From Cylindrospermum stagnale PCC 7417 (lineage in GTDB: Bacteria > Cyanobacteriota > Cyanobacteriia > Cyanobacteriales > Nostocaceae): 64,000 nt of DNA. This document shows positions 1-64,000 of this stretch, piece by piece; the first letter of the stretch is position 1, and every line of letters begins with the position of its first letter. The notes beneath the pieces are model-generated. The model made no database searches. It worked only from the letters and a program-made list of their open reading frames with translations, and was not told the DNA's origin. The position numbers and the translations under genes were made by a program. The DNA lies in NCBI RefSeq assembly GCF_000317535.1, contig NC_019757.1, forward strand, positions 1,897,001 through 1,961,000, read 5' to 3'.

Positions 1-284
1 TCTCCTTGTATATGAAAATAACCACTTACTTGACATTTTAAATTAGCAATTTCTTGTAAAGTTAATTCAAGTAATTTAATCCCTTCCTCGGTTACGTCAG
101 CACCATAAAAAATATATCTTGACCAGTTAATTGGTGTTTCGCTCCAACACCAACCATTCATATATAACCCTAATTTTTGCTCATTAATATAACTTTCCTG
201 GAGTGATTTAATTTTTTCTACAACTTTGACAAACCTATCAGGTGTTATTTCTAACCACCCTCGAATTGAGTAATAATAAGACAT
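1..284 (-). CDS. Putative immunity protein for the adjacent toxin (partial)
   Basis: The gene starts at the ATG at 284-282 and runs off the left edge, so only about 94 N-terminal residues are visible, beginning MSYYYSIRGWLEITPDRF. The visible part is soluble, rich in Trp and Tyr, with no signal peptide. It lies 11 bases downstream of the stop codon of the toxin-like gene on the same strand, and a GAGGT ribosome binding site overlaps that stop codon, so the two are very likely co-transcribed and translationally linked. A small soluble protein directly after a polymorphic toxin with a nuclease tail is the classical place for an immunity protein. I do not recognise the family, so the role rests on context only. 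Confidence 0.6.
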   Translation of the reverse strand, partial: MSYYYSIRGWLEITPDRFVKVVEKIKSLQESYINEQKLGLYMNGWCWSETPINWSRYIFYGADVTEEGIKLLELTLQEIANLKCQVSGYFHIQG

Positions 285-295
285 TTTTTAATACC

Positions 296-2809
296 TCATA
301 ATCCAACTTTAACAATTCCACGTTTATTTTCAATATACTCACGAATCAGAGGATGCGGTTCTTCTTTGAACCAAAATTCTGCTCTCTTTCCTCGCTCATC
401 AGCTAGCCTTATAGTTTCTTTGATTTGAGTTCTAGTTTTCTTATTTAAAAAATTTTTAGGGTTGCTTGTATTAATATTTTTAGCTTGAATTAAAGCCTCA
501 TCTGTGACACTATCTATTTCTCTTCCTTCTATTATCGCTGACTTGCCACCTGTTTTCTTTTGAACAGCTTCTTCCCAGTCTTTACCTGCTTTACCAATTT
601 CTTCACCAGATCTCTTCTTAGGTACTAGATTATTTTTTCTAACATCTTGTAATTGTTTTTCAACTTGTATAATTTCATCAACAACTCCTTCTGGATCAGT
701 TACTGCTTTTTTTTGAAGCCCACTTAATTGTTCAGCCAACTTACTATTTTTAGGATCGGCTAATTCTTTAGCAAATTGTTTGGCAAGTTCTTCACAAGTT
801 GAACAGCGAACTATTTTACCATTGGCCAGAACTTTTAAGGTATGACCATTTCGGGTAACTCGTTTGGCAATGACTCCCTCTGATAGCATTTTGATACCAT
901 CAGCGCCATATTTTTTAATTACATTGTTACGATGTTTACTAAGCCATTTAGCAGTATTAGCATTTTTCAAACCCTTTTTTACTGCTGCTGGTATTTTGAT
1001 TGTTTTTGCTTTCTCCGCTAACTTAGCTACACCTGGAATCTTTTTGACTACTTCAATGGCTTTAGTGGACATCTTCCCTACCCATTTTGCCCCAGTTGCT
1101 CCACCAGCAGTCAGAACAGCTAAAGCAATCTCAGCAGCAGCATAGCCTAATACCTTGCCGCGAAACTGCCATTTTTGAAATATAGCTGGATTATTCCACT
1201 GTTTTTCAAAATCTCCCAGCCAAGCTTGAGCTAAATCACCCCAATTAATTTGAGTAATCTGCTTCCACAGATTTTGTCCATCGTTGAGAATGTTACCTGT
1301 AAATAAACTTTTGAGTATATCCCAGACCATCACTGCTAGGTCTTTGATACCTACCAAGTTACTCCAAATAGATTCCAAAGCCCCTTGTAATAGTCCAGCG
1401 ACTAAAGCTGCTCCTCCTACAGCAAAATTCCCCACAGTTTTAGCAACGTTCCCAGCCACTGCTAAAGCATCACGCACAGGGGAACCAGTGGATATTTTAC
1501 CGACAAAGCTATTAGCAAATTCAGCACTGGGAATCCAAATGTAAACCCCGGCTGTTGCTTGAGTGTTTTGCCAAGAACTATTAGGTGGACGGTGAATACC
1601 ACCACCAAGGCGATTAATTTCTTCTAAAACGTTGACATAAAACCGCAAGTCTCTATCACGTTGAACAAACTGTTTATAATAGCGTTCAGCAATGGCAATA
1701 GCATTCTCCCCAGACTTAATTTTATAGAGTTGTGCCCCTGGTTCAGGTAAGCGGGTATTGACTTTTGTCGCTTCAACATAGCCGTATTCTCCAGAGGACA
1801 AAGCGATGTGATACCAACCACTAGATAATTGTTTATCAATGAAGAGTTTAGTACCGATTGGTATCTTGCGTATGATACTGGAACCATGACCCTTTGAGGG
1901 TTGATTATATAGCTCTAAACCTGCTTCATAAAATGCTACACCGCTTTTACTAACGTTTGTACCTTGAGGTCGTGGATCTGTTGGTTGCTTCTGAATTAAT
2001 GGGTTATTTGTCTGTGACTGCACCAGTTGAACTGCATTTAAAACCTCAGTTTTACCAGACTCTAATTTATTCTGTGGTTGATAATCTTGCTTGGAAATTT
2101 CTTTGGCTGGCAGATGGTTAACTGGTTTCTTTGTTAGTGAAAATTCATTCTTGTTGTTATTTAATACGGTTTTTGAAGTTTGCTCTTCAATTGTTTTAGC
2201 TTGAAGGGTATCAGTTGGTTTATTTAATAGTGATGGCTTAAATAGGTTTTGATTGAAACCAGATAATTCTTTTTTAGCCTGAATAGTTCCTGTGTGTTTT
2301 TTATCTTCTTGTTCTGCTTCACAGTCTGAGCAAGCACGTTGAATTGTTCCCCCATTGGCATCTTCATCACTATTATCTCCTGGCTCGCTCAGACGCTGGA
2401 TTTCAACAGCTTCATTCGCTACTTCCTCAACTTTGTCGAATGGCTCTAATGTTGTATTTTGTTCTGGGGATAAATCTGGGTTTGTTTGAGGCTGGATAGC
2501 AACAGGATTTGGTGGGACTGCTTGTTGCTGATATACAGTCCCAGGCTCACCAAGGGTAAGCTTCATCTGAATTCTTGGTGTCCTAGCTGGGGACGGGCGG
2601 GGTGTAAGTTTTGAGAAATCTATAAAGCCACTTTTATACTGCTCTGTCTCTTCTCGTTGAGCTTCAGAATCAGGCGTTTGTTCTTGTTGGGGCGTTACTT
2701 CTTCGGTTTTGGGCTGAACGACAAAGCGACGCGGTGCAAACTGATTTGGCGCTGGTGTGTCTGAGGAGTTGGCAGAATTCTTGGAAGTTCTGTGTTGCTT
2801 GCTGTACAT
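296..2809 (-). CDS. eCIS-associated polymorphic toxin, SH3-LysM-REase-like C-terminus
   Basis: An 837-residue protein. The N-terminus carries short motifs known from DUF4157-type cargo of extracellular contractile injection systems: APRRFVVQP near residue 25, RIQMKLTLGEPG at 79-90 and a CSDCE motif near 160. A bacterial SH3-like segment (about 290-345) and a LysM-like segment (about 350-430) follow, then two hydrophobic alanine/glycine-rich stretches (about 445-500 and 550-580). The last 100 residues contain GKDWEEAV and REIDSVTDEALIQAKN, which fits the PD-(D/E)xK core of restriction-endonuclease-fold toxins (Asp, then QxK). The expected role is a nuclease effector delivered into other cells. 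The DUF4157 metalloprotease HExxH motif is not seen, and no injection-system structural genes lie in the window. Domain calls are by eye. Confidence 0.72.
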   Translation of the reverse strand: MYSKQHRTSKNSANSSDTPAPNQFAPRRFVVQPKTEEVTPQQEQTPDSEAQREETEQYKSGFIDFSKLTPRPSPARTPRIQMKLTLGEPGTVYQQQAVPPNPVAIQPQTNPDLSPEQNTTLEPFDKVEEVANEAVEIQRLSEPGDNSDEDANGGTIQRACSDCEAEQEDKKHTGTIQAKKELSGFNQNLFKPSLLNKPTDTLQAKTIEEQTSKTVLNNNKNEFSLTKKPVNHLPAKEISKQDYQPQNKLESGKTEVLNAVQLVQSQTNNPLIQKQPTDPRPQGTNVSKSGVAFYEAGLELYNQPSKGHGSSIIRKIPIGTKLFIDKQLSSGWYHIALSSGEYGYVEATKVNTRLPEPGAQLYKIKSGENAIAIAERYYKQFVQRDRDLRFYVNVLEEINRLGGGIHRPPNSSWQNTQATAGVYIWIPSAEFANSFVGKISTGSPVRDALAVAGNVAKTVGNFAVGGAALVAGLLQGALESIWSNLVGIKDLAVMVWDILKSLFTGNILNDGQNLWKQITQINWGDLAQAWLGDFEKQWNNPAIFQKWQFRGKVLGYAAAEIALAVLTAGGATGAKWVGKMSTKAIEVVKKIPGVAKLAEKAKTIKIPAAVKKGLKNANTAKWLSKHRNNVIKKYGADGIKMLSEGVIAKRVTRNGHTLKVLANGKIVRCSTCEELAKQFAKELADPKNSKLAEQLSGLQKKAVTDPEGVVDEIIQVEKQLQDVRKNNLVPKKRSGEEIGKAGKDWEEAVQKKTGGKSAIIEGREIDSVTDEALIQAKNINTSNPKNFLNKKTRTQIKETIRLADERGKRAEFWFKEEPHPLIREYIENKRGIVKVGL

Positions 2810-3180
2810 TTACTCAATCCTCGACGTTGAAGTTTTTACAAGTTATTGCCAGATATCACTTTTGATGATTTCCGCTTTTCACCCAACTTACTAGCACCAA
2901 CAATCACAAGTTAGCTACAAGAGAAGCAAGTGCTTAGACTGATATTTCTCTGCTGCTGACTCACTCAGTTGTTGAATTTTCACAACTTTATAGAGAATAT
3001 TTTTAGTCTTGTCGCTCAGTATATACTCTATGCTGTTTTTTTATATTTTTCTCTGAGTAAAAGAAATAAAGCTTGGTTTTTAAGTCAATAATCAATGTGA
3101 TTTTTATAGAAAAAGCCACCCCAGAGGAGCAGCTTGTATGCAGACTAAGTTGGAATAACGGGTTGGCATCTAGGTTTTAA
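2810..3180. other. Intergenic region upstream of the toxin gene
   Basis: AT-rich stretch between the toxin start and the duplicated TPR tail. It should hold the toxin promoter on the minus strand, but I could not pick out a convincing -35/-10 pair. No gene is seen. Confidence 0.4.
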
Positions 3181-3309
3181 TTACCGCGATCACCCTTAGT
3201 GCGATCGCTTTGCGCCATCGCGATCTAAATCATTAATCACTTTTTGCACATACCACTCCTCAGACATTCCCGGCTGAAAATCTCGCTGCTGTTGAATTAG
3301 TCTTTGGGC
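3181..3309 (-). pseudogene. Duplicated 3' tail of the TPR gene at 6455-7723
   Basis: Read on the minus strand this stretch encodes a sequence nearly identical to the C-terminus of the TPR protein 3 kb away (shared words include RDFQPGMSEEWY, QKVI and DL-RD), then diverges and stops. A HIP1-rich insert of roughly 30 bases (about 3192-3220) interrupts the similarity near the old stop codon. The right end falls at 3309, inside the coding region of the neighbouring membrane-protein gene. It has no start codon and is a partial segmental duplication. Confidence 0.85.
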
Positions 3310-6089
3310 TGATTGATCATGCCTTCAGGAGTTAGAGTGCGGCGTTGACGTCTGGTAAACAGTAAAAGCGCGATCGCAGTTATGCCGATAACCCAGCCGT
3401 TGGATGATTCGGGTACACTCACCTTTAAAGGATTGTTGGGTTTGCTTAACTCCTCTTTGCCGTTTTCGACTTTGCGGTTAAAGCGATCGCTTTCTGCCTC
3501 TGCGCGTTTGAGTGCTGCCCTTTGTTCGTCGTTCACCAGCACAATCATCGAAGAATATGGGGTGACAATCTCCGATTTTTTGGCTATGTCGTGAATAGCA
3601 TCCAAATTAGCCAACTGATTGAGGTTGATCTGTTTACTCAACCCCAGAATCAATTGCCGTGCCGCTAGTTGCTGAAAATCGTCGTTTTGGGTTGGTGAAC
3701 CAGGGGAAGCCACCTGATACCAAGCGTAGCCATCCACAACATTCACCGCAGATTCCCCTAAAGCGGCTTTTGTGGCTATGCGTTGCAAAACTTCTGGAAG
3801 TTGCTGTGAAATTCCGCCACCGCTATCTTGCATCGCTTTGATCGTGGCATCATCATAAGCTGCTGGCAAATCTCCTAAATGTACCATCCACAAGGGCGCA
3901 GATATGGCGGGATAGGTGCCACCCTGTTTTTTTACCTTATTTTCAGCAGTTAATTCATAACTGCCTTGATCAGTTACTAGCAAAACGCCGTCATAGGATG
4001 TATCGCCGCGTAACTGATTAAACTGCTGTACCATCTCAACAGGTTGAATTGTGCCGTAAAAGGTGATTTTTTCGGCTTTAAACTGTCGGATATCGTCTAA
4101 CCTTTGAGGTGCTACACCTTTGGCAGTGGTGATATAAACATCGGCATGATTATTATTAGCAAAGTCTGGTTTTTGTACCCATGCGAGGGTTGAAGATAAT
4201 TCTTTGAGGTGGTTGCCCATACTCCGGGAACTGTCGATGACAATGGCAAATCGCTGGCCTTTGGGTAAGGAGTAATCGCTTTTGGCAAGTGGCTTTGCTG
4301 TGATGCTGTAGCGATCGCTAAAATTAACTTGATGCAATCGTGGTTCTGCTTGTGTACTAGCTGCTAAATATGGTTCTAACCAAGCATCTCCCGCTGGCGA
4401 TACCACCTTACCCTGACGGAGGCGCTGGCTGTACTTAGTCCAGAAAATATTACGTTTTTCCCCTAAATTTGGCATCGCCCAGCCTTTATCCTGTCGCATG
4501 ACTTTGTAAGTCAGCCACAAATGCATTTCTGTCGGGCGCTGTGGTGCTGCATTGTCAAAACTTGGTAACGATTTCGGGGGGATGGGAAATGCCCGCAGGC
4601 GATAATGTCTTGGCCCGACTTGTTCTAACAAAGCTGGATCTACAGGACGTGTACGCCTGACTTGTGAATTATAAACTTTCTGAGCTGCACCGCGAGGGGC
4701 GACAACAAAGGGGAAGCGCTTGCTGACGTCGCTGGTGTCACCCAGCCATAATCCGGAAATGACGGCGCTTTCTGGTAATGAGAACGAGTAAAATATTTCT
4801 TGAACTTCTGGTGTTTCGTTCTTGTACACCTCGTAAAGTTCGACATCAGCCCAATCACCATGTTCTGCAACTGTAACTTGTTGCGATCGCAACCAAACTT
4901 TTTTTTCGTTGATGTTCAGCAGTCCCGCTTTCACTTCTTGCTGGTTAAATGTAGATTGGACAGCATGGCTGACTGCACTGCGTTCGGCTTTTTGCAGCGG
5001 GGTATCAAAAAATTCGGCATACAGCTTTTGCGCTTTTTCGCTATCCTCACTAGAACCGTTGTACAACCAAGGCGACATCAGTTGATTGTATTGCGCTTGT
5101 AGAAACTGGCACAGCCACTCTGGTGAGTTAAAAACGCTACGATACATAGCGTGGATGTGGTCATTTTCTTTGATGCTGCTGAGGTAGCGATAATCGGACA
5201 AGTAAGCGTTAACTAAACCTTCTCGAATTACATTCGATTTTGCTAAAAGCGCTTGCCGGCTGCTATCGGTAGTTGCCGGGTTTTTTAGGAGAGAAAATGC
5301 CTGCACCTGTGGCTGTTGTTGCAAAGAAATGAAGATGATTATCCAGGCAAAGGCGATCGCAAATGAACCTGTAAGCGATCGCTTATGGCCATACTGGGAG
5401 GCAAACCTGACTAATATCCGTCGTGCAGAGTCAACATACAACCCGACAAACGCTAAAGGCATGAAAACAAATAATGTAGTGCTCAAACCCCAAAGGATCA
5501 ATCCGGGAAATAACCAGAATAAATTTATAGTCAATGCCTGCAAAAGAATTGTCGCCCACTGGAATTTAAAAAATTCTTGCACAATCACCGCTGCCAAAGG
5601 CACTGCATAAAACAGCAGCACAGCGCCGACATACAAACCGATGAGCAGCATTAAGCTATGAATGAGCATTTGTAGCCATGCTGTGGCTTTTTGCCTGTCA
5701 GCGTAGCCGTGGATTAATTCTAGGAAAAACGCCCCGATGCACAAGCCAAGTGTAGCGATAATTTGAGTACTAGCCGGCGTCAGTTCCCGAATTACAAATA
5801 AACGCAGTAGACATATTAATAATAGTGGTGCTTCCACGCCATAAAATAGCCGGATCAGTTGCCGAGGCTTTTTGGCAAAATTTAAGCATCCAACTAAAGT
5901 ACAAATGGTTGGTACTGCAACCAAAGCTGCCAGAGTCAAGGAAAACTCAATGGGGATATCACCCGCCAAGGTAGCCCGAACCAATGGTACACCGATTATA
6001 GGTAATAATCCTGTATAGGCAACTAGCAGAAAAACTACATTCCAAATTCCAAATATGGCGTAAAAAAGAATGTTTGGAAAAGCTTTCAA
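3297..6089 (-). CDS. PEP-CTERM family integral membrane protein (TIGR02921-like), VIT/vWA
   Basis: A 930-residue protein with about eight hydrophobic helices in the first 260 residues, a VIT-like region (about 370-520) and a von Willebrand A-type region containing the metal-site pattern DSSRS near residue 620. The C-terminus has VPESSNGW followed by a hydrophobic helix and RRQRR, a PEP-CTERM-like sorting anchor. This order matches the cyanobacterial TIGR02921 family; its biochemical role is unknown, presumably envelope or exopolysaccharide related through the exosortase system. The last five codons and stop lie in the duplicated TPR tail read in another frame, so the extreme C-terminus is recently acquired. 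No exosortase gene is seen nearby. Confidence 0.82.
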   Translation of the reverse strand: MKAFPNILFYAIFGIWNVVFLLVAYTGLLPIIGVPLVRATLAGDIPIEFSLTLAALVAVPTICTLVGCLNFAKKPRQLIRLFYGVEAPLLLICLLRLFVIRELTPASTQIIATLGLCIGAFFLELIHGYADRQKATAWLQMLIHSLMLLIGLYVGAVLLFYAVPLAAVIVQEFFKFQWATILLQALTINLFWLFPGLILWGLSTTLFVFMPLAFVGLYVDSARRILVRFASQYGHKRSLTGSFAIAFAWIIIFISLQQQPQVQAFSLLKNPATTDSSRQALLAKSNVIREGLVNAYLSDYRYLSSIKENDHIHAMYRSVFNSPEWLCQFLQAQYNQLMSPWLYNGSSEDSEKAQKLYAEFFDTPLQKAERSAVSHAVQSTFNQQEVKAGLLNINEKKVWLRSQQVTVAEHGDWADVELYEVYKNETPEVQEIFYSFSLPESAVISGLWLGDTSDVSKRFPFVVAPRGAAQKVYNSQVRRTRPVDPALLEQVGPRHYRLRAFPIPPKSLPSFDNAAPQRPTEMHLWLTYKVMRQDKGWAMPNLGEKRNIFWTKYSQRLRQGKVVSPAGDAWLEPYLAASTQAEPRLHQVNFSDRYSITAKPLAKSDYSLPKGQRFAIVIDSSRSMGNHLKELSSTLAWVQKPDFANNNHADVYITTAKGVAPQRLDDIRQFKAEKITFYGTIQPVEMVQQFNQLRGDTSYDGVLLVTDQGSYELTAENKVKKQGGTYPAISAPLWMVHLGDLPAAYDDATIKAMQDSGGGISQQLPEVLQRIATKAALGESAVNVVDGYAWYQVASPGSPTQNDDFQQLAARQLILGLSKQINLNQLANLDAIHDIAKKSEIVTPYSSMIVLVNDEQRAALKRAEAESDRFNRKVENGKEELSKPNNPLKVSVPESSNGWVIGITAIALLLFTRRQRRTLTPEGMINQPKD

Positions 6090-6290
6090 ATCAAACCTCC
6101 AATCGAGCTTGAGTCTGTGGATATTGATTTATACACAATTTTTGAGGTAATTCCCGTCTCTACTCAACCATTGGGCAGAGAAAGCGTCTAGGTTTTATAT
6201 TCCCGTTCGCAAAGCGTGGCGTAGGCAAAGAACCCCACTCCGACAAAGCAAGCGAGGAGAAGCTGTGAGGATATGTGAGTATATAATAAG

Positions 6291-6434
6291 TTAGGACTCA
6301 CGCAAATAACCTCTCAAACAGTTATTCCTCTGTGTCCTCTGCGCGACGGACACTTTCCTCAACTCTTGGAACCCCCGCACAGAAGTGTCCTCCTCTGCGG
6401 TTCTTTTTCCGTTACTTTTGCGTAAGTCCTGTAA
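6291..6434. repeat. MITE-like inverted-repeat element
   Basis: The ends TTAGGACTCACGCAAA (6291-6306) and TTTGCGTAAGTCCTGTAA (6417-6434) are near-perfect inverted repeats around about 110 bases of non-coding DNA with repeated CCTCTG words. This type of terminal sequence is common in dispersed non-autonomous elements of Nostoc-type genomes. It occupies most of the 365-base gap between the membrane-protein gene and the TPR gene. The rest of the gap (6090-6290) shows short HIP1-related palindromes and no gene. Confidence 0.6.
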
Positions 6435-6454
6435 GCATTGAATAGGACTTGATA

Positions 6455-7723
6455 CTACTTACCGCGATCGCGCTCTAAATCATAAATCACTTTTTGCAGA
6501 TACCACTCCTCAGACATTCCCGGCTGAAAATCTCGCTGCTGCCGAATTAGTCTTTGGGCGATTTCCCAATGTCCCCCCACCATACTCAATAATCGTTGGC
6601 GTAGCGTGTTATACGTTGCTTTGGTTGACTCTGGACTAGATGACTGGATTTTATTCAGGCTAGTTAACACTTGTTGGTAATTGTCCCAGTCTTCTTGTAG
6701 ACAAAATATACTTGCAGCCTTTTGAAAATCAGCGATCGCCTTTTGCAGTTCTTCTAAAAAAGTATAGGCAATGCCGCGATTGTAGTAAGCTTGGGCATCA
6801 TCGGCATTAATCTGCAATGCTTGGGTGTAATCTTTCATCGCGCCGAGATAATCCCCCATTGCCCGAAACACGTTGCCTCTGGCAATATAAACTAAGGTAT
6901 CGTCGGGTTGAATTTCGATTGCTTGATTGAAATCAGCGATCGCACCCAAATGATCACCTAACTGCGAACGCGCCTTTCCCCGGTTACGATAGACAATCGC
7001 ATCGGTAAACTTTAACTGTAGTGCAGAGTTAAAATCGGCGATCGCTTCCCGATAGTTCCCCATCTTGCAACGCACCACCCCGCGACAGCAATAAGCTTGT
7101 GCATCTTGGGGATCAGCTTGCAATACCCAGTTTAAATCAGCGATCGCTTCCCGTGTATCACCTTTTTCAGCCTTGTCTAATAGTTGCGTGAAATAATCCC
7201 CTGTGCTTCTAATGGTTGCAACTGTGGCCGTTATTGGCGTTGGTGCTGGTTTCTCTGGTGGTTGTAGCTGTTTAATATTGTCTAGACAAAGGCGACAATT
7301 TTCCTTATCCTTTTCTTGGAGATATAATTCGGCGGCTTTTTTAAAATTAGCGATCGCATCTTGAATATATCCCTCTTTGCGCCGCACTACTCCCCGCAAA
7401 CTATAAGCAGCAGCATAATTAAGATTCAGCTTAATCGCTTTCTCCACATCTTCCAGCGCCCCCGGTAGATTTTTCAGATCCACTCTTGCTAAAGCGCGAT
7501 AATAATAAGCTTCTACATTTTGGGAATTCAGCTTTAAAGCTTCAGTATAATCAGAAACAGCTTGGAGAATTGCCCCTGACTCATAATAAGCCAAACCTCT
7601 TTGTAAATAAGCTGTGTCAAAGACAGGATTTTCCCTGATAGCCTGGTCAAATTCCGCGATCGCCCCGTCATAATCTTTTTGTTTAGCTTTTTCTAAGCCC
7701 CGATTGTAAAATTCGTCATTCAT
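6455..7723 (-). CDS. Tetratricopeptide-repeat protein
   Basis: A 422-residue soluble protein built from about eight TPR units (recurring patterns such as YYNRGIAY and AIADFNQAI) in two blocks, about residues 2-150 and 180-345, split by a Pro/Thr linker. The unit ends with a conserved tail containing RDFQPGMSEEWY. TPR arrays bind other proteins; no catalytic domain is visible and there is no signal peptide, so a cytoplasmic scaffold is likely. Many codons are embedded in HIP1 sites. The last 35 codons have a second, decayed copy at 3181-3309. The partner is unknown. Confidence 0.85.
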   Translation of the reverse strand: MNDEFYNRGLEKAKQKDYDGAIAEFDQAIRENPVFDTAYLQRGLAYYESGAILQAVSDYTEALKLNSQNVEAYYYRALARVDLKNLPGALEDVEKAIKLNLNYAAAYSLRGVVRRKEGYIQDAIANFKKAAELYLQEKDKENCRLCLDNIKQLQPPEKPAPTPITATVATIRSTGDYFTQLLDKAEKGDTREAIADLNWVLQADPQDAQAYCCRGVVRCKMGNYREAIADFNSALQLKFTDAIVYRNRGKARSQLGDHLGAIADFNQAIEIQPDDTLVYIARGNVFRAMGDYLGAMKDYTQALQINADDAQAYYNRGIAYTFLEELQKAIADFQKAASIFCLQEDWDNYQQVLTSLNKIQSSSPESTKATYNTLRQRLLSMVGGHWEIAQRLIRQQRDFQPGMSEEWYLQKVIYDLERDRGK

Positions 7724-7800
7724 AGGATTTTTTAGTTGATGATTTCACGTACAAGCAGGTAGATGTGAGGATTCCCCGTGAATCTAACCTATCTCTCATA

Positions 7801-7875
7801 AAATCCCCCCTTTCTAAACGAGTAAAAGAGAGTCAAAAGCCCCCCTTTTTAAGGGGGGTTGGGGGGATCTTCGAT
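7801..7875. repeat. Dispersed C-rich/G-rich palindromic repeat
   Basis: The stretch contains CCCCCCTTTTTAAGGGGGG (about 7841-7859) followed by TTGGGGGGATC. The centre is self-complementary and can form a strong hairpin. This is a widespread repeat between genes in cyanobacteria. Here it lies in the 5' region shared by the divergent TPR and DUF711 genes, so it is unlikely to be a terminator of either. Confidence 0.6.
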
Positions 7876-7964
7876 AGATTCAAACGTTAACTGAACCGTA
7901 TTGACCTATCTCTCATTTTCGGCGACACCAAACCAACCCGCAACCATAAATTTGTCCAAATAAA

Positions 7965-9113
7965 ATGAAAATTAGAACAATCACCACAGGAATCTCGCTG
8001 AAATCTCCAAAAGAAACAGAGAAAATTCAGCAAGCTGCTGAGTTTAATCAGCAAGCCAAGGCTTTATTTGAACAACAAGGATATGAGGTGCAAACAACCA
8101 GGATAACCACAAATACTTGGGAAGAATACCTACAAGGCTTATCAAACAGCGAAGTTATTAGAGAAATTCAAACAATAGAAAAACTTTGCCAAACTTTAAA
8201 TATAGGATTTTTCAATATTGGTTACGCCAGCCAACCGGAAACCATCGCAATCATTCCTGATATCAACAAAAACACATCGTTTATTTACTGTTCTGCCAAA
8301 ATTGGTGATCAACAAACAGGCATCAACTTTGAAAATGCTTGGGAATCAGCCAAAGTGATTAAACGCATTTCTCAAGAAAGTGAAAATGGCTTTGGTAATT
8401 TTCGCTTTTGTGCCTGGACAAACTGCCAACCAGGAATTCCCTTTTTTCCGACATCATACCATCAAGGTAATACCTCTTTTGCTATTGGTTTAGAATGTTG
8501 TGACTGGGTAATGCAAGCATTTTCTCACGCTGATAATATCCAAACAGCAGAGAAAAATCTGCAATTAATCTTAGAAAGAGAATTAACTATAATTGCTGAA
8601 ATTGCTGAAAAAATAGCTAAAAGATTTGCTTTAGACTATAACGGTATTGACACATCCCTAGCGCCATCTTTGGATAAAGATAATAGTATTGCTTTTGCTT
8701 ATGAAAAACTGATAAAGGGAAAATTTGGACATCCCGGAACACTGGCTATTTCTGGAATGCTGACTCGTGTGATTAAAAATGTATCAGTAAAGATTTGTGG
8801 TTACTCTGGTTTAATGCTGCCAGTTTGTGAAGATATTGGTTTAGCAGTAAGAGCTAATGAGCAAACTTATGATATTACTAATTTATTATTATATTCGGCG
8901 GTTTGTGGTTGTGGACTAGATACGGTTCCCATACCAGGAGATATTACCATTGACAAAATTGCCGCGATCTTAATTGACATAGCAACTTTAGCCGTTAAGC
9001 TAAATAAACCACTATCAGCCAGATTATTTCCGATCCCAGGTAAAAAAGCTGGGGAATTAACTGTATTCAACTCCCCATATCTTGTAAATTGCCAAATATT
9101 TGCAGTTGACTGA
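7965..9113 (+). CDS. DUF711 family protein (UPF0210)
   Basis: A 382-residue soluble protein starting MKIRTITTGISL and ending shortly before a strong hairpin. The composition and the Gly/Cys-rich C-terminal part (AVCGCGLDTVPIPGD) match the DUF711/UPF0210 family, which is structurally related to glycyl-radical-type folds but has no firmly established reaction. The ATG start follows the divergent intergenic region; no strong ribosome binding site is visible. It is transcribed alone and converges on the 2OG-Fe dioxygenase gene. Confidence 0.8.
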   Translation: MKIRTITTGISLKSPKETEKIQQAAEFNQQAKALFEQQGYEVQTTRITTNTWEEYLQGLSNSEVIREIQTIEKLCQTLNIGFFNIGYASQPETIAIIPDINKNTSFIYCSAKIGDQQTGINFENAWESAKVIKRISQESENGFGNFRFCAWTNCQPGIPFFPTSYHQGNTSFAIGLECCDWVMQAFSHADNIQTAEKNLQLILERELTIIAEIAEKIAKRFALDYNGIDTSLAPSLDKDNSIAFAYEKLIKGKFGHPGTLAISGMLTRVIKNVSVKICGYSGLMLPVCEDIGLAVRANEQTYDITNLLLYSAVCGCGLDTVPIPGDITIDKIAAILIDIATLAVKLNKPLSARLFPIPGKKAGELTVFNSPYLVNCQIFAVD

Positions 9114-9120
9114 AGCCACA

Positions 9121-9151
9121 GATCCCCGACTTCTTTGAGAAGTCGGGGATC
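9121..9151. terminator. Bidirectional hairpin terminator
   Basis: Perfect 14-base arms GATCCCCGACTTCT (9121-9134) and AGAAGTCGGGGATC (9138-9151) around a 3-base loop, located between convergent genes ending at 9113 and 9171. The same hairpin type is also a dispersed repeat in cyanobacteria. Confidence 0.8.
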
Positions 9152-9170
9152 TTATATCACTAATAAATTA

Positions 9171-9839
9171 TTACTCTGAAAGTAAACTAGGAGAACTCAA
9201 AACAAATACATCCCTAATTCCCTGTGCATCAGTCTGCGGTTTAATGGGAGTGGTAAAGTGGAAAAATTCGTGGTCGTTGACCAAAAGTAGTTCTCCTGGA
9301 TGCAGGATTTTGTTAAAAACTGGCTTTTCTTTTTTGGCAGAGTATAAGTGTGTTTCTCCACCTTGAATATTATCTCTATCAACCGAGAAGATACCGATGA
9401 AATCAGTACCATCTTGATGGATACCTTCAGGTGCAGGATTTCCTAAATTAGTTGGTGAACAGGTAGTTCTGATTTGGTGAACTCCGATTTCGGCTTCAGG
9501 GTGAAGTTTGCAAGAATCACTAAATGCCAAAACAAGATGTTTAAAAATATCCAGTTCTATGAGTGCATTATCTAATTCGGCAAACTCTCGTTTTATGTCA
9601 CCCACTATTGGATTATATTCTTTGCTTTGTAAAAGATAGCCATGAGGTAATTTAATCAAGTTATCCCCAGACACCATGAACCGAGATAATCGTCTAAAGC
9701 GATATTTACCTTTGATATAATTATCAAGGGGCAAATCGTTAAAAAACGGCTTAAAACCTGCGGGATTGATGGAATTTACCTTTCTTAAGCTGAAAAGAAA
9801 AGCATATTCTAATTCTGTTGCAACTGATACTTTTTGCAT
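9171..9839 (-). CDS. 2OG-Fe(II) dioxygenase, amino-acid hydroxylase type
   Basis: A 222-residue protein. The segment GIHQDGTDF supplies the His-x-Asp iron ligands, HFTTPI the distal His and RDVFVLSS the arginine that binds 2-oxoglutarate, as in the 2OG-Fe dioxygenase family PF10014 that includes L-isoleucine 4-hydroxylase relatives. Expected reaction: hydroxylation of a free amino acid or similar small molecule using O2 and 2-oxoglutarate; the substrate cannot be read from the sequence. The ATG at 9839 gives the start MQKVSVATELEY. It is a single gene convergent with DUF711. Confidence 0.8.
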   Translation of the reverse strand: MQKVSVATELEYAFLFSLRKVNSINPAGFKPFFNDLPLDNYIKGKYRFRRLSRFMVSGDNLIKLPHGYLLQSKEYNPIVGDIKREFAELDNALIELDIFKHLVLAFSDSCKLHPEAEIGVHQIRTTCSPTNLGNPAPEGIHQDGTDFIGIFSVDRDNIQGGETHLYSAKKEKPVFNKILHPGELLLVNDHEFFHFTTPIKPQTDAQGIRDVFVLSSPSLLSE

Positions 9840-10016
9840 AGAATTTACCCCTTAGAATTTTGAAATTCTCCCCAATTTTTCTTGAGGGGAGGCTTATAAA
9901 AGCTAATATAAGCTATTTTTATAAAAATGTCGCCTATTTAATTGCAAAAGTTACCAAACTATGATATGTGAATATCCTCAAAATTCGAGATGATAGTGCG
10001 ATAGGAGATGACTCGG

Positions 10017-11153
10017 CTATCGGTTGGCTCGTTTAGCTCGCTTTTGTTGATACATCTGGATATCGGCTAGGGTGATCAAATCATCTAGTGAAATCGGCTG
10101 GTTGGGGTCATAAGACTGAATACCAATGCTCATCGATATATGAAACGGCGGCTGTTGAGTCTGGTTAAATTGGTCGATAGCAGCTTGCAGTCGCTCCTGT
10201 ATTGCCTCGGAATTGGGGTCATTACCCTGCATCAGTACCACAAATTCATCACCCCCCAGTCGGGCTATAGTGTCAGAATTACGGAAAGTTTCCTTGAGCA
10301 AGTTTGCAGCAGCAACAATGGCTGCGTCTCCGATTTCGTGTCCTAGGGTGTCGTTGATGGTTTTGAGTCCATCGAGGTCGATAAACAGCAGATTGATAGG
10401 GGTATGAGAGCGATAGGATAACTTTAGCTGCTGTTCAGCTAATAAGAAAAAGCCGCGCCGGTTGTGCAGTCCGGTTAGGTCGTCGGTGAGGGAAAGACGA
10501 CGGACTTCGGCTTCGGCGGCTTCGCGTTCGTAAATTTCTTGTTGTAGGTGGATGTTAGCGGCATTTAAGGAGGCGGTGCGATCGCTAACTCTCTGCTCTA
10601 ATTCAGAATACACCTGCACATTCTCCATCGCTACCGCTGTGGTATCAGCCAGTGCTTGCAACAGCTTCACTTCTTCCATTGTCGGTTGATGGTGCTTTGC
10701 CCAGTAAGTGCCGATAGCGCCAATTGGGTCTAGGGTGCGGATGGGCACCATCACCATGCTTTTAACGAATGTGGGTCTGTAGACAGCATAGGGAACCCGC
10801 TCATCAACGAATACATCATCAATGATTGCAGGCTGACGGTTGAGCATCGCCCAACCGCTGATGCAGATATCCATCGGAAATCGTTGATCTTTCCACAAAG
10901 GTGCGATCGCATTTTCATCGGCATAATAGCAATAACCATTGTCCCGCAGTACAAAACTAGCGCCATCTGACCCAGTTAATTCCCGCGCCACCACCCGGAC
11001 AATTTCCATAATCCGTTCCAAACTGCGGGCTAAAGACAAATCTTGCAGCGCCAGCAACAAACGTTCCATTTCCTGTAGATAGTGTTGAATGCCAATATCT
11101 TGCGAATCCACTAGCAGCTTGCAATAAAGTGGTGAGTCGATTTTATTTGTCAT
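10017..11153 (-). CDS. GAF domain diguanylate cyclase
   Basis: A 378-residue cytoplasmic protein: GAF domain at about 35-178, a short coiled coil at 180-220 and a GGDEF domain at about 220-378. The active-site motif GGDEF is intact at 300-304, and an RxxD inhibitory site (RNSD, 291-294) lies just upstream, so the enzyme should make cyclic di-GMP and be product-inhibited. The GAF domain probably senses a small ligand or chromophore; no obvious bilin-binding Cys is assigned. It is divergent from sfsA with a 100-base spacer. Confidence 0.9.
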   Translation of the reverse strand: MTNKIDSPLYCKLLVDSQDIGIQHYLQEMERLLLALQDLSLARSLERIMEIVRVVARELTGSDGASFVLRDNGYCYYADENAIAPLWKDQRFPMDICISGWAMLNRQPAIIDDVFVDERVPYAVYRPTFVKSMVMVPIRTLDPIGAIGTYWAKHHQPTMEEVKLLQALADTTAVAMENVQVYSELEQRVSDRTASLNAANIHLQQEIYEREAAEAEVRRLSLTDDLTGLHNRRGFFLLAEQQLKLSYRSHTPINLLFIDLDGLKTINDTLGHEIGDAAIVAAANLLKETFRNSDTIARLGGDEFVVLMQGNDPNSEAIQERLQAAIDQFNQTQQPPFHISMSIGIQSYDPNQPISLDDLITLADIQMYQQKRAKRANR

Positions 11154-11255
11154 GGCATCCCCCTAAAGCAATATATTTAATCTTCCCTTTAAAAACTGGG
11201 ACTATGGAGCTACTTTAGGTAATGTAATAAATGGCATAATCTGCTTACTCTGACA

Positions 11256-11981
11256 ATGATTGATTGGCTTTACCAATACCCAACCTTATATCCCGGTATT
11301 TTGCTCAAACGCTACAAGCGATTTTTTGCGGATATTCAACTTGATTCTGGCGAAGTTGTCACAGCACACTGTCCCAATACAGGGCCAATGACTGGCGTTT
11401 CCACCCTGGGGAGTGCGGTACAGCTTTCTAAAAGCGATAATCTTAACCGCAAATTGGCTTACACCTTAGAGTTGATTGAGGTAAAAGATAACGGGCCAAC
11501 TTGGGTAGGAGTGAATACAGCTTTACCAAATCGGGTGGTGAAGCTAGCTTTGGCAAAATATCTGTTTCCAGAATTGGGGGAATATAGCCAAATTAAGGGC
11601 GAGGTGGTTTATGGGCAAGATAAAAAAAGTCGGGTAGATTTTTTCTTGACAGGAAGTGAAGAACAACGGCCGATTTATTTAGAGGTGAAAAACACAACTT
11701 GGTGTCAAGGAACTTTAGCTTTATTTCCCGATACAGAGACGACAAGGGGACAAAAGCATTTGCGGGAACTCATGGCACTTTTACCCCAAACTCGTGCGGT
11801 AATGCTTTATTTTATCAATCGGGGTGATTGTGAGGAGTTTGCCCCTGGTGACACCACAGATCCTGTATATGGTAAATTATTGCGGGATGCGATCGCACTT
11901 GGCTTAGAAGTCCTACCCTGCCGTTTTGATGTTTCCCCCGAAGGCATTCGTTACTTAGGTCTGGCAAAACTAAAAATTTGA
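11256..11981 (+). CDS. sfsA: SfsA family DNA-binding protein/nuclease
   Basis: A 241-residue protein with the family hallmarks LKRYKRFFAD near the N-terminus, CPNTGPM and LEVKNTTW. SfsA was first described as a sugar fermentation stimulation protein; the fold is an OB domain plus a PD-(D/E)xK-type nuclease domain, where LEVKN contributes the E-x-K residues. Length is typical. The gluconokinase gene follows 28 bases downstream on the same strand, so an operon is likely. Confidence 0.9.
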   Translation: MIDWLYQYPTLYPGILLKRYKRFFADIQLDSGEVVTAHCPNTGPMTGVSTLGSAVQLSKSDNLNRKLAYTLELIEVKDNGPTWVGVNTALPNRVVKLALAKYLFPELGEYSQIKGEVVYGQDKKSRVDFFLTGSEEQRPIYLEVKNTTWCQGTLALFPDTETTRGQKHLRELMALLPQTRAVMLYFINRGDCEEFAPGDTTDPVYGKLLRDAIALGLEVLPCRFDVSPEGIRYLGLAKLKI

Positions 11982-12009
11982 TCACCAACATCAAACCGAT
12001 GATTTTCAA

Positions 12010-12492
12010 ATGATTATTTTAGTAATGGGTGTTTCCGGTGCTGGTAAAACCACCATCAGCCAACTGCTAGCAGAATCATTAAACTGGGAATTTAGCGACG
12101 CTGATACATTCCACTCACCAGCGAATCTCGAAAAAATGCGGCGTGGTATCCCCCTCGATGATGCCGATAGAATGCCTTGGCTGCAAGATTTGCAAACAGC
12201 TATCCAACAGTGGTTAAAAGAAGATAAAAATGTTGTCCTAGCTTGTTCCTCACTCAAAGCTAGTTATCGGCAATTTCTCTTATTTGATAACCGCATCCAG
12301 CTAGTTTACCTCAAGGGTACTTTTGAAATCCTCCAAAAGCGCCTGCAAGAGCGGCAAAATCATTTCATGACCGCGAAACTTCTCCAAAGCCAGTTTGATG
12401 CCCTTGAGGAGCCAGTTAATGCTATTTGTGTGGAGATTTCCGAGCCACCAGAGGTGATTGTGAAAAACCTGAGAGCAGCGTTAGGGATTTAA
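12010..12492 (+). CDS. gntK: Gluconokinase
   Basis: A 160-residue P-loop kinase with Walker A GVSGAGKTT at 8-16, the GntK-type segment DADTFHSPANLEKMRRG and LACSSLKASYR. It phosphorylates gluconate to 6-phosphogluconate, feeding the oxidative pentose phosphate or Entner-Doudoroff route. Length is normal for the family. It follows sfsA closely and probably shares its transcript. Confidence 0.9.
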   Translation: MIILVMGVSGAGKTTISQLLAESLNWEFSDADTFHSPANLEKMRRGIPLDDADRMPWLQDLQTAIQQWLKEDKNVVLACSSLKASYRQFLLFDNRIQLVYLKGTFEILQKRLQERQNHFMTAKLLQSQFDALEEPVNAICVEISEPPEVIVKNLRAALGI

Positions 12493-12528
12493 GATTGCTA
12501 TATATTATGTCGGCTTTGAAAATAAATC

Positions 12529-13443
12529 ATGTTAGAGCCATTTCCTATAATTGAAGTTCCACCAGATGCCTCTCAGCATATTGAGGATTTGGGAACTAAA
12601 GAAAAATTTTGGTTCCGTCATCAGGATCTAGGGCATTGTCTATTCAAGAAAGCTAGACCAAACACAGGAGAAGATTGGGCAGAGAAAATTGCTGCTGAAT
12701 TGTGCGAATTGCTTGGACTGCCTCATGCCTATCATGAACTAGCAACATTGAACGGCGACAATGGTACTATTTCGCCTTCTTTTTTATGTAAAAATGGGAG
12801 TCTGATCACTGGCAATGAAATTCTAGCTCGAAGATTACCTAGCTATCCACAAGATTTGAGAGACCATTCACAACATACAATTGATAATGTATTAAATGCT
12901 ATTGGAGGCTCTGAAGTCAATTTACCCATCGGCTGGAAACCACCTGAGGGAATTAGTAATGCTGTAGATACATTTGTCGGCTACTTACTATTGGATGCAT
13001 GGATAGGTAACACGGATAGACACCATGAAAACTGGGCATTTATCAGTGTCGAAGACAAGATTTATTTAGCGCCAACATACGATCACGGTTCCTGCCTTGG
13101 TAGGAATGAACCTGACTCAAAAAGGAAAGAAAGGCTAATTACTAAAGACGTGGGCTTTTCCGTCCATGCATATGTGGAAAAATGTTCTTCCAACTTGTAT
13201 GCTAGGGTTAGAGACAAAAAAACGCTCAAAAATTTTGATGTGTTTTATCAAGTGCGACAGCGCTATCCAGATGCAGCAAGAGTATGGTTAGATAATCTAG
13301 CAAAGGTGTCAAGCAATGATACGTTAGAGCTTTTTGAGCGTATTCCATCTCATCGAATATCAAAAACTGCAACTGAATTTGCACAGAAGATATTGGAATT
13401 AAATCAAAATAGACTACTGAAGCTACGAGACACCCTACTATGA
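12529..13443 (+). CDS. HipA-like Ser/Thr kinase
   Basis: A 304-residue protein with the C-terminal kinase lobe of HipA-type proteins: DAWIGNTDRHHENWAF around residues 158-173 (catalytic Asp, His and Asn) and APTYDHGSCLG around 182-192 (metal-binding Asp). The N-terminal HipA subdomain is missing. The stop overlaps the start of the next gene by four bases (ATGA), so the two are translationally coupled. HipA kinases phosphorylate tRNA synthetases or related targets as toxins, but the target here is unknown and no HipB-like HTH antitoxin is seen upstream. Confidence 0.8.
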   Translation: MLEPFPIIEVPPDASQHIEDLGTKEKFWFRHQDLGHCLFKKARPNTGEDWAEKIAAELCELLGLPHAYHELATLNGDNGTISPSFLCKNGSLITGNEILARRLPSYPQDLRDHSQHTIDNVLNAIGGSEVNLPIGWKPPEGISNAVDTFVGYLLLDAWIGNTDRHHENWAFISVEDKIYLAPTYDHGSCLGRNEPDSKRKERLITKDVGFSVHAYVEKCSSNLYARVRDKKTLKNFDVFYQVRQRYPDAARVWLDNLAKVSSNDTLELFERIPSHRISKTATEFAQKILELNQNRLLKLRDTLL

Positions 13444-14204
13444 AAACACTTTTTTTAGCTTGGCAAGATCCCAAAAGTCGGTCTTGGTTACCCGTTGGTC
13501 GATTAACTTATGATGGGACACAATACCAGTTTGTGTATACTCAAGGAGCCACAGAAGCTCAAACTAAATTTGGTTTTCAATTATTGTATTCATTTCCAGA
13601 ATTGAACAGAGTATATACATCTGTTGAACTTTTTCCCTTATTTTCTAATAGATTAATGCGACCCTCTCGCCCTGACTATAAAAATTATATTGAATGGCTA
13701 AATATTCCTGAACATGAGGATGAACCAATTACCATCCTTTCTCGTAGTGGTGGGCAAAAGGTAACTGATAATTATGAGGTTTTTCCCTGTCCAGAACCAG
13801 ATGCAAATGGTTCATATAACATCCATTTTTTTGTACATGGACTGCGACACCTTCCTCCATCTGCAATTGAAAGAATTCATCAATTACAAACAAGCGAATT
13901 GTTGTATTTAGCTAACGAATTTCAAAATCCCTATGATACTCGTGCTTTGCTTTTATGTACGAAGGATCATCACATTGTTGGTTATTGTCCTCGGTATATC
14001 GTGGATGATATTTTTAAACTCAAGAACAAAAATCCAGAACTTGTAAAAGTACAAGTTGAACGCATCAACCCAGTACCAGCACCACTACAGCTACGTTTGT
14101 TGTGTAATATGACGGCAAAATGGGATGAGGAATTTCAGCCATTTTCAAGCTGGGAGTATCAGCCGATTTTAGCTGATATCCCAGTTGCTTGTACTACTAC
14201 TTAA
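13440..14204 (+). CDS. HIRAN domain protein with HipA-N1-like N-terminus
   Basis: A 254-residue protein coupled by a 4-base overlap to the HipA-like kinase. Residues 1-85 (FLAWQDPKSRSWLPVGRL, then FPLFSNRLM) look like the short N-terminal subdomain that HipA carries and that HipS supplies separately in HipBST systems. Residues about 125-215 (ELLYLANEFQNPYDTRALL, then VGYCPRYIVDD) match a HIRAN domain, which in helicases such as HLTF binds DNA 3' ends. The pair therefore looks like a split HipA with a DNA-end sensor. Both the N1 match and the function are inferences. Confidence 0.68.
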   Translation: MKTLFLAWQDPKSRSWLPVGRLTYDGTQYQFVYTQGATEAQTKFGFQLLYSFPELNRVYTSVELFPLFSNRLMRPSRPDYKNYIEWLNIPEHEDEPITILSRSGGQKVTDNYEVFPCPEPDANGSYNIHFFVHGLRHLPPSAIERIHQLQTSELLYLANEFQNPYDTRALLLCTKDHHIVGYCPRYIVDDIFKLKNKNPELVKVQVERINPVPAPLQLRLLCNMTAKWDEEFQPFSSWEYQPILADIPVACTTT

Positions 14205-14221
14205 AGTTGATGAGAGGCGAG
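14201..14221 (+). repeat. Direct-repeat copy of the 3' end of the PfkB gene
   Basis: TTAAAGTTGATGAGAGGCGAG here matches 14896-14916 at 20 of 21 positions. The second copy contains the stop codon and last codons of the sugar-kinase gene on the minus strand; the first contains the stop codon of the HIRAN gene. The two flank the small secreted-protein gene at 14267-14704. Confidence 0.6.
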
Positions 14222-14266
14222 GGCGCAGAGACAAGAACGCAACAAGATACTAAAATTGGCTAGCAC

Positions 14267-14704
14267 TCATCTTTTGTTACGGCATTGGAGTGGGTAACGC
14301 TGACCCCGCCATGTTGTCCAACCATCTGCCACTTTAGTCCGACTATTGTATTTTAGATACCAGTTATCTTGTTCTTTACCTAGATAACGAATACCTAATT
14401 CTTGTCTTTGTTTGTTGGCGAAACGTTTTTTTAGAGGAACCCACGCACCACCATTATCACTAAACCACCCAGCGATGCGGACACCGGAAGTGCTAGAGCA
14501 AGTATCACCATTACAAGTAGTTTGTGAGTCATCCACTACCTTCCACTGCATTTGGGCTGGCCTACCGTCAATATTACAATCCCATCTGCCAAAGAACCAC
14601 TCGCTGGCAACAAGTCCAGCTTTAGCCTGAGGAGATGCAAGTACCAAACCAGCAGGAACAATTGCCAAGCCTAATAGCCATTTTGTGATGTTTTTCATTT
14701 GCAT
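14267..14704 (-). CDS. Small secreted protein, DUF6006-like
   Basis: A 145-residue protein with a clear signal peptide (MKNITKWLLGLAIVPAGLVL, then cleavage near ASPQAKA) and a Trp-rich mature domain with cysteines (WDCNIDG, CNGDTCSS, LQCRNKR) that could form disulfides. The pattern resembles the small cyanobacterial DUF6006 family, of unknown function. The start may be the ATG at 14704 or the one two codons later. It sits between two copies of a 21-base direct repeat. Confidence 0.65.
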   Translation of the reverse strand: MQMKNITKWLLGLAIVPAGLVLASPQAKAGLVASEWFFGRWDCNIDGRPAQMQWKVVDDSQTTCNGDTCSSTSGVRIAGWFSDNGGAWVPLKKRFANKQRQELGIRYLGKEQDNWYLKYNSRTKVADGWTTWRGQRYPLQCRNKR

Positions 14705-14895
14705 TAATTATAATTACAGCGATTTTCAGGTAAATAGACTCACAGGGTAGACTGTCCCCCTAGAACAGGTGTGGTTCAAATAAATGAAAACTACTATAAG
14801 TTATCCTTGAGAAATTCTATTTACTTTTATATTTGGGAATTCCTGTTTATGCAATTAAGCATGGGGATTTAATATTTATCCCCACACCTCACAAG

Positions 14896-15873
14896 TTAAA
14901 GTTGATGGGAGGCGAGAAAAGCTTCAACCTCAGCAGCGGTTGGTTGAGAAGCGATCGCACCTGGTTTAATTGTAGTCAGCGCCCCCACAGCACTAGCATA
15001 GGTTACAAGGCTTTTTGCCGTTTCTGGATCACTCAATTGGTGGATACCTTGCTGACTCAACTGGTGAATAAACCCAGCCAAAAAGCTATCCCCCGCACCG
15101 GTGGTATCAACAACAGAGATCGAAAATGCGCTTAATTTGCCTTCGTTTTCACCCAGACAATAGCTGCAACCATGTTCCCCATCAGTCACCAGCACCCCAT
15201 CAACTGAATTTAGGCGATAAGTAATGGCTCCCGCATCAGCGGTATCAAAAAGCCATTGGGCCTCTTCTTTGGTAAGTTTAAGGAAATCGACTCGCTTTAA
15301 TAATTCCTGAATTTTTGGCCGCGCTATGTCGGCATCTTGCCAAAATACAGGACGCCAGTTGACATCCAGGACAATTTTCAGGTCATATTGTTCAGCCAAA
15401 TCTAGGGCGCGGTGAATCGCCTGCTCACTTTCAGGATAGGCTAATTCCAAAGTACCCAAAATCAGGAAATCTGCTTCTTCAAACAGCGATGGCGGTAATT
15501 GCTTGGCTTGCAGATGGGTATCGGCAAATTCGGTAGTATCATACTTGCCAAAGCCGGCAAAAGTGCGATCGCCATCCAGATCCCGCACCACATAAACCTG
15601 TCGCGTTGGTGCTGTGGCATGGCGTTGCACCCCTGTTGTATCTACACCTACCTCTTCTAATAGTTTGACCAGTGTATTTCCCGGTTCATCCTCACCAACA
15701 GAGCCGATAAAACCTGCTGGAGTTCCCAGTTTTACCAAAGCACAGGCTACGTTAGCTGGTGCTCCCCCAGGGTAGGGAGTCCAGGTTTTCACGTCTTCCA
15801 GATCTAGCCCCAATTGATCAGCTAAACAATCGAACAAAATTTCACCAAGGCACAAAACACGGGGATTGCTCAT
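14896..15873 (-). CDS. PfkB family carbohydrate kinase (probable fructokinase)
   Basis: A 325-residue protein with the two PfkB signatures: PGGAPANVACALVKLG near residue 35 and DTTGAGDSFLAGF near 258, which holds the catalytic Asp and the anion hole. The N-terminus RVLCLGEILFDCLAD is typical of fructokinases. Expected reaction: ATP-dependent phosphorylation of fructose or a related sugar in the cytoplasm. The exact substrate cannot be fixed by motif reading. The minus-strand start at 15873 faces the PedR-like gene across a 350-base spacer. Confidence 0.85.
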   Translation of the reverse strand: MSNPRVLCLGEILFDCLADQLGLDLEDVKTWTPYPGGAPANVACALVKLGTPAGFIGSVGEDEPGNTLVKLLEEVGVDTTGVQRHATAPTRQVYVVRDLDGDRTFAGFGKYDTTEFADTHLQAKQLPPSLFEEADFLILGTLELAYPESEQAIHRALDLAEQYDLKIVLDVNWRPVFWQDADIARPKIQELLKRVDFLKLTKEEAQWLFDTADAGAITYRLNSVDGVLVTDGEHGCSYCLGENEGKLSAFSISVVDTTGAGDSFLAGFIHQLSQQGIHQLSDPETAKSLVTYASAVGALTTIKPGAIASQPTAAEVEAFLASHQL

Positions 15874-16223
15874 CTCATTTTAGATTTTCGATTTGGGATT
15901 AGGAACATCAGTATAAAATCTACAATACTCTTTACTAATCTGTCGCCTGTCATTTATAGAATAAAATAGAATTTTTTGCTACTGCTCAGGGATATATCTC
16001 TTCCTCAACTCAGATTTTTTATCTCCGTAGTCAAAATATTTTTTGAGTTAACTGTGATATTTGTTACTTTTTTTGCTAGGATTTGAATTACTGCCAAGCC
16101 CAAATCCAAAGAAAATATTGATAATCGAATTACTACTAACATTTAAAACCCTACCTTGAAAAGAATCTTCTAGAATTAGAATGAGCGATTGAGTACATAT
16201 ACCAAGGGAGGAATGAATAAGTC
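15874..16223. other. Divergent promoter region, sugar kinase / PedR-like regulator
   Basis: 350 AT-rich bases without a gene. It must hold the promoters of both flanking genes. A purine-rich GGGAGGAATGAA (16206-16217) just before 16224 supplies a ribosome binding site for the regulator. I see no clear operator. Confidence 0.45.
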
Positions 16224-16487
16224 ATGGCTGCTAGTGAGTCTGGGACCCCTGTTAGTCTGTCAGACAGAGAACTGCAAATTATCGACTTAGTGGCCGCTGG
16301 CTTAACTAACCAAGAGATTGCAGGAAAACTGGAAATTAGCAAACGTACAGTTGATAACCATATCAGCAACGTCCTCACCAAAACCCAAACGGAAAACCGA
16401 GTAGCGCTAGTCCGCTGGGCTTTGCAGTGGGGAAAAGTTTGTTTGAACGATGTAAATTGTTGTATTCTGCCTAACCAGAACGATTAA
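16224..16487 (+). CDS. pedR: Small LuxR-type regulator, PedR-like
   Basis: An 87-residue protein that is almost only a LuxR-type helix-turn-helix: LSDRELQIIDLVAAG, LTNQEIAGKL and KRTVDNHISNVLTK. There is no receiver domain. Size and sequence match PedR of cyanobacteria, a redox-responsive regulator linked to photosynthetic electron transport through thioredoxin. Cysteines occur at 73, 79 and 80; Cys80 coincides with the redox-active Cys reported for PedR of Synechocystis. A GGGAGGAATGAA element precedes the start. Expected to control photosynthesis and stress genes in response to light-driven redox change. Confidence 0.75.
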   Translation: MAASESGTPVSLSDRELQIIDLVAAGLTNQEIAGKLEISKRTVDNHISNVLTKTQTENRVALVRWALQWGKVCLNDVNCCILPNQND

Positions 16488-16590
16488 ACTATTTGCCAGT
16501 AGAATGCGCCAACCACTCTGGGATGCTCACTCGTCAATTTTGAGGTTTACTGATTGTCCTCCTCCTCACGCCTTGATTTCAGTGTGAACC

Positions 16591-16836
16591 TCTACCACAA
16601 GTTCCGTAGCTTTCACCCAGTGGCAATTTACGCTCATAGAGCAGGCCTTATAACGAACACGGAACCTGTAGATCAGAATTCATCTCAAAATTTAGCAGCA
16701 CAGAGAACTGGTTTAAGCAACTGCTTGCAAAAGTCGGGTAAGGCAGTTACCAATAATCAAATGCCCAGGCGAAAGCCCCTAAATTCTTGGGTTTTACCAA
16801 AATATATTTGACCCGGCTGGGCATTTTATTTTTTGG
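16591..16836 (+). ncRNA. Possible structured RNA with a terminator
   Basis: The stretch after the PedR-like gene can form nested stems: TCTAC (16591-16595) with GTAGA (16668-16672), enclosing GTTCCGT (16601-16607) with ACGGAAC (16659-16665), and it ends in a hairpin followed by a T-rich run. It may be a separate small RNA, for example of the long-hairpin 6S type, or the 3' UTR of the regulator. An 85-codon reading frame in the same place (16554-16811, TTG start) does not look like a protein. An Rfam covariance search would decide. Confidence 0.3.
16761..16836 (+). terminator. Hairpin followed by T-rich tract
   Basis: Outer arms ATGCCCAG (16761-16768) and CTGGGCAT (16817-16824), an inner stem AAAGCCC/GGGTTTT (16772-16778 and 16789-16795, one G-U pair), then TTTTATTTTTT. 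It has the shape of a Rho-independent terminator for whatever is transcribed from the left. Confidence 0.6.
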
Positions 16837-17033
16837 ATCTCCCAAAAGGGTAAAGGTAAAGGGGTAAAAGGATCTCATTTTCCTTTTCCCTCGCCCCACT
16901 TCTGTCTACTAATGGGAAATTTACCCCGGACTTTGATCGAAGCGACAACAAAAATTAGCAACAATCTCGTGGTGCAAGCGCTACATTTGAAAGAAATCTA
17001 TGTTGCACTATCGGCTTGGAGAGCAGTGTTCCG

Positions 17034-17687
17034 ATGAATACTTCTGCTTCTTTTCCAGGTAGCTCGTCTACCTTTGATTTTTTTAGCTTTGACTTTACAG
17101 CGCCGCATCCCACCCAAGATGCTGATTTGCTCAAACAGCTATCGTTTATTCCTGGGCTGAAAGAAATTCTCACGCTGCGGCAGGTTCACGCTTTAGAACA
17201 CGCTACAGTTTGGGTACTCAGCGAATCTAAAGGCATTTATTCTCCCACGGGAGAAGCGACTAATGTTCAAGTTGATAACGAACTATTAGGCGGTTTATCT
17301 ACCGAACAGGGATTTTACCTCTATGGTGAGGTGAATATTAGTGATTTGCGGCGGGCGGTAACTCTTGCCCGACATCGCCTGCTCAGTGGAGAATGGGATT
17401 TGGCTGTACATCCCCGTTGCGGCACAAATTTATCAGTAGCGATGCTGTTAACGGCTGGACTAGCGGTGGGTGTGCATTTGCTGCTACCATTCCGGCCAGT
17501 TGAACAACTGATAGGTTTGGGGATAGCAGCGACGACAGCGGCTGAAATCGCACCTGATGTGGGTTTCATGGCCCAGCGTTACCTGACAACAGCCATTCCC
17601 TTTAACCTAGAAATTGATAATATTGCGATCGCCCGCGATGGTTGGGGAAGACAGGGTCATTTAGTCAAGGTGCGCTGGCAAGATTAA
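17034..17687 (+). CDS. Conserved cyanobacterial protein, DUF6391-like
   Basis: A 217-residue protein from the ATG at 17034, preferred over the TTG at 17016 because TTGGAGAG lies at the right distance upstream. The signature RQVHALEHATVWVL and the segment HPRCGTNLSV match a cyanobacterial family I recall as DUF6391. One or two hydrophobic stretches (AMLLTAGLAVGVHLLLPF and GIAATTAAEIAP) suggest membrane association. The function is unknown. The glycosyltransferase gene follows after 11 bases. Confidence 0.65.
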   Translation: MNTSASFPGSSSTFDFFSFDFTAPHPTQDADLLKQLSFIPGLKEILTLRQVHALEHATVWVLSESKGIYSPTGEATNVQVDNELLGGLSTEQGFYLYGEVNISDLRRAVTLARHRLLSGEWDLAVHPRCGTNLSVAMLLTAGLAVGVHLLLPFRPVEQLIGLGIAATTAAEIAPDVGFMAQRYLTTAIPFNLEIDNIAIARDGWGRQGHLVKVRWQD

Positions 17688-17698
17688 ACAAAGAAAAA

Positions 17699-18700
17699 AT
17701 GAGAAAGCTTTATTTCTTAGTACCTGGGACAGATGGCAGATTTGCCTGTGGTGGACTCTGGGCAGAGTTAAAAACAGTTAACCTGGCCCAGCAAATCTGT
17801 AGTGCTGATGTTGTAACTTACCGTCAGCGAGAAACAGGCAAGCTGTTCATCGATGATCTGCTCAAAGAGAAAAACTTAGATGATGTAATTTTTGTCATTA
17901 GCTGGGGATTTGACATAGCTCAACTTGCCGCCAAACTCAAGCAATACAATATCGTTTACCATGCCCACAGTGCGGGTTATAAATTCAATTTACCTGCAAG
18001 TATACCCATCATCACTGTCAGCCGCAGTACAATGGGATATTGGGGGCAAAAATCACCTAATTCTTTAATTTATTATTTACCCAATCAAATTGCTGATGAA
18101 TTTGTAAATTTGCATCTTCAACGCGATATTGATGTTTTAGTTCAGTCGCGAAAATCTTCAGAATATTTAATTCAAGAATTGGTTCCAGCATTACAACAAC
18201 GCTGTAAAGTCTATGTTGTTGATTCTTATGTCAAGGATCTGCCTGGACTATTCAATCGAGCCAAAATTTATCTCTATGACTCCGCTGAATACTGGGCACA
18301 ACAGGGCGTCAGCGAAGGATTTGGTTTGCAACCAATGGAAGCCCTAGCCTGTGGCTGTCAAGTTTTTTCTAGCGTCAATGGTGGACTAGCAGATTATTTA
18401 GATCCAGGATTTAATTGCTATAAAATTGCTGGATATTCTCAAGAATATGACGTTCAACGTATCCTCAATGCTCTGGAATCTTCAACAATTTTAACTTTGT
18501 CTGAACAGGTTTTGGCAGAGTATCGAACTGAAAATATTATTCATAAATTTACAGTGATTTTAGATGAATTAAATGATTTTTTTGACCATAAACGGCATCA
18601 GCCAGCAAATATCAAGAATTTGACAAAAATCCGTGCGGTGAAGTTATTCACAAAAAGAATATTTGGTAAACTGAAAAAGAAGTATTTTCAGGGAATTTAG
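17699..18700 (+). CDS. Glycosyltransferase, GT4-like
   Basis: A 333-residue protein; the ATG at 17699 (MRKLYFLVPGTDGRF) is chosen because earlier in-frame codons overlap the previous gene. The C-terminal half has EGFGLQPMEALACGCQVF and NGGLADYL, the sugar-nucleotide binding region of GT-B family glycosyltransferases with the E-x7-E pattern. It probably transfers a sugar to a cell-surface glycan at the inner face of the membrane. The sugar and acceptor are unknown. The following gene is a broken dTDP-glucose dehydratase, so the surface-sugar context has partly decayed. Confidence 0.75.
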   Translation: MRKLYFLVPGTDGRFACGGLWAELKTVNLAQQICSADVVTYRQRETGKLFIDDLLKEKNLDDVIFVISWGFDIAQLAAKLKQYNIVYHAHSAGYKFNLPASIPIITVSRSTMGYWGQKSPNSLIYYLPNQIADEFVNLHLQRDIDVLVQSRKSSEYLIQELVPALQQRCKVYVVDSYVKDLPGLFNRAKIYLYDSAEYWAQQGVSEGFGLQPMEALACGCQVFSSVNGGLADYLDPGFNCYKIAGYSQEYDVQRILNALESSTILTLSEQVLAEYRTENIIHKFTVILDELNDFFDHKRHQPANIKNLTKIRAVKLFTKRIFGKLKKKYFQGI

Positions 18701-18747
18701 TAAGTAATAAATCGGAGATAACGCCAAGCAATCACAGGAGAAAACAG

Positions 18748-19146
18748 TTGACAACTCGGTGGTTATTGGTGACGGGAGGTGCAGGTTTTATTGGTGCAGA
18801 TTTTGTGCATCACTGGTGTCAAGCTTATCCAAATGATCGGGTGGTGGTATTGGATGCTCTTACCTACGCTGGAAATCGCCGCAATTTGGCGTCCTTGGAG
18901 GGACGAGAGAGTTTTCGGTTTGTGGAAGGGGATATTTGCGATGGGCTACGCCGGGGCGTAGCCCATCGCACGATCGTAGACAATTTACTAGCAGAAGAAG
19001 ATATTAATGCGATCGCTCATTTTGCCGCCGAATCTCATGTTGATCGCTCAATTATCGGGCCTGCTGCTTTCGTCCAAACTAATGTAGTGGGTACTTTCAA
19101 ACTGCTAGAAGCCTTTCGTCAACATTGGCAAACCAAATTCTGCTGA
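18748..19146 (+). pseudogene. Truncated dTDP-glucose 4,6-dehydratase
   Basis: Encodes only the first 132 residues of an RmlB/RfbB-type enzyme (usually about 350): TTG start with CAGGAG upstream, NAD-binding GGAGFIGADFV, then AHFAAESHVDRS. The catalytic Tyr-x3-Lys part is absent; the frame ends right after EAFRQHWQTKFC and unrelated sequence follows. A 32-base palindromic repeat is inserted in frame (18938-18969). It is a 5' remnant that cannot be active. Confidence 0.85.
18938..18969. repeat. 32-base palindromic GATGGGCTACGCC repeat inside a coding remnant
   Basis: Arms GCGATGGGCTACGCC (18938-18952) and GGCGTAGCCCATCGC (18955-18969) are perfect 15-base complements around GG. It adds about ten residues (DGLRRGVAH) in frame. 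The same sequence word recurs inside the lanM-like gene. Confidence 0.85.
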
Positions 19147-19237
19147 CACCACCAACAGCTCCTGCCATTTCTAAAAATTACGACTATTCTTGAATAGTAA
19201 GGGAATCAGCCTAGTATAAATTGCCAGCAGGTGTCAG

Positions 19238-20431
19238 ATGCTGCAAGCAGGACAAATTTTACAAGACCGTTATCAAATACAGCGCCAACTTGGCAACAAT
19301 GGAATTCGCCAAACTTGGCAAGCATTGGATTTACAAGCCACTGAAGGGAAAAATTCATCGGTTGTTGTCAAACTCCTAGCCTTTGGCGGTACCGTACAGT
19401 GGGATGACCTAAAACTCTTTGAGAGAGAAGCACAGATTCTCAAACAGTTAAAGCATCCCCGCATTCCCCGATATATCGATTATTTTTGTATCGATGACCG
19501 CAATCTCTGGTTTGGCTTAGTCCAAGAATATATCCCTGGTGAGTCACTCAAGGAAAAACTTGTTCTTGGTAAAAGGTTTAGCGAAAAGCAAACGCGGAAA
19601 ATTGCTGTTGAGATTTTAAAAATTCTCGTATATCTGCATGAATTAAATCCTGGCGTGTTGCATCGGGATATTAAACCGAGTAATTTAATCTGGGGCGAAG
19701 ATAATCAGATTTATTTAGTTGATTTCGGTGCAGTTCAGGATAAAGCTGCCAAAGAGGGCGTTACTTTTACCGTTGTCGGTACTTATGGTTATGCCCCAAT
19801 GGAACAATTTGGCGGTCGCGCGGTTCCCTCATCTGATCTCTACGCCTTGGGAGCAAGTTTAATTCATTTATTAACTGGTACTCCTCCATCTGATTTACCC
19901 CAGAAGGATTTACGGCTGCAATTTGCTGACCGAGTTAACCTCAGTCCCAGTTTTGTTCATTGGCTGCAAAAGTTGCTAGAACCCTCACCAGAACAAAGGT
20001 TTACAAGTGCCCACCAAGCAATAGAGGCGCTGAAATCTGGTTTAGCTGTCAAATCTGCTCCTCAGAATCTGCCCGTATTGCGAAAAGAAATCATCAACAA
20101 TTCAGGGTGCGGTATCAATAATCAAACAGAAACAGTCCCTGAAGAAATTCTCGGCTGGAATTGGGGGGCATTTCTCCTGCCTTGGTTTTGGTTGTGGACT
20201 AATCAAGTCTGGATTGGACTATTTTGTTTTATCCCCCAGATTGGCTGGGTAATGTCCATCGGTTTGGGATCAAAAGGTAATGAATGGGCTTGGAAAAGTA
20301 GACGATGGAATAGTATTGAACAATTTAAAGCACATCAAAGAGGTTGGGCAATCGCCGGTGTTCTCGTTGGCGCACCTCTGAGTATGATGTTGTGGATTGC
20401 AGCATTTCATCTGCTAGAATCTTTGCTGTGA
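19238..20431 (+). CDS. Serine/threonine protein kinase with C-terminal membrane segments
   Basis: A 397-residue Hanks-type kinase. Key residues are present: ATP-binding Lys45, HRDIKPSN with Asp144, DFG with Asp162 and the activation-segment motif APMEQF. The glycine loop is degenerate ([11 protein letters not shown]). After the kinase domain (about 10-270) come a linker and hydrophobic segments ([19 protein letters not shown], then others) that likely anchor it to the membrane with the kinase in the cytoplasm. Substrates are unknown. The stop overlaps by 18 bases the convergent WD40 remnant. Confidence 0.87.
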
Positions 20432-20779
20432 CTCCAAGGCTCCTAAAACCTTCAGCGTTTCCCGTTGATCTGCCGTTAAACCCGTAACACCAGTAATGTT
20501 CATGCCTTCGTAGAGACGCTCGGCTCTGAGTGTTTTGATACAGTGACCTGTATTCACATCCCAGAGCTTGATAGTCCCATCATGGCTGCCACTAGCTAAA
20601 GTGCTACCATCGGGACTGAAATTCACTGCCCATATCCCATTGGTGTGACCTTGCAAAACTGCGAGACATTTACCAGAAGCGACATCCCATAAGCGAATTT
20701 CCGAGTCAAAACTGCCACTAGCTAAAGTGCTACCATCTGGACTGAAGCTAACTGAGTAAATCTCCCTGCTGTGACCTTA
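20414..20779 (-). pseudogene. C-terminal remnant of a WD40-repeat protein
   Basis: On the minus strand, two WD40 blades are readable: [19 protein letters not shown] with IRLWDV, then [15 protein letters not shown] with IKLWDV, followed by a natural-looking C-terminal tail and stop. The sequence breaks off at about 20779 with no start codon or upstream domains. Intact relatives are large WD40 proteins, often with NB-ARC or kinase domains. Confidence 0.8.
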
Positions 20780-20806
20780 GTCTTACCTCAAACAACAAAG
20801 TAACTT

Positions 20807-21652
20807 ATGTTTACATCTACCAGATCAATCAGCAATCACAATACTACCAAATACATTCATGGTTACACTACGGATGAGCAAGACCGCCTCATCAGACAAA
20901 GCAATTTTTTAGAGCCTTAAATATATACTGATGTTGATTTTTCTCATTGTCATCACATTATTGAATTAGGTTGTGGAGTCGGAGCGCAAATACAACTCCT
21001 ATTAAATCGCTGGCCACATTTAAAAATTACTGGTGTTGATATTTCCCAAGCACAAATTAGTCGTGCTAGTGAATTTCTCAAGCCACATATTGAAGCAGGA
21101 CGGGTATCTCTGCATGTTAGTCATGGTAGAGAGCTTCCTTTACCTGATGAATCCTTCGATGGCGCATTGATCTGCTTTGTTCTGGAACATGCACACAATC
21201 CGCTCAATGTTCTCAAAGAGATAAAAAGAGTGATGAAATCAGGTAGTAGTCTTTATTGCACAGAAGCGTTTAATGCGGGTTTATATGTCTATCCCACTTC
21301 TCTAGCTTTTCAAACTTACTGGGAAATGCTCAATCGTTATCAAAAGGAATTGAACGGAGATCCAAATGTAGGTATAAAACTTTATAACTTGGCATTGAAA
21401 GCTGGTTTTTCTCAAATTTATCCTGCCTGTATTCCTATTTACTTAGATGACAGGATTAAAGATATTCCACAGCGCATAAATTTGATTGATTGGTTTGTTG
21501 AATGTATATTAAGTGTTGCTCCAGCCTTGATTGCTCAAGACAGAATCGCAACTTGTCTAATAGAAGAAATGAAACAAGAATACTCTTGGATAAAACATAA
21601 TCAAGACAGTATTTTTATGTACCCACTTCAGCAAATAAAAGCTGTGAAATAA
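20807..21652 (+). pseudogene. SAM-dependent methyltransferase broken by one stop codon
   Basis: ATG at 20807 begins MFTSTRSISNHNTTKY; a TAA at 20918-20920 interrupts the frame after 37 codons, and the same frame then continues for about 244 codons with a normal class I methyltransferase core: IIELGCGVGAQI (motif I) and LPLPDESFDGALICFVLEH. A single base change would restore a full-length protein. Translation could restart downstream, but the motif I region has no good start in front of it. A sequencing error cannot be excluded. Confidence 0.75.
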
Positions 21653-21773
21653 GGGATTTCCAAGAAATAAATTACCCAATCTTCTGGGATGCGTAAGTCG
21701 TAGATATGAATAACTTGCTACAAAACCCCACACCGCCAACACTTAAGGAACAACAGCTATTTGGGGGAGGATG

Positions 21774-22451
21774 TCAAAGTCGTTCAAAGATGAATAAAAT
21801 TGAGACTGGTTTCTTGGTCTTTGGGTGGACGGGTTCAATTAAGTTCAGTAATCTGTAATTCCTCAGATGAAACTCACGAATCCATGATTCAACTGTTCTG
21901 AAGTACCAAGGAGCAGGATGAAACGGCTCGTCTTCAACTAAAAGCCAACAAGTTTCCCGCCACCCATCCTCATATGGAGCATCACCGCAAGCGATATGAG
22001 GATGAAGTGTCTGAATAATTATTTTGCCCTTGGACTGTAACAGGCCATGACCCGCCTCAGCTATCTCACCAAGAGCAGATTCTCCGAGAATTGAAAAGTT
22101 GCAGATAAAGCACTCGAACTGGTTAATGCTGCCAAATCTCTGTGACGGAATATCTGAGTAAGAAGATACAACAAAGCGGACATCGCCAATACACCGTGCT
22201 GAGTCAATTAGCTCCTCAATGCCATCAACTCCCCACCCATCAAACCCGCGTGAGAACAGTTCATGAACCAACCACCCTTCACCACACCCAATGTCTAAAA
22301 AGGTTTTTGGTTCAAGTTTAATCACGGCTTCTAAAATAGCGGAATTTGTGACCAGAATGCGGCTCTCAAGAAGCTGCTCACGAACTACACGCGTCCAAGG
22401 TTTGGCATTCACTGTCCATGACTGGAGAAGTTGTTGCTCTTTTTTGTCCAT
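21774..22451 (-). CDS. Class I SAM-dependent methyltransferase
   Basis: A 225-residue protein with motif I LDIGCGEGWLVHEL, an acidic motif II region (GVDGIEELID) and the post-core segment TLHPHIACGD. It should transfer a methyl group from S-adenosylmethionine; the substrate is unknown. It is convergent with the broken methyltransferase gene at 20807-21652. The frame is intact from the ATG at 22451. The gap 22452-22787 upstream holds no gene I can support. Confidence 0.8.
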   Translation of the reverse strand: MDKKEQQLLQSWTVNAKPWTRVVREQLLESRILVTNSAILEAVIKLEPKTFLDIGCGEGWLVHELFSRGFDGWGVDGIEELIDSARCIGDVRFVVSSYSDIPSQRFGSINQFECFICNFSILGESALGEIAEAGHGLLQSKGKIIIQTLHPHIACGDAPYEDGWRETCWLLVEDEPFHPAPWYFRTVESWIREFHLRNYRLLNLIEPVHPKTKKPVSILFIFERL

Positions 22452-22787
22452 AGTTCAATTGGTACAGTTTTATCCCTGCTAAAGAAAGATGTTGAAAACG
22501 GGTGATCAAGTCCTTAATATAACTTTCTGCATGACTACTCATTTCACCCCAGTGGCTGGGAAGAATAAACCCCAGGAAAATATGACTCATTAGCAAAATA
22601 TGTTACTACGTCTAACTACGACTTTCACAGCGCGTATCTTGACTCAATGCCTATTATCGCTCCTCCAACAGGTAGAGTATAACCTATTTCAATTGATAGA
22701 TTCAAACCTATTTTTGGCAATTTAGCATTTACAGATAAATAGGCAAAAATAATTTACACTTATCTATTTTGCCCAGAATAATAAAGA

Positions 22788-22837
22788 TATCTTGGTCAAG
22801 ATAGATAATTGACGGTATTCACAAGAATGATTATCTT
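22788..22837 (+). promoter_or_regulatory. Promoter and palindromic operator before the lanthipeptide precursor
   Basis: TTGACG (22809-22814) and TATCTT (22832-22837) are spaced by exactly 17 bases, a sigma-70-type promoter. Immediately upstream the perfect inverted repeat TATCTTG-GT-CAAGATA (22788-22803) looks like an operator or activator site. The implied leader to the start codon at 22925 is about 80 bases. Confidence 0.55.
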
Positions 22838-22924
22838 AAGACCTTCTAACACAGTTGGATCTTAAGAAATGGGATAGCTCAATGTCACTAGATGCATCGA
22901 AAAAATCATGATTGAGGTATGTTC

Positions 22925-23263
22925 ATGTCTAATAAAACATTGCCAGAAATTCCGATGAGTTACCTTGATCAGCTATTGCATCGTGCAATAGTTGATTCGG
23001 AATTTCGGATCGAACTCTTGTCTCGTCCTGAAGAATTTGGCATCACAAAAGCAGATGTTGAAAATCTGGCTCTGCTCACATCTGTAGAACAGCAGGATAT
23101 GTCTTTTGTTGAGTTAGTCGTCGAAGACGATATGGTCAGGGCTGCTTGTGGAAGAACCTGTGTCTCTGGCTTTACCATTCTTTGTGATGGTAGTACTCAA
23201 CCTAACTGTCGGCGCACTTGTGTTTCTGGTTACACAATTCGTTGCGACGGTGTTACAGTCTAA
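22925..23263 (+). CDS. Lanthipeptide-like precursor with two tandem core repeats
   Basis: 112 residues from the ATG at 22925, which has GAGGT at good spacing; an ATG six bases earlier is too close to it. The leader has an NHLP-like helix (LDQLLHRAIVDSEFRIELL, then SRPEEFGI) and acidic stretches. The C-terminal core after VRAA consists of two copies of C-x2-T-C-V-S-G-[F/Y]-T-I-x-C-D-G-x-T, 20 residues apart, giving six cysteines and several Thr/Ser as dehydration partners. A LanM-type synthetase lies 1.2 kb downstream on the same strand. It is likely cut near the Ala-Ala/Cys boundary. No identical known peptide comes to mind. Confidence 0.82.
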   Translation: MSNKTLPEIPMSYLDQLLHRAIVDSEFRIELLSRPEEFGITKADVENLALLTSVEQQDMSFVELVVEDDMVRAACGRTCVSGFTILCDGSTQPNCRRTCVSGYTIRCDGVTV

Positions 23264-23343
23264 AAAAATCATAACCAGCCAGATAATTGAACTCAAACTT
23301 GACATTGAATCAGATGAAATCACTCTTAAATAGTTCATTGGCA

Positions 23344-23381
23344 TTGACAAATTTAATAGTCACACTATCTAAATTTGTCAA
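23344..23381 (+). promoter_or_regulatory. Strong hairpin after the precursor gene
   Basis: TTGACAAATTTAATAGT (23344-23360) pairs with ACTATCTAAATTTGTCAA (23364-23381) with one bulged C and a 3-base loop. There is no U-run, so it more likely acts as a processing or read-through signal that lets the precursor be made in excess of the enzymes. Confidence 0.55.
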
Positions 23382-23414
23382 CATCGGTAATAAGTGACTG
23401 AACCGGAGAAATCG

Positions 23415-23454
23415 ACTTGCCAGCAACCAAGAAAATTATTTCTTACTGGCAAGT
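23415..23454 (+). promoter_or_regulatory. Second hairpin in the precursor-enzyme gap
   Basis: ACTTGCCAG (23415-23423) pairs with CTGGCAAGT (23446-23454), with an inner AAGAAA/TTTCTT stem (23429-23434 and 23439-23444). It follows directly on the first hairpin and ends 24 bases before the next gene. Confidence 0.5.
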
Positions 23455-23478
23455 TACTCTAACTCTAGAGTAGAAATA

Positions 23479-24435
23479 ATGATTAATTTTTTACAATATA
23501 ACCTGCTGAAAATTTTCGCCTCCCGGCTTGGTAGTGAAGTAGTTTCCGGGGAAAGTTTAACAAAAATTTACGCATTAACGCAAAGACTGCCAATATTTGA
23601 AAATATCCTGTTGGAATGTCGTTTAGCGGTAAATAACCCACAAATAGATATATCTACTATGGTTCTTAACCATGACATTCACCTACCCAAGAATCTCTTG
23701 AAGCATCATGTCTGGAAGCGCCTACAAACTATATGTGAAGATTGGGCTAATCCTGATTCTTTTCTCAATGAAAAATTGAGGGAAATTTGGCTAGAGTTTG
23801 ATCTACATGGCAAACCATCAGACCAACCAATTCCCGGTATTTTTTTGGTATTAAATTTAGCAGCTAATTGGGATGAAAACTTACTATTACAAATGGCACA
23901 AAACTTGTTTGAAAATCAGATTAAAAGTAAACTAGCTACTAACTTAAAAATATGTTTTGATACCTTAACTGATACTGCTAAAATAATTTATCTTGCAGCA
24001 ATGCTATCCCGAAATACTGATATTTTGAGGTTAAATATTAGCGGATTACCACAAGACAAATTAGCAATTTATCTCGACAAAATTGGTTGGAATGGTTCTG
24101 TTTCTGAACTAGAAGAAATTATCAGCAAGATTTCTGCTTTTACAGATACTATAGTTTTGAGTTTCGACGTTGGCGAGACGGTATTACCCAGAATTGGACT
24201 AGAATGTTATCTCTTAGACAAGCCACAAGATGAACCACGTTGGCAGTTATTTTTAGATTACCTGATTAGTCAAGGGCTATGTAGTCTTGCTAAAAGTAAG
24301 GCAGTTTTGGCTTGGACAGAATTTCAACCACAAGAATTAAATGTATCAGCTAATTTTACAATCTGCACCAAAATTGTCTACCAAACGGGTATGCCTTTGG
24401 AAGCAAAAGCATATCTAGGCTTTTGGCCTTACTAA
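23479..24435 (+). CDS. Unknown protein of the lanthipeptide cluster
   Basis: A 318-residue soluble protein, mostly helical by composition, with no signal peptide, membrane segment or catalytic motif I recognise. It lies between the precursor and the LanM gene, 51 bases before the latter, and is surely co-transcribed. Repeated words such as YLDKIGW and YLISQGL do not point to a family. It may assist precursor binding or provide a regulatory or immunity role; this is context only. AT-rich codon use is similar to the LanM gene. Confidence 0.7.
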   Translation: MINFLQYNLLKIFASRLGSEVVSGESLTKIYALTQRLPIFENILLECRLAVNNPQIDISTMVLNHDIHLPKNLLKHHVWKRLQTICEDWANPDSFLNEKLREIWLEFDLHGKPSDQPIPGIFLVLNLAANWDENLLLQMAQNLFENQIKSKLATNLKICFDTLTDTAKIIYLAAMLSRNTDILRLNISGLPQDKLAIYLDKIGWNGSVSELEEIISKISAFTDTIVLSFDVGETVLPRIGLECYLLDKPQDEPRWQLFLDYLISQGLCSLAKSKAVLAWTEFQPQELNVSANFTICTKIVYQTGMPLEAKAYLGFWPY

Positions 24436-24486
24436 GTTTTTTGCAATTGTCTACACATCAAAAATTGCTTTGCAGGAGTTTTTACT

Positions 24487-27400
24487 GTGCTTGATAATCT
24501 TACCATCGCTGAATTTGCTTGTCGCGCAAGTAATTTATCCGAACGTCTGGCGATTAGTAAAAAATTGGCTTTTAGCAATGCTTTAGAATCTTGTACTGCA
24601 CAACTAAGCCCACTCGATACTTGGACTCTCAACAAATTAGCTGGTAAGCTAGCGGCAACACAAGTTAAACAGCAGCTTTATCAGCAATTAGCAACAAATA
24701 TACCAACACAGCTTAACTTGCAAAAACTGCTAACTGACTACAAATTATATGAGTTAAATTTAAGTAATTTGTCTGAGTCTGAGCGGTCTGAGTTTATTCA
24801 ACCTCACGCTACATGGTTGAAAGTGTATACAGAGGCTTTGATGAGCCTTGATTTATCGCCAGATAATTTTGCTGGGAGTGGCTGTTATCAGCCTAATATT
24901 TATTACGGTCGTTTTGCTAAAGTTTGTGAACCATTTTTACGTTGGCTACAACAAAAACTGCAACCTATTTGTAAATTTTTTGAACAAACGATAGCTAATT
25001 ACAAAATTAGTTTAGAAGTAATCACCGATATTCAACTGGAACTGGTTAATCGTTTTGAATGGGCGTTAGCTCATGTGATAGAAGCTGATATTAATCTTTA
25101 TTGCTATCAAAATGGCATCAACAAATCATCTGATTCTCAAGCATATATAGATTACCTAGATGCAACATTTAATAATGAGCAAGGTTATCACAAATTTTAT
25201 GCTAAGTTTCCGGTTTTAGCAAGACATTTAGCGCAAGTTAGCGATTTTTTAAGCAAAATTGGTGCGGAATTGCTACAGCGGTTAAGTAGTGAGCGTAGAG
25301 ACATCAGCACCACTTTTTTTGATGATATTCCTATCGAGAAAATTACTGGTTTTAGTTTAGGTAATTCTGATGCCCATGCTGGTGGTCACACAGTAGTTAT
25401 GGTGGATTTAGAGTTAGCTAACTCTCAATCAAAAACTATTGTCTACAAACCACGCTGTATTCAATCAGAAGCAGCTATGCAAGGATTACTTGCTACTTTG
25501 ACTAGAGAGAAAGTTGTGCAGTTTGGTAATTATCGGTTGCTTTGTAAACAAGGATATGGTTATGTAGAGTTTTTGCCAGTACAAAACCATGCTGAAAACC
25601 TTAAAATTGTCGAAATTTTTTATCAGCAGTTGGGTGGTTATTTAGCTATTTTTCATATCTTAGGCGGTAGTGATCTGCATTTTGAAAACATTCTTGTTTC
25701 CAACTGTAACGCTTTTATCTGCGACTGCGAAACAGCTTTGGAAGTAGTACCGCGTCGCCTGAATAAATCTCCAGATACGATGTTTGATTCGGTGTTTAGT
25801 ACGGGAATGCTTGATTGGCCTCTTCCGACTAAGAAACCTGATGTTGGCGATGGGCTACGCCCCGCTGGAAGTGATCGCGCGGAACGCATCAGCTTGAGTG
25901 GCTATACTGGCGGTGAGTCATACACTTTACCATTTGCTGTCCCGCAAATAAATAACCGTCTGTCTTTAGCTCTGACAGTTGAACACCAAGTTGGTGTTGA
26001 AGTAAAGGTGGAGGGGACAAATCGCATTTATTATCAAGGTCAACTCGTACATCCATATCATTATCAACAGTGCATTTTAGACGGGTTTAACAAAGTTTAT
26101 GACTGGGTAAGAAAAAACCATACTCAAGCTATTGGATTGCTTGAAAAATTATTTGCCGGGTCTTCAGTGCGCTTTGTTAACCGGGCGACACAAGTTTATG
26201 CCCATTTACTGAACTCGGCGCGACATCCTAAATGTTTAGCAGAACCATTAGAAGTCGATTTGGTTTACCACACATTAATAGAACATCCAAGGCTGTGGGA
26301 TGATACTGGTCAGCTAGCTGAACTAGAATTAACTGCTTTATGGCAATTAGACATTCCTATTTTTACTGCTAAGGCAGATGCCAAAGAACTGATTTTTAAC
26401 TACCAGCAGCAGCTACCTGAATCTTTAGTGATTTCACCACTAGATAACGCCATTGCTAGAATTCAGCGGTTATCTGTGGAGAGCCAAATGCGACAAAATC
26501 AATATATTTATACCAGCTTGTCTACAGGAGAAATTAACAATCAACACTTTATTGATTCAGCAGTGAATTATGCCTATGAAATTGGTAGGGAATTATGTTC
26601 ACTGCTACAAGATTCCTCAGAGTCAGCGCCTTGGAAAACTATAGATTTTACTGCCACTGCTAAGTGTTTGGTTGATATTAATTCCTCAATATATACAGGT
26701 TCCGCAGGAATTGCGCTGTTTTTAGCTTATCTTGATGTGATTCGACCGCACCCAGAATTTCGCCAAGCAGCGAACCGGGCACTGATTCATGGGATGGAAG
26801 AATGCGATGGGCTACGCCCCGCTGGAAGCGATGGGCTACGCCCCGCTGGAAGCGATCGCGTCATGATTGGTGCATTCCAGGGAAAAGCCGGTTTAATTTA
26901 TCTGTTGACCCACCTTGGCCAGCTATGGAAGCAACCAGAACTTTGGCAATTAGCAAGTGATTTATGCGATGAACTCTACCCCTTGATTAGCCAAGACGAT
27001 TACTACGACATCATCAACGGTGTATCAGGGGTGATTCCTGTGATGCTAGGACTAGCTGAAGTCACAATGGGTAAGGGGATGAATTGTGCGATCGCTTGTG
27101 CAGAACACCTACTACAAAATGCCGTCCCAATAGGCGATACACTTGCTTGGCCCTACAACCCAGAGTTAGCACGAGATTATCTTACCGGCTTTGCCCACGG
27201 CGTCGCTGGCATTGGTTGGGCGCTAATTCGTTTGGGAGTCTACACCAACCAGCCCAAATACATTACAACTGGTCTTCAAGCTTTTGCCTACGAAGCCACT
27301 CAATTTGATCACCTAGAGGGCAATTGGTATGATTTGCGAACATCAGTGATGACTAAACAAGCTCCCGGTGCTAAGTTTGGTTATTTTTGGTGTAGCGGTG

Positions 27401-27813
27401 CAGCAGGCATTGGTTTGAGTCGCATTGATAGCTGGGCTGCATTAGGTAAAACTGACGCAAATATCTTGAGAGAAGCTCAAAAGGCACTCGATATCACCCT
27501 CCGCCACTTTAACCGCTTGACCGATGATTCCCTCTGTCACGGTAGATCAGGCAACTCAGAGTTATTACTCAGGTGTGCCTTACTTCAGGACGAGCCTTAT
27601 CTGCAAATGGAAGCTAACGTCCAGGCTACAGCACAGTGGCGTAACTTTGAACGTGCCCACCGTTGGACTTGCGGTGCTGGCGGTAGTGATGTTTTGCCTG
27701 ACCTAATGACTGGCTTGGCCGGTATTGGAATGCACTTCTTGCGTTTAGCTTATCCACAGCTAATTCCCTCGCCTCTACTGCTAGATACACCGCCAAAGCA
27801 GGTAGCCTCCTAA
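24487..27813 (+). CDS. lanM: LanM-type class II lanthipeptide synthetase
   Basis: 1108 residues from a GTG start with GCAGGAG upstream. The N-terminal two thirds form the dehydratase: LGNSDAHAGGHTVV, VYKPR and GGSDLHFENI are its phosphorylation/elimination motifs. The C-terminal third is a LanC-like cyclase with the zinc ligands Cys969 (WCSG) and Cys1017-His1018 (CHG). It should dehydrate Ser/Thr of the precursor core and add Cys to form lanthionine rings. Three copies of an eight-residue module DGLRPAGS are inserted (one near residue 455, two near 773), encoded by a palindromic repeat; they fall outside the catalytic motifs. Confidence 0.92.
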   Translation: MLDNLTIAEFACRASNLSERLAISKKLAFSNALESCTAQLSPLDTWTLNKLAGKLAATQVKQQLYQQLATNIPTQLNLQKLLTDYKLYELNLSNLSESERSEFIQPHATWLKVYTEALMSLDLSPDNFAGSGCYQPNIYYGRFAKVCEPFLRWLQQKLQPICKFFEQTIANYKISLEVITDIQLELVNRFEWALAHVIEADINLYCYQNGINKSSDSQAYIDYLDATFNNEQGYHKFYAKFPVLARHLAQVSDFLSKIGAELLQRLSSERRDISTTFFDDIPIEKITGFSLGNSDAHAGGHTVVMVDLELANSQSKTIVYKPRCIQSEAAMQGLLATLTREKVVQFGNYRLLCKQGYGYVEFLPVQNHAENLKIVEIFYQQLGGYLAIFHILGGSDLHFENILVSNCNAFICDCETALEVVPRRLNKSPDTMFDSVFSTGMLDWPLPTKKPDVGDGLRPAGSDRAERISLSGYTGGESYTLPFAVPQINNRLSLALTVEHQVGVEVKVEGTNRIYYQGQLVHPYHYQQCILDGFNKVYDWVRKNHTQAIGLLEKLFAGSSVRFVNRATQVYAHLLNSARHPKCLAEPLEVDLVYHTLIEHPRLWDDTGQLAELELTALWQLDIPIFTAKADAKELIFNYQQQLPESLVISPLDNAIARIQRLSVESQMRQNQYIYTSLSTGEINNQHFIDSAVNYAYEIGRELCSLLQDSSESAPWKTIDFTATAKCLVDINSSIYTGSAGIALFLAYLDVIRPHPEFRQAANRALIHGMEECDGLRPAGSDGLRPAGSDRVMIGAFQGKAGLIYLLTHLGQLWKQPELWQLASDLCDELYPLISQDDYYDIINGVSGVIPVMLGLAEVTMGKGMNCAIACAEHLLQNAVPIGDTLAWPYNPELARDYLTGFAHGVAGIGWALIRLGVYTNQPKYITTGLQAFAYEATQFDHLEGNWYDLRTSVMTKQAPGAKFGYFWCSGAAGIGLSRIDSWAALGKTDANILREAQKALDITLRHFNRLTDDSLCHGRSGNSELLLRCALLQDEPYLQMEANVQATAQWRNFERAHRWTCGAGGSDVLPDLMTGLAGIGMHFLRLAYPQLIPSPLLLDTPPKQVAS
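25847..25880 (+). repeat. In-frame GATGGGCTACGCC repeat in lanM, copy 1
   Basis: GCGATGGGCTACGCCCCGCTGGAA followed by GTGATCGCGC. It encodes DGLRPAGS within the dehydratase half, between the active-site motif GGSDLHFENI and the segment LSGYTGGESYTLP. Confidence 0.85.
26804..26859 (+). repeat. In-frame tandem GATGGGCTACGCC repeat in lanM, copies 2-3
   Basis: Two identical 24-base units followed by the HIP1 octamer GCGATCGC. Each unit adds the eight residues DGLRPAGS in frame, so protein function can tolerate the insertion. It lies at the start of the LanC-like domain, just before VMIGAFQGKAG. Confidence 0.9.
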
Positions 27814-27902
27814 TCATACAGTCAGCATCAGCAATTAGGTGGCAAGAGAGTGGCACGCAGTTACACCATTCTGCTCAAGTTTTGCAATCACCAATCAAAC
27901 TG

Positions 27903-29861
27903 ATGAACAGATTTAAATCTCAATTTTGGCAACAATTTTTAGCAGTCGCCCAACCTTTCTGGTTTCCCATCAATGCTGATGCCAAACCTTTTCTGGTACT
28001 GTTAATACTGCTCGTGGCTTTCATATTTGGCTCTTTCTTTGTTGCTGTAGCAGCTTTTAGTTTAATCGGTCAAGAATATTTCCCTAATTTATTAAATAAT
28101 CTTGCTCCTGGATTACCAGATTTTATTACTCAAATTATTAATTCCCCAGTTATTAATCTTATTAGGTTATTATGTATTATTCCCCTACTTTTTTTTGGCT
28201 ACTACTGGAAAAAGTTAAAATCTCACTGGAGAGGCTGGATGATGTTAGCTTTGCTATTATTTCTAGTATTATCTGTCAGTGGCATTAATGTAGTTAGTAG
28301 CTATGTGGGGCGTGACTTAGTAAATGCTATTAGTAACAAAAATAGCTCAGAATATTCTAGAATATTAATAATCTATGCAATTGTCTTGGTTGTCACTACA
28401 GTTTTTGTTGTTTTTTCCCAGTACCTCAAAAATAAACTGACTCTTCACTGGTTACAGTGGCTAACTAATCATTTTTTATATAAATATTTTCAAAACCGAG
28501 CTTATTATCACATCAATTCTAACGTCGATATTGACAATCCAGACCAGAGAATATCTTTAGAAATTGGCTCTTTTACTAATATAAGCCTAAATTTATTTCT
28601 GACTATATTGAATCAAATTGTTGACCTGATAGCTTTCTGCGGAATTCTCTGGTCTATTTCTAAAATGTTAGTTGCTATTCTGATAATTTATGCTCTAGTT
28701 GGTAATATTGTCACCACTTTTTTAAGCCAAAGATTAATTCTGCTTAACGCCCAACAACTTCAGTACGAAGCTAATTTCCGGTTTGGATTGGTACATATTC
28801 GTAACAATGCTGAATCAATTGCTTTTTATGGGGGTGAAGAACAAGAATTTAGCCAGGTAAAGCAGCGATTTTCAAATGCTATGCGAAACACGCATCGAAT
28901 GATTGACTGGCAGAGGAATATGGAATTTTTTACCACTGGATACAGCAATTTGATTTTGATTATTCCTTATCTAGTCGTAGCACCTTTATATCTAGATGGT
29001 AAAATAGAACTAGGTGTGATCATGCAAGCTATTATCGCTTGTAATCAAGTTTTAGGAGCACTGTCGGTAATTGTCAGTCAATTTGAAAATATCAGTAAAT
29101 TTGCTGCTGTAATTAATCGTTTAGGTGAATTTTATCAAGCATTATCTGAACCCCAAGTAAAACTTTTCCCTCAACAAAATATTGATTTAGTTATAGCTAA
29201 CCAAATTATATTAGAAAATGTCACCTTGCAAACTCCCAACTATGAAAAGACTTTAATCAAAGATTTGTCATTGGCGATAACAGATGGTGATAGCCTGCTA
29301 ATTATGGGAAACAGTGGTTGTGGCAAAAGTTCACTGGTCAGAACACTAGCTGGTTTGTGGAATGCTGGTACTGGAGCTATTTTTCGTCCCAATCTAGACG
29401 AAATGATGTTTTTACCGCAACGACCTTATATGATTTTGGGTTCTTTGCGTGACCAATTACTCTACCCTCAAAATAGTCGTAAATTGACAGATGAAGAACT
29501 AGATCAAGTCTTGGAACAAGTACATTTAGAAGACTTACCTTCTAGAGTGGGTGGCTGGGATATTGAACTAGATTGGAACTATGTTTTATCTTTAGGTGAA
29601 CAACAACGCATTGCTTTCGCTCGGCTCCTACTAATGCAGCCTCGCTATGCCATTTTAGATGAAGCGACAAGCGCTTTAGATATGAACAATGAGGCGCAAA
29701 TATATCAAAAATTGCAACAGATGAAAACTACTTTTATCAGCATTGGACATCGTCCTAGTTTGGTGAAGTATCACCATTTGCTTTTACAACTACACGGCGA
29801 TTCTACTTGGCAGCTTTTACCCAGTAAAAACTACAGCGCTCATGGCAGCATAGTTTTTTAA
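27903..29861 (+). CDS. ABC transporter, SbmA/BacA-like permease-ATPase fusion
   Basis: 652 residues from the ATG at 27903 (MNRFKSQFWQQF), preferred to a TTG seven codons earlier. Six or so transmembrane helices (residues about 30-330) of the SbmA/BacA/ABC_membrane_2 type precede an ATPase with Walker A GNSGCGKSS, signature LSLGEQQR and Walker B YAILDEATSALD. It lacks a C39 peptidase, so it cannot remove the leader. Its place right after lanM suggests peptide export or vitamin/peptide uptake. Leader removal must be done elsewhere, possibly by the C39 exporter at 56461-58611. Confidence 0.82.
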   Translation: MNRFKSQFWQQFLAVAQPFWFPINADAKPFLVLLILLVAFIFGSFFVAVAAFSLIGQEYFPNLLNNLAPGLPDFITQIINSPVINLIRLLCIIPLLFFGYYWKKLKSHWRGWMMLALLLFLVLSVSGINVVSSYVGRDLVNAISNKNSSEYSRILIIYAIVLVVTTVFVVFSQYLKNKLTLHWLQWLTNHFLYKYFQNRAYYHINSNVDIDNPDQRISLEIGSFTNISLNLFLTILNQIVDLIAFCGILWSISKMLVAILIIYALVGNIVTTFLSQRLILLNAQQLQYEANFRFGLVHIRNNAESIAFYGGEEQEFSQVKQRFSNAMRNTHRMIDWQRNMEFFTTGYSNLILIIPYLVVAPLYLDGKIELGVIMQAIIACNQVLGALSVIVSQFENISKFAAVINRLGEFYQALSEPQVKLFPQQNIDLVIANQIILENVTLQTPNYEKTLIKDLSLAITDGDSLLIMGNSGCGKSSLVRTLAGLWNAGTGAIFRPNLDEMMFLPQRPYMILGSLRDQLLYPQNSRKLTDEELDQVLEQVHLEDLPSRVGGWDIELDWNYVLSLGEQQRIAFARLLLMQPRYAILDEATSALDMNNEAQIYQKLQQMKTTFISIGHRPSLVKYHHLLLQLHGDSTWQLLPSKNYSAHGSIVF

Positions 29862-29934
29862 AATTATCAGTTTTTTATCTCCCATTTCTGGCAATAGTTT
29901 CGCTGGCGCTGAATATCGCTCAGAGGGAGTTTTG

Positions 29935-29965
29935 CCCCTCCCTATGCTTCGCTAAGAGGGAGGGG
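29935..29965. terminator. Hairpin between convergent genes
   Basis: CCCCTCCCT (29935-29943) pairs with AGGGAGGGG (29957-29965). It lies between the transporter stop (29861) and the msrA stop (29986), which are convergent. No strong T-run. Confidence 0.55.
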
Positions 29966-29985
29966 ATGGATAATATGCCTAGCTT

Positions 29986-30654
29986 CTAGCTACTCACTTG
30001 AGTTTCAATGATTCCCACAGGACAAGCAACATTAGTCCCTCCTAAACCACAATACCCCCTGGGGTTTTTGGCTAAGTACTGCTGATGGTAGGCTTCTGCA
30101 TAGTAGAATTCAGGCGCGTCCAAGATTTCTGTGCTAATTTGCCCATAACCAGCACTGCTGAGGGCTGGCTGATAAGCTGCCCGCGATGCTTCTGCAAGCT
30201 GCTTTTGATTTGGAGAATAAACATAAATTCCTGAACGATATTGAGTGCCAGTATCGTTACCTTGGCGCATCCCTTGAGTGGGGTTGTGGCTTTCCCAAAA
30301 GACTTTTAGCAGTTGGGAATAACTAATTACTTTCGGGTCAAACACTACTAAGACCACTTCATTATGACCAGTCATGCCAGTACATACTTCTTCATAGGTG
30401 GGATTAGGCGTGGTGCCTGCGGCGTAACCCACTGCGGTGGTATAAACTCCTTCAAGTTGCCAGAATTTACGTTCTGCACCCCAAAAACAGCCTAAGCCAA
30501 ATATTGCTTGTTCCAATCCATCGGGAAAAGGAGGTTTGAGAGGATTGCCATTCACATAATGTTTAGCAGGTACAGATATAGATTCTGCTCTTCCTGGCAA
30601 AGCTTGCTCAGGAGTGGGGATAGCCAACTTTTTACCAAATCCAAATAGCGCCAT
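29986..30654 (-). CDS. msrA: Peptide-methionine (S)-S-oxide reductase
   Basis: A 222-residue MsrA: the catalytic motif GCFWGAE has Cys56, and [15 protein letters not shown] and [14 protein letters not shown] complete the family pattern. It reduces methionine S-sulfoxide in proteins with thioredoxin, an antioxidant repair function. An N-terminal extension of about 45 residues before the catalytic motif is common in cyanobacterial copies. The start is the ATG at 30654. Confidence 0.93.
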
Positions 30655-30739
30655 TGGTTCTAACTCTGATGTGTATTATCAATTTTTACCTTACTTATAT
30701 ATTTTAAAGATTTTAGCGATTGGCTGCGCCAGTGCGGTC

Positions 30740-30812
30740 GGCTATCGCCAGGATCGCCTGAAAAAAGCCGATCGCATCGCGCGATCGCCTTTGGCGGGGC
30801 GCAGCCCATCGC
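30740..30812. repeat. HIP1-rich palindromic repeat cluster
   Basis: Overlapping GCGATCGC-type octamers and the word GGCGGGGCGCAGCCCATCGCG, related to the GATGGGCTACGCC modules in the lanM gene. It lies directly next to the 3' end of a decayed reading frame. Nothing else is seen between msrA (30654) and 30818. Confidence 0.65.
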
Positions 30813-30817
30813 GTGCC

Positions 30818-30976
30818 CTAACGGCTGTACCGAAGAGAAAGTTGGAACTTACGGGCAAGTAATTCCAACAGATCACCAGATTCCTGACGATTAATAGATA
30901 GGGCAGCCGCCAAAACATCGACTTCTAGTGCTTGGTCGAAATTATCTTCTATTGAGCAAGCATTCCTAGCTGATTG
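30818..30976 (-). pseudogene. Remnant of a small conserved protein
   Basis: On the minus strand a 53-codon open stretch encodes FDQALEVDVLAAALSI, then LLELLARKFQLSLR and a stop. It looks like real protein sequence (amphipathic, conserved-looking start of a small cyanobacterial protein) but has no start codon behind the upstream stop, and it ends exactly where the HIP1-type repeat cluster begins. I read it as a gene truncated at one or both ends. The gap from 30977 to 31100 shows nothing. Confidence 0.4.
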
Positions 30977-31100
30977 CTATTCTTTCTAGTTAACGTCTCC
31001 AAGGTTAACTTTAAGTGATTACACAGCTACTAGATAACAAATCTATACAATTATCTGAATATTTGCTCCAGAAAATGCTGGATAGGAATTTTCAATCTCT

Positions 31101-33257
31101 TTAAGGTATTAGAGCTACCTCAGAATTCACCGATACACAGGCACTTACCAAGGGTAAAAGTGGCCCTAGTTGTTCTTGTCCATTCACGGCTAAATCGCTG
31201 TGGCACAAATAAACTCTCTCGGATACACGGGAGAGTAAATCGGCTAAAATCCTCCGCAATCGTTGTTCTTCTGCCAATGCTTCATCTTCTGCTGTCCAAG
31301 GTTCTCCCAACCTTTCTTGGAGAAAAAATGGCGCACCAAACAAAGTAGCCGCACCACCTTTTGCCCACAGGGGTGAACCAACGTCAAGCCAAAAATGCCA
31401 ACGGTGAAATCGTCTACTAGAGCGGTATTGGAAGATTGTAGCTAAGGTGACAGCCTTAGAAGCTGCGCCGATGGTACGCATGGGATAGGGGTTGGCGGTG
31501 ATGGTGCCGCGCCGCAGCAGTTGAATAAATTCGGCAATGGTGGTGTGAGGTGCTGTTTCTACCAAGTCAATTTGTTTGAGCCTAGTGTCAATTTCCCAGT
31601 AGTGTTGGGCAGTTTCTAGTAGTTCTCGCAATACTGCCAGTTGGTCGTAGGCAGGATTGACATCGTTAGCTAAAAAGTGCTGAATTGCCAGGTATAACAG
31701 GTAAATTGGGCTGGGGAGTGGGGATTTTTGTTTTTCTAACCACTGCAATATCTGATTATATGCTGTGGTGGCAACGTAGCCAATTCTGTCCCAACGCTCA
31801 AAAGCTGTTATCGGCAGCAAGTGCGGGTTATCTGGATGGGGTACAAAGCAGTAATCGGCGATTAATCCAGCGCGTACCGGATCAATATCACTGGTGAGTG
31901 CTGAGGTGTTATCTGGCGATTGTTGTTTCTTACTCAAGACAACCAACATTTCAGCGACAGCATCCCGATCCACTAGGCGTCCCAAACCGGGATAAACTAG
32001 AGACATTAAGGTGAGTAATGCCCGAACAACAGGCGCACTAATTAAAGGGCGCTGGTCGTTGAGCGGTTTTACCTGAATATTTTGCTTGGTGAGAATTTCT
32101 ATTAGGGTATAACGCGCGATCGCATCTAACCCAGGGGCAATAATCGCTACTTCTTCCGGTTTCGCTTGCCCTGATTTAATCGCATTAATGATCACCTCTG
32201 CTGTCTGCCGTAATAGTTGAGCACGGGAAGTCGTTTGAATTAACTGCACAGAATCCGGCAAACTAAATATTTCCATCGGTTCTGTGACTAATTCCACCAT
32301 CGGCGTAGCGAGTCTATTCGCCAAGCTATCTGCTGGTGGCCCAGTTAATGTTATTACCTGACAACGCCTTGCTAACCCTTGCAGATAATTGGGATCTGCA
32401 CCCAATCCCCATCGCACTCCACCATCGGGATTATAACTAAACGCTCCAACAGCACCTTGATCTAACAATAACTTCAACAGGTGATAGGCTACCGCAGGAT
32501 AATCATCAACGTCATCTGCCAGCACCGCCTGATAGCGTTGAGCTAGACGTTGCTGATATTGGCGGTTCGCTAATAAATGCTGGCTGTAGAGTTCGGTAAT
32601 CATCCCATAAGTCAGCAATCCCCTCTCTAAACACCAGCTGCGCCAATCTAGCAGTAAAGATACCAGGAATTCTGGTTCTAAATTTATGGCATTTTTCTGT
32701 AAGCCGCTTTGCAAAATCTGGGTAATATCTTCGCATGGTGTCCCACTGTAAGCTGCTAATTGCCATAAGTCCAAGATGCGACGCACCAAGCGGTACTCAT
32801 TCACTCCCGCACGACGCAAAGTTTCCTCGTCTAACTGAGAACGCCAGAGTTTTGTTGCCAATTCCTGCTCAGTTTCTGGGCGTAATCTTACCGGAAATTG
32901 TCCTTTTAGCTGTAACGACTGAATGAGCAACGGCCAAAATAAAATAACTTCATCCTGAAAAAAACCCAGTGGTGTCTTGGCTCGGATTGGATATTTACCT
33001 AGAGTCTTCGTAACAATTGCATCACTCAAGTCTCGGCGATTATCATCATTAGCAGCTAAGACTAAAACTCCTGGTTCTGTTTGCCGAAGGTACAAAGGTT
33101 TAGGCGTGCTATCGGGTTTCTTCGTCCCTTGACTTTTAGTATAAACTGATTCAGTCTTTTTATTACTACCTTGCATCCAAACACAAAACCGCTCTACTAA
33201 GCAAGTAGTCTTACTACTACGACTAGTGCCAACAATCCAAATAGAATGAGAAACCAT
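31101..33257 (-). CDS. AddB/UvrD-like superfamily 1 helicase-related protein
   Basis: A 718-residue cytoplasmic protein, start ATG at 33257 with AAGGAGA upstream. The N-terminal P-loop is GTSRSSKTT; the family form is GxSRxGKT, so the glycine before the Lys is a Ser here. Later motifs of an SF1-like core are recognisable (LADDVDDYPAVAYHLLKLL; EEVAIIAPGLDAIARY). It resembles the inactivated-helicase AddB/RecC-type proteins called recombinase family protein in cyanobacteria. It lacks a C-terminal RecB-type nuclease domain. It probably takes part in DNA end processing, but biochemical data are not known to me. Confidence 0.65.
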   Translation of the reverse strand: MVSHSIWIVGTSRSSKTTCLVERFCVWMQGSNKKTESVYTKSQGTKKPDSTPKPLYLRQTEPGVLVLAANDDNRRDLSDAIVTKTLGKYPIRAKTPLGFFQDEVILFWPLLIQSLQLKGQFPVRLRPETEQELATKLWRSQLDEETLRRAGVNEYRLVRRILDLWQLAAYSGTPCEDITQILQSGLQKNAINLEPEFLVSLLLDWRSWCLERGLLTYGMITELYSQHLLANRQYQQRLAQRYQAVLADDVDDYPAVAYHLLKLLLDQGAVGAFSYNPDGGVRWGLGADPNYLQGLARRCQVITLTGPPADSLANRLATPMVELVTEPMEIFSLPDSVQLIQTTSRAQLLRQTAEVIINAIKSGQAKPEEVAIIAPGLDAIARYTLIEILTKQNIQVKPLNDQRPLISAPVVRALLTLMSLVYPGLGRLVDRDAVAEMLVVLSKKQQSPDNTSALTSDIDPVRAGLIADYCFVPHPDNPHLLPITAFERWDRIGYVATTAYNQILQWLEKQKSPLPSPIYLLYLAIQHFLANDVNPAYDQLAVLRELLETAQHYWEIDTRLKQIDLVETAPHTTIAEFIQLLRRGTITANPYPMRTIGAASKAVTLATIFQYRSSRRFHRWHFWLDVGSPLWAKGGAATLFGAPFFLQERLGEPWTAEDEALAEEQRLRRILADLLSRVSERVYLCHSDLAVNGQEQLGPLLPLVSACVSVNSEVALIP

Positions 33258-33344
33258 AAAAAGTCTCCTTATAGATTTGTTAGTATGCCTCGTGCGTTAA
33301 CTTAAGTTTAAGAATCACCAAAAAATGCTGGATGATTGTCGATG

Positions 33345-34658
33345 ATGAAAAACTCTGTATTTAGCCAAAAAATTTACCCTTACTTACTGGCTGCTTACCG
33401 ATGGTATTTAAGGACACCAGAACGTTCACTGGATGAAGCTTACCAGACGGCATTAAAAATTAAGGAAATCGAGGATAAGCATTTTGATGGTAATAGAATA
33501 GACCGTGACTCATCCAAGTACAGCAGTAGTGTGATGGATTATTTTGAGTCAGACCTAAAAAAACTTCTAAAAAACGCCCGAATGCGGCTGACAGAGTTTA
33601 AAGCTAGCCGTTGGTTTTCAGATGAATCTAATCAAAAAGCTGCTGCTAAAGCTGGTATAGAATATCCCAGTCGTTCGTCAATTTTAGAAAAGTTAAGATT
33701 TATCGATCAAGTCATATCAAAATATACTACTTTAGATGCTGAAATAACCTCTTCAGCTTTAGTTAATAAATCTGCTAATACATCAGTTGATTCAGCAATT
33801 GCTCAACCAATTGCCCCAAAAATAGCCGCTCAAAACTTTGAGAGAAAACCACGGGGAAAAACCGACACGACGGGTGTGTTACCCCGTTCAATTTTAACTA
33901 CTATCACTCGTCTACAAGTAGAATTAGATCCAAATGCTGAACAAAATGTTGTTAAAAACTTTCGTCAAGCGCAAAAAAGAACAATTATATCTATCAGATT
34001 TATTTTACTACTAATTATAGTACCGCTGCTAACTCATCAGCTATCAAAATTTTTGGTAGTAGGCCCGTTAGTTGATCACTTTAGAACCTCGGAGACGGTG
34101 CAAGTATTTCTCAATGCTGAAATGGAAGAAGAAGCTCTTGAAGAACTGCAAAAATTTGAAGAGAGAATCAAGTTTGAAACCCTGATTATAAATGCTCCGC
34201 CCCTGTCTAATGAAAAAATTGAAGACCAGATCAAAAAGAAAGCCCGTGAGATAGCTGAAGAATTTCGTGGCGAAAGTTCCCAGGCTATTAAAAATGTGTT
34301 TTCAGATATTTTTTCTGTTGCTGCTTTCATCTGGCTGCTGCTGATCAGCAAGCCTTCTATTATGGTGCTAAAAGATTTCTTTGATAATGTTGTCTATGGT
34401 TTGAGTGATAGTGCCAAAGCATTCATTATCATTTTGTTTACCGATGTATTTGTCGGCTTTCACTCCCCTCATGGCTGGGAAGTAATTCTTGAAGGGATAT
34501 CACGCCATTGGGGACTACCGGCAAATCGAGATTTTATCTTCTTATTTATTGCCACATTTCCCGTGATTTTAGATACAATTTTTAAATACTGGATTTTCCG
34601 TTACTTGAACCGAATATCGCCTTCAGCAGTTGCCACTTACCACAATATGAATGAATAG
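33345..34658 (+). CDS. pcxA: Proton extrusion protein PcxA (CemA/CotA family)
   Basis: 437 residues from ATG 33345 (MKNSVFSQKIYPYLLAAYRW); earlier TTG and ATG codons are possible. The N-terminal region with RTPERSLDEAYQTALKIK and the C-terminal membrane part with about four helices (starting IISIRFILLLIIVPLLTHQL) are characteristic. PcxA sits in the cytoplasmic membrane and is needed for light-induced Na+-dependent proton extrusion, linked to carbon uptake. It is homologous to chloroplast CemA. The stop is followed at once by a heptamer array. Confidence 0.92.
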   Translation: MKNSVFSQKIYPYLLAAYRWYLRTPERSLDEAYQTALKIKEIEDKHFDGNRIDRDSSKYSSSVMDYFESDLKKLLKNARMRLTEFKASRWFSDESNQKAAAKAGIEYPSRSSILEKLRFIDQVISKYTTLDAEITSSALVNKSANTSVDSAIAQPIAPKIAAQNFERKPRGKTDTTGVLPRSILTTITRLQVELDPNAEQNVVKNFRQAQKRTIISIRFILLLIIVPLLTHQLSKFLVVGPLVDHFRTSETVQVFLNAEMEEEALEELQKFEERIKFETLIINAPPLSNEKIEDQIKKKAREIAEEFRGESSQAIKNVFSDIFSVAAFIWLLLISKPSIMVLKDFFDNVVYGLSDSAKAFIIILFTDVFVGFHSPHGWEVILEGISRHWGLPANRDFIFLFIATFPVILDTIFKYWIFRYLNRISPSAVATYHNMNE

Positions 34659-34659
34659 G

Positions 34660-34708
34660 TAATGGGTAATGGGTAATGGGTAATGGGTAATGGGTAATGG
34701 GTAATAGG
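34660..34708. repeat. Heptamer tandem repeat TAATGGG
   Basis: Six perfect TAATGGG units and one degenerate unit. It begins one base after the pcxA stop codon. Short tandem heptamers of this kind are typical of Nostoc-type genomes. Confidence 0.95.
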
Positions 34709-34755
34709 GTTTTAATTTTTGAATTTAAAATTGATTGGGAATTTTTATTTTTTGG

Positions 34756-36051
34756 ATGAAAAAGATACTAACCGCCATCACCATCAGCCTACCTGTAGTT
34801 TTGTTGATTTTTCTGGTGCGGATGGAATCAATGGCAAATCGCGAACTCAGTCCGGCAGAATGTCAGGTAAAAAAGTGGAATTTACCAGTTGACTTGGCTA
34901 CACAACAGCAAAAAACACCATTACCGCCGGCACTGTTCCAGAGAGCATCAGTTACTTGTTGCCAAGATGATTCTTCTTGTCTGGATAACGTAATTTATCA
35001 GGGTGAAAACGGCCAAATTGCCGATAAAAAGGCAATATTGACGGCTATAGATCGCAGTCTCCGATACCTGCAAACATCTAACGCTGTTGCTGCATATCAA
35101 AAGTATCCGGTGGTGGGTGTTACTCGCGATCGCGTTTTCAAGAGTTTGCAGAGGTTTCGCGAACTGCTACTCACAACTAATTCCCCAGCAGAACTTCACG
35201 CAGCTATCGAAAAAGAATTTGTCTTTTACCAGTCAATTGGTAAAGATGGCAAAGGTACTGTTTTGTTTACTGCTTACTATGAACCGCTTTATGCTGCAAG
35301 TCGGACTCCCACAGCAGAGTATCGTTATCCTATTTATCGATTACCACCTGATTTAAATTCCTGGACTAGACCTCATCCTCCGCGTTTAGCGTTAGAAGGT
35401 GCAGATGGTTTGCAAGGCGCCAAAGGTAAGCTGCGGGGGTTAGAATTATTTTGGTTTCGCGATCGCCTCGAACCATATCTAGCACAAATTCAAGGTTCAG
35501 CGCGACTTCAGCTAACTGATGGCACTCAGACAACCGTCGGTTACGCAGGTAATATCGCTTATAACTATCAAAGTATTGGTCGAGAATTGATAAATGATGG
35601 CAAACTACCTGTAGAAGGTGTGACTATGCCGATGATTCTCGACTACTTCCACCAGTATCCTCAAGAATTAAATATTTATATCCCGCGCGATCGCAGTTTT
35701 GTGTTTTTTCAAGAAAATTACGGTTCACCAGCAACAGGTTCGATCAGCGTACCACTGACAGCAGAGCGTTCAATCGCTACCGATAAATCCCTCATGCCTC
35801 CTGGTGCTTTAGCCTTGATTCGTGCTGCTATTCCTTTTGCTACCACTACCAATCAACTAAAACATCGCACCGTTAGTCGTTATGTTCTTGACCAAGATGC
35901 AGGAGGTGCAATTAAAGGTGCAGGCAGAGTAGATTACTTTTTAGGCACCGGCAAATTAGCAGGCGATCGCGCTGGTGTCACAGTCAGTAACGGACAATTA
36001 TTTTATCCCCTACTCAAACCCGCGTCGCTTCGCCCCAATTCACAACTATAA
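34756..36051 (+). CDS. mltA: Membrane-bound lytic murein transglycosylase A
   Basis: 431 residues from ATG 34756 (MKKILTAITISLPVV), a lipoprotein- or signal-anchor-like N-terminus. The MltA core includes LFTAYYEPLY and the C-terminal 3D domain with DQDAGGAIKGAGRVDYFLG, which carries the Asp triad. It cleaves peptidoglycan glycan strands with formation of 1,6-anhydro-muramic ends. It is co-directional with pcxA but separated by the heptamer repeat. Confidence 0.88.
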   Translation: MKKILTAITISLPVVLLIFLVRMESMANRELSPAECQVKKWNLPVDLATQQQKTPLPPALFQRASVTCCQDDSSCLDNVIYQGENGQIADKKAILTAIDRSLRYLQTSNAVAAYQKYPVVGVTRDRVFKSLQRFRELLLTTNSPAELHAAIEKEFVFYQSIGKDGKGTVLFTAYYEPLYAASRTPTAEYRYPIYRLPPDLNSWTRPHPPRLALEGADGLQGAKGKLRGLELFWFRDRLEPYLAQIQGSARLQLTDGTQTTVGYAGNIAYNYQSIGRELINDGKLPVEGVTMPMILDYFHQYPQELNIYIPRDRSFVFFQENYGSPATGSISVPLTAERSIATDKSLMPPGALALIRAAIPFATTTNQLKHRTVSRYVLDQDAGGAIKGAGRVDYFLGTGKLAGDRAGVTVSNGQLFYPLLKPASLRPNSQL

Positions 36052-36069
36052 ATTAAAAAAGTATCAGAT

Positions 36070-36744
36070 TCAAATTCTTGAATTTCCCCATAGAGTATCA
36101 ACTGTTACAAATTTATAGCCTTGTTGTAGTAGTTTGGGAATGAGTATTTCGATTGTGGCAGCAACATCCTGTCCACCGCAAACACCATCATGCAAGACAA
36201 TCAACGAGCCGTTTTTCACCTGCTGAAGCACTCGCTGCACTACAGTAGTGACACCTGGACGCACCCAATCTTCTGGAACAACGCTCCACATTACTGGACG
36301 ATAATTCCACTGAAGGAATAATTTTAAAGTGGCGGGTGTGAATAAACCATTGGGGGGACGAACATCGCGTATTTGTTCAGGTTGCAAGTTGCAAGCGTTA
36401 TAGATAGCTGCTTGAGTTTTTTCTAAACTCTGCTTGAGGTCAGTTGAAGAGAGCAGAGGAAAAGAGCGATGATCGTAACCATGTAATCCGATCCAGTGTC
36501 CGCGATCGCATACTTCTTTGGCAACATCTGGTGAATGGTTGACGCCAGCACCCAACCAAAAGAAACTGGCTGGAATTTTGTAACGGTCTAAAACTGCCAA
36601 AACCTGCGGTGTGTATAGCGGATGGGGTCCATCATCAAATGTGAGAGCGATCGCTTTATTTTTCCCATCCCCACACCAGAGACAGTTGGGAAAACTCGGT
36701 TGGAGAATGCGGTAAATAATCGGAAACAGAGGTGCTAACTGCAT
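36070..36744 (-). CDS. Polysaccharide deacetylase (NodB homology)
   Basis: A 224-residue protein with the NodB domain: metal- and catalytic Asp in TFDDGPH (35-41), HGYDHRS with the metal His pair, RPPNG and IVLHDG. It removes acetyl groups from peptidoglycan or a surface polysaccharide. There is little N-terminal signal, but a short hydrophobic start (PLFPIIYRILQP) may anchor it. It is convergent with mltA (19 bases between stops). A decayed copy of its first 34 codons lies at 38893-38992. Confidence 0.88.
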   Translation of the reverse strand: MQLAPLFPIIYRILQPSFPNCLWCGDGKNKAIALTFDDGPHPLYTPQVLAVLDRYKIPASFFWLGAGVNHSPDVAKEVCDRGHWIGLHGYDHRSFPLLSSTDLKQSLEKTQAAIYNACNLQPEQIRDVRPPNGLFTPATLKLFLQWNYRPVMWSVVPEDWVRPGVTTVVQRVLQQVKNGSLIVLHDGVCGGQDVAATIEILIPKLLQQGYKFVTVDTLWGNSRI

Positions 36745-36849
36745 CTTGCGTCTTACCTTAGCTTTTAATTATTTTGTAAGTTCATCTGATATGTCTGTTC
36801 AAGTAATACCAGTTTAAGAAGAGAATACGACAAATAGGTAGGTGGCGTA

Positions 36850-36922
36850 GAAGGTTATGGAACCCAACAGAGGCAAGATGTTGGTCTTGGGTTACGTTCC
36901 TTAACCCAACCTATATCTGTAG
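36850..36922. repeat. Imperfect palindromic repeat
   Basis: GGTTATGGAACCCAAC and GTTACGTTCCTTAACCCAACC frame a stretch that is partly self-complementary, a known kind of cyanobacterial intergenic repeat. The surrounding gap 36745-37700 is AT-rich, with another HIP1-type palindrome near 37010-37065, and shows no intact gene. Confidence 0.5.
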
Positions 36923-37700
36923 CAATCATTTTTTAACCTGGATTAAGTTAACCAACATAGCGGCACAACCATGCTCTTCTTTTTGTCCTACAAAATTGCG
37001 ATTGCGCGAATGCGAACAGCGCATCCTAAGGACGAGGGCGCAGTGCCAACGGCAATCGCTTGATTATTACTATGGTGAGAGAATAATCCAGGCTCAAAAA
37101 TAAAATCCTCATAGGCTAAAACCATCAACTATCGCGTTTAAATAAAAACCTTTAAATGTGGATCAATAAGCCAAACTCTATCTAAATCAGACTTTTATAT
37201 TTACTTTAACGAGAGAAATAAAAGACGTAAAATAATCATTTTTGAGTCTTGCTTATTTAGTTAAATTTTATATCTATAATATAAATATCTAGTATATATA
37301 CTGTGCAATGCTAATAAAATTATCGGCAAAAGCCTTGCCAAAACTGAGTTTTTAGTAGGATGGACAGAAAAAGGCTTACTTTTAATGTACTAATTAAGAC
37401 AAAAAATGGCAATCGGAGCTTTAATCAAAATCAACATGGAAAGCTCTAAATTTTCTGAAGAGAGAAAAAGAATATTCTTTATCTGCATAACTTATCTAAT
37501 TCCACCAGTATATAACTGACGCACTTTATAAATAAACCATCATGTGTAATATTGGAATTTGTCCGTTGATACTTTGAGATATATCCTCTATCCTCAGATA
37601 GATTCCAATTTCTCAATAATTGTAGAAAATCAGATAGCGGATATTTGCTATTAGACGATCCTAACTACAAACTTCATTTTTTCTGTCAAGGGAAAATCGA

Positions 37701-37748
37701 CATGGCTGATATTTATGGTAAAAATAACGCCAACAATATCAAGGGTAC
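37701..37748 (+). pseudogene. Possible N-terminal remnant of an RTX/hemolysin-type repeat protein
   Basis: The first 16 codons, MADIYGKNNANNIKGT, resemble the usual start of cyanobacterial calcium-binding RTX proteins (MA-x-I-x-G-T-x2-N-D-x-L-x-G-T). The frame then turns into unrelated sequence without a single glycine-rich nonapeptide. It is probably a stub left by the events that brought in the transposase fragment. Confidence 0.3.
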
Positions 37749-37915
37749 TATTTTTCTTTTGTCATTTTTGGATAAATTAACAAATTTGCGACATTACAGC
37801 CAACGAAAATCCAAGGTTTCACCCCACTTTGACAGAAGATGTGTATAAAAATTCTATTTAATTTTTGAAAAAGATTACGAGAATACGGAATGCTGTATTA
37901 GTGTAATAGCAGACA

Positions 37916-38565
37916 ATGAAAAAGCATCTACAAACCGCAATACTCTCCGCAGAAGTGGCAGCCGCGATGCTTCCAAATGAAATCAGCCAAAGGGCGATTT
38001 CCGAACTACAGGAATTTATAGCTGTGGGTTCAAATGCCCGTGAAGTGAGGAAAGCATTGGCAGTTAAGCTAGTTTATCAAGGCTACTTATATGAAGAAAT
38101 TCAAAGAATTCTCAACGTGTCAATCGGTTCGATAACGGGTTGGAAACAAGCTTACCTTGCACATGGCATTGATGGACTGCGGCTTAACCACAAAGGGAGG
38201 AAGAGCTACCTGAGTGCTGAACAACGAGAAGATGTGTTAAATTGGCTGCAAACAAAAGATTCCTGGGAACTTGGGGAATTGGAGTATAAACTAGCCTTTG
38301 AGTATGGCGTAGTTTACGAGTCAAAACAAAGTTACTATGACCTGTTCCATGCAGCTGGAATCAGCTGGAAGAAAAGCAAAAAGTTAAAACCCAAATCTGA
38401 CCCGGATAATGTTGCCGCAAAAAGCAAGAGATTGAAACAGTATTGGCAAACTACCGCTCCGAAATTGAACCGGGAAAATTGAGAGTATTACTAATTGATA
38501 AGTTTCATCCCATCTGGGGGGGCTTAAGCAGCTATGTGTGGGGAAAGCAGACCAGGAAATTACGC
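37916..38565 (+). mobile_element. IS630 family transposase, truncated
   Basis: The intact first frame (37916-38482, 188 residues) encodes the helix-turn-helix half of an IS630 transposase (EIQRILNVSIGSITGWK, YESKQSYYDLFHAAGISWKK). A shifted frame then carries the beginning of the catalytic half (SEIEPGKLRVLLIDKFHPIW, then YVWGK), including the first catalytic Asp. Usual IS630 elements encode ORFA and ORFB with a frameshift; here the rest of ORFB is missing and a TnpB tail begins near 38565. It is a dead element, and no terminal repeats were found. Confidence 0.75.
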
Positions 38566-38821
38566 CCAATACGGTGAAATACCTCTGGGGTGGAAAGCAT
38601 CGGGAAGGCGGATTGAGCGTGGATTATATCGGTCAGAAAACGGTTCAATTGTTAATGCTGACCTTAATGGTGCAGCAAATATTCTCAGAAAAGTAGCCAG
38701 CAATCTCAGCTTAGACTTAGGCTTACTGGGTAGACGGTCTTTGACAACCGTAGCGAGAGTTAGACTTTGGAAACTACCTAAGTTTACTCTGTCCGCAGAA
38801 TCTCAGCGGCTTCAGCCCTGA
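38566..38821 (+). mobile_element. C-terminal remnant of TnpB (IS200/IS605)
   Basis: Encodes the last 85 or so residues of a TnpB protein: GWKASGRRIERGLYRS, NADLNGAANILRKVA and the typical tail. The final catalytic Asp region (NADLNGAANI) is present, but the rest of the RuvC domain is absent. It is followed by the presumed right end GAATCTCAGCGG...GTGTCAA (38798-38830). It is joined directly to an IS630 fragment, which shows a deletion or recombination between two elements. Confidence 0.8.
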
Positions 38822-38892
38822 GAGTGTCAATTATTAACTTGGATTAAGTTAATCAACATAGGTAACCGCGCTCTTTTTTTTGGCCCATGAAA

Positions 38893-38992
38893 TGGCGATC
38901 GCTTTTCTATTCTCATCCCCACACTAAAGACAGTTGGGAAAACTCGTTTGGAGAATACGGTAAATAATCGGGGACAGAGATGCTAAATGCAT
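38893..38992 (-). pseudogene. Duplicated 5' fragment of the deacetylase gene
   Basis: The sequence repeats the start of the 36070-36744 gene (MHLASLSPIIYRILQTSF against MQLAPLFPIIYRILQPSF). The Trp23 codon has become TAG and homology ends at a HIP1 octamer just before the catalytic TFDDG. Just to its left (38832-38890) is a copy of the intergenic stretch 36936-37000. The rest of the gap 38993-39303 shows only a hairpin near 39180. Confidence 0.85.
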
Positions 38993-39175
38993 CTTGATTC
39001 TTGCCTGCTGTTTTGATAGTGAAAAAAATACTTTTTGCGGGATTTACTAGGCTGACAATGTAGTATATATTAAGGCTAAACTGGAAATTTACATAGATAA
39101 AAATCCCATTACAGCCAACTGAGTTTAAAAGCTTGTCGTTGAAGTCAACTTTCGGCAATTAAGTTAACAATGTAG

Positions 39176-39198
39176 GGGTGTGAGCACACCCTTTTTTT
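39176..39198. terminator. Hairpin with T-run
   Basis: GGGTGTG (39176-39182) pairs with CACACCC (39185-39191), followed by seven Ts. It has the form of a Rho-independent terminator on the plus strand, possibly of the lost element to the left. Confidence 0.6.
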
Positions 39199-39303
39199 GT
39201 TGGCAGATTACTTTGTAACAAAATTTGTAACAGCAACATTATTTAAGCGAACATTCGTCTAAATTGATGACACATCTAGGGGGAATCCCTGTATTTAGGG
39301 GTA

Positions 39304-40128
39304 ATGTTGCTCAAAGATATCCGAGATTATCAAATTCTCTTTCTCAGCTTGTTCCTAGTCTTGGGAATTGGCACAAGAGACTGGACAATGCGACCGGAGT
39401 TGATTGTGGTAGCGATCGCCACTTGTTTATTAACTCAATGGCTATTGTCATTCACCCTCAAAGGACAAACGGCAAATATCCGCAGTGCCTTGATTACCTC
39501 TCTCGGACTTAGCCTATTGTTGCGAACTGACCACTGGACGACAATGGCAATAGCCGCAGTCATGGCGATCGCTAGCAAATTTATTTTCCAAGTCGGTGAA
39601 AAGCATTTTTTTAATCCTGCCAATTTTGGCATCATTTCTGTTTTAGTACTCACAAACGATGCTTGGGTTACGCCGGGACAGTGGGGTGAGGAATGGTGGT
39701 ATGGGCTGCTGTTTGCTGGGACTGGGGGCATGATTTTGCAACGGGTTGGTCGCTGGGACACCACAGCGGCTTTTTTAGGCGCTTATTCCTTGCTGGAGGC
39801 GGTGCGTAATCTGTGGCTAGGTTGGACTTGGGATGTATACTTCCATCGCTTGATGAGCGGGTCTTTGCTGCTGTTTGCCCTGTTTATGGTAACTGATCCC
39901 CGGTCAATTCCCAATGCTCGAATTGGGCGGATTATTTGGGCGGTGTTGATCGCCATATTGACTTTTATTTTGCGGAATTATTTTTTTGTCTCCACCGCAG
40001 TTTTCTGGGCGCTGTTTGCCCTAGCCCCATTAACCATTCTCTTAGATACTCTCTGGTTAACCCCAGGATTTTCTTGGGTAAAAGCAGAGGGTGAAGCGGT
40101 AATTGGGGAAGTTTTGATCAAGGAGTGA
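39304..40128 (+). CDS. RnfD/NqrB-like membrane protein
   Basis: A 274-residue protein with about eight hydrophobic helices. Sequence around LRTDHWTTMAIAAVMAIASKF, FNPANFGIISVLVL and LFMVTDPRSIPN matches the RnfD/NqrB membrane subunit family of electron-transport complexes. The other Rnf/Nqr subunits are not nearby, so it is not a full ion-pumping complex here. The following DUF2330 gene begins 30 bases downstream and belongs to the same operon. The role of this pair in cyanobacteria is not known to me. Confidence 0.75.
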   Translation: MLLKDIRDYQILFLSLFLVLGIGTRDWTMRPELIVVAIATCLLTQWLLSFTLKGQTANIRSALITSLGLSLLLRTDHWTTMAIAAVMAIASKFIFQVGEKHFFNPANFGIISVLVLTNDAWVTPGQWGEEWWYGLLFAGTGGMILQRVGRWDTTAAFLGAYSLLEAVRNLWLGWTWDVYFHRLMSGSLLLFALFMVTDPRSIPNARIGRIIWAVLIAILTFILRNYFFVSTAVFWALFALAPLTILLDTLWLTPGFSWVKAEGEAVIGEVLIKE

Positions 40129-40158
40129 GTTTTAACTCAATATCATTGAGGTATAAAA

Positions 40159-41532
40159 ATGAAACATTTTCGATTCTTGGCTTCATTGCTGCTGTTATTT
40201 GTAGCTGTGCTATGCTTTGCGCCCGCAGCTTGGGCATTTTGTGGATTTTATGTGGCTAAAGCTGATGCCAAGCTATATAACAAGACTTCTCAGGTGGTGA
40301 TGGCGCGGGATGGCGATCGCACTGTGCTGACAATGGCTAACGACTTTCAGGGCGAAGTCAAAGATTTTGCGATCGTTATCCCAGTACCGACGGTGCTGAA
40401 AAAAGAGCAAGTTCGCGTAGCCGAACCGAAGATTATCGAACGCTTAGATGCCTTTAGTGCGCCGCGATTGGTAGAATATTTTGACTCTGATCCCTGTGCC
40501 CCACTTTACGAAGACCGTGCAGGGAATATACCAGCACCTACAGCAGCAGCAAAACCTGCCCAAGAGAGTGCCAGACGCGATCGCAATTTGGGGGTCACAA
40601 TTGAAGCGCGTTTCAACGTTGGTGAATACGACATTTTGATTCTCAGTGCCAAAGAATCTGGTGGACTAGAAACTTGGCTGAACCGCAATGGCTACAAAAT
40701 TCCCAAAGGGGCGCAACAGTTACTTAAACCCTACGTTCGTTCCTCAATGAAATTCTTTGTAGCCAAAGTCAACCTAGATAAATTTGAGAAATCTGGCTAC
40801 CAACTCCTGCGTCCACTGCAAATTTCCTACAAGTCGCCCAAGTTCATGCTGCCCATTCGTTTGGGAATGATCAACGCCACTGCCGAGCAGGATTTGATTG
40901 TTTACATCCTATCGCCGAAGGGACTCTCAGAAATCACCAACTACCGGACGGTGAAAATTCCCTCCAACGCCAATATTCCCATATTTGTCAAAAATGAATT
41001 TGGCGAATTTTATAAATCTCTATTCCAGACTTCCTACATCAAAGAAGACCGAAAAGTGGCTTTTGTCGAATACGCCTGGGATATGAGTAGTTGCGATCCC
41101 TGTTCTGCTGATCCCCTAACTCCAGAGGAACTGAAACAAGCAGGTGTATTTTGGCAGGATGATAATACAAGGGATATATCTGCACCCCCTGGCTTTCGTC
41201 GTCCCTTCCCGACAAGTAATGTTTTCATCACCCGTCTGCATGTCCGCTATACCCGTGACAAATTTCCTGAAGACCCGATGTTCCAAGAAACTGCCAACCG
41301 CGAATCTTTCCAAGGACGTTACATATTACAACATCCATTCACTGGTACACTCAAATGTCAAGCTGGCAGAGAATACCAGCGGTCTTTGCCCCAACGCTTT
41401 GAACAAGAAGCGCAAACCCTGGCCAAGTTAACCAACTGGAAAATTCAAGACATTCGCCAAAAAATGAAATTGACCGGAGGCTATCACAGAAACTCTTGGT
41501 GGGAAAATTTCGTCTCTTGGCTGGGATTTTAG
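40159..41532 (+). CDS. DUF2330 domain protein, exported
   Basis: A 457-residue protein with a signal peptide (FLASLLLLFVAVLCFAP, cleavage after AAWA) and mature start FCGFYVAKADAKLYN, the hallmark of DUF2330. The segments VIPVPTVLKKEQV and SCDPCSADPL fit the family. Cysteines are paired, as expected for an exported protein. It follows the RnfD-like gene closely, so it may act with it in envelope redox chemistry; that is inference. A TnpB remnant lies immediately downstream in the opposite orientation. Confidence 0.8.
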   Translation: MKHFRFLASLLLLFVAVLCFAPAAWAFCGFYVAKADAKLYNKTSQVVMARDGDRTVLTMANDFQGEVKDFAIVIPVPTVLKKEQVRVAEPKIIERLDAFSAPRLVEYFDSDPCAPLYEDRAGNIPAPTAAAKPAQESARRDRNLGVTIEARFNVGEYDILILSAKESGGLETWLNRNGYKIPKGAQQLLKPYVRSSMKFFVAKVNLDKFEKSGYQLLRPLQISYKSPKFMLPIRLGMINATAEQDLIVYILSPKGLSEITNYRTVKIPSNANIPIFVKNEFGEFYKSLFQTSYIKEDRKVAFVEYAWDMSSCDPCSADPLTPEELKQAGVFWQDDNTRDISAPPGFRRPFPTSNVFITRLHVRYTRDKFPEDPMFQETANRESFQGRYILQHPFTGTLKCQAGREYQRSLPQRFEQEAQTLAKLTNWKIQDIRQKMKLTGGYHRNSWWENFVSWLGF

Positions 41533-41613
41533 TTAAGTGGGGAAACGCATTTATACCAGGAGCAAGTCTCCATCTCTGGTTGTGTTTTCCCCGCAAACAG
41601 ATAAAAGTTTTGA

Positions 41614-41850
41614 GTTGACACTCTCAGGGAAGACAGCCGCTGAGATTCTTTAATCAAAGACATGACTTACTCAGATAGGATTTCTCCAACCTGAATAGAG
41701 GTCTTGTCTCCTAAAGCGTTGCTTGCGTCTAGCGCAAAAGTTCCCGTATGCCCTACGGTACTCAATCCTCGACTAAGGATATTTCTAGCTGCGTTTTCGT
41801 CCCTATCCATGACGCAGCCACTGAGCTTTACGCTTACCGGGTATTGCTGT
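41614..41850 (-). mobile_element. C-terminal remnant of a second TnpB, opposite orientation
   Basis: On the minus strand the tail of a TnpB is readable: VSVKLSGCVMDRDENAARNI and GLSTVGHTGTFALDASNALG, with a stop codon (41667-41669) interrupting the last residues. The right end 41615-41648 is the reverse complement of the end of the other TnpB remnant (38798-38830). The N-terminal 300 codons are missing. This fills most of the gap between DUF2330 and the sigma-factor gene; the remaining AT-rich part (41851-41950) may hold the operon promoter. Confidence 0.8.
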
Positions 41851-41950
41851 AAAATTCTGTAAAATAAACAAAATACACAACAAAAATCATTTTCTAGAAA
41901 ATTTTTATACGCAATACTAAGATATTCTTGCCTTCTTCGCCAAGATTGCT

Positions 41951-42592
41951 ATGGTTGAATTCGATGAACAGCTACGCTGTTTAGTTGCCCAAGCCTGTGG
42001 ACATCCACCTGGAAGCCCTCAGCGTCAAAAGCTGCTCACGCAAGTCATTCGCTTGACTACAAGTAAACTTTGGAGGGAAAGTACTCCCTACTATCAAGAC
42101 GCACTCCAACAAACTTGGTTGTATTTTTGCCGCAACGTTTGTGAAGGTCTGACAGGTCAAACCTATGACCCCACTTATGGCAGCATCATCACTTGGTTAA
42201 ATGCTTATCTGAAACGCAGATTACAAGACTTTTACCTCACCCAGCACCAAGAAACAGCCACAATAGTCTCTGTCAAGATCCGTCAGGGTGACAACAATGA
42301 TGTTATTGACCCTGTAGATAACTTAGCTGCCTCACCCCAAGCCCCCCCCATTCTGGAAAACTTGGAGATTTGGGTAAAGAAAGACTCGGATGGAGAACTG
42401 CGCGGTACTTACATTAAAGAACGTCCAGACGTAAATTGTCAGGTATTAATTCTGAAACGCCTACCTCCAGAAGTTAGCTGGCGAGAATTGTCTGCGGAAT
42501 TCGGGCTGTCAATTCCCACATTAAGCAGTTTCTATCAGCGTCAATGTCTCCCCCGCTTGCGTAAATTTGCTGAATTTGAGGGCTATTTATGA
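41951..42592 (+). CDS. Sigma-70 family factor of the CHAT/CHASE2 operon
   Basis: A 213-residue protein with sigma region 2-like sequence (YYQDALQQTWLYFCRNV; YGSIITWLNAYLKRRLQDFY) and a region 4 helix-turn-helix-like tail (SWRELSAEFGLSIPTLSSFY). It lacks regions 1 and 3, so it is ECF-like, but diverged. It is the first gene of a five-gene co-directional run: TPR-CHAT, DUF1822, CHAT-CHASE2 and DUF928. Sigma factors in this setting are presumably held inactive and released by a signal. The start is the ATG at 41951. Confidence 0.75.
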   Translation: MVEFDEQLRCLVAQACGHPPGSPQRQKLLTQVIRLTTSKLWRESTPYYQDALQQTWLYFCRNVCEGLTGQTYDPTYGSIITWLNAYLKRRLQDFYLTQHQETATIVSVKIRQGDNNDVIDPVDNLAASPQAPPILENLEIWVKKDSDGELRGTYIKERPDVNCQVLILKRLPPEVSWRELSAEFGLSIPTLSSFYQRQCLPRLRKFAEFEGYL

Positions 42593-42721
42593 AGATTCGA
42601 GGGCATTCGGCATTATCTGAGACAGGAAAGAGACCAATTCAATAATTACTCTTTGTCCCCTACTCTTGGCTCCCTGCCTGCTTCCAGTTTGGTAAAACTC
42701 CCTTATCAGGTACTTCTTGCC

Positions 42722-45394
42722 ATGCCGATGAATACAGTAAATAGGCTTTCTGTGTCCAATTTTGTCAAAGTTAAAAGGCTAAAAGCAATTCGGTTGCTTT
42801 TGTACTTCTTAACGGTTTTGCTGTGCGTTCTTGGTTCCCCTGTCCTGGCAAGAGTTCCGGAAATTAATACTTCATCCAAACTGCCAATCAATGGTACTAA
42901 TGCTCCAATACTAGAGGCTGCCCCAGCGTCACTACTACAACAGGGCAAAGTGTTATATGATTCGGGAAAGTTTGCACAGTCCGTGCAAGTGTTAAAGCAG
43001 GCAGCCCAGGAATACCAACAACAGGGCGATACCCTCAGACTTGCTGCTACTCTCAGCAATACTTCCCTAGCTTACCAGCAACTCGGTGAATGGACTCAGG
43101 CGAAGCAGGCAGTTAAAGATAGCTTAAAGTTGCTAGAGGGACAGGATAAAAGCCAAAATTTACAAGTATTAGCCCAGTCACTAGATATCCAAGGTCGTCT
43201 GCAACTATTAATGGGACAGCCAGAAGCCGCTTTGGCAACTTGGAAGCAGACAGAAGAAATTTATCAACAAGCAGAAAATCAAAGCGGTGTAGTGCGATCG
43301 CTCCTCAATCAAGCACAAGCGTGGCGAACTCAGGGTTTTTACCAACGTGCTGTAGAAAAACTAGAACTTGTGTATCAGAAATTACAATCTCAACCAGATT
43401 CTCTAGAAAAGGCCATAGGGGGGCGATCGCTCGGTGATACTTTTTTGTTAATGGGTGAGCCAGAAAAGTCGCTCAAGGCACTAGAAGAAAGTCTAGCAAT
43501 TGCTCAACGCTGGCGATCGCCAGTTGATATTGGAGCCAGTTTTTTCAGCTTAGGGAACTACGCCCGGACAATAAAGCAAACAGAGCAGGCAATCGACTAC
43601 TATCAACAAACAGTCGCAGCATCTCCTTTACCCTTGACAAAAGTCCAGGCACAACTAAATCACCTCAGCCTACTGATCGAGACGAAAAACTTGGCAGCAG
43701 CTCAAACCTTATTACCCTTGATTCAATCCCAACTCGATCAACTCCCCCCCAGTCGTGCCAGCGTCTATGCTCACATCAACTTTGCCCAAAGTTTGATCAA
43801 AGTTAGAACTGCTGAGTCGAGGATGGTAAGTAATAGTTCTCCTTCAGTATTCACTACTAAAGATTCAGCTCTATTACTCGCTAGAGCCAACCAGCAAGCC
43901 CGCAGTTTAGGTGACAAGCGGGCAGAGGCTTATACACTGGAGAGTCTGGGCGGCTTGTACGAGAAGACTGGACAGATATCATTCGCACAAAATCTCACCC
44001 AGCAGGGATTACTTCTAGCTCAGTCCGGCAATGCACCAGAAATTGCTTATCGCTTGCAGTGGCAGTTAGGCAGATTACTGCGGGTACAAAAAGACATCAA
44101 AGGTGCGATCGCGGCCTATGATACTGCTGTAGAAACCCTCCAGTCCCTCCGCAGTGACCTAGTAGCAGTTAATCCAGAGGTGCAATTCAACTTTCGAGAC
44201 AGTGTAGAACCAGTGTATCGACAGTCAGTAGAGTTACTGTTGCAAACCCAAGAAGAAAAACAGGACGAAACAATACTAGAGAAAGCAAGAGAGCGGATTG
44301 AAGCCCTACAATTGGCAGAATTAGACAACTTCTTTCGGGAAGCTTGTCTGCAAGGTCAGAAAGTATCTCTCGATCAATTGGTAGACAAAGATAATCCGAC
44401 TACCGCTATTTTTTATCCAATTATTCTTCCCCAACAAGTCCAGGTCATTGTCAAAATTCCCAATAAACCCCTGCGGCATTACAGAACCAAAATTCCCCAA
44501 GCAGATGTAGAAAAAACACTAACACAACTGCGAGCTGATCTTGTCAGTCCCTCGGCACTCAAAGCGGTCAAAATCCAGTCACAAAAAGTTTATAACTGGC
44601 TGCTCCAACCGATTGAGTCAGAATTGCTGGCCAGTGAAGTAAAGACGCTGGTGTTTGTGCTAGATGGGCCGTTACGCAACTTACCAATGGCATCTCTCTA
44701 TGATGGCAAACAATTTTTAGTAGAGAAATATGCGATCGCCCTCAGCGTTGGATTGCAACTCCTTGATCCTAAACCGTTAGTGCCACAACTGCTAAAAGCC
44801 CTAACTGCTGGCTTAACCCAGCCCCCGCCAGAGTTTTCCCGATTTTCACCCTTGCCAGCCATCAAATCTGAATTAAAACTCATTGCTCAAGCCGGAGTGG
44901 CGACCACCAGCTTACTGGATGAGCAGTTTACCCAAAACGCACTCAAGAGTGAGATTAATGCAACTCAATTTAATGTCGTGCATTTAGCAACACACGGTGA
45001 GTTTAGTTCCCGTGCTGAAAACACCTTTATCTTGGCTGCTGATAGTCCAATCAAAGTTAAGGATTTCGATCAGCTCCTGAGCAATCAAAATCAAACCAAA
45101 ATAGAATTATTAGTTTTGAGCGCCTGTCAGACAGCCGCCGGAGATAACCGCGCCGCCCTTGGTCTAGCAGGGGCAGCAGTCAGAGCGGGGGCACACAGTA
45201 CTGTGGCCTCCCTGTGGCAGATAGATGATGAATCGACGGCCTTATTTGTAGGTGAATTCTATCGACAACTCAAAAGCAGCAAGGTCACTAAAGCCGAAGC
45301 TCTCCGCCGTGCACAGCTACACCTACTAAAACATCCGAACTACAACACACCAGGGTTTTGGGCTGCCTATGTGCTAATTGGTAATTGGCTTTAA
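42722..45394 (+). CDS. Exported TPR-CHAT caspase-like protease
   Basis: 890 residues from the ATG at 42722; an earlier TTG would put an implausible extension in front of the signal peptide (LLLYFLTVLLCVLGSPVLA). After it come TPR repeats (about 60-490) and a CHAT domain. The catalytic dyad is complete: His758 in HLATHGE and Cys802 in LSACQTA. CHAT proteases such as HetF and TPR-CHAT of type III-E CRISPR systems cut specific proteins after activation. The signal peptide suggests action outside the cytoplasmic membrane. The next gene (DUF1822) starts 85 bases on. Confidence 0.88.
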   Translation: MPMNTVNRLSVSNFVKVKRLKAIRLLLYFLTVLLCVLGSPVLARVPEINTSSKLPINGTNAPILEAAPASLLQQGKVLYDSGKFAQSVQVLKQAAQEYQQQGDTLRLAATLSNTSLAYQQLGEWTQAKQAVKDSLKLLEGQDKSQNLQVLAQSLDIQGRLQLLMGQPEAALATWKQTEEIYQQAENQSGVVRSLLNQAQAWRTQGFYQRAVEKLELVYQKLQSQPDSLEKAIGGRSLGDTFLLMGEPEKSLKALEESLAIAQRWRSPVDIGASFFSLGNYARTIKQTEQAIDYYQQTVAASPLPLTKVQAQLNHLSLLIETKNLAAAQTLLPLIQSQLDQLPPSRASVYAHINFAQSLIKVRTAESRMVSNSSPSVFTTKDSALLLARANQQARSLGDKRAEAYTLESLGGLYEKTGQISFAQNLTQQGLLLAQSGNAPEIAYRLQWQLGRLLRVQKDIKGAIAAYDTAVETLQSLRSDLVAVNPEVQFNFRDSVEPVYRQSVELLLQTQEEKQDETILEKARERIEALQLAELDNFFREACLQGQKVSLDQLVDKDNPTTAIFYPIILPQQVQVIVKIPNKPLRHYRTKIPQADVEKTLTQLRADLVSPSALKAVKIQSQKVYNWLLQPIESELLASEVKTLVFVLDGPLRNLPMASLYDGKQFLVEKYAIALSVGLQLLDPKPLVPQLLKALTAGLTQPPPEFSRFSPLPAIKSELKLIAQAGVATTSLLDEQFTQNALKSEINATQFNVVHLATHGEFSSRAENTFILAADSPIKVKDFDQLLSNQNQTKIELLVLSACQTAAGDNRAALGLAGAAVRAGAHSTVASLWQIDDESTALFVGEFYRQLKSSKVTKAEALRRAQLHLLKHPNYNTPGFWAAYVLIGNWL

Positions 45395-45479
45395 CCACAT
45401 CCATAACTGATTTTTTCGCATAAATTTCGTGAATGCGAGCGATATGTGTATAACCCCATTGATGACTCGGTACTGAACC

Positions 45480-46508
45480 ATGACTAACACCACCTATCAG
45501 CTAGACGATTTTGCTTTAACCTTGCCAATTACCCAAAAAGCTATTAAAACTGCCCAGGAGTTTGCAAGCCAACAGCCTACTTCTGAAAAAGCAGAGCAAG
45601 TTAGGCTGAATACACTGGCTGTGTGGGTGGTGAATGACTATATGCAAATGATGGCAATTCCCACTGATCTTGAAGCCAGTGACAGTTGGAACCATATTTT
45701 GCGCTGCTGTACAAATGTGGCTGACTTGGAGTTACCCTCAGTTGGACGCCTGGAATGTCGTCCTCTGCTTCCAAATCAGCAGATATGTTCCATTCCCCCA
45801 GAGACATGGGAAGAGCGGGTGGGTTATGTAGTAGTAAAAATTGACGAATCGCGCCAAGAGGTAAGACTAATGGGTTTTGTTCCTCATGTTGCTACTGAAG
45901 AACTACCTTTAAGTCAACTGCAACCCCTCGAAGCCTTAATCGAACACTTGGGACAACTGAGTTTTGTCTCTCATGTTGCCACTGAAAAATCGCCTTTAAA
46001 TCAACAGCAATTCTCCGCTGCCTCAATCAAGCAACCCAGACAAATGAAGCAATTGGTGAATCTAAGTCAGTGGTTTGCCGGTATATTTGACGCAGGCTGG
46101 CAAAGTATTGAATCCTTATTAAACACACCAGAACTCACCCCAGCTAATGCCTTTCGCCGGTTAGAAATTGTTGAAAAAAATGTCCCACAACAACCAGACA
46201 TGGCAAAATTGATTGATCTGGGTCTTAAAGGCTACAACCAACCTGTTATCTTAAAAGTCGAAATCTGCCCCGAAGCTAACCAACAAACTGGTATTTTCCT
46301 CAAGTTATGGCCCACAGGTAATCAAATACACCTGCCACAAGGATTAAAGTTGACCGTTCTAGATGGGTCAGGATCAGTGCTTCTGGCCGCTCAAGCCAGA
46401 AAATCCGATAACTACCTACAGTTGAAGTTAAGCGGTGAACCTAAAGAACAGTTTAGTGTTATGGTAGCCTTAAATGATACTAGTGTCATGGAAGAATTCA
46501 TCATTTAA
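45480..46508 (+). CDS. DUF1822 family protein
   Basis: A 342-residue soluble protein without signal peptide. The N-terminal part (TYQLDDFALTLPITQKAI; WVVNDYMQM) and the C-terminal Ig-like segment (VILKVEICPEANQQTGIFLK) match the cyanobacterial DUF1822 family. The middle has a partial tandem duplication (FVPHVATEELPLSQLQ and FVSHVATEKSPLNQQQ). It lies between the two CHAT genes, the position where a protease substrate or sigma-control protein would be expected. No function is established to my knowledge. Confidence 0.82.
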   Translation: MTNTTYQLDDFALTLPITQKAIKTAQEFASQQPTSEKAEQVRLNTLAVWVVNDYMQMMAIPTDLEASDSWNHILRCCTNVADLELPSVGRLECRPLLPNQQICSIPPETWEERVGYVVVKIDESRQEVRLMGFVPHVATEELPLSQLQPLEALIEHLGQLSFVSHVATEKSPLNQQQFSAASIKQPRQMKQLVNLSQWFAGIFDAGWQSIESLLNTPELTPANAFRRLEIVEKNVPQQPDMAKLIDLGLKGYNQPVILKVEICPEANQQTGIFLKLWPTGNQIHLPQGLKLTVLDGSGSVLLAAQARKSDNYLQLKLSGEPKEQFSVMVALNDTSVMEEFII

Positions 46509-46585
46509 AGCCAGCAGATTTCCATAGCTCTGTGAGTAATTGGTAATTACCAGTCCTAGAAAGTTGAAGACGCAATAACTGAGTC

Positions 46586-48895
46586 ATGGGTAAGTTAGTG
46601 GTGTTGAAATTCGGAGAGGGTAGTTTTGACCAGGGGTTTGCAGTTACTCTCCAGATTGGCGAAGAACGCGAGCGCCCCTCAACAGAAATATCGGGGAAGC
46701 TACCTCCATCACCGGAAATGCCATTGCACTATAGCCATTGGCAGTCTAGTTATCGACAGTTGGGTAACCGTTATCGCCTACATGCTGACAATGACCAGGT
46801 AACGAATGTGTCCATGACACAAGAGTGTGAGAATAGTGCTTGTATTTTACGGGCACACATCAACCACTGGCTCCAAGCAACGGAGTTTCGTTCCCTACGG
46901 GAGAAATGGCTGGAAAGATTATCGCCCTCAGAAGAATTACGGGTGATAGTACAAACAGAAAATAGCCAATTGCAACGATTACCTTGGCATCTTTGGGACT
47001 TGCTGGAACGCTACCCGAAAGCTGAACTTGCTTTGTCTTCGCCGACCTACGATCACATTCAGAAGCCACACACTCCCAACCCGTTGGTAAACATTCTGGC
47101 AATTTTGGGCAATAGTCAGGGGATTGACACCGACGCTGACCAAGCTTTACTACACCAATGTAATCACGCAAAAGTCAAGTTTGTGGTAGAACCACAGCGC
47201 CAAGAATTGACAGACCATCTCTGGGGAAACAACTGGGATATTCTGTTCTTCGCCGGACATAGTTCCAGTCAAGAAAATGGCGAATTTGGGCGGATCTACC
47301 TGAATAAAACCGATAGCCTGACAATCAGCGAGTTAAAGTATGCACTCAGAAAAGCCATTGAACGTGGCTTGCAGCTAGCAATTTTCAATTCTTGTGATGG
47401 GTTGGGGTTGGCGCGAGAACTAGCTGATTTGCAAATTCCTCAGATCATCGTCATGCGTGAACCCGTGCCAGATAAAGTGGCCCAGGAGTTCTTAAAGTAT
47501 TTTCTCCAAGGTTTTGCTAGCGGTGAAACTTTATATCAAGCAGTGCGGCAAGCGCGGGAAAGGTTGCAAGGGCTGGAAGATAGATTTCCTTGTGCAACTT
47601 GGCTCCCAGTGATTTGCCAAAATCCGGCGCAGATACCACCCACTTGGGACGAGTTAAGGGACAAAAACGACGAAAAATTAATTCCTCCACCCCCACCCCC
47701 CGGGCACCCCTTGAAGGTGGCGTTGCTATCGAATCTGTTGATCACTGCCTTAGTCTGTGGGGTGAGGATTTTGGGACTGCTACAAAGTGGAGAGCTAAAA
47801 GCCCTAGATCAGATGATGCGATCGCGCCCTGATGAGGGCGTTGATCCGCGCCTGTTAGTAGTGACAATTGACGATCAAGACCTGGCAAATCAACGGCAAA
47901 ATGGCGAGTATTTAAAAGGAACTTCCCTCTCCGATAAATCTCTCAACAAACTGCTGGCAAGATTTGAGGAGTACAAACCCAGGGCCATTGGCTTGGATAT
48001 CTACCGTGATTTTTCCGCTGAACAGCCAGAATTAAGCTCTCGTCTCCAGCAGACTGGAAACTTGATTGGGGTGTGTAAGGGGAGCGATACCACAGCCAAA
48101 ACCAAAGGCATTAAGCCACCGCCAGAAATCCCCAAGGAAAATTTGGGATTCAGCGACTTCATTCATGATGATGATGGGGTTGTGCGTCGGCATCTGATGT
48201 TCATGAACCAAGAGGCTGCCTCCTTGTGTTCTGCCCCCTATGCTCTGAGTACACAATTGGCATTCCGTTATCTATCGGCATTAGGAATTAAAGCTAGCTT
48301 CACTACACAAGGTGATTTACAACTGGGCGATACGGTTTTTTCCTCTCTTAAGTCTCGCTCTAGCGGTTATCAAATCGAGGCCAAGGGACAAATCTTACTT
48401 AACTATCGTTCCTCAAAGCAGATAGCTGAACAGGTGACGCTAACGCAATTTTTAGCTGGTCAAGTGAACCCGAGTGCGATCAAAGACCGGATTGTTTTGA
48501 TTGGCGTGACGGCAAAAGGAGATTCTCCAGATACCTGGTCTACGCCCTACGGAACTTTCTTAGACCAACAAATGCCAGGAGTACTGGTGCAAGCGCAAAT
48601 GGTCAGCCAAATCCTCAGTGCTGTCCTGGATAAGCGTCCCTTACTGCGAGTTTGGCCACTCTGGGTTGAGATGGTTTGGATATGGAGCTGGTCTGTGGGG
48701 GGGGTACTGCTTGTTTGGCGGTGGCGATCGTTTACTCAAGTGGCATTGGTAGTTGGTATCACCTCTGGCGTTCTGTACATACTTTGCTTTAGTTTATTAA
48801 TCTGGGGGACTTGGGTGCCATTTGTGCCATCAGCTTTGTCGTTGGTCGGGACAGTGGGCTTGATATCAACTCAAAATTCAAAATTCAAAAGCTGA
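46586..48895 (+). CDS. CHAT-CHASE2 membrane protein
   Basis: A 769-residue protein. Residues about 130-350 form a CHAT domain with His225 (FAGHSS) and Cys270 (FNSCDG), the likely protease dyad. A membrane helix (VALLSNLLITALVCGVRILG, about 375-395) leads into an extracytoplasmic CHASE2 sensor domain (LLVVTIDDQDL; RAIGLDIYRDF), and three helices close the C-terminus (from about 690). The CHAT part should therefore be cytoplasmic and controlled by an outside signal. No kinase or cyclase output domain is present, which makes a protease the only visible output. Confidence 0.88.
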   Translation: MGKLVVLKFGEGSFDQGFAVTLQIGEERERPSTEISGKLPPSPEMPLHYSHWQSSYRQLGNRYRLHADNDQVTNVSMTQECENSACILRAHINHWLQATEFRSLREKWLERLSPSEELRVIVQTENSQLQRLPWHLWDLLERYPKAELALSSPTYDHIQKPHTPNPLVNILAILGNSQGIDTDADQALLHQCNHAKVKFVVEPQRQELTDHLWGNNWDILFFAGHSSSQENGEFGRIYLNKTDSLTISELKYALRKAIERGLQLAIFNSCDGLGLARELADLQIPQIIVMREPVPDKVAQEFLKYFLQGFASGETLYQAVRQARERLQGLEDRFPCATWLPVICQNPAQIPPTWDELRDKNDEKLIPPPPPPGHPLKVALLSNLLITALVCGVRILGLLQSGELKALDQMMRSRPDEGVDPRLLVVTIDDQDLANQRQNGEYLKGTSLSDKSLNKLLARFEEYKPRAIGLDIYRDFSAEQPELSSRLQQTGNLIGVCKGSDTTAKTKGIKPPPEIPKENLGFSDFIHDDDGVVRRHLMFMNQEAASLCSAPYALSTQLAFRYLSALGIKASFTTQGDLQLGDTVFSSLKSRSSGYQIEAKGQILLNYRSSKQIAEQVTLTQFLAGQVNPSAIKDRIVLIGVTAKGDSPDTWSTPYGTFLDQQMPGVLVQAQMVSQILSAVLDKRPLLRVWPLWVEMVWIWSWSVGGVLLVWRWRSFTQVALVVGITSGVLYILCFSLLIWGTWVPFVPSALSLVGTVGLISTQNSKFKS

Positions 48896-49010
48896 AATAC
48901 CTAGGGCTGGTTCAAAACTTGATGTTTTAAGTGCTGATTTTCAAGTCTCCCTGTCGTGTTTCTGGTTATTGCTGAATCCAAAAGATTTTTTTACGGAAGG
49001 GAAAATTTTT

Positions 49011-49847
49011 ATGAAGCCAAGTTCACAACCAATAAAACTGTTTTTAGCACTAACCCTGAGCGGCACCAGCTTCCTGGGTAGCCTGACCGCAGTTTTAGCG
49101 AAACCAGCCCCACTAAAGTCTGGTCGCCTACTTAGCGATCGCACTAATAGCAAAACGGTTACCGCTCAAATCGCCAGCTTTAATTTACCCGCACCTCCGC
49201 CAGGTCCTTCTCCTGGTGGGCGTTCCCGTGGAGGAGCCAAGCGTGGTGAGTGTCCAAAAGTCAATACTGAACTCACTGCATTAGTGCCATTTACCAAGAA
49301 AGGCAAGGAACCCGATTACGTGACCGATGTTTGGGGATTAACGACTGAAGAAAACCCAACCTGGTTATTCTATGTGCCATATACCAAGGCTTCTGCCTAT
49401 ACAGCTGAATTTGTCTTGCAAGATGAGCAAGATAACTCTATCTACCAAATAGTGCCTCTTTCCCTACCAGATCAGCCAGGAATCATCCGCGTTTCTCTGC
49501 CTGCCAATACTTCCCGGTTAGAAGTGGGCAAACGATACCGTTGGTTTTTAACCGTCAACTGTAACCAAAACAAGGAATCACTACCAGTTTATGTTTATGT
49601 TGCAGGTGTAATTCAACGAGTCAACCTCAGTCAGGAAGTTGCCCAAAAGCTAAAAACAGCAACACCGCAACAACAAGTTGCCATATACGCCCAAAATGGC
49701 GTCTGGCATGAAGCACTAACGAAACTAGCAGAACTGCGCCAGCAATATCCCCAAGATCTAGCACTTCAGGCAGAGTGGCAAAATTTGTTGGCGAGCTTCC
49801 AATTTGATGATGTTGCAGCAGAACCTATTGTCTCAGCAAAGCCTTAG
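49011..49847 (+). CDS. DUF928 family exported protein
   Basis: 278 residues from ATG 49011, which has GGAAGGG upstream; a TTG 14 codons earlier is rejected. Signal peptide FLALTLSGTSFLGSLTAV with cleavage near VLA, then the DUF928 start FNLPAPPPGPSPGGRSRGG and the family core (ELTALVP; WLFYVPY; YRWFLTVNC). DUF928 proteins are cyanobacterial and of unknown function. Its place after the CHAT-CHASE2 gene, and a second DUF928 next to the other CHASE2 gene at the right edge, suggest that it supplies or tunes the extracytoplasmic signal. Confidence 0.85.
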   Translation: MKPSSQPIKLFLALTLSGTSFLGSLTAVLAKPAPLKSGRLLSDRTNSKTVTAQIASFNLPAPPPGPSPGGRSRGGAKRGECPKVNTELTALVPFTKKGKEPDYVTDVWGLTTEENPTWLFYVPYTKASAYTAEFVLQDEQDNSIYQIVPLSLPDQPGIIRVSLPANTSRLEVGKRYRWFLTVNCNQNKESLPVYVYVAGVIQRVNLSQEVAQKLKTATPQQQVAIYAQNGVWHEALTKLAELRQQYPQDLALQAEWQNLLASFQFDDVAAEPIVSAKP

Positions 49848-50425
49848 AGAATTTGTTGACTCTCTTGTTTCTGCCTCGGATACTGGGGACGGCAGGGGTT
49901 TCCCCAACAAACCTGCCCAGAGGGCATGTGCGTAAAAACATTACTACGAGCGCCAATTACAGCATTAGCCCCGATTTGCACTCCTGAACCCAAGAAGCAA
50001 TATGCTGCCACCCATGCCCCATTGCCAATAGTGATCCCCGCTGTTTTCAAACCGAAAGCAGGGTCTTGGATATCATGGCTCCCAGTACAGAGATAACTTT
50101 TTTGAGAAATGACGCAGTGTGTACCGATGTGAATTTCATCAAGGCTGTATAAAACTACGTCATCTCCAATCCAACTGTAGTCGCCAATGGTGATTTTCCA
50201 AGGGTAAGTAAAGCGGGCTGTGGGTCGAATCAATACGCCCTTGCCAACGTGAGCACCAAATAGCCGCAGGATGGCACAACGCAAAATATTTAGTGGTTGG
50301 GGAGTCAAGGGAAAGGCGATCGCCTGCACCAGCCACCATATTAAAATATACCAACCTGGACGCCCCCGATCAAACCAAGATTGGTCATACTTGCGTAAAT
50401 CTACAAAAGGTTCATCATTAGTCAT
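49844..50425 (-). CDS. Hexapeptide-repeat acetyltransferase (WcaF/HpsU-like)
   Basis: A 193-residue left-handed beta-helix acyltransferase: repeated hexapeptides (IGDYSWIGDDVVLYS; IGNGAWVAAYCFLGSGVQIG) and catalytic His in CTGSHD. It resembles WcaF-type colanic acid acetyltransferases and the hormogonium polysaccharide protein HpsU of Nostoc. It should acetylate a sugar in an extracellular polysaccharide. The start codon lies within a CATTAGT heptamer array. It is convergent with the DUF928 gene, with a 4-base overlap, and is followed upstream by two glycosyltransferases on the same strand. Confidence 0.82.
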   Translation of the reverse strand: MTNDEPFVDLRKYDQSWFDRGRPGWYILIWWLVQAIAFPLTPQPLNILRCAILRLFGAHVGKGVLIRPTARFTYPWKITIGDYSWIGDDVVLYSLDEIHIGTHCVISQKSYLCTGSHDIQDPAFGLKTAGITIGNGAWVAAYCFLGSGVQIGANAVIGARSNVFTHMPSGQVCWGNPCRPQYPRQKQESQQIL

Positions 50426-50499
50426 TAGTCATTAGTCATTAGTCATTAGTCATTAGTCATTAGTCATTAGTCATTAGTCATTGGTCATTGGTCATTAAT
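50416..50499. repeat. Heptamer tandem repeat CATTAGT
   Basis: Nine perfect CATTAGT units (50416-50478), two CATTGGT units and one CATTAAT. On the minus strand each unit reads ATGACTA, so it offers an ATG every seven bases; one of these (50423-50425) is the start codon of the acetyltransferase. Confidence 0.95.
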
Positions 50500-50515
50500 C
50501 ATGGTTCAACTTTTT

Positions 50516-51457
50516 CTAAGTTGCTGTTTGCTCAATTTCTTGAGTTAAGGATGGCGTAGCAGATTTAGGAGTGATTGCAGTATTTAGCTGACCACCACAG
50601 TTGCGTAATTCGTAAAGTTTCACCCCAATTTGATATTCATATTGACTCAGTAGGCGTCCATAAACATATCCAGCTTTGCCATCCAAAAAACCGCGCTGAA
50701 TAATGTAGAACAAAATAAACCGCAATAATGGTTTAAATGGTAAGCGTACCCATATTTTTTTCAGAAAGCGCTTACGTTGCACCGCATCACCAAATAAATT
50801 AGCGCCAATAGTGCCGCTTCCATCCTTACCTGTAAGCAAATTAAGATAAACACGGGCTTCCCAGTTAGAATAGCGGTTATGTCTTTCTAACCAGTGATAC
50901 AGGTTGCGGAAGTCTTCGTGGAGCATATCATTTTTGAGATAGCCAACTTTTCCCTGTAAGATAACGTGTTCGTGAACTTCGTTGTCACCAGTGTTGGGAA
51001 TATCTTCAGTATTGAGGTTTTCGTAGCGGCCTTTTTGATGTTTAAATAAACGTAAATTCCAATCGGGATATTTTCCCCCGTGGCGAATCCATTTTCCTAA
51101 GAAAAATACACGGCGGTTGAGGTAGTAACCTGCATATTCGTCATTGCGAATTACTTGATCAATTTCTTCCCAAAGTTCAGGGGGGATGCGCTCATCACAA
51201 TCTACAATCAGTACCCATTCGTTGCGAAAAGGAAGGTTATCTAGTGACCAATTTTTCTTTTTCGGCCATTGTCCATTAAAATCGAATTGCACGACGTTTG
51301 CACCATAACTCTCAGCAATTTCGACGCTCTTGTCACTACTTTGAGAATCTACCAGAAATATTTCATCTGCATTCTGAAGACTGGTGAGGCAGGCAGGCAA
51401 GTTTGCTTCTTCGTTTTTTCCGGGAATGATTACGGTGACTGGGATTTTTGATGACAT
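50516..51457 (-). CDS. Family 2 glycosyltransferase
   Basis: A 313-residue GT-A fold enzyme: VTVIIPGKNEEANLPACL, then FLVDSQSSDKSVEIAESYGA and the metal-binding DCDERIPPELW. The YYLNRRVFFLGKWIRHGG segment is typical of LgtF/WaaE-like transferases that add sugars to lipid-linked or surface glycans. It belongs to the same minus-strand group as the acetyltransferase and the next glycosyltransferase (15 bases apart), probably a polysaccharide cluster. Confidence 0.85.
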   Translation of the reverse strand: MSSKIPVTVIIPGKNEEANLPACLTSLQNADEIFLVDSQSSDKSVEIAESYGANVVQFDFNGQWPKKKNWSLDNLPFRNEWVLIVDCDERIPPELWEEIDQVIRNDEYAGYYLNRRVFFLGKWIRHGGKYPDWNLRLFKHQKGRYENLNTEDIPNTGDNEVHEHVILQGKVGYLKNDMLHEDFRNLYHWLERHNRYSNWEARVYLNLLTGKDGSGTIGANLFGDAVQRKRFLKKIWVRLPFKPLLRFILFYIIQRGFLDGKAGYVYGRLLSQYEYQIGVKLYELRNCGGQLNTAITPKSATPSLTQEIEQTAT

Positions 51458-51472
51458 ATAAGTTATTATTTC

Positions 51473-52405
51473 TTATTTCTTATTTGCTGTAGATAACAGA
51501 CCTTGAATAGCAGCGTTTAAGTAACCAATCTGACCATAGGCATAAACCAGTTTATCAAAGCGTTCTGCTGGATCAGAAAAATATTGCAATGCTTTATATA
51601 ATCCACGCAAAAACCTTTCGCCACCCCGTGGCAATTGAGAAATACCAGCTTTGCCCGCGAGTTGTTCCCGATAGCACTCACTAATACCCTGCCACCAGCC
51701 TCGGTTTAAAAACCAGGAGCGGTTGAGACGCTCTGGGGCGACATTGTGAGCAACTATGGCTTCTGGAAGATAAGCGACCTGCCAGCCACGCTCTAAGGCA
51801 AATTCGGTCATTTGCAGTTCTTCATTAGATAATAAGTTTTTGCCCACACGTCCAAGGTGAACATCAAAACCACCAATTTCTTCCAAAAAACTGCGACGGA
51901 TGGAGTAATTCAAGCCTCTGGGGGTAGAACCAGGCTGATCAATGTAGATTATGCTATCCCCCAAGTCGTATGCCCCCAAATTTCCGGCTAATCCGGGCGA
52001 TAACCAGCGTGGTGGTTGGATTCCTTGGGGCCATAATAGAGTAACTTTGCCGCCGGCGATCGCTATTTTTGAATTATTTTGATAGGCAGAATACAAAACT
52101 TGTAGCCAGCCAGGGCTAGCTACGGCATCGTCATCCAAATAAGCAAGAATCTCACTTCTAGCAAGTCTGGCACCAGTGTTGCGGGCGACAGACAAACCGA
52201 TGATGGGTTCAAATATATACTTCAGGCGGGAATTGGCGGCTCTTTGTTCTACAACTTCACGGGTGCGATCGCTAGACCCATTATCTACCACCACAACTTC
52301 AAAGTCAGCAGCAAAATCCTGCCCTAAAAGGCTATCAATCGCCGCACCTAAATAGGTATCTCGATTATGAGTACAAATAATGGCAGAGATTTGGGTTTCT
52401 GGCAT
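51473..52405 (-). CDS. Family 2 glycosyltransferase
   Basis: 310 residues from ATG 52405 (MPETQISAIICTHNRDTYLG); a 16-codon upstream extension looks like intergenic filler and is not included. GT-A motifs are complete: VVVDNGSSDRT, YLDDDAVASPGWL and the later acidic NEELQMTEFALERGW. It builds an exported glycan with the neighbouring genes; donor and acceptor sugars are unknown. It is the first gene of the cluster 50425-52405 on the minus strand. Confidence 0.85.
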   Translation of the reverse strand: MPETQISAIICTHNRDTYLGAAIDSLLGQDFAADFEVVVVDNGSSDRTREVVEQRAANSRLKYIFEPIIGLSVARNTGARLARSEILAYLDDDAVASPGWLQVLYSAYQNNSKIAIAGGKVTLLWPQGIQPPRWLSPGLAGNLGAYDLGDSIIYIDQPGSTPRGLNYSIRRSFLEEIGGFDVHLGRVGKNLLSNEELQMTEFALERGWQVAYLPEAIVAHNVAPERLNRSWFLNRGWWQGISECYREQLAGKAGISQLPRGGERFLRGLYKALQYFSDPAERFDKLVYAYGQIGYLNAAIQGLLSTANKK

Positions 52406-52538
52406 GGGGTTGATTGTGCATTTTAAATTTTGAATTTGAGATCGAATCGCCAATCTAATAATCGCCTATTGCCTGTTAATTTAAAACAAAAATGAACAAT
52501 CCACCAACCGAGGTTTTGCGGAAATAATCTCTTAAACT

Positions 52539-53345
52539 TCACGCTTGTTGGATGTGGCTGTGTAAAACTACAAGAGTTTCAGCCAGTTGACCCAGACGAG
52601 TTTCTAGATATTGCTTGCGTCCTAGGAGTTGGCGTAATTTTTGGTAACGGGCGATCGCAATTCCAACCGTGGGAACCTGATCTGGTGGACATGGACGCGA
52701 CCAGACTTTACCCGCAGTATCCAAACCACAAAGGCGGTAGCCCTGAAGGGGTGATTGATAGGATACTGTGCTACCATTTCCGCAAATTTCTTCTACGTAG
52801 TTCATCAGGCGGTCAACTTCTGCATGACGCAGAGTTGCTGTTCCAGCCTGTTCTGGTTCTGGCGGATTCGATTCTAACCAGCCATTAACAATCGGACCTT
52901 CTAAATAAATGTCTTGAATTTGCTGGAGGATTTTTTGCAGTTCTACTTGCCAATTGGCGACTGTTTCCTGAATTTCTTGCAATAAATTCATTGCCAGAGC
53001 CGGATTGGCTCCATGACGATGGCTACTGAAGCTGGGAGTTTTAAATTTGGGTAAGCTAGGTGTTTTGCTACCGCCGTCTTGTGCAGGAAAGGTCTGCACA
53101 GATTCATGTTGGGGAAATAAATTTGTTTCTGGGGGATCGCTATTTGCGGTATCTGGGCTGAGGTCAACTGTCTTTATTTCCTCATCAGATGAAGACGGTG
53201 TATGTACTGTGGATTCGGTGGCGCTGATACTGATCCTAAAGGAGAAAGACCGCTTGGCTGAATCACCTGCTTCTGCCGATAGGGCAGTGCCACGATTCCC
53301 TAAATCATGTAGAGTAGCTTCAATGCGTTTTAAGCCTGCTTTCAT
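52539..53345 (-). CDS. Conserved cyanobacterial protein of unknown function
   Basis: A 268-residue soluble protein. The first 115 residues are low complexity and rich in Ser, Pro and Thr; the rest is helical with a coiled-coil-like stretch (LLQEIQETVANWQVELQKIL, residues about 120-145) and a C-terminal helix pair (LRQLLGRKQYLETRLGQLAE). A Cys/Pro segment (LCGLDTAGKVWSRPCPPDQ) is present. No known domain is recognised. The start ATG at 53345 is in a clean position. It is co-directional with the polysaccharide genes, but 133 bases separate them. Confidence 0.7.
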   Translation of the reverse strand: MKAGLKRIEATLHDLGNRGTALSAEAGDSAKRSFSFRISISATESTVHTPSSSDEEIKTVDLSPDTANSDPPETNLFPQHESVQTFPAQDGGSKTPSLPKFKTPSFSSHRHGANPALAMNLLQEIQETVANWQVELQKILQQIQDIYLEGPIVNGWLESNPPEPEQAGTATLRHAEVDRLMNYVEEICGNGSTVSYQSPLQGYRLCGLDTAGKVWSRPCPPDQVPTVGIAIARYQKLRQLLGRKQYLETRLGQLAETLVVLHSHIQQA

Positions 53346-53714
53346 AAAAATAACCTCAAGTTTTCTGTCCCCAGTGGCGTTGAATAATTGACAATAGAGT
53401 TGTTAAAAGGGCAAATATTGAGTGACTTTTCCTGATTCTATAGCGGGAATAATACTTTAAGGCAGACTATTATTATAAATTTTCACAGCAAGGGTGCAAA
53501 ATCTATGGGAGTCCGATTTGATTAATAAACTTACTTGTGTAGGCAGGCAAGAGGCACTCCGACAATAAGCAACAGGGTTCTAGAAGATTAAGGAGTACGT
53601 CATTTTTTTTTGAAAAAAAATATTATTCTTATACATACTATCGGAAACAGTGATGAAAACCGACACAGCAAGTTTATCTGCTGTCAAATCTGGTAGAATT
53701 ACCATTAAATTAAT
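53346..53714. other. Intergenic region before cobU
   Basis: 370 AT-rich bases between divergent genes. A T-run/A-run palindrome (about 53612-53629) is the only structure. It must carry both promoters; none is clear by eye. Confidence 0.4.
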
Positions 53715-54263
53715 ATGAGCAAAGTTATTTTGGTTACAGGTCCAGCACGCTCAGGTAAAAGTGAATGGGCAGAAACTTTAGCCATGCAGTCAGGAAAAAC
53801 AGTAGTTTACGTAGCAACAGCTAGTGATCACCCAGATGATCAAGAGTGGCAGCAACGCATTCAAAAACACCAAAAACGCCGTCCTCAAGATTGGGTGACT
53901 CTCTGGGTACCCGTGGAACTGTCTGCTACCCTGGCTGATGCCAAACCAAATACCTGCCTTTTGGTTGATTCTTTGGGAACTTGGGTGGCTAATCTTTTAG
54001 AACAAGACGACCAGAAATGGGAAAACACCCTCTCAGAGTTGCTAGAAACAGTGCAGTTGGTCGCAGCTGATATGCTATTTGTAGCCGAAGAAACAGGTTG
54101 GGGTATAGTGCCAGCTTATCCCCTTGGAAGGAAATTTCGCGATCGCCTTGGTTCTTTAGTACGCCAGTTAGGTGCAACCTGTGAAGCCGTTTATTTAGTC
54201 ACTGGCGGCCATGTTCTCAATCTCAGCCTTCTTGGTTCAACCTTACCAGTACCAAAGTCTTAA
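53715..54263 (+). CDS. cobU: Adenosylcobinamide kinase/guanylyltransferase
   Basis: A 182-residue protein with the P-loop GPARSGKS at 9-16, the conserved His52 in RIQKHQKRRP that becomes guanylylated, LLVDSLGTWVANLL and EETGWGIVP. It phosphorylates adenosylcobinamide and then transfers GMP from GTP, late steps in cobalamin synthesis. Length is typical. The next gene starts 56 bases downstream on the same strand. Confidence 0.92.
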   Translation: MSKVILVTGPARSGKSEWAETLAMQSGKTVVYVATASDHPDDQEWQQRIQKHQKRRPQDWVTLWVPVELSATLADAKPNTCLLVDSLGTWVANLLEQDDQKWENTLSELLETVQLVAADMLFVAEETGWGIVPAYPLGRKFRDRLGSLVRQLGATCEAVYLVTGGHVLNLSLLGSTLPVPKS

Positions 54264-54319
54264 TTCAAAATTTAAGATTCAACAACTAAAATTTCCCAAC
54301 TAAAATCTAAAATTAGGCT

Positions 54320-54772
54320 ATGGCAACCAAACAAGAAGTAAAAGGATATCTTGCCTACTGGTTTCAGTTAGGGAAGAAAGTTATGGCGAGCAACGGTAAA
54401 ACAAGCTTTTTGCCGCAACAAGTGCTAAAAGGCGATCGCTATAGTCAAGAGTTTGAAGAGTGCTGGCAAAGCATCCTCTCACCGCAAACTGGTGACTGTT
54501 ACCTGGAGGGCACCCATGAAACTATTGCCGAACTGCTGACACCAGCATGGGAGATGCTACCTTGCGGACGTTGTGCTATGCCAGTACCCATACGCAGCGT
54601 TGGCATGCCAGCATTGTTATGTCCTTGTAATAATCTACCCAACTGGCCTAATACCGAACTGCCCCAGCCGCGAAGCCCGGTTAGCACTCCAGAGCAACTA
54701 ACAGCGATTTGCGAGCGGCTGATCGATAATCTTCCGTTGATTAGCCCTCACCAAGCAGCTGACAAGCCTTGA
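54320..54772 (+). CDS. Conserved cyanobacterial protein of unknown function
   Basis: A 150-residue soluble protein with a central Cys cluster (LPCGRCAMP and LLCPCNNLPNWPN) that could bind a metal or form disulfides. It starts at ATG 54320 and follows cobU. I recognise the overall look from cyanobacterial genomes, but no function or named family. Confidence 0.7.
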   Translation: MATKQEVKGYLAYWFQLGKKVMASNGKTSFLPQQVLKGDRYSQEFEECWQSILSPQTGDCYLEGTHETIAELLTPAWEMLPCGRCAMPVPIRSVGMPALLCPCNNLPNWPNTELPQPRSPVSTPEQLTAICERLIDNLPLISPHQAADKP

Positions 54773-54790
54773 GAGACGGACTACATTACT

Positions 54791-54819
54791 CCTGTGGTTT
54801 CCCTACAAACAATCACAGG
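54791..54819 (+). terminator. Weak hairpin after the cobU-linked gene
   Basis: CCTGTGGTT (54791-54799) pairs with AATCACAGG (54811-54819), with one G-U pair. No U-tract. The rest of the gap to 55397 is AT-rich upstream sequence of the first peptide gene and holds no gene I can see. Confidence 0.35.
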
Positions 54820-55397
54820 GTCTCTGTTTGCCCGGTTGAAATAAAATTAGCTTTTCCAATTTGACAACGCCGGGTTTACTCAGTACGAGAGATAGCCCTC
54901 CAAAATCATGTCCAGTTGAAAATTTCTAATAACCGCTATTGTGGGCAATTTGACGCACATGATATGAGGTAAGCGTTGGCAAGCAGCTTTGTTAGCGATT
55001 CTGCTTTAGTACTGCCACATTTAGATGGATGAAATCTAGAAAATCGGGTGTCTTGAGGTTAGAGCAAGGAAATCTCAGTCTGAAGGTAAACATAAACTCA
55101 GTTTGTTAACTTATAGTGGAACAAAAAATTTTATTTACTAGCTGAATACTTGGGAAGATATTGATTAACCTCTTGGAAGTAAACAGGCCAAAGAGGGATT
55201 TTTATTTTTTGTATTTTTCAGAAATTGCACTGGCTTAATTATGTAATTGAGGTTTGTAAACCTGGTAATTAAGTTTGCATAAAATGTAAATGAATTAGCT
55301 ATTTACTTGGCGGTATTGTATTAACAAGCGGGGAGTTAAGCAGCCAGAAAGTGGTGATTTACTCTCAGCGATAATCCAAATCAAGGAAACTTCTACC

Positions 55398-55628
55398 ATG
55401 TCTTACGAACTATTTACCGAATTGTCTGTCGAACAACAAGAAGTTGTATCTGGTGGTTCAGTTGGCACAAAAGTTGAGGATTATCTAAACACTAACTTCT
55501 ACCAACAAAATTTCACCCTCATTAGCGATGTATCCTCCAACAAGAATGGTAGCCAGATTAAACAATACACAACTTCTGAGAACATCAAGACTGACGCTAG
55601 CAAGTATTACAAGCTCAAATTAGCATAA
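55398..55628 (+). CDS. CTB-family bacteriocin precursor 1
   Basis: A 76-residue peptide: leader MSYELFTELSVEQQEVVSGG ends in Gly-Gly, the cleavage site of C39 peptidases, followed by a 56-residue hydrophilic core (Asn, Ser, Thr and Lys rich) without Cys. This matches the cyanobacterial CTB bacteriocin type. The exporter with the C39 domain is encoded 830 bases downstream. Lack of Cys argues against lanthionine formation. A purine-rich AAGGAAAC stretch (55384-55391) is a good ribosome binding site. The mature activity is unknown. Confidence 0.8.
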   Translation: MSYELFTELSVEQQEVVSGGSVGTKVEDYLNTNFYQQNFTLISDVSSNKNGSQIKQYTTSENIKTDASKYYKLKLA

Positions 55629-55659
55629 GTTATCGTTCTCATATAAGTCAGTAATTAGA

Positions 55660-55693
55660 TTAGGCAATAAGTTTTATTTAATTTATTGCCTAA
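55660..55693 (+). terminator. Hairpin after peptide gene 1
   Basis: TTAGGCAATAA (55660-55670) and TTATTGCCTAA (55683-55693) are perfect 11-base complements, 30 bases after the stop codon. The arms end in Ts on one side only, so it is a terminator or attenuator. The following gap to 55989 is AT-rich and gene-free. Confidence 0.6.
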
Positions 55694-55989
55694 ACAAAAT
55701 TACATCACTTCTCCTGCCTTCTAAATTTTACGCCAAACGCTTTTCTAGCTCAATGTGTAAATTAGAAGTTTAGTTTAGTACGGGGAAAAAACATAAAGTC
55801 ATTGCATTCTGTTTTCATTCTAATCGATATCGATTTTGCTTTTTGGTCAGCTATCAGCTATAAAGTATTTCCGGAGATGAGATTAATTAATACCTCTTGC
55901 TGATAGCTGACCCCTTCTACTAACACATCAATGTGTCATATTCGTGTTTTAGAAACCTGTATATAGTACTAGATAGCTGAGTCAACACA

Positions 55990-56232
55990 ATGTCTGATAA
56001 CATCAAAAACCAAAATTCGGATTTATTTATCGTATTGTCTGAGCAGGAACAAGAAGCCGTATCTGGCGGTTTTTTTTCTAACTTAAAACCATTTCGTTTA
56101 GTTTTTAACAAGATAGATATAGAGACTTATGCTAGTCAAGAAAATAATATTTCCGTAGGAGATATTGTTTTTAATAACAAACAAGAAACTAGATATAAGT
56201 TTTCGCAAATAAATTTAAAATTTAGAAATTAA
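55990..56232 (+). CDS. CTB-family bacteriocin-like precursor 2
   Basis: An 80-residue peptide with the leader ending LSEQEQEAVSGG after a 15-residue hydrophilic start, then a 53-residue basic and aromatic core (FFSNLKPFRLVFNKIDIETY). The Gly-Gly boundary and glutamate-rich leader match the first peptide. No Cys. It is likely secreted by the same C39 exporter. The core is unlike the first one, so the two peptides may be a two-component pair or have different targets. Confidence 0.75.
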   Translation: MSDNIKNQNSDLFIVLSEQEQEAVSGGFFSNLKPFRLVFNKIDIETYASQENNISVGDIVFNNKQETRYKFSQINLKFRN

Positions 56233-56250
56233 ATATTCTATAATTTTAAG

Positions 56251-56289
56251 TACTGCAATTTAGCTGAACTAGTTAAATTTTGAGCAGTA
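56251..56289 (+). promoter_or_regulatory. Hairpin after peptide gene 2
   Basis: TACTGCAATTTA (56251-56262) pairs with TAAATTTTGAGCAGTA (56274-56289) with a TTGA bulge. It separates the second peptide gene from the exporter gene and may limit read-through. Confidence 0.5.
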
Positions 56290-56460
56290 GAAACATTTTT
56301 ATCCTGCTATATTGTAGTATAAGCTTCATCATATAAATTGATAGCCAAAATAATTTTCGTTGCTGTTTTTTATCTTTTATTATGTTCAATAATTCCAGAA
56401 ATATATATACAGAATGACATTACCTCTGTCTTCTGATTTTTTCTGTAGGGTGCTTTGCTT

Positions 56461-58611
56461 ATGAAATATCAGTTTGTTAAACAGCATAGTGAAGAAGACT
56501 GTGGGGCTGCTTGCCTTGCTGCTATTGCCAAACATTATGGACGAAGTTTTACCCTCAACCACGTCCGTGAAGCCGTAGGCACCGGACAATTTGGAACAAC
56601 TTTATTAGGGCTAAAGCGGGGAGCAGAAACACTTGGGTTTAATGCTCGTTCAGTCAAAACTTCAGCAGAACTTCTCGACCGAATGAATGAAGCACCTTTA
56701 CCAGCCATTATTCACTGGAAAGGGAATCACTGGGTCGTTTTATACGGCAAGAAAGGCAAAAAGTGTCTAGTTGTCGATCCAGCAGTAGGCATCCGTTATC
56801 TCTCTAAACAAGACTTAGCAGAAGGTTGGACAGATTGGTTAATCCTGTTACTGGAACCAGATCCAATTCGCTTTTTTGCCCAAAAGGATGATCAAATTGG
56901 TGGCTTTTGGCGTTTCTTCAAGCGCGTCTGGATTTATCGAGCCATTTTAGCTCAAGTCTTACCCCTGAATTTGCTCTTAGGATTGCTATCTTTAGCTTCC
57001 CCTTTTCTGCTACAACTACTCACCGATGATGTCCTGGTTCGGGGTGATACCAATTTACTCACTACTGTGGCAATTTCCGTAGTAGTGATGAATTTGATTT
57101 CTAATAGCCTTTCATTTGTGCAGTCTAACTTAATTGCTCACTTTGCTCAGCGTCTGCAACTGGGGCTAGTTCTAGAATTTGGGCGGCAAATTCTTAGATT
57201 ACCTTTAAGTTATTACGAAGCTCGTCGCAGTGGCGAAATCGTTAGCCGCTTGCAAGATATCGCACAGATTAATCAATTAGTTGCTCAAGTCGTTATCAGT
57301 CTACCCAGCCAATTTTTTATTGCGCTAATATCTCTAGGCTTGATGATTTTTTATAGCTGGAAACTTACCGCTGTAGGTTTAATTTTTGCTGTGGTGATGA
57401 CCCTATCTACTATTGTGTTTCAGCCGACTTTGCAGCAAAAAACCCGTGAGCTTTTAGTTACAGAAGCAGAAACACAAGGTATTTTAGTAGAAACCTTTAA
57501 AGGCGCACTTACTCTCAAAACTACCACATCTAGTCCGCAATTCTTGGATGAATTACAAAGCCGATTTGGTCGGCTTGCTGCCATCACATTTAACACAATG
57601 CAAATTGGCATTATTAATAATACATTTTCTAGTTTTATTTCTGCTATTGGTGGCATTATTTTGCTCTGGTTTGGCGGCAATTTGGTAATTAACCCGATTG
57701 AAAATCTGAGTATAGGGCAACTACTTGCATTTAACTCAATGAACGGTAATTTTTTAGGATTAATTGGTACTATTATCAGTTTTGTTGATCAATTTACTCA
57801 CGCGAGAACTGCCACACAACGTCTGACAGAAGTTATAGATGCCACCCCAGAAAATCAAGGCGATGGTAAGAAACCTTTTGCTAATATTTCTAATGATGCT
57901 GACATAGTTTTCACTAAGATTAACTTTCACTATATGGGTCGGCTTGACCTAATAGAAGATTTTTCTTTAACAATTCCTGGTGGTAAAGTTACTGCACTAA
58001 TTGGTAAATCTGGTTGTGGTAAAAGTACTTTAGCTAAACTAATTGCTGGATTATATCCACTGCAATCGGGCAATATTCAGATTGGACTTTATAACCTACA
58101 AGATCTTTCTCTTGATTGTCTCCGGCAGCAGGTGGCACTTGTCCCCCAAGATGCTCACTTTTGGAGTCGTTCTATCGTAGAGAACTTTCGCTTAGGAGCA
58201 CCTTATGTTACCTTTGAGCAGATTGTCAAAGTTTGCCAAATTGCTGAGGCTGATGAATTTATTAGTAAACTTCCTGAAAAATATCAAACTATTTTGGGTG
58301 AATTTGGCGCTAATATTTCTGGTGGACAACGGCAACGATTGGCAATAGCACGAGCTATTGTCACAGATCCACCTATTCTAATTTTGGATGAGTCAACTGG
58401 TGGACTAGATCCAGTGAGTGAAGCTCAAGTTTTGGATCAATTATTTAAGCATCGCCGAGGTAAAACCACGATTTTAATTACCCACCGTCCCAGGGTAATT
58501 AATCGGGCTGATTGGGTTGTATTGCTAGATCAGGGAAGGTTAAAACTTCAAGGTTATTTGGAGGATCTACGAGCCAAACCAGGAGACCATTTGGATTTTT
58601 TAATTCCTTAA
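56461..58611 (+). CDS. C39 peptidase-containing ABC exporter
   Basis: 716 residues from ATG 56461. The N-terminal C39 peptidase has its catalytic Cys14 (EEDCGAAC), His90 (GNHWVV) and Asp106 (VVDPA). A transmembrane region of about six helices follows (about 150-440), then an ATPase with GKSGCGKST, SGGQRQR and LILDEST. It removes the Gly-Gly leader and exports the peptide. It sits just after the two peptide genes and 16 bases before the HlyD-type adaptor. It could also process the lanthipeptide of 22925-23263. Confidence 0.93.
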   Translation: MKYQFVKQHSEEDCGAACLAAIAKHYGRSFTLNHVREAVGTGQFGTTLLGLKRGAETLGFNARSVKTSAELLDRMNEAPLPAIIHWKGNHWVVLYGKKGKKCLVVDPAVGIRYLSKQDLAEGWTDWLILLLEPDPIRFFAQKDDQIGGFWRFFKRVWIYRAILAQVLPLNLLLGLLSLASPFLLQLLTDDVLVRGDTNLLTTVAISVVVMNLISNSLSFVQSNLIAHFAQRLQLGLVLEFGRQILRLPLSYYEARRSGEIVSRLQDIAQINQLVAQVVISLPSQFFIALISLGLMIFYSWKLTAVGLIFAVVMTLSTIVFQPTLQQKTRELLVTEAETQGILVETFKGALTLKTTTSSPQFLDELQSRFGRLAAITFNTMQIGIINNTFSSFISAIGGIILLWFGGNLVINPIENLSIGQLLAFNSMNGNFLGLIGTIISFVDQFTHARTATQRLTEVIDATPENQGDGKKPFANISNDADIVFTKINFHYMGRLDLIEDFSLTIPGGKVTALIGKSGCGKSTLAKLIAGLYPLQSGNIQIGLYNLQDLSLDCLRQQVALVPQDAHFWSRSIVENFRLGAPYVTFEQIVKVCQIAEADEFISKLPEKYQTILGEFGANISGGQRQRLAIARAIVTDPPILILDESTGGLDPVSEAQVLDQLFKHRRGKTTILITHRPRVINRADWVVLLDQGRLKLQGYLEDLRAKPGDHLDFLIP

Positions 58612-58626
58612 TTATATAAAAATAAT

Positions 58627-60039
58627 ATGCTCTACACCCATAATCAAAAACTCCTACCATCGATTCAAACTGAGGAATTTCTTCCTCCTATTAGCCGTTG
58701 GACATCCTTAGCAGGAATGATTCTCGTCGGGACTGTTGTTGCTGGAGTTAGCCTCTCTTCATGGGCGAAATACAATGTAACGGTAAAAGCGGCTGCTACT
58801 GTGCGTCCTATGGGTGAAATTCGTCTGGTGCAACCGGAAAAGGACGGCACTGTTAAAAGTATTTTCGTTAAAGAAAATCAAATTGTCAAACAAGGGGATG
58901 AGATTGCTTATCTTGATACTGAGCAACTGCAAATCAAAAAGAGCCAACTGCAAGACAATATTCAACAGGCTAGGTTACAAATAATTCAAATTTATGCCCA
59001 AAACAGGGATTTAGAAGCCCAGATTCTAGCTGAGGGGAGAGTAATAGCGCGAACTGTTGCATCCGCCAAAGCAGATTTAGCCCGCAACCAATGGGACTAT
59101 CAAACGCGCCAAATTACCGCTCAAAGCGAATTGCTGGCAGCAGAGGCAAGCTTGGAAAAAGCAAAGGCAGATTTGCAAAAAGCCCAAGCAGATTTAGAAT
59201 TTGCGAAGATGGATCGCGATCGCTATGAGCAGCTAGCGCAAATTGGTGCAATCGGTCGGCGTGAATTTGAGCAGAAAAAACTAGTCGTTGAGCAGACAGA
59301 ATTAATACTTAAAGCCGAAAAACAAGTTGTTAACATTGCCAAAGCTAAAGTTCAATCAGCTAAAGCAGCTATCAATCCTACTACGGCAACAATTACGATT
59401 GCCCGAGAACGCATTGCCCAAGAAACTGCTAGAGGTGAAGCAACAATCGCTACTTTGAACCAAGAAAAACAATCTTTAATTCAGCGACGAGTTGAAATGC
59501 AAAACCAAGTCAAGCAATATCAAAAAGAACTCCAGCAACTGGAAATGCAACTGCAAAGTAGCATTATTCGCGCCACCAGTGACGGCATCATCCTCAAGCT
59601 AAATTTACGAAACCCTGGTCAAGTAGTGCGTGCAAGCGAATCTATTGCTGAAATCGTTCCTCAGAATAGTCCTCTAGTAATTAAGGCGATGATTCCTACA
59701 GCAGAAATTCAAAAAGTTACAGTTGGTCAAAAAGTGCAATTGCGCGTTGATGCTTGCCCCTATCCTAATTACGGCACTCTTAATGGTGTTGTCAACGCTA
59801 TTTCTCCAGATGTAATCACACCTCAAATCAGTAATATAGGTGTAGCAATACCAGTTTCTACAACTCCTGTTACCAGCTATTTTGAAGTGACAATTAAACC
59901 TGACACTATTTCGTTTGGAAATGGTAAATACCAATGCCGTATTCAACCAGGCATGAATGCCAAAGCCGATATTATTTCTAAAGAAGAAACAGCGCTAAAT
60001 TTTATGTTGAAAAAAGCAAGATTAATAACTGATTTATGA
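58627..60039 (+). CDS. HlyD family secretion adaptor
   Basis: A 470-residue membrane-fusion protein: a membrane helix near residues 28-48, a lipoyl-like segment split by a long coiled coil (about residues 95-310: ILAEGRVIARTVASAKADLA and many Lys/Glu/Ala heptads) and a beta-barrel (QKVQLRVDACPYPNYGTLNG). It links the inner-membrane exporter at 56461-58611 to an outer-membrane channel, which is not in this window. Confidence 0.9.
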   Translation: MLYTHNQKLLPSIQTEEFLPPISRWTSLAGMILVGTVVAGVSLSSWAKYNVTVKAAATVRPMGEIRLVQPEKDGTVKSIFVKENQIVKQGDEIAYLDTEQLQIKKSQLQDNIQQARLQIIQIYAQNRDLEAQILAEGRVIARTVASAKADLARNQWDYQTRQITAQSELLAAEASLEKAKADLQKAQADLEFAKMDRDRYEQLAQIGAIGRREFEQKKLVVEQTELILKAEKQVVNIAKAKVQSAKAAINPTTATITIARERIAQETARGEATIATLNQEKQSLIQRRVEMQNQVKQYQKELQQLEMQLQSSIIRATSDGIILKLNLRNPGQVVRASESIAEIVPQNSPLVIKAMIPTAEIQKVTVGQKVQLRVDACPYPNYGTLNGVVNAISPDVITPQISNIGVAIPVSTTPVTSYFEVTIKPDTISFGNGKYQCRIQPGMNAKADIISKEETALNFMLKKARLITDL

Positions 60040-60713
60040 ATATAAATGGTACTCTGTAGTAATTTTTGCTAACATTGAATTTTTTGTGGCAGAACCAGGC
60101 ATTTTTATCATTTATAAACGAATCCACATAGATTAATATCACGTCCAATTTCTTAAAAAGATAGGGACAACCAAAAAAATAGCATATTTAGCTAGATTTT
60201 AAAGCTTAGAAAGACAATTAATTTGAAATAAATTTTCATCTGCCATTGAAAATAAATAAATCTGATGGTAAATTGAAAAATAATAGAAATTTACTACAAA
60301 CAAACTTAGTCTTTATCTTCTAGTTAGATTAAATTTAAATTAAAGGGCAAAATTGCAAATTCAATTTAGTAACATAAATTAATTATATGATGGTAATGGC
60401 TATTTTTTTTAGATTTTTAAATAAAAACCTCATAAATTCAGCATATATTTGCTAAGTTCACAACTTTTAACCTTAATAAAATGTTTTCATAGTAATAGTA
60501 ATTTACTGCTTGTTCGGTACTAATACAAGTAAGTATCACTCATAACTCTGCCTTAATGCCTTCACCGGATATCTACGCAAATGTTATAAATATAGCCGTG
60601 AAATGCCATATCACTAAAAAATTATAAGTAATACAATCAAATATAAGCAGATTTGTTTACGTAGATTAAAAGCAAAAGATGTTAGTTACATAATCAATCA
60701 GTAGGCTGTTATT
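60040..60713. other. Long AT-rich intergenic region
   Basis: 674 bases without a reading frame, repeat or strong hairpin that I can support. It separates the exporter genes from the response-regulator gene and probably includes the promoter of the latter. Confidence 0.4.
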
Positions 60714-61391
60714 ATGAAACTAGCTTTTTCTGAGAAGGCATTGCTAAAAATTCTGGTAATTGATGACCATGAATCAGTTTTGGGCGGAACAGTAGATGTA
60801 CTGCAAAGACACTATCCAGGGGCTGAATTTTTCACCGCTATCAATGCTAACAAAGCTCTCACTCAACTGACTACTTCACAGCCCGATCTTGTGGTTATGG
60901 ATCTTTCAATTCCAGAAAAATCTAAAGTGACAGCACGCCCCGATATAGGTGTTCAACTCCTCAGAATTCTGATGAAAGACTACCCCAACCTAAATATTGT
61001 TGTCCAAAGCGCTCATATCAGAACACTGGTGAGGGTTAGACCTGATATTGATATTCATAAGGGAGGATTTACAGTCGTGGATAAAAGTCTTTCCACCGAA
61101 GAAATGTTGACTAGAGTTGATTGGGCATTACAGGGATTAACTCATACAAAGGATATCAAAGGAATCCATTGTGGATTAGAGGTAAAACCGGAGTGGCTTA
61201 GGGTTTTAACATTAGCATTTGAAGAAGGATTGCAAGATAAGACAATTGCTGAAAGAATGCGCATATCAGAACGCATGGTGCGTCATTACTGGAGTAAGCT
61301 ACAAGATGCTTTAAACGTTTATCCTGAAGAAGGCAAAAATATTCGAATTCAAACTGAAATACGAGCTAGGACAGAAGGGTTAATTGATTAA
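60714..61391 (+). CDS. LuxR/NarL-type response regulator
   Basis: A 225-residue regulator. The receiver domain has the acidic pair in LVIDDHE, phospho-acceptor Asp63 in VVMDLSIPE and the Lys in VVDKS; the C-terminal part is a helix-turn-helix (LAFEEGLQDKTIAERMRI, then SERMVRHYWSKL) of the NarL type. It should be phosphorylated by the CHASE2 kinase encoded 79 bases downstream. The insertion IPEKSKVTARPDIG after the acceptor Asp is longer than usual. Confidence 0.87.
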   Translation: MKLAFSEKALLKILVIDDHESVLGGTVDVLQRHYPGAEFFTAINANKALTQLTTSQPDLVVMDLSIPEKSKVTARPDIGVQLLRILMKDYPNLNIVVQSAHIRTLVRVRPDIDIHKGGFTVVDKSLSTEEMLTRVDWALQGLTHTKDIKGIHCGLEVKPEWLRVLTLAFEEGLQDKTIAERMRISERMVRHYWSKLQDALNVYPEEGKNIRIQTEIRARTEGLID

Positions 61392-61420
61392 CCGAGAGTC
61401 GCTCGCTAATAAATTGTCAT

Positions 61421-61478
61421 TAGTCATTAGTAAGAGTTTCATCTGTTGATTGGCGAATACCGAGAGACTAATGACTAA
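61421..61478 (+). promoter_or_regulatory. Inverted repeat covering the start of the kinase gene
   Basis: TTAGTCATTAGT (61421-61432) and ACTAATGACTAA (61467-61478) are perfect 12-base complements. The second arm contains the ATG (61471-61473), next to its GAGAG ribosome binding site (61462-61466). Pairing in the mRNA would hide the start codon. Confidence 0.55.
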
Positions 61479-63390
61479 AGCATCAATATTAGGAAATAAA
61501 CTTATGCAGCCTGAACTTCTGAAAAAAATTAAAGAGGAAATTGTTATATGGCATGTAGGCGCGATCCCAGGAATTGCAGTGATAGGGCTAGTGATTATCC
61601 TTCGTCTAACTGGTTTAATACAATCTTTAGAGTGGTTAGCTTTTGATAGTTTTCTCCATATACGTCCTGCCGAACAGATAGATGAAAGACTTCTGATTCT
61701 GGGAATTAATGAAGAGGACATCCGTAGTTTAAAAACCTACCCGATACCAGATAAAGAAATCGCATTTTTGCTGAAAAAATTACAAACCTATAGTCCTAGA
61801 GTCATTGGACTCGATATTTTTAGGGATCTGCCAGTTGAACCTGGGCATTCTGAACTAGTAACAACAGTTAAGGAGATGAAGAATTTAATTACTATTGAAA
61901 AAGTATTACCTGAGAAAGTTGATGCACCACCATACTTGCTCGTTGAACAAGTTGGTTTTGTAGATCAAATCCCAGATGCTGATGGCAAATTGAGACGTAG
62001 TCTGCTGGGAACACCAACACCTAAAGGATACAAGTTTTCATTGTCTCTACTTTTGGCAAAAATTTATTTAGCAGCTGAAGGCATTAGTTTAGAAAACGGC
62101 AAGCATGATCTCGCTGCTATGCGGTTTGGAAATACTGAATTACCCCAGTTTTTACCTAACTCTGGGGGATATGTGCGAACCGATGCTGGTGGTGTTCAAG
62201 TACTACTCAATTTTCGTAGTGGTCGAGAACGATTTAGAACTTTATCTCTGAATGATATCAAAACAGGAAATTTTCAGCCTGAGTGGATACGCGATCGCAT
62301 TGTGATTATTGGGATGACTACCCCTAGTCGTAAAGATTTCACAACCACTTCTGCTATTCCATCTACAACTAAATCTGCCCCAGGGCAAATTTATGGAGTA
62401 GAAATCCATGCCCATGCTGTTAGCCAAATTATCAGTGCAACCCTTGACAATAGAGCACTAATAAATACTTGGTCTGACGGCTGGGAATATATCTGGATAT
62501 TAGGTTGGGGTAGCTTGGGGATTTGTTTAGCTAGATTCACAACATCTCCATTAATAAATCTTTTGGCTGTTGGAATTGCTAGCACTAGTCTAGTAGCCAT
62601 TAGTTATTTATTTCTAACTTGGGGTTTGTGGGTTCCATTTATACCAGCAATAATAGTTTTGGCTTTTAATGGTGTAGGAATGACGGCTTTCTATCAATAT
62701 GATCAGGCACTACGTTCTCGAATTAAAGCCCACAAAACCGTCATTGAGCATACATTTGAAACGATTCACAATGGTCCACTGCAAATACTCGGAAAAGCTT
62801 TAAAGCGTATTCGAGATCAAGATTCGCCATCAGCAGAATTACTTGCAGAAATAGAAAAAGAACTAGAAAAACTGAATCATGACCTACGGGGAATTCATGA
62901 ATTTTTACAGCGAGAACCTCCATCTCAAGATAGTAGCCTTTATTTAGGAAAAGGTTTAGAGTTGAATTTGCAAGATCCTCTTCACGAACTTCTTTATCAA
63001 GTCTACAGTCATGTCTTAGAGCGAAACTTTCCCTACTTTAGAAAGCTTAGAGTTAAAATCCGGTCATTTGACCCTATAGATGAGCGAGGCTTAAGTGTTG
63101 AAATAAAGCGGGGACTCTGCCGCTTTCTGGAAGAGGCTTTATGCAATGTCGGCAAACACGCCATAGCAGTAACCCGCCTTGAAGTCACTTGTTCTTCATC
63201 TGAAGGCTGGTACACTCTAAGCATTATAGATGATGGCTTGGGTATAAACTCATCTAGAGAAGGTCGGGGAACACAGCAGTTTAGAAATTTAGCTCGACAA
63301 CTCAAAGGCAAATTTAGGCGAGTAGCACTTACTCCTAGAGGGACTCTTTGTGAGTTGTCTTGGCCTGTAGTAAAGTTTTACTTGTGGTAA
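61471..63390 (+). CDS. CHASE2 sensor histidine kinase
   Basis: 639 residues from ATG 61471 (a TTG at 61450 is less likely). After a membrane helix (IPGIAVIGLVIILRLTGLIQ, about 25-50) comes an extracytoplasmic CHASE2 domain (LLILGINEEDI; RVIGLDIFRDL), three membrane helices (about 330-410), then a HisKA_3-like segment with His433 in ETIHNGPLQIL and an ATPase domain (EEALCNVGKHA; IIDDGLGI). It is the partner of the response regulator just upstream. The signal sensed by CHASE2 is unknown. A second DUF928 gene follows. Confidence 0.88.
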   Translation: MTKASILGNKLMQPELLKKIKEEIVIWHVGAIPGIAVIGLVIILRLTGLIQSLEWLAFDSFLHIRPAEQIDERLLILGINEEDIRSLKTYPIPDKEIAFLLKKLQTYSPRVIGLDIFRDLPVEPGHSELVTTVKEMKNLITIEKVLPEKVDAPPYLLVEQVGFVDQIPDADGKLRRSLLGTPTPKGYKFSLSLLLAKIYLAAEGISLENGKHDLAAMRFGNTELPQFLPNSGGYVRTDAGGVQVLLNFRSGRERFRTLSLNDIKTGNFQPEWIRDRIVIIGMTTPSRKDFTTTSAIPSTTKSAPGQIYGVEIHAHAVSQIISATLDNRALINTWSDGWEYIWILGWGSLGICLARFTTSPLINLLAVGIASTSLVAISYLFLTWGLWVPFIPAIIVLAFNGVGMTAFYQYDQALRSRIKAHKTVIEHTFETIHNGPLQILGKALKRIRDQDSPSAELLAEIEKELEKLNHDLRGIHEFLQREPPSQDSSLYLGKGLELNLQDPLHELLYQVYSHVLERNFPYFRKLRVKIRSFDPIDERGLSVEIKRGLCRFLEEALCNVGKHAIAVTRLEVTCSSSEGWYTLSIIDDGLGINSSREGRGTQQFRNLARQLKGKFRRVALTPRGTLCELSWPVVKFYLW

Positions 63391-63823
63391 TAAAAAAATA
63401 TATATTACCTATTTTATTGACAATTTATCCCCTTGGATAGATTTTCGTCTTGCTAAGAATACCATTTTATCCAGCAAAATAGGGGTGTTTCCTATCATCA
63501 ATTTTGAACAGAGAAAGATGTAATTATGCCTGTAAAACAACCAGAAAACAAAAAACCAATCTAGCTTTAATTGCATTAGTATTTAACTATTAATTTAGGC
63601 ATTTTACTCAAAATTAGAGAGAAAAATTATCTAATATTTTTAGCCAATATTCTCGGAAATTTTGGATAAATAGCACAGATGATTGGCAACATTAATAAAA
63701 AATGTAGCTAATGATAATGTTTAAGTTAAAAATTCAGGATTTACTAAGTGTCCAAAGTCAAGAATGGGTTATCAAGGGACGATTCTATGATTTTTTCAAT
63801 GCGATGCCGAAGGAGACAAGATA
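63391..63823. other. AT-rich spacer before the second DUF928 gene
   Basis: No gene or strong hairpin is seen in these 430 bases. A ribosome binding site AAGGAGAC is present at 63810-63817. Confidence 0.4.
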
Positions 63824-64000
63824 ATGATTCACAGGAAGTGGCTCCTGCACAAACTTTTGGATGCCAAACTTTTAACAAGTTGTATTTTGAGTATGACGCT
63901 GGGTTTAAGTCAGACTGCACTAGCTGGATATCAGCCACCGCCCGATCAAAAACCTCCAAGTGGGCATTCCGACTCATCAGGAGTCAGGGGAGTTCACAAT
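63824..64000 (+). CDS. DUF928 family protein (partial, N-terminus)
   Basis: The visible 59 codons begin MIHRKWLLHKLLDAKLLTSC, continue with a signal peptide that ends near LSQTALAG, and then show YQPPPDQKPPSGHSDSSG, the proline-rich start of DUF928 proteins. The gene runs off the right edge. AAGGAGAC supports the start. It is the second DUF928 gene of the window and again follows a CHASE2 gene on the same strand. Confidence 0.75.
   Translation, partial: MIHRKWLLHKLLDAKLLTSCILSMTLGLSQTALAGYQPPPDQKPPSGHSDSSGVRGVHN

Follow-up and report, generated by a model that had tools for sequence, protein, structure and literature searches.

An ECF-like sigma factor gene paired with DUF1822 in Cylindrospermum stagnale and its relatives, and a possible switch involving a CHAT-CHASE2 protein

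The gene cluster and its proteins

The window analysed here is a stretch of 64,000 nucleotides from Cylindrospermum stagnale PCC 7417 (NC_019757.1, positions 1,897,001 to 1,961,000). It contains five same-strand genes and a promoter-like element (Table 1). The initial annotation had listed these five genes, and they are real: Pfam confirms the TPR-CHAT, DUF1822, CHAT-CHASE2 and DUF928 proteins, and the sigma factor is supported by the ORF list and by its fold. Two of the reading frames open upstream of the ATG used here, that of TPR-CHAT at TTG 42653 (ATG at 42722) and that of DUF928 at TTG 48969 (ATG at 49011). Outside the cluster, two ORFs that resemble mobile-element remnants lie upstream (37916-38821), one with a helix-turn-helix and the other short and lacking a Pfam match. 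A second CHASE2 protein, 646 aa long and with CHASE2 as its sole Pfam domain at E<=1e-4, is encoded at 61450-63390.

Table 1. Features of the cluster, in window coordinates
Feature	Position	Strand	Evidence or remark
ECF-like sigma factor, 213 aa, short 'SIGS' type	41951..42592	+	ORF, AlphaFold model, fold matches, 31-sequence alignment
TPR-CHAT protease-like protein, predicted exported	42722..45394	+	Pfam; dyad; N-terminal hydrophobic segment
GCATAA-N17-GATA promoter-like element	45418..45444	+	35 bp before DUF1822 start; putative function
DUF1822 protein, 342 aa	45480..46508	+	Pfam, low-confidence model, fold searches, hydropathy
EACC2-like N-terminus + CHAT + CHASE2 membrane protein, 769 aa	46586..48895	+	Pfam, dyad conservation, TM segments
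DUF928 protein, probably exported	49011..49847	+	Pfam; N-terminal hydrophobic segment

The sigma gene has no match in Pfam or NCBIfam. Its AlphaFold model (pLDDT 76.7, built from 31 sequences) has a region 2 at about residues 2-104, a weak linker at about 101-130 and a region 4 at about 133-210. In a fold search with this model, all 50 of the 50 matches shown were titled sigma factors or transcription complexes, with ECF types first, and the alignment of the 31 sequences contains many invariant residues. Among 25 relatives, Pfam at E<=0.01 reports Sigma70_r4_2 in seven and Sigma70_r2 in two. The predicted fold thus bears out the annotation of this gene as a sigma factor. A longer sigma type, which passes Sigma70_r4, precedes two other DUF1822 genes of the same genome, and a further DUF1822 gene lies in the series short sigma, DUF1822, CHAT-CHASE2, DUF928, TPR-CHAT. 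A conserved block around TTATACGCAATACTAAGATATTCTTGC is found upstream of window position 41951, before the Nostocales sigma gene, and is unlike the element before DUF1822. In another locus (L182, 8960-9253) the sigma-like ORF beside a full DUF1822 gene is only 97 aa long, and the region-2 part is seemingly missing.

Both CHAT proteins have a His/Cys dyad, His758/Cys802 in TPR-CHAT (numbered from the ATG at 42722) and His225/Cys270 in CHAT-CHASE2, and the dyads are conserved in both families. In CHAT-CHASE2 the CHAT domain (residues 189-332) follows about 190 residues, and the CHASE2 domain is found by Pfam at 1.7e-67. A family model over residues 1-350 finds 69 ORFs; the putative EACC2 identity of this type is marked here by the label EACC2-like. 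The DUF1822 protein matches PF08852 at 3.7e-81. Its AlphaFold model is weak (pLDDT 60.1), with an N-terminal alpha/beta region and a C-terminal beta sandwich. No anti-sigma factor appeared in the lists shown from the fold searches, in which it was mainly the C-terminal sandwich of this low-confidence model that was compared.

The sidedness of the proteins was judged by hydropathy, with no trained predictor. By this criterion TPR-CHAT begins with a signal-peptide-like segment, and an N-terminal hydrophobic segment is present in 42 of 49 complete TPR-CHAT ORFs and 28 of 39 DUF928 ORFs. The same kind of segment is found in 1 of 64 EACC2-CHAT, 2 of 85 DUF1822, 2 of 117 short sigma and 2 of 43 long sigma ORFs, and the window DUF1822 has no TM segment by hydropathy. 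CHAT-CHASE2 has TM segments at residues 378-396 and 721-739. Since it has no signal-peptide-like start and its first TM segment comes after CHAT, its CHAT domain is predicted to be cytoplasmic. Taken together, the N-terminal segments and the order of the TM segments suggest that this CHAT domain is the one able to meet a cytoplasmic sigma factor or DUF1822, and that CHAT-CHASE2 alone is in a position to act on a cytoplasmic DUF1822. TPR-CHAT, as a predicted exported protein, should not meet either of them.

The sigma-DUF1822 pair in other loci

We surveyed 84 DUF1822 loci, comprising 80 of the best-scoring places of a phylum sample and four from the C. stagnale genome itself; the set omits one DUF1822 gene inside another locus region and all weaker places. 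A sigma gene lies directly upstream of DUF1822 (<400 bp) in 72 of the 84 loci; if the upstream distance is extended to 7 kb on the same strand, the number is 78. The linkage between these genes, on which the initial annotation had made its proposal depend, is thus conserved in other genomes. An EACC2-CHAT gene follows DUF1822 within 1.5 kb in 49 of the loci, 32 of them with CHASE2. It is absent within this distance from the other 35, and CHAT is therefore not required for the pair. The sigma factor and DUF1822 are the constant core of the system. Six DUF1822 loci have no sigma gene; four of these are in genomes with a sigma ortholog elsewhere (G059, G092, G024 and G082), and no sigma gene was seen in L166 or L172. 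In loci without EACC2-CHAT, DUF1822 can be followed by a gene for TPR-CHAT (L125-L127, L188), for a trypsin-like protein (L167, L170, L171), for an M48 peptidase (L183) or for a TPS-domain protein (L158), or by an unrelated gene. The three trypsin-like proteins have N-terminal hydrophobic segments, and those of L170 and L171 also have TPRs. In L198 the pair is likewise followed by an M48 peptidase, with no adjacent CHAT gene.

The pairing is type-specific. Short sigma factors occur with LECR-type DUF1822 (n=31) and long ones with PQEW-type DUF1822 (n=33), and there are no mixed pairs among the 83 of 84 loci covered by the typing (L132 was left out; besides the 33 and 31 typed loci, 13 with a sigma gene were untyped and six had none). 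In a mirror-tree comparison of distance matrices from the 43 loci with all three proteins, the correlation is 0.755 for sigma and DUF1822 vs 0.209 for sigma and EACC2-CHAT. The two values are 0.548 and 0.575 for the short type alone and 0.616 and 0.569 for the long type alone. Within each type, sigma therefore follows DUF1822 and EACC2-CHAT about equally closely, and the excess in the whole set comes mainly from the split between types.

Retention of the pair where the genes are apart

Lone sigma genes are common in Nostocaceae: DUF1822 is visible in the DNA examined at 15 of 80 sigma loci, with some of the contigs short. We searched 25 genomes, in which sigma was linked to DUF1822 in five and alone, within about 9 kb on each side, in 20. 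All 20 genomes with a lone sigma gene have a DUF1822 ortholog elsewhere, 52-65% identical to that of the window and followed by a CHAT-CHASE2 gene, which in L212 is in two pieces. These 20 partly overlap (the same coordinates for some) with the 89 genomes of the window's family, in which we scored orthologs of both genes. Both are present in 54 and neither in 35, with no discordant genome, and often the two are unlinked (Fisher 1.4e-25, uncorrected for phylogeny and with cut-offs set after the scores had been seen). Two of the DUF1822 matches, a match in two pieces in G029 and one over 163 of 322 positions in G200, were accepted by inspection; with a strict DUF1822 cut-off there are 52 genomes with both genes and two with sigma only. 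DUF2330, the neighbour of the sigma gene in the window, served as a control and has no association with it (45/9/24/11, p 0.12). That the pair is kept together in relatives even when the genes are apart suggests that DUF1822 controls the sigma factor.

Of the 54 genomes with sigma, 49 pass for CHAT-CHASE2 by score and five do not. Inspection of the loci found a diverged copy in G186, a copy in two frames in G225 and one with another ORF between its parts in G198. No CHAT-CHASE2 was seen near DUF1822 in G082 and G200, so that it is truly missing in only two of the 54, and co-occurrence therefore barely separates DUF1822 from CHAT-CHASE2 as the partner of sigma. The loci of G198 and G225 (L224, L226), with CHAT-CHASE2 interrupted or in two frames, have a full DUF1822 ORF, and there is a sigma ortholog in each genome.

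A membrane form in a distant family

The phylum sample also contains a family of small genomes of about 2 Mb (f24), probably Gastranaerophilales, whose 57 genomes have one DUF1822 match each; among the matches listed, these cover the N-terminal half of the model. Thirteen loci were taken, and one (L233) was left out as it ends inside its gene. In all 12 readable loci (L232, L234-L244) the match lies in a protein of 929-1294 aa with one strong predicted TM segment far downstream, and three of these proteins have further weak TM segments. The next gene encodes 187-200 aa and the one after it a protein of 983-1111 aa. The long-sigma model matches the small gene in 12 of 12 loci at E<=7.5e-7, and the models for CHAT, CHASE2 and DUF928 have no match anywhere in the 12 stretches. 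The DUF1822-like domain therefore goes with a sigma factor without CHAT in this family. DUF1822 was matched in all of these loci by the Pfam search of the phylum sample, and in 6 of 12 by our own DUF1822 model. Pfam scans of two of the loci report Sigma70_r4 for the small gene in both, DUF1822 in one, and a TonB C-terminus for the large protein. The third gene was scanned in one of the loci and encodes zinc ribbons and an AAA domain. An N-terminal domain and a TM segment, encoded beside a sigma gene, is the layout known from membrane anti-sigma factors.

A promoter-like element

The motif GGCATAAATTT-N11-17-GATAT is found just before DUF1822 in 35 of 245 loci, some of which are the same place counted twice. 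The window variant is the sole match to GCATAAATTT-N11-17-GATAT in its own genome. In the form GCATAA-N15-18-GATA, the element precedes 27 of 33 DUF1822 genes without an adjacent sigma gene (related sequences, many from one family), 3 of 72 DUF1822 genes with one and 8 of 73 pair-heading sigma genes, vs 1 of 1185 control upstream regions, an enrichment that is optimistic because the pattern was refined on the same loci in which it is counted. Six of the eight sigma-gene sites have a spacing of 17 (L173 and L177 are near-identical). The other 65 pair-heading sigma genes do not have the element, nor do the 81 sigma genes of the window and the related sigma-locus set, and it is absent before all 12 of the distant f24 operons. 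From its positions, GCATAA-N17-GATA resembles a promoter at the head of the operon, and it may be read by the sigma factor. A wider regulon is not significant after removing one site per genome (p 0.10). The C. stagnale genome has 22 GCRTAAA-N16-GATA sites vs 7 for the reversed pattern. Of the 19 sites examined (L246-L264; the window site and two others were left out), 16 are outside ORFs of >=100 aa. Two sites precede similar ORFs of about 1200 aa, and the one scanned (L251) encodes a protein kinase with an AAA domain.

Relation to known systems

The association of EACC2-caspase proteins with an ECF sigma factor and DUF1822 is already published. Kaur et al. (2021, PMC8195603) describe proteins with an alpha/beta N-terminus, a caspase-like domain and a variable C-terminus, with CHASE2 among the examples, and report that, where TRADD-N is absent, genes for an ECF sigma factor and DUF1822 are also present in most EACC2-caspase neighbourhoods. 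The authors proposed activation by autopeptidase activity, with the sigma factor as a possible last step, and placed the proteins among conflict and apoptosis systems. The window has the CHASE2 C-terminus, the neighbouring ECF sigma factor (by fold match) and the neighbouring DUF1822, and is best filed under this system. Kaur et al. call DUF1822 a TPR protein, whereas the window copy has no TPR at E<=1. DUF928 has no occurrence in the main text of that paper (PMC8195603), and its passages on these systems do not mention split loci, sigma-DUF1822 pairs without EACC2 or a promoter element. The present analysis adds the constancy of the pair, the joint retention of its two genes, the membrane form in the distant family and the promoter-like element, none of which was found described in the literature searched, a body that most subscription papers lie outside.

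Two other known arrangements are similar in part. In the type III-E CASP system (Csx29, a TPR-CHAT protein, with Csx30 and CASP-sigma), as in the cluster described here, a single locus encodes an ECF-like sigma factor together with a CHAT protease and one further protein. In that system Csx30 inhibits the sigma factor and is cleaved, Csx29 works within the RNA-guided Cas7-11 complex, and motifs for the sigma factor lie in its own locus (PMC10028731). In the window the TPR-CHAT protein has a signal-peptide-like start rather than a predicted cytoplasmic one (by hydropathy), and the candidate protease is CHAT-CHASE2. The membrane anti-sigma factors RseA and RsiW form gene pairs with ECF sigma factors, which are released under the control of proteolysis. 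DUF1822 is similarly paired with a sigma gene, in 72 of 84 loci, and in the f24 proteins a strong TM segment follows the N-terminal DUF1822 match. Unlike RseA and RsiW, the window DUF1822 has no TM segment, and its weak model has no anti-sigma fold match in the lists shown.

A possible mechanism and its alternatives

We tentatively propose a sigma-factor switch, which we regard as quite possible though somewhat short of probable. DUF1822 would be a dedicated cytoplasmic partner of the sigma factor, most likely holding it inactive as an anti-sigma factor. CHASE2 would sense a signal at the outer face of the membrane and activate the cytoplasmic CHAT protease, which may then cleave DUF1822 (or itself) and so free the sigma factor. 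The freed sigma would read the GCATAA-N17-GATA promoter before the DUF1822, CHAT-CHASE2 and DUF928 genes. The exported TPR-CHAT and DUF928 proteins would be envelope components or outputs, and not a protease acting on DUF1822. The computations show which genes are present, the fold of sigma, the predicted sides of the membrane, the pairing of sigma with DUF1822 and its retention, and the element; we infer the contact between sigma and DUF1822, the inhibition, the cleavage and the promoter recognition. Support is stronger for the regulator step, with DUF1822, than for cleavage. The survey of loci, the co-occurrence in 89 genomes, the matching of types and the distant family all tie DUF1822 to sigma more often than any other gene, as expected for the partner role that had been suggested for it. 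A protease-controlled sigma system as first suggested thus keeps its sigma factor, its link to DUF1822 and a CHAT-CHASE2 protein whose CHAT domain is predicted to lie on the appropriate side of the membrane, and loses the analogy of TPR-CHAT with type III-E. That analogy fails because of the signal-peptide-like start, seen also as an N-terminal hydrophobic segment in 42 of 49 complete relatives. Cleavage of a sigma inhibitor by TPR-CHAT is accordingly highly improbable: the domain pair is that of Csx29 and the His/Cys residues are conserved, but many sigma-DUF1822 loci have no TPR-CHAT in the DNA examined, and Csx29 itself acts in an RNA-guided Cas7-11 complex (PMC10028731).

The place of CHAT-CHASE2 could also be at the other end of the pathway. 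The sigma factor and its regulator DUF1822 would then switch on an envelope or protease operon (CHAT-CHASE2, DUF928 and TPR-CHAT) in stress or conflict. The element sits before DUF1822, CHAT-CHASE2 and DUF928, the genes after other pairs can encode exported or membrane proteins (trypsin-like in L167, L170 and L171; M48 in L183 and L198), a TPS-domain protein follows DUF1822 in L158, and Kaur et al. group EACC2-caspase proteins with conflict and apoptosis systems (PMC8195603). Against this, CHASE2 is a receptor-type domain and the CHAT domain is predicted to be cytoplasmic, which suits a sensor, and we consider an output role rather unlikely. A little less likely still, in our view, is that DUF1822 is a positive partner of sigma, such as a co-sigma, a chaperone or a promoter-selectivity subunit. 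The presence or absence of the two genes agrees in 89 of 89 genomes as scored, as for an obligatory complex, and no anti-sigma factor is among the matches shown for the weak DUF1822 model; the distant-family match, however, is in a membrane-anchored protein beside a sigma gene, which is the usual anti-sigma layout.

If DUF1822 is indeed the regulator in the proposed switch, it may found a phylum-wide family of sigma regulators unlike known anti-sigma factors. On this wider proposal, which we hold with slightly more doubt than the switch, the pair would predate the split between oxygenic cyanobacteria and their small-genome sister group, in which DUF1822 is part of a membrane-anchored protein. 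In cyanobacteria the pair would have acquired interchangeable inputs many times over, mostly caspase-like CHAT sensors, and the result would be an ECF sigma pathway gated by a caspase-like protease, with GCATAA-N17-GATA as its dedicated promoter. The published guess of a caspase-like protein acting with an ECF sigma factor becomes a testable two-step model with DUF1822 as the named candidate regulator and a candidate promoter, and the split loci, the loci without CHAT and the membrane-anchored forms offer natural variants. If the model is true, bacterial caspase-like proteases control gene expression outside CRISPR, and DUF1822, a large family, gains a role.

DUF1822 is also found on 26 cyanobacterial plasmid records, seven of them typed as conjugative, and by our own models a sigma gene lies beside it in six of the seven plasmid regions read. 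In L210 and L213, a single short sigma gene separates two sets of DUF1822, CHAT-CHASE2 and DUF928 genes that are arranged head to head.
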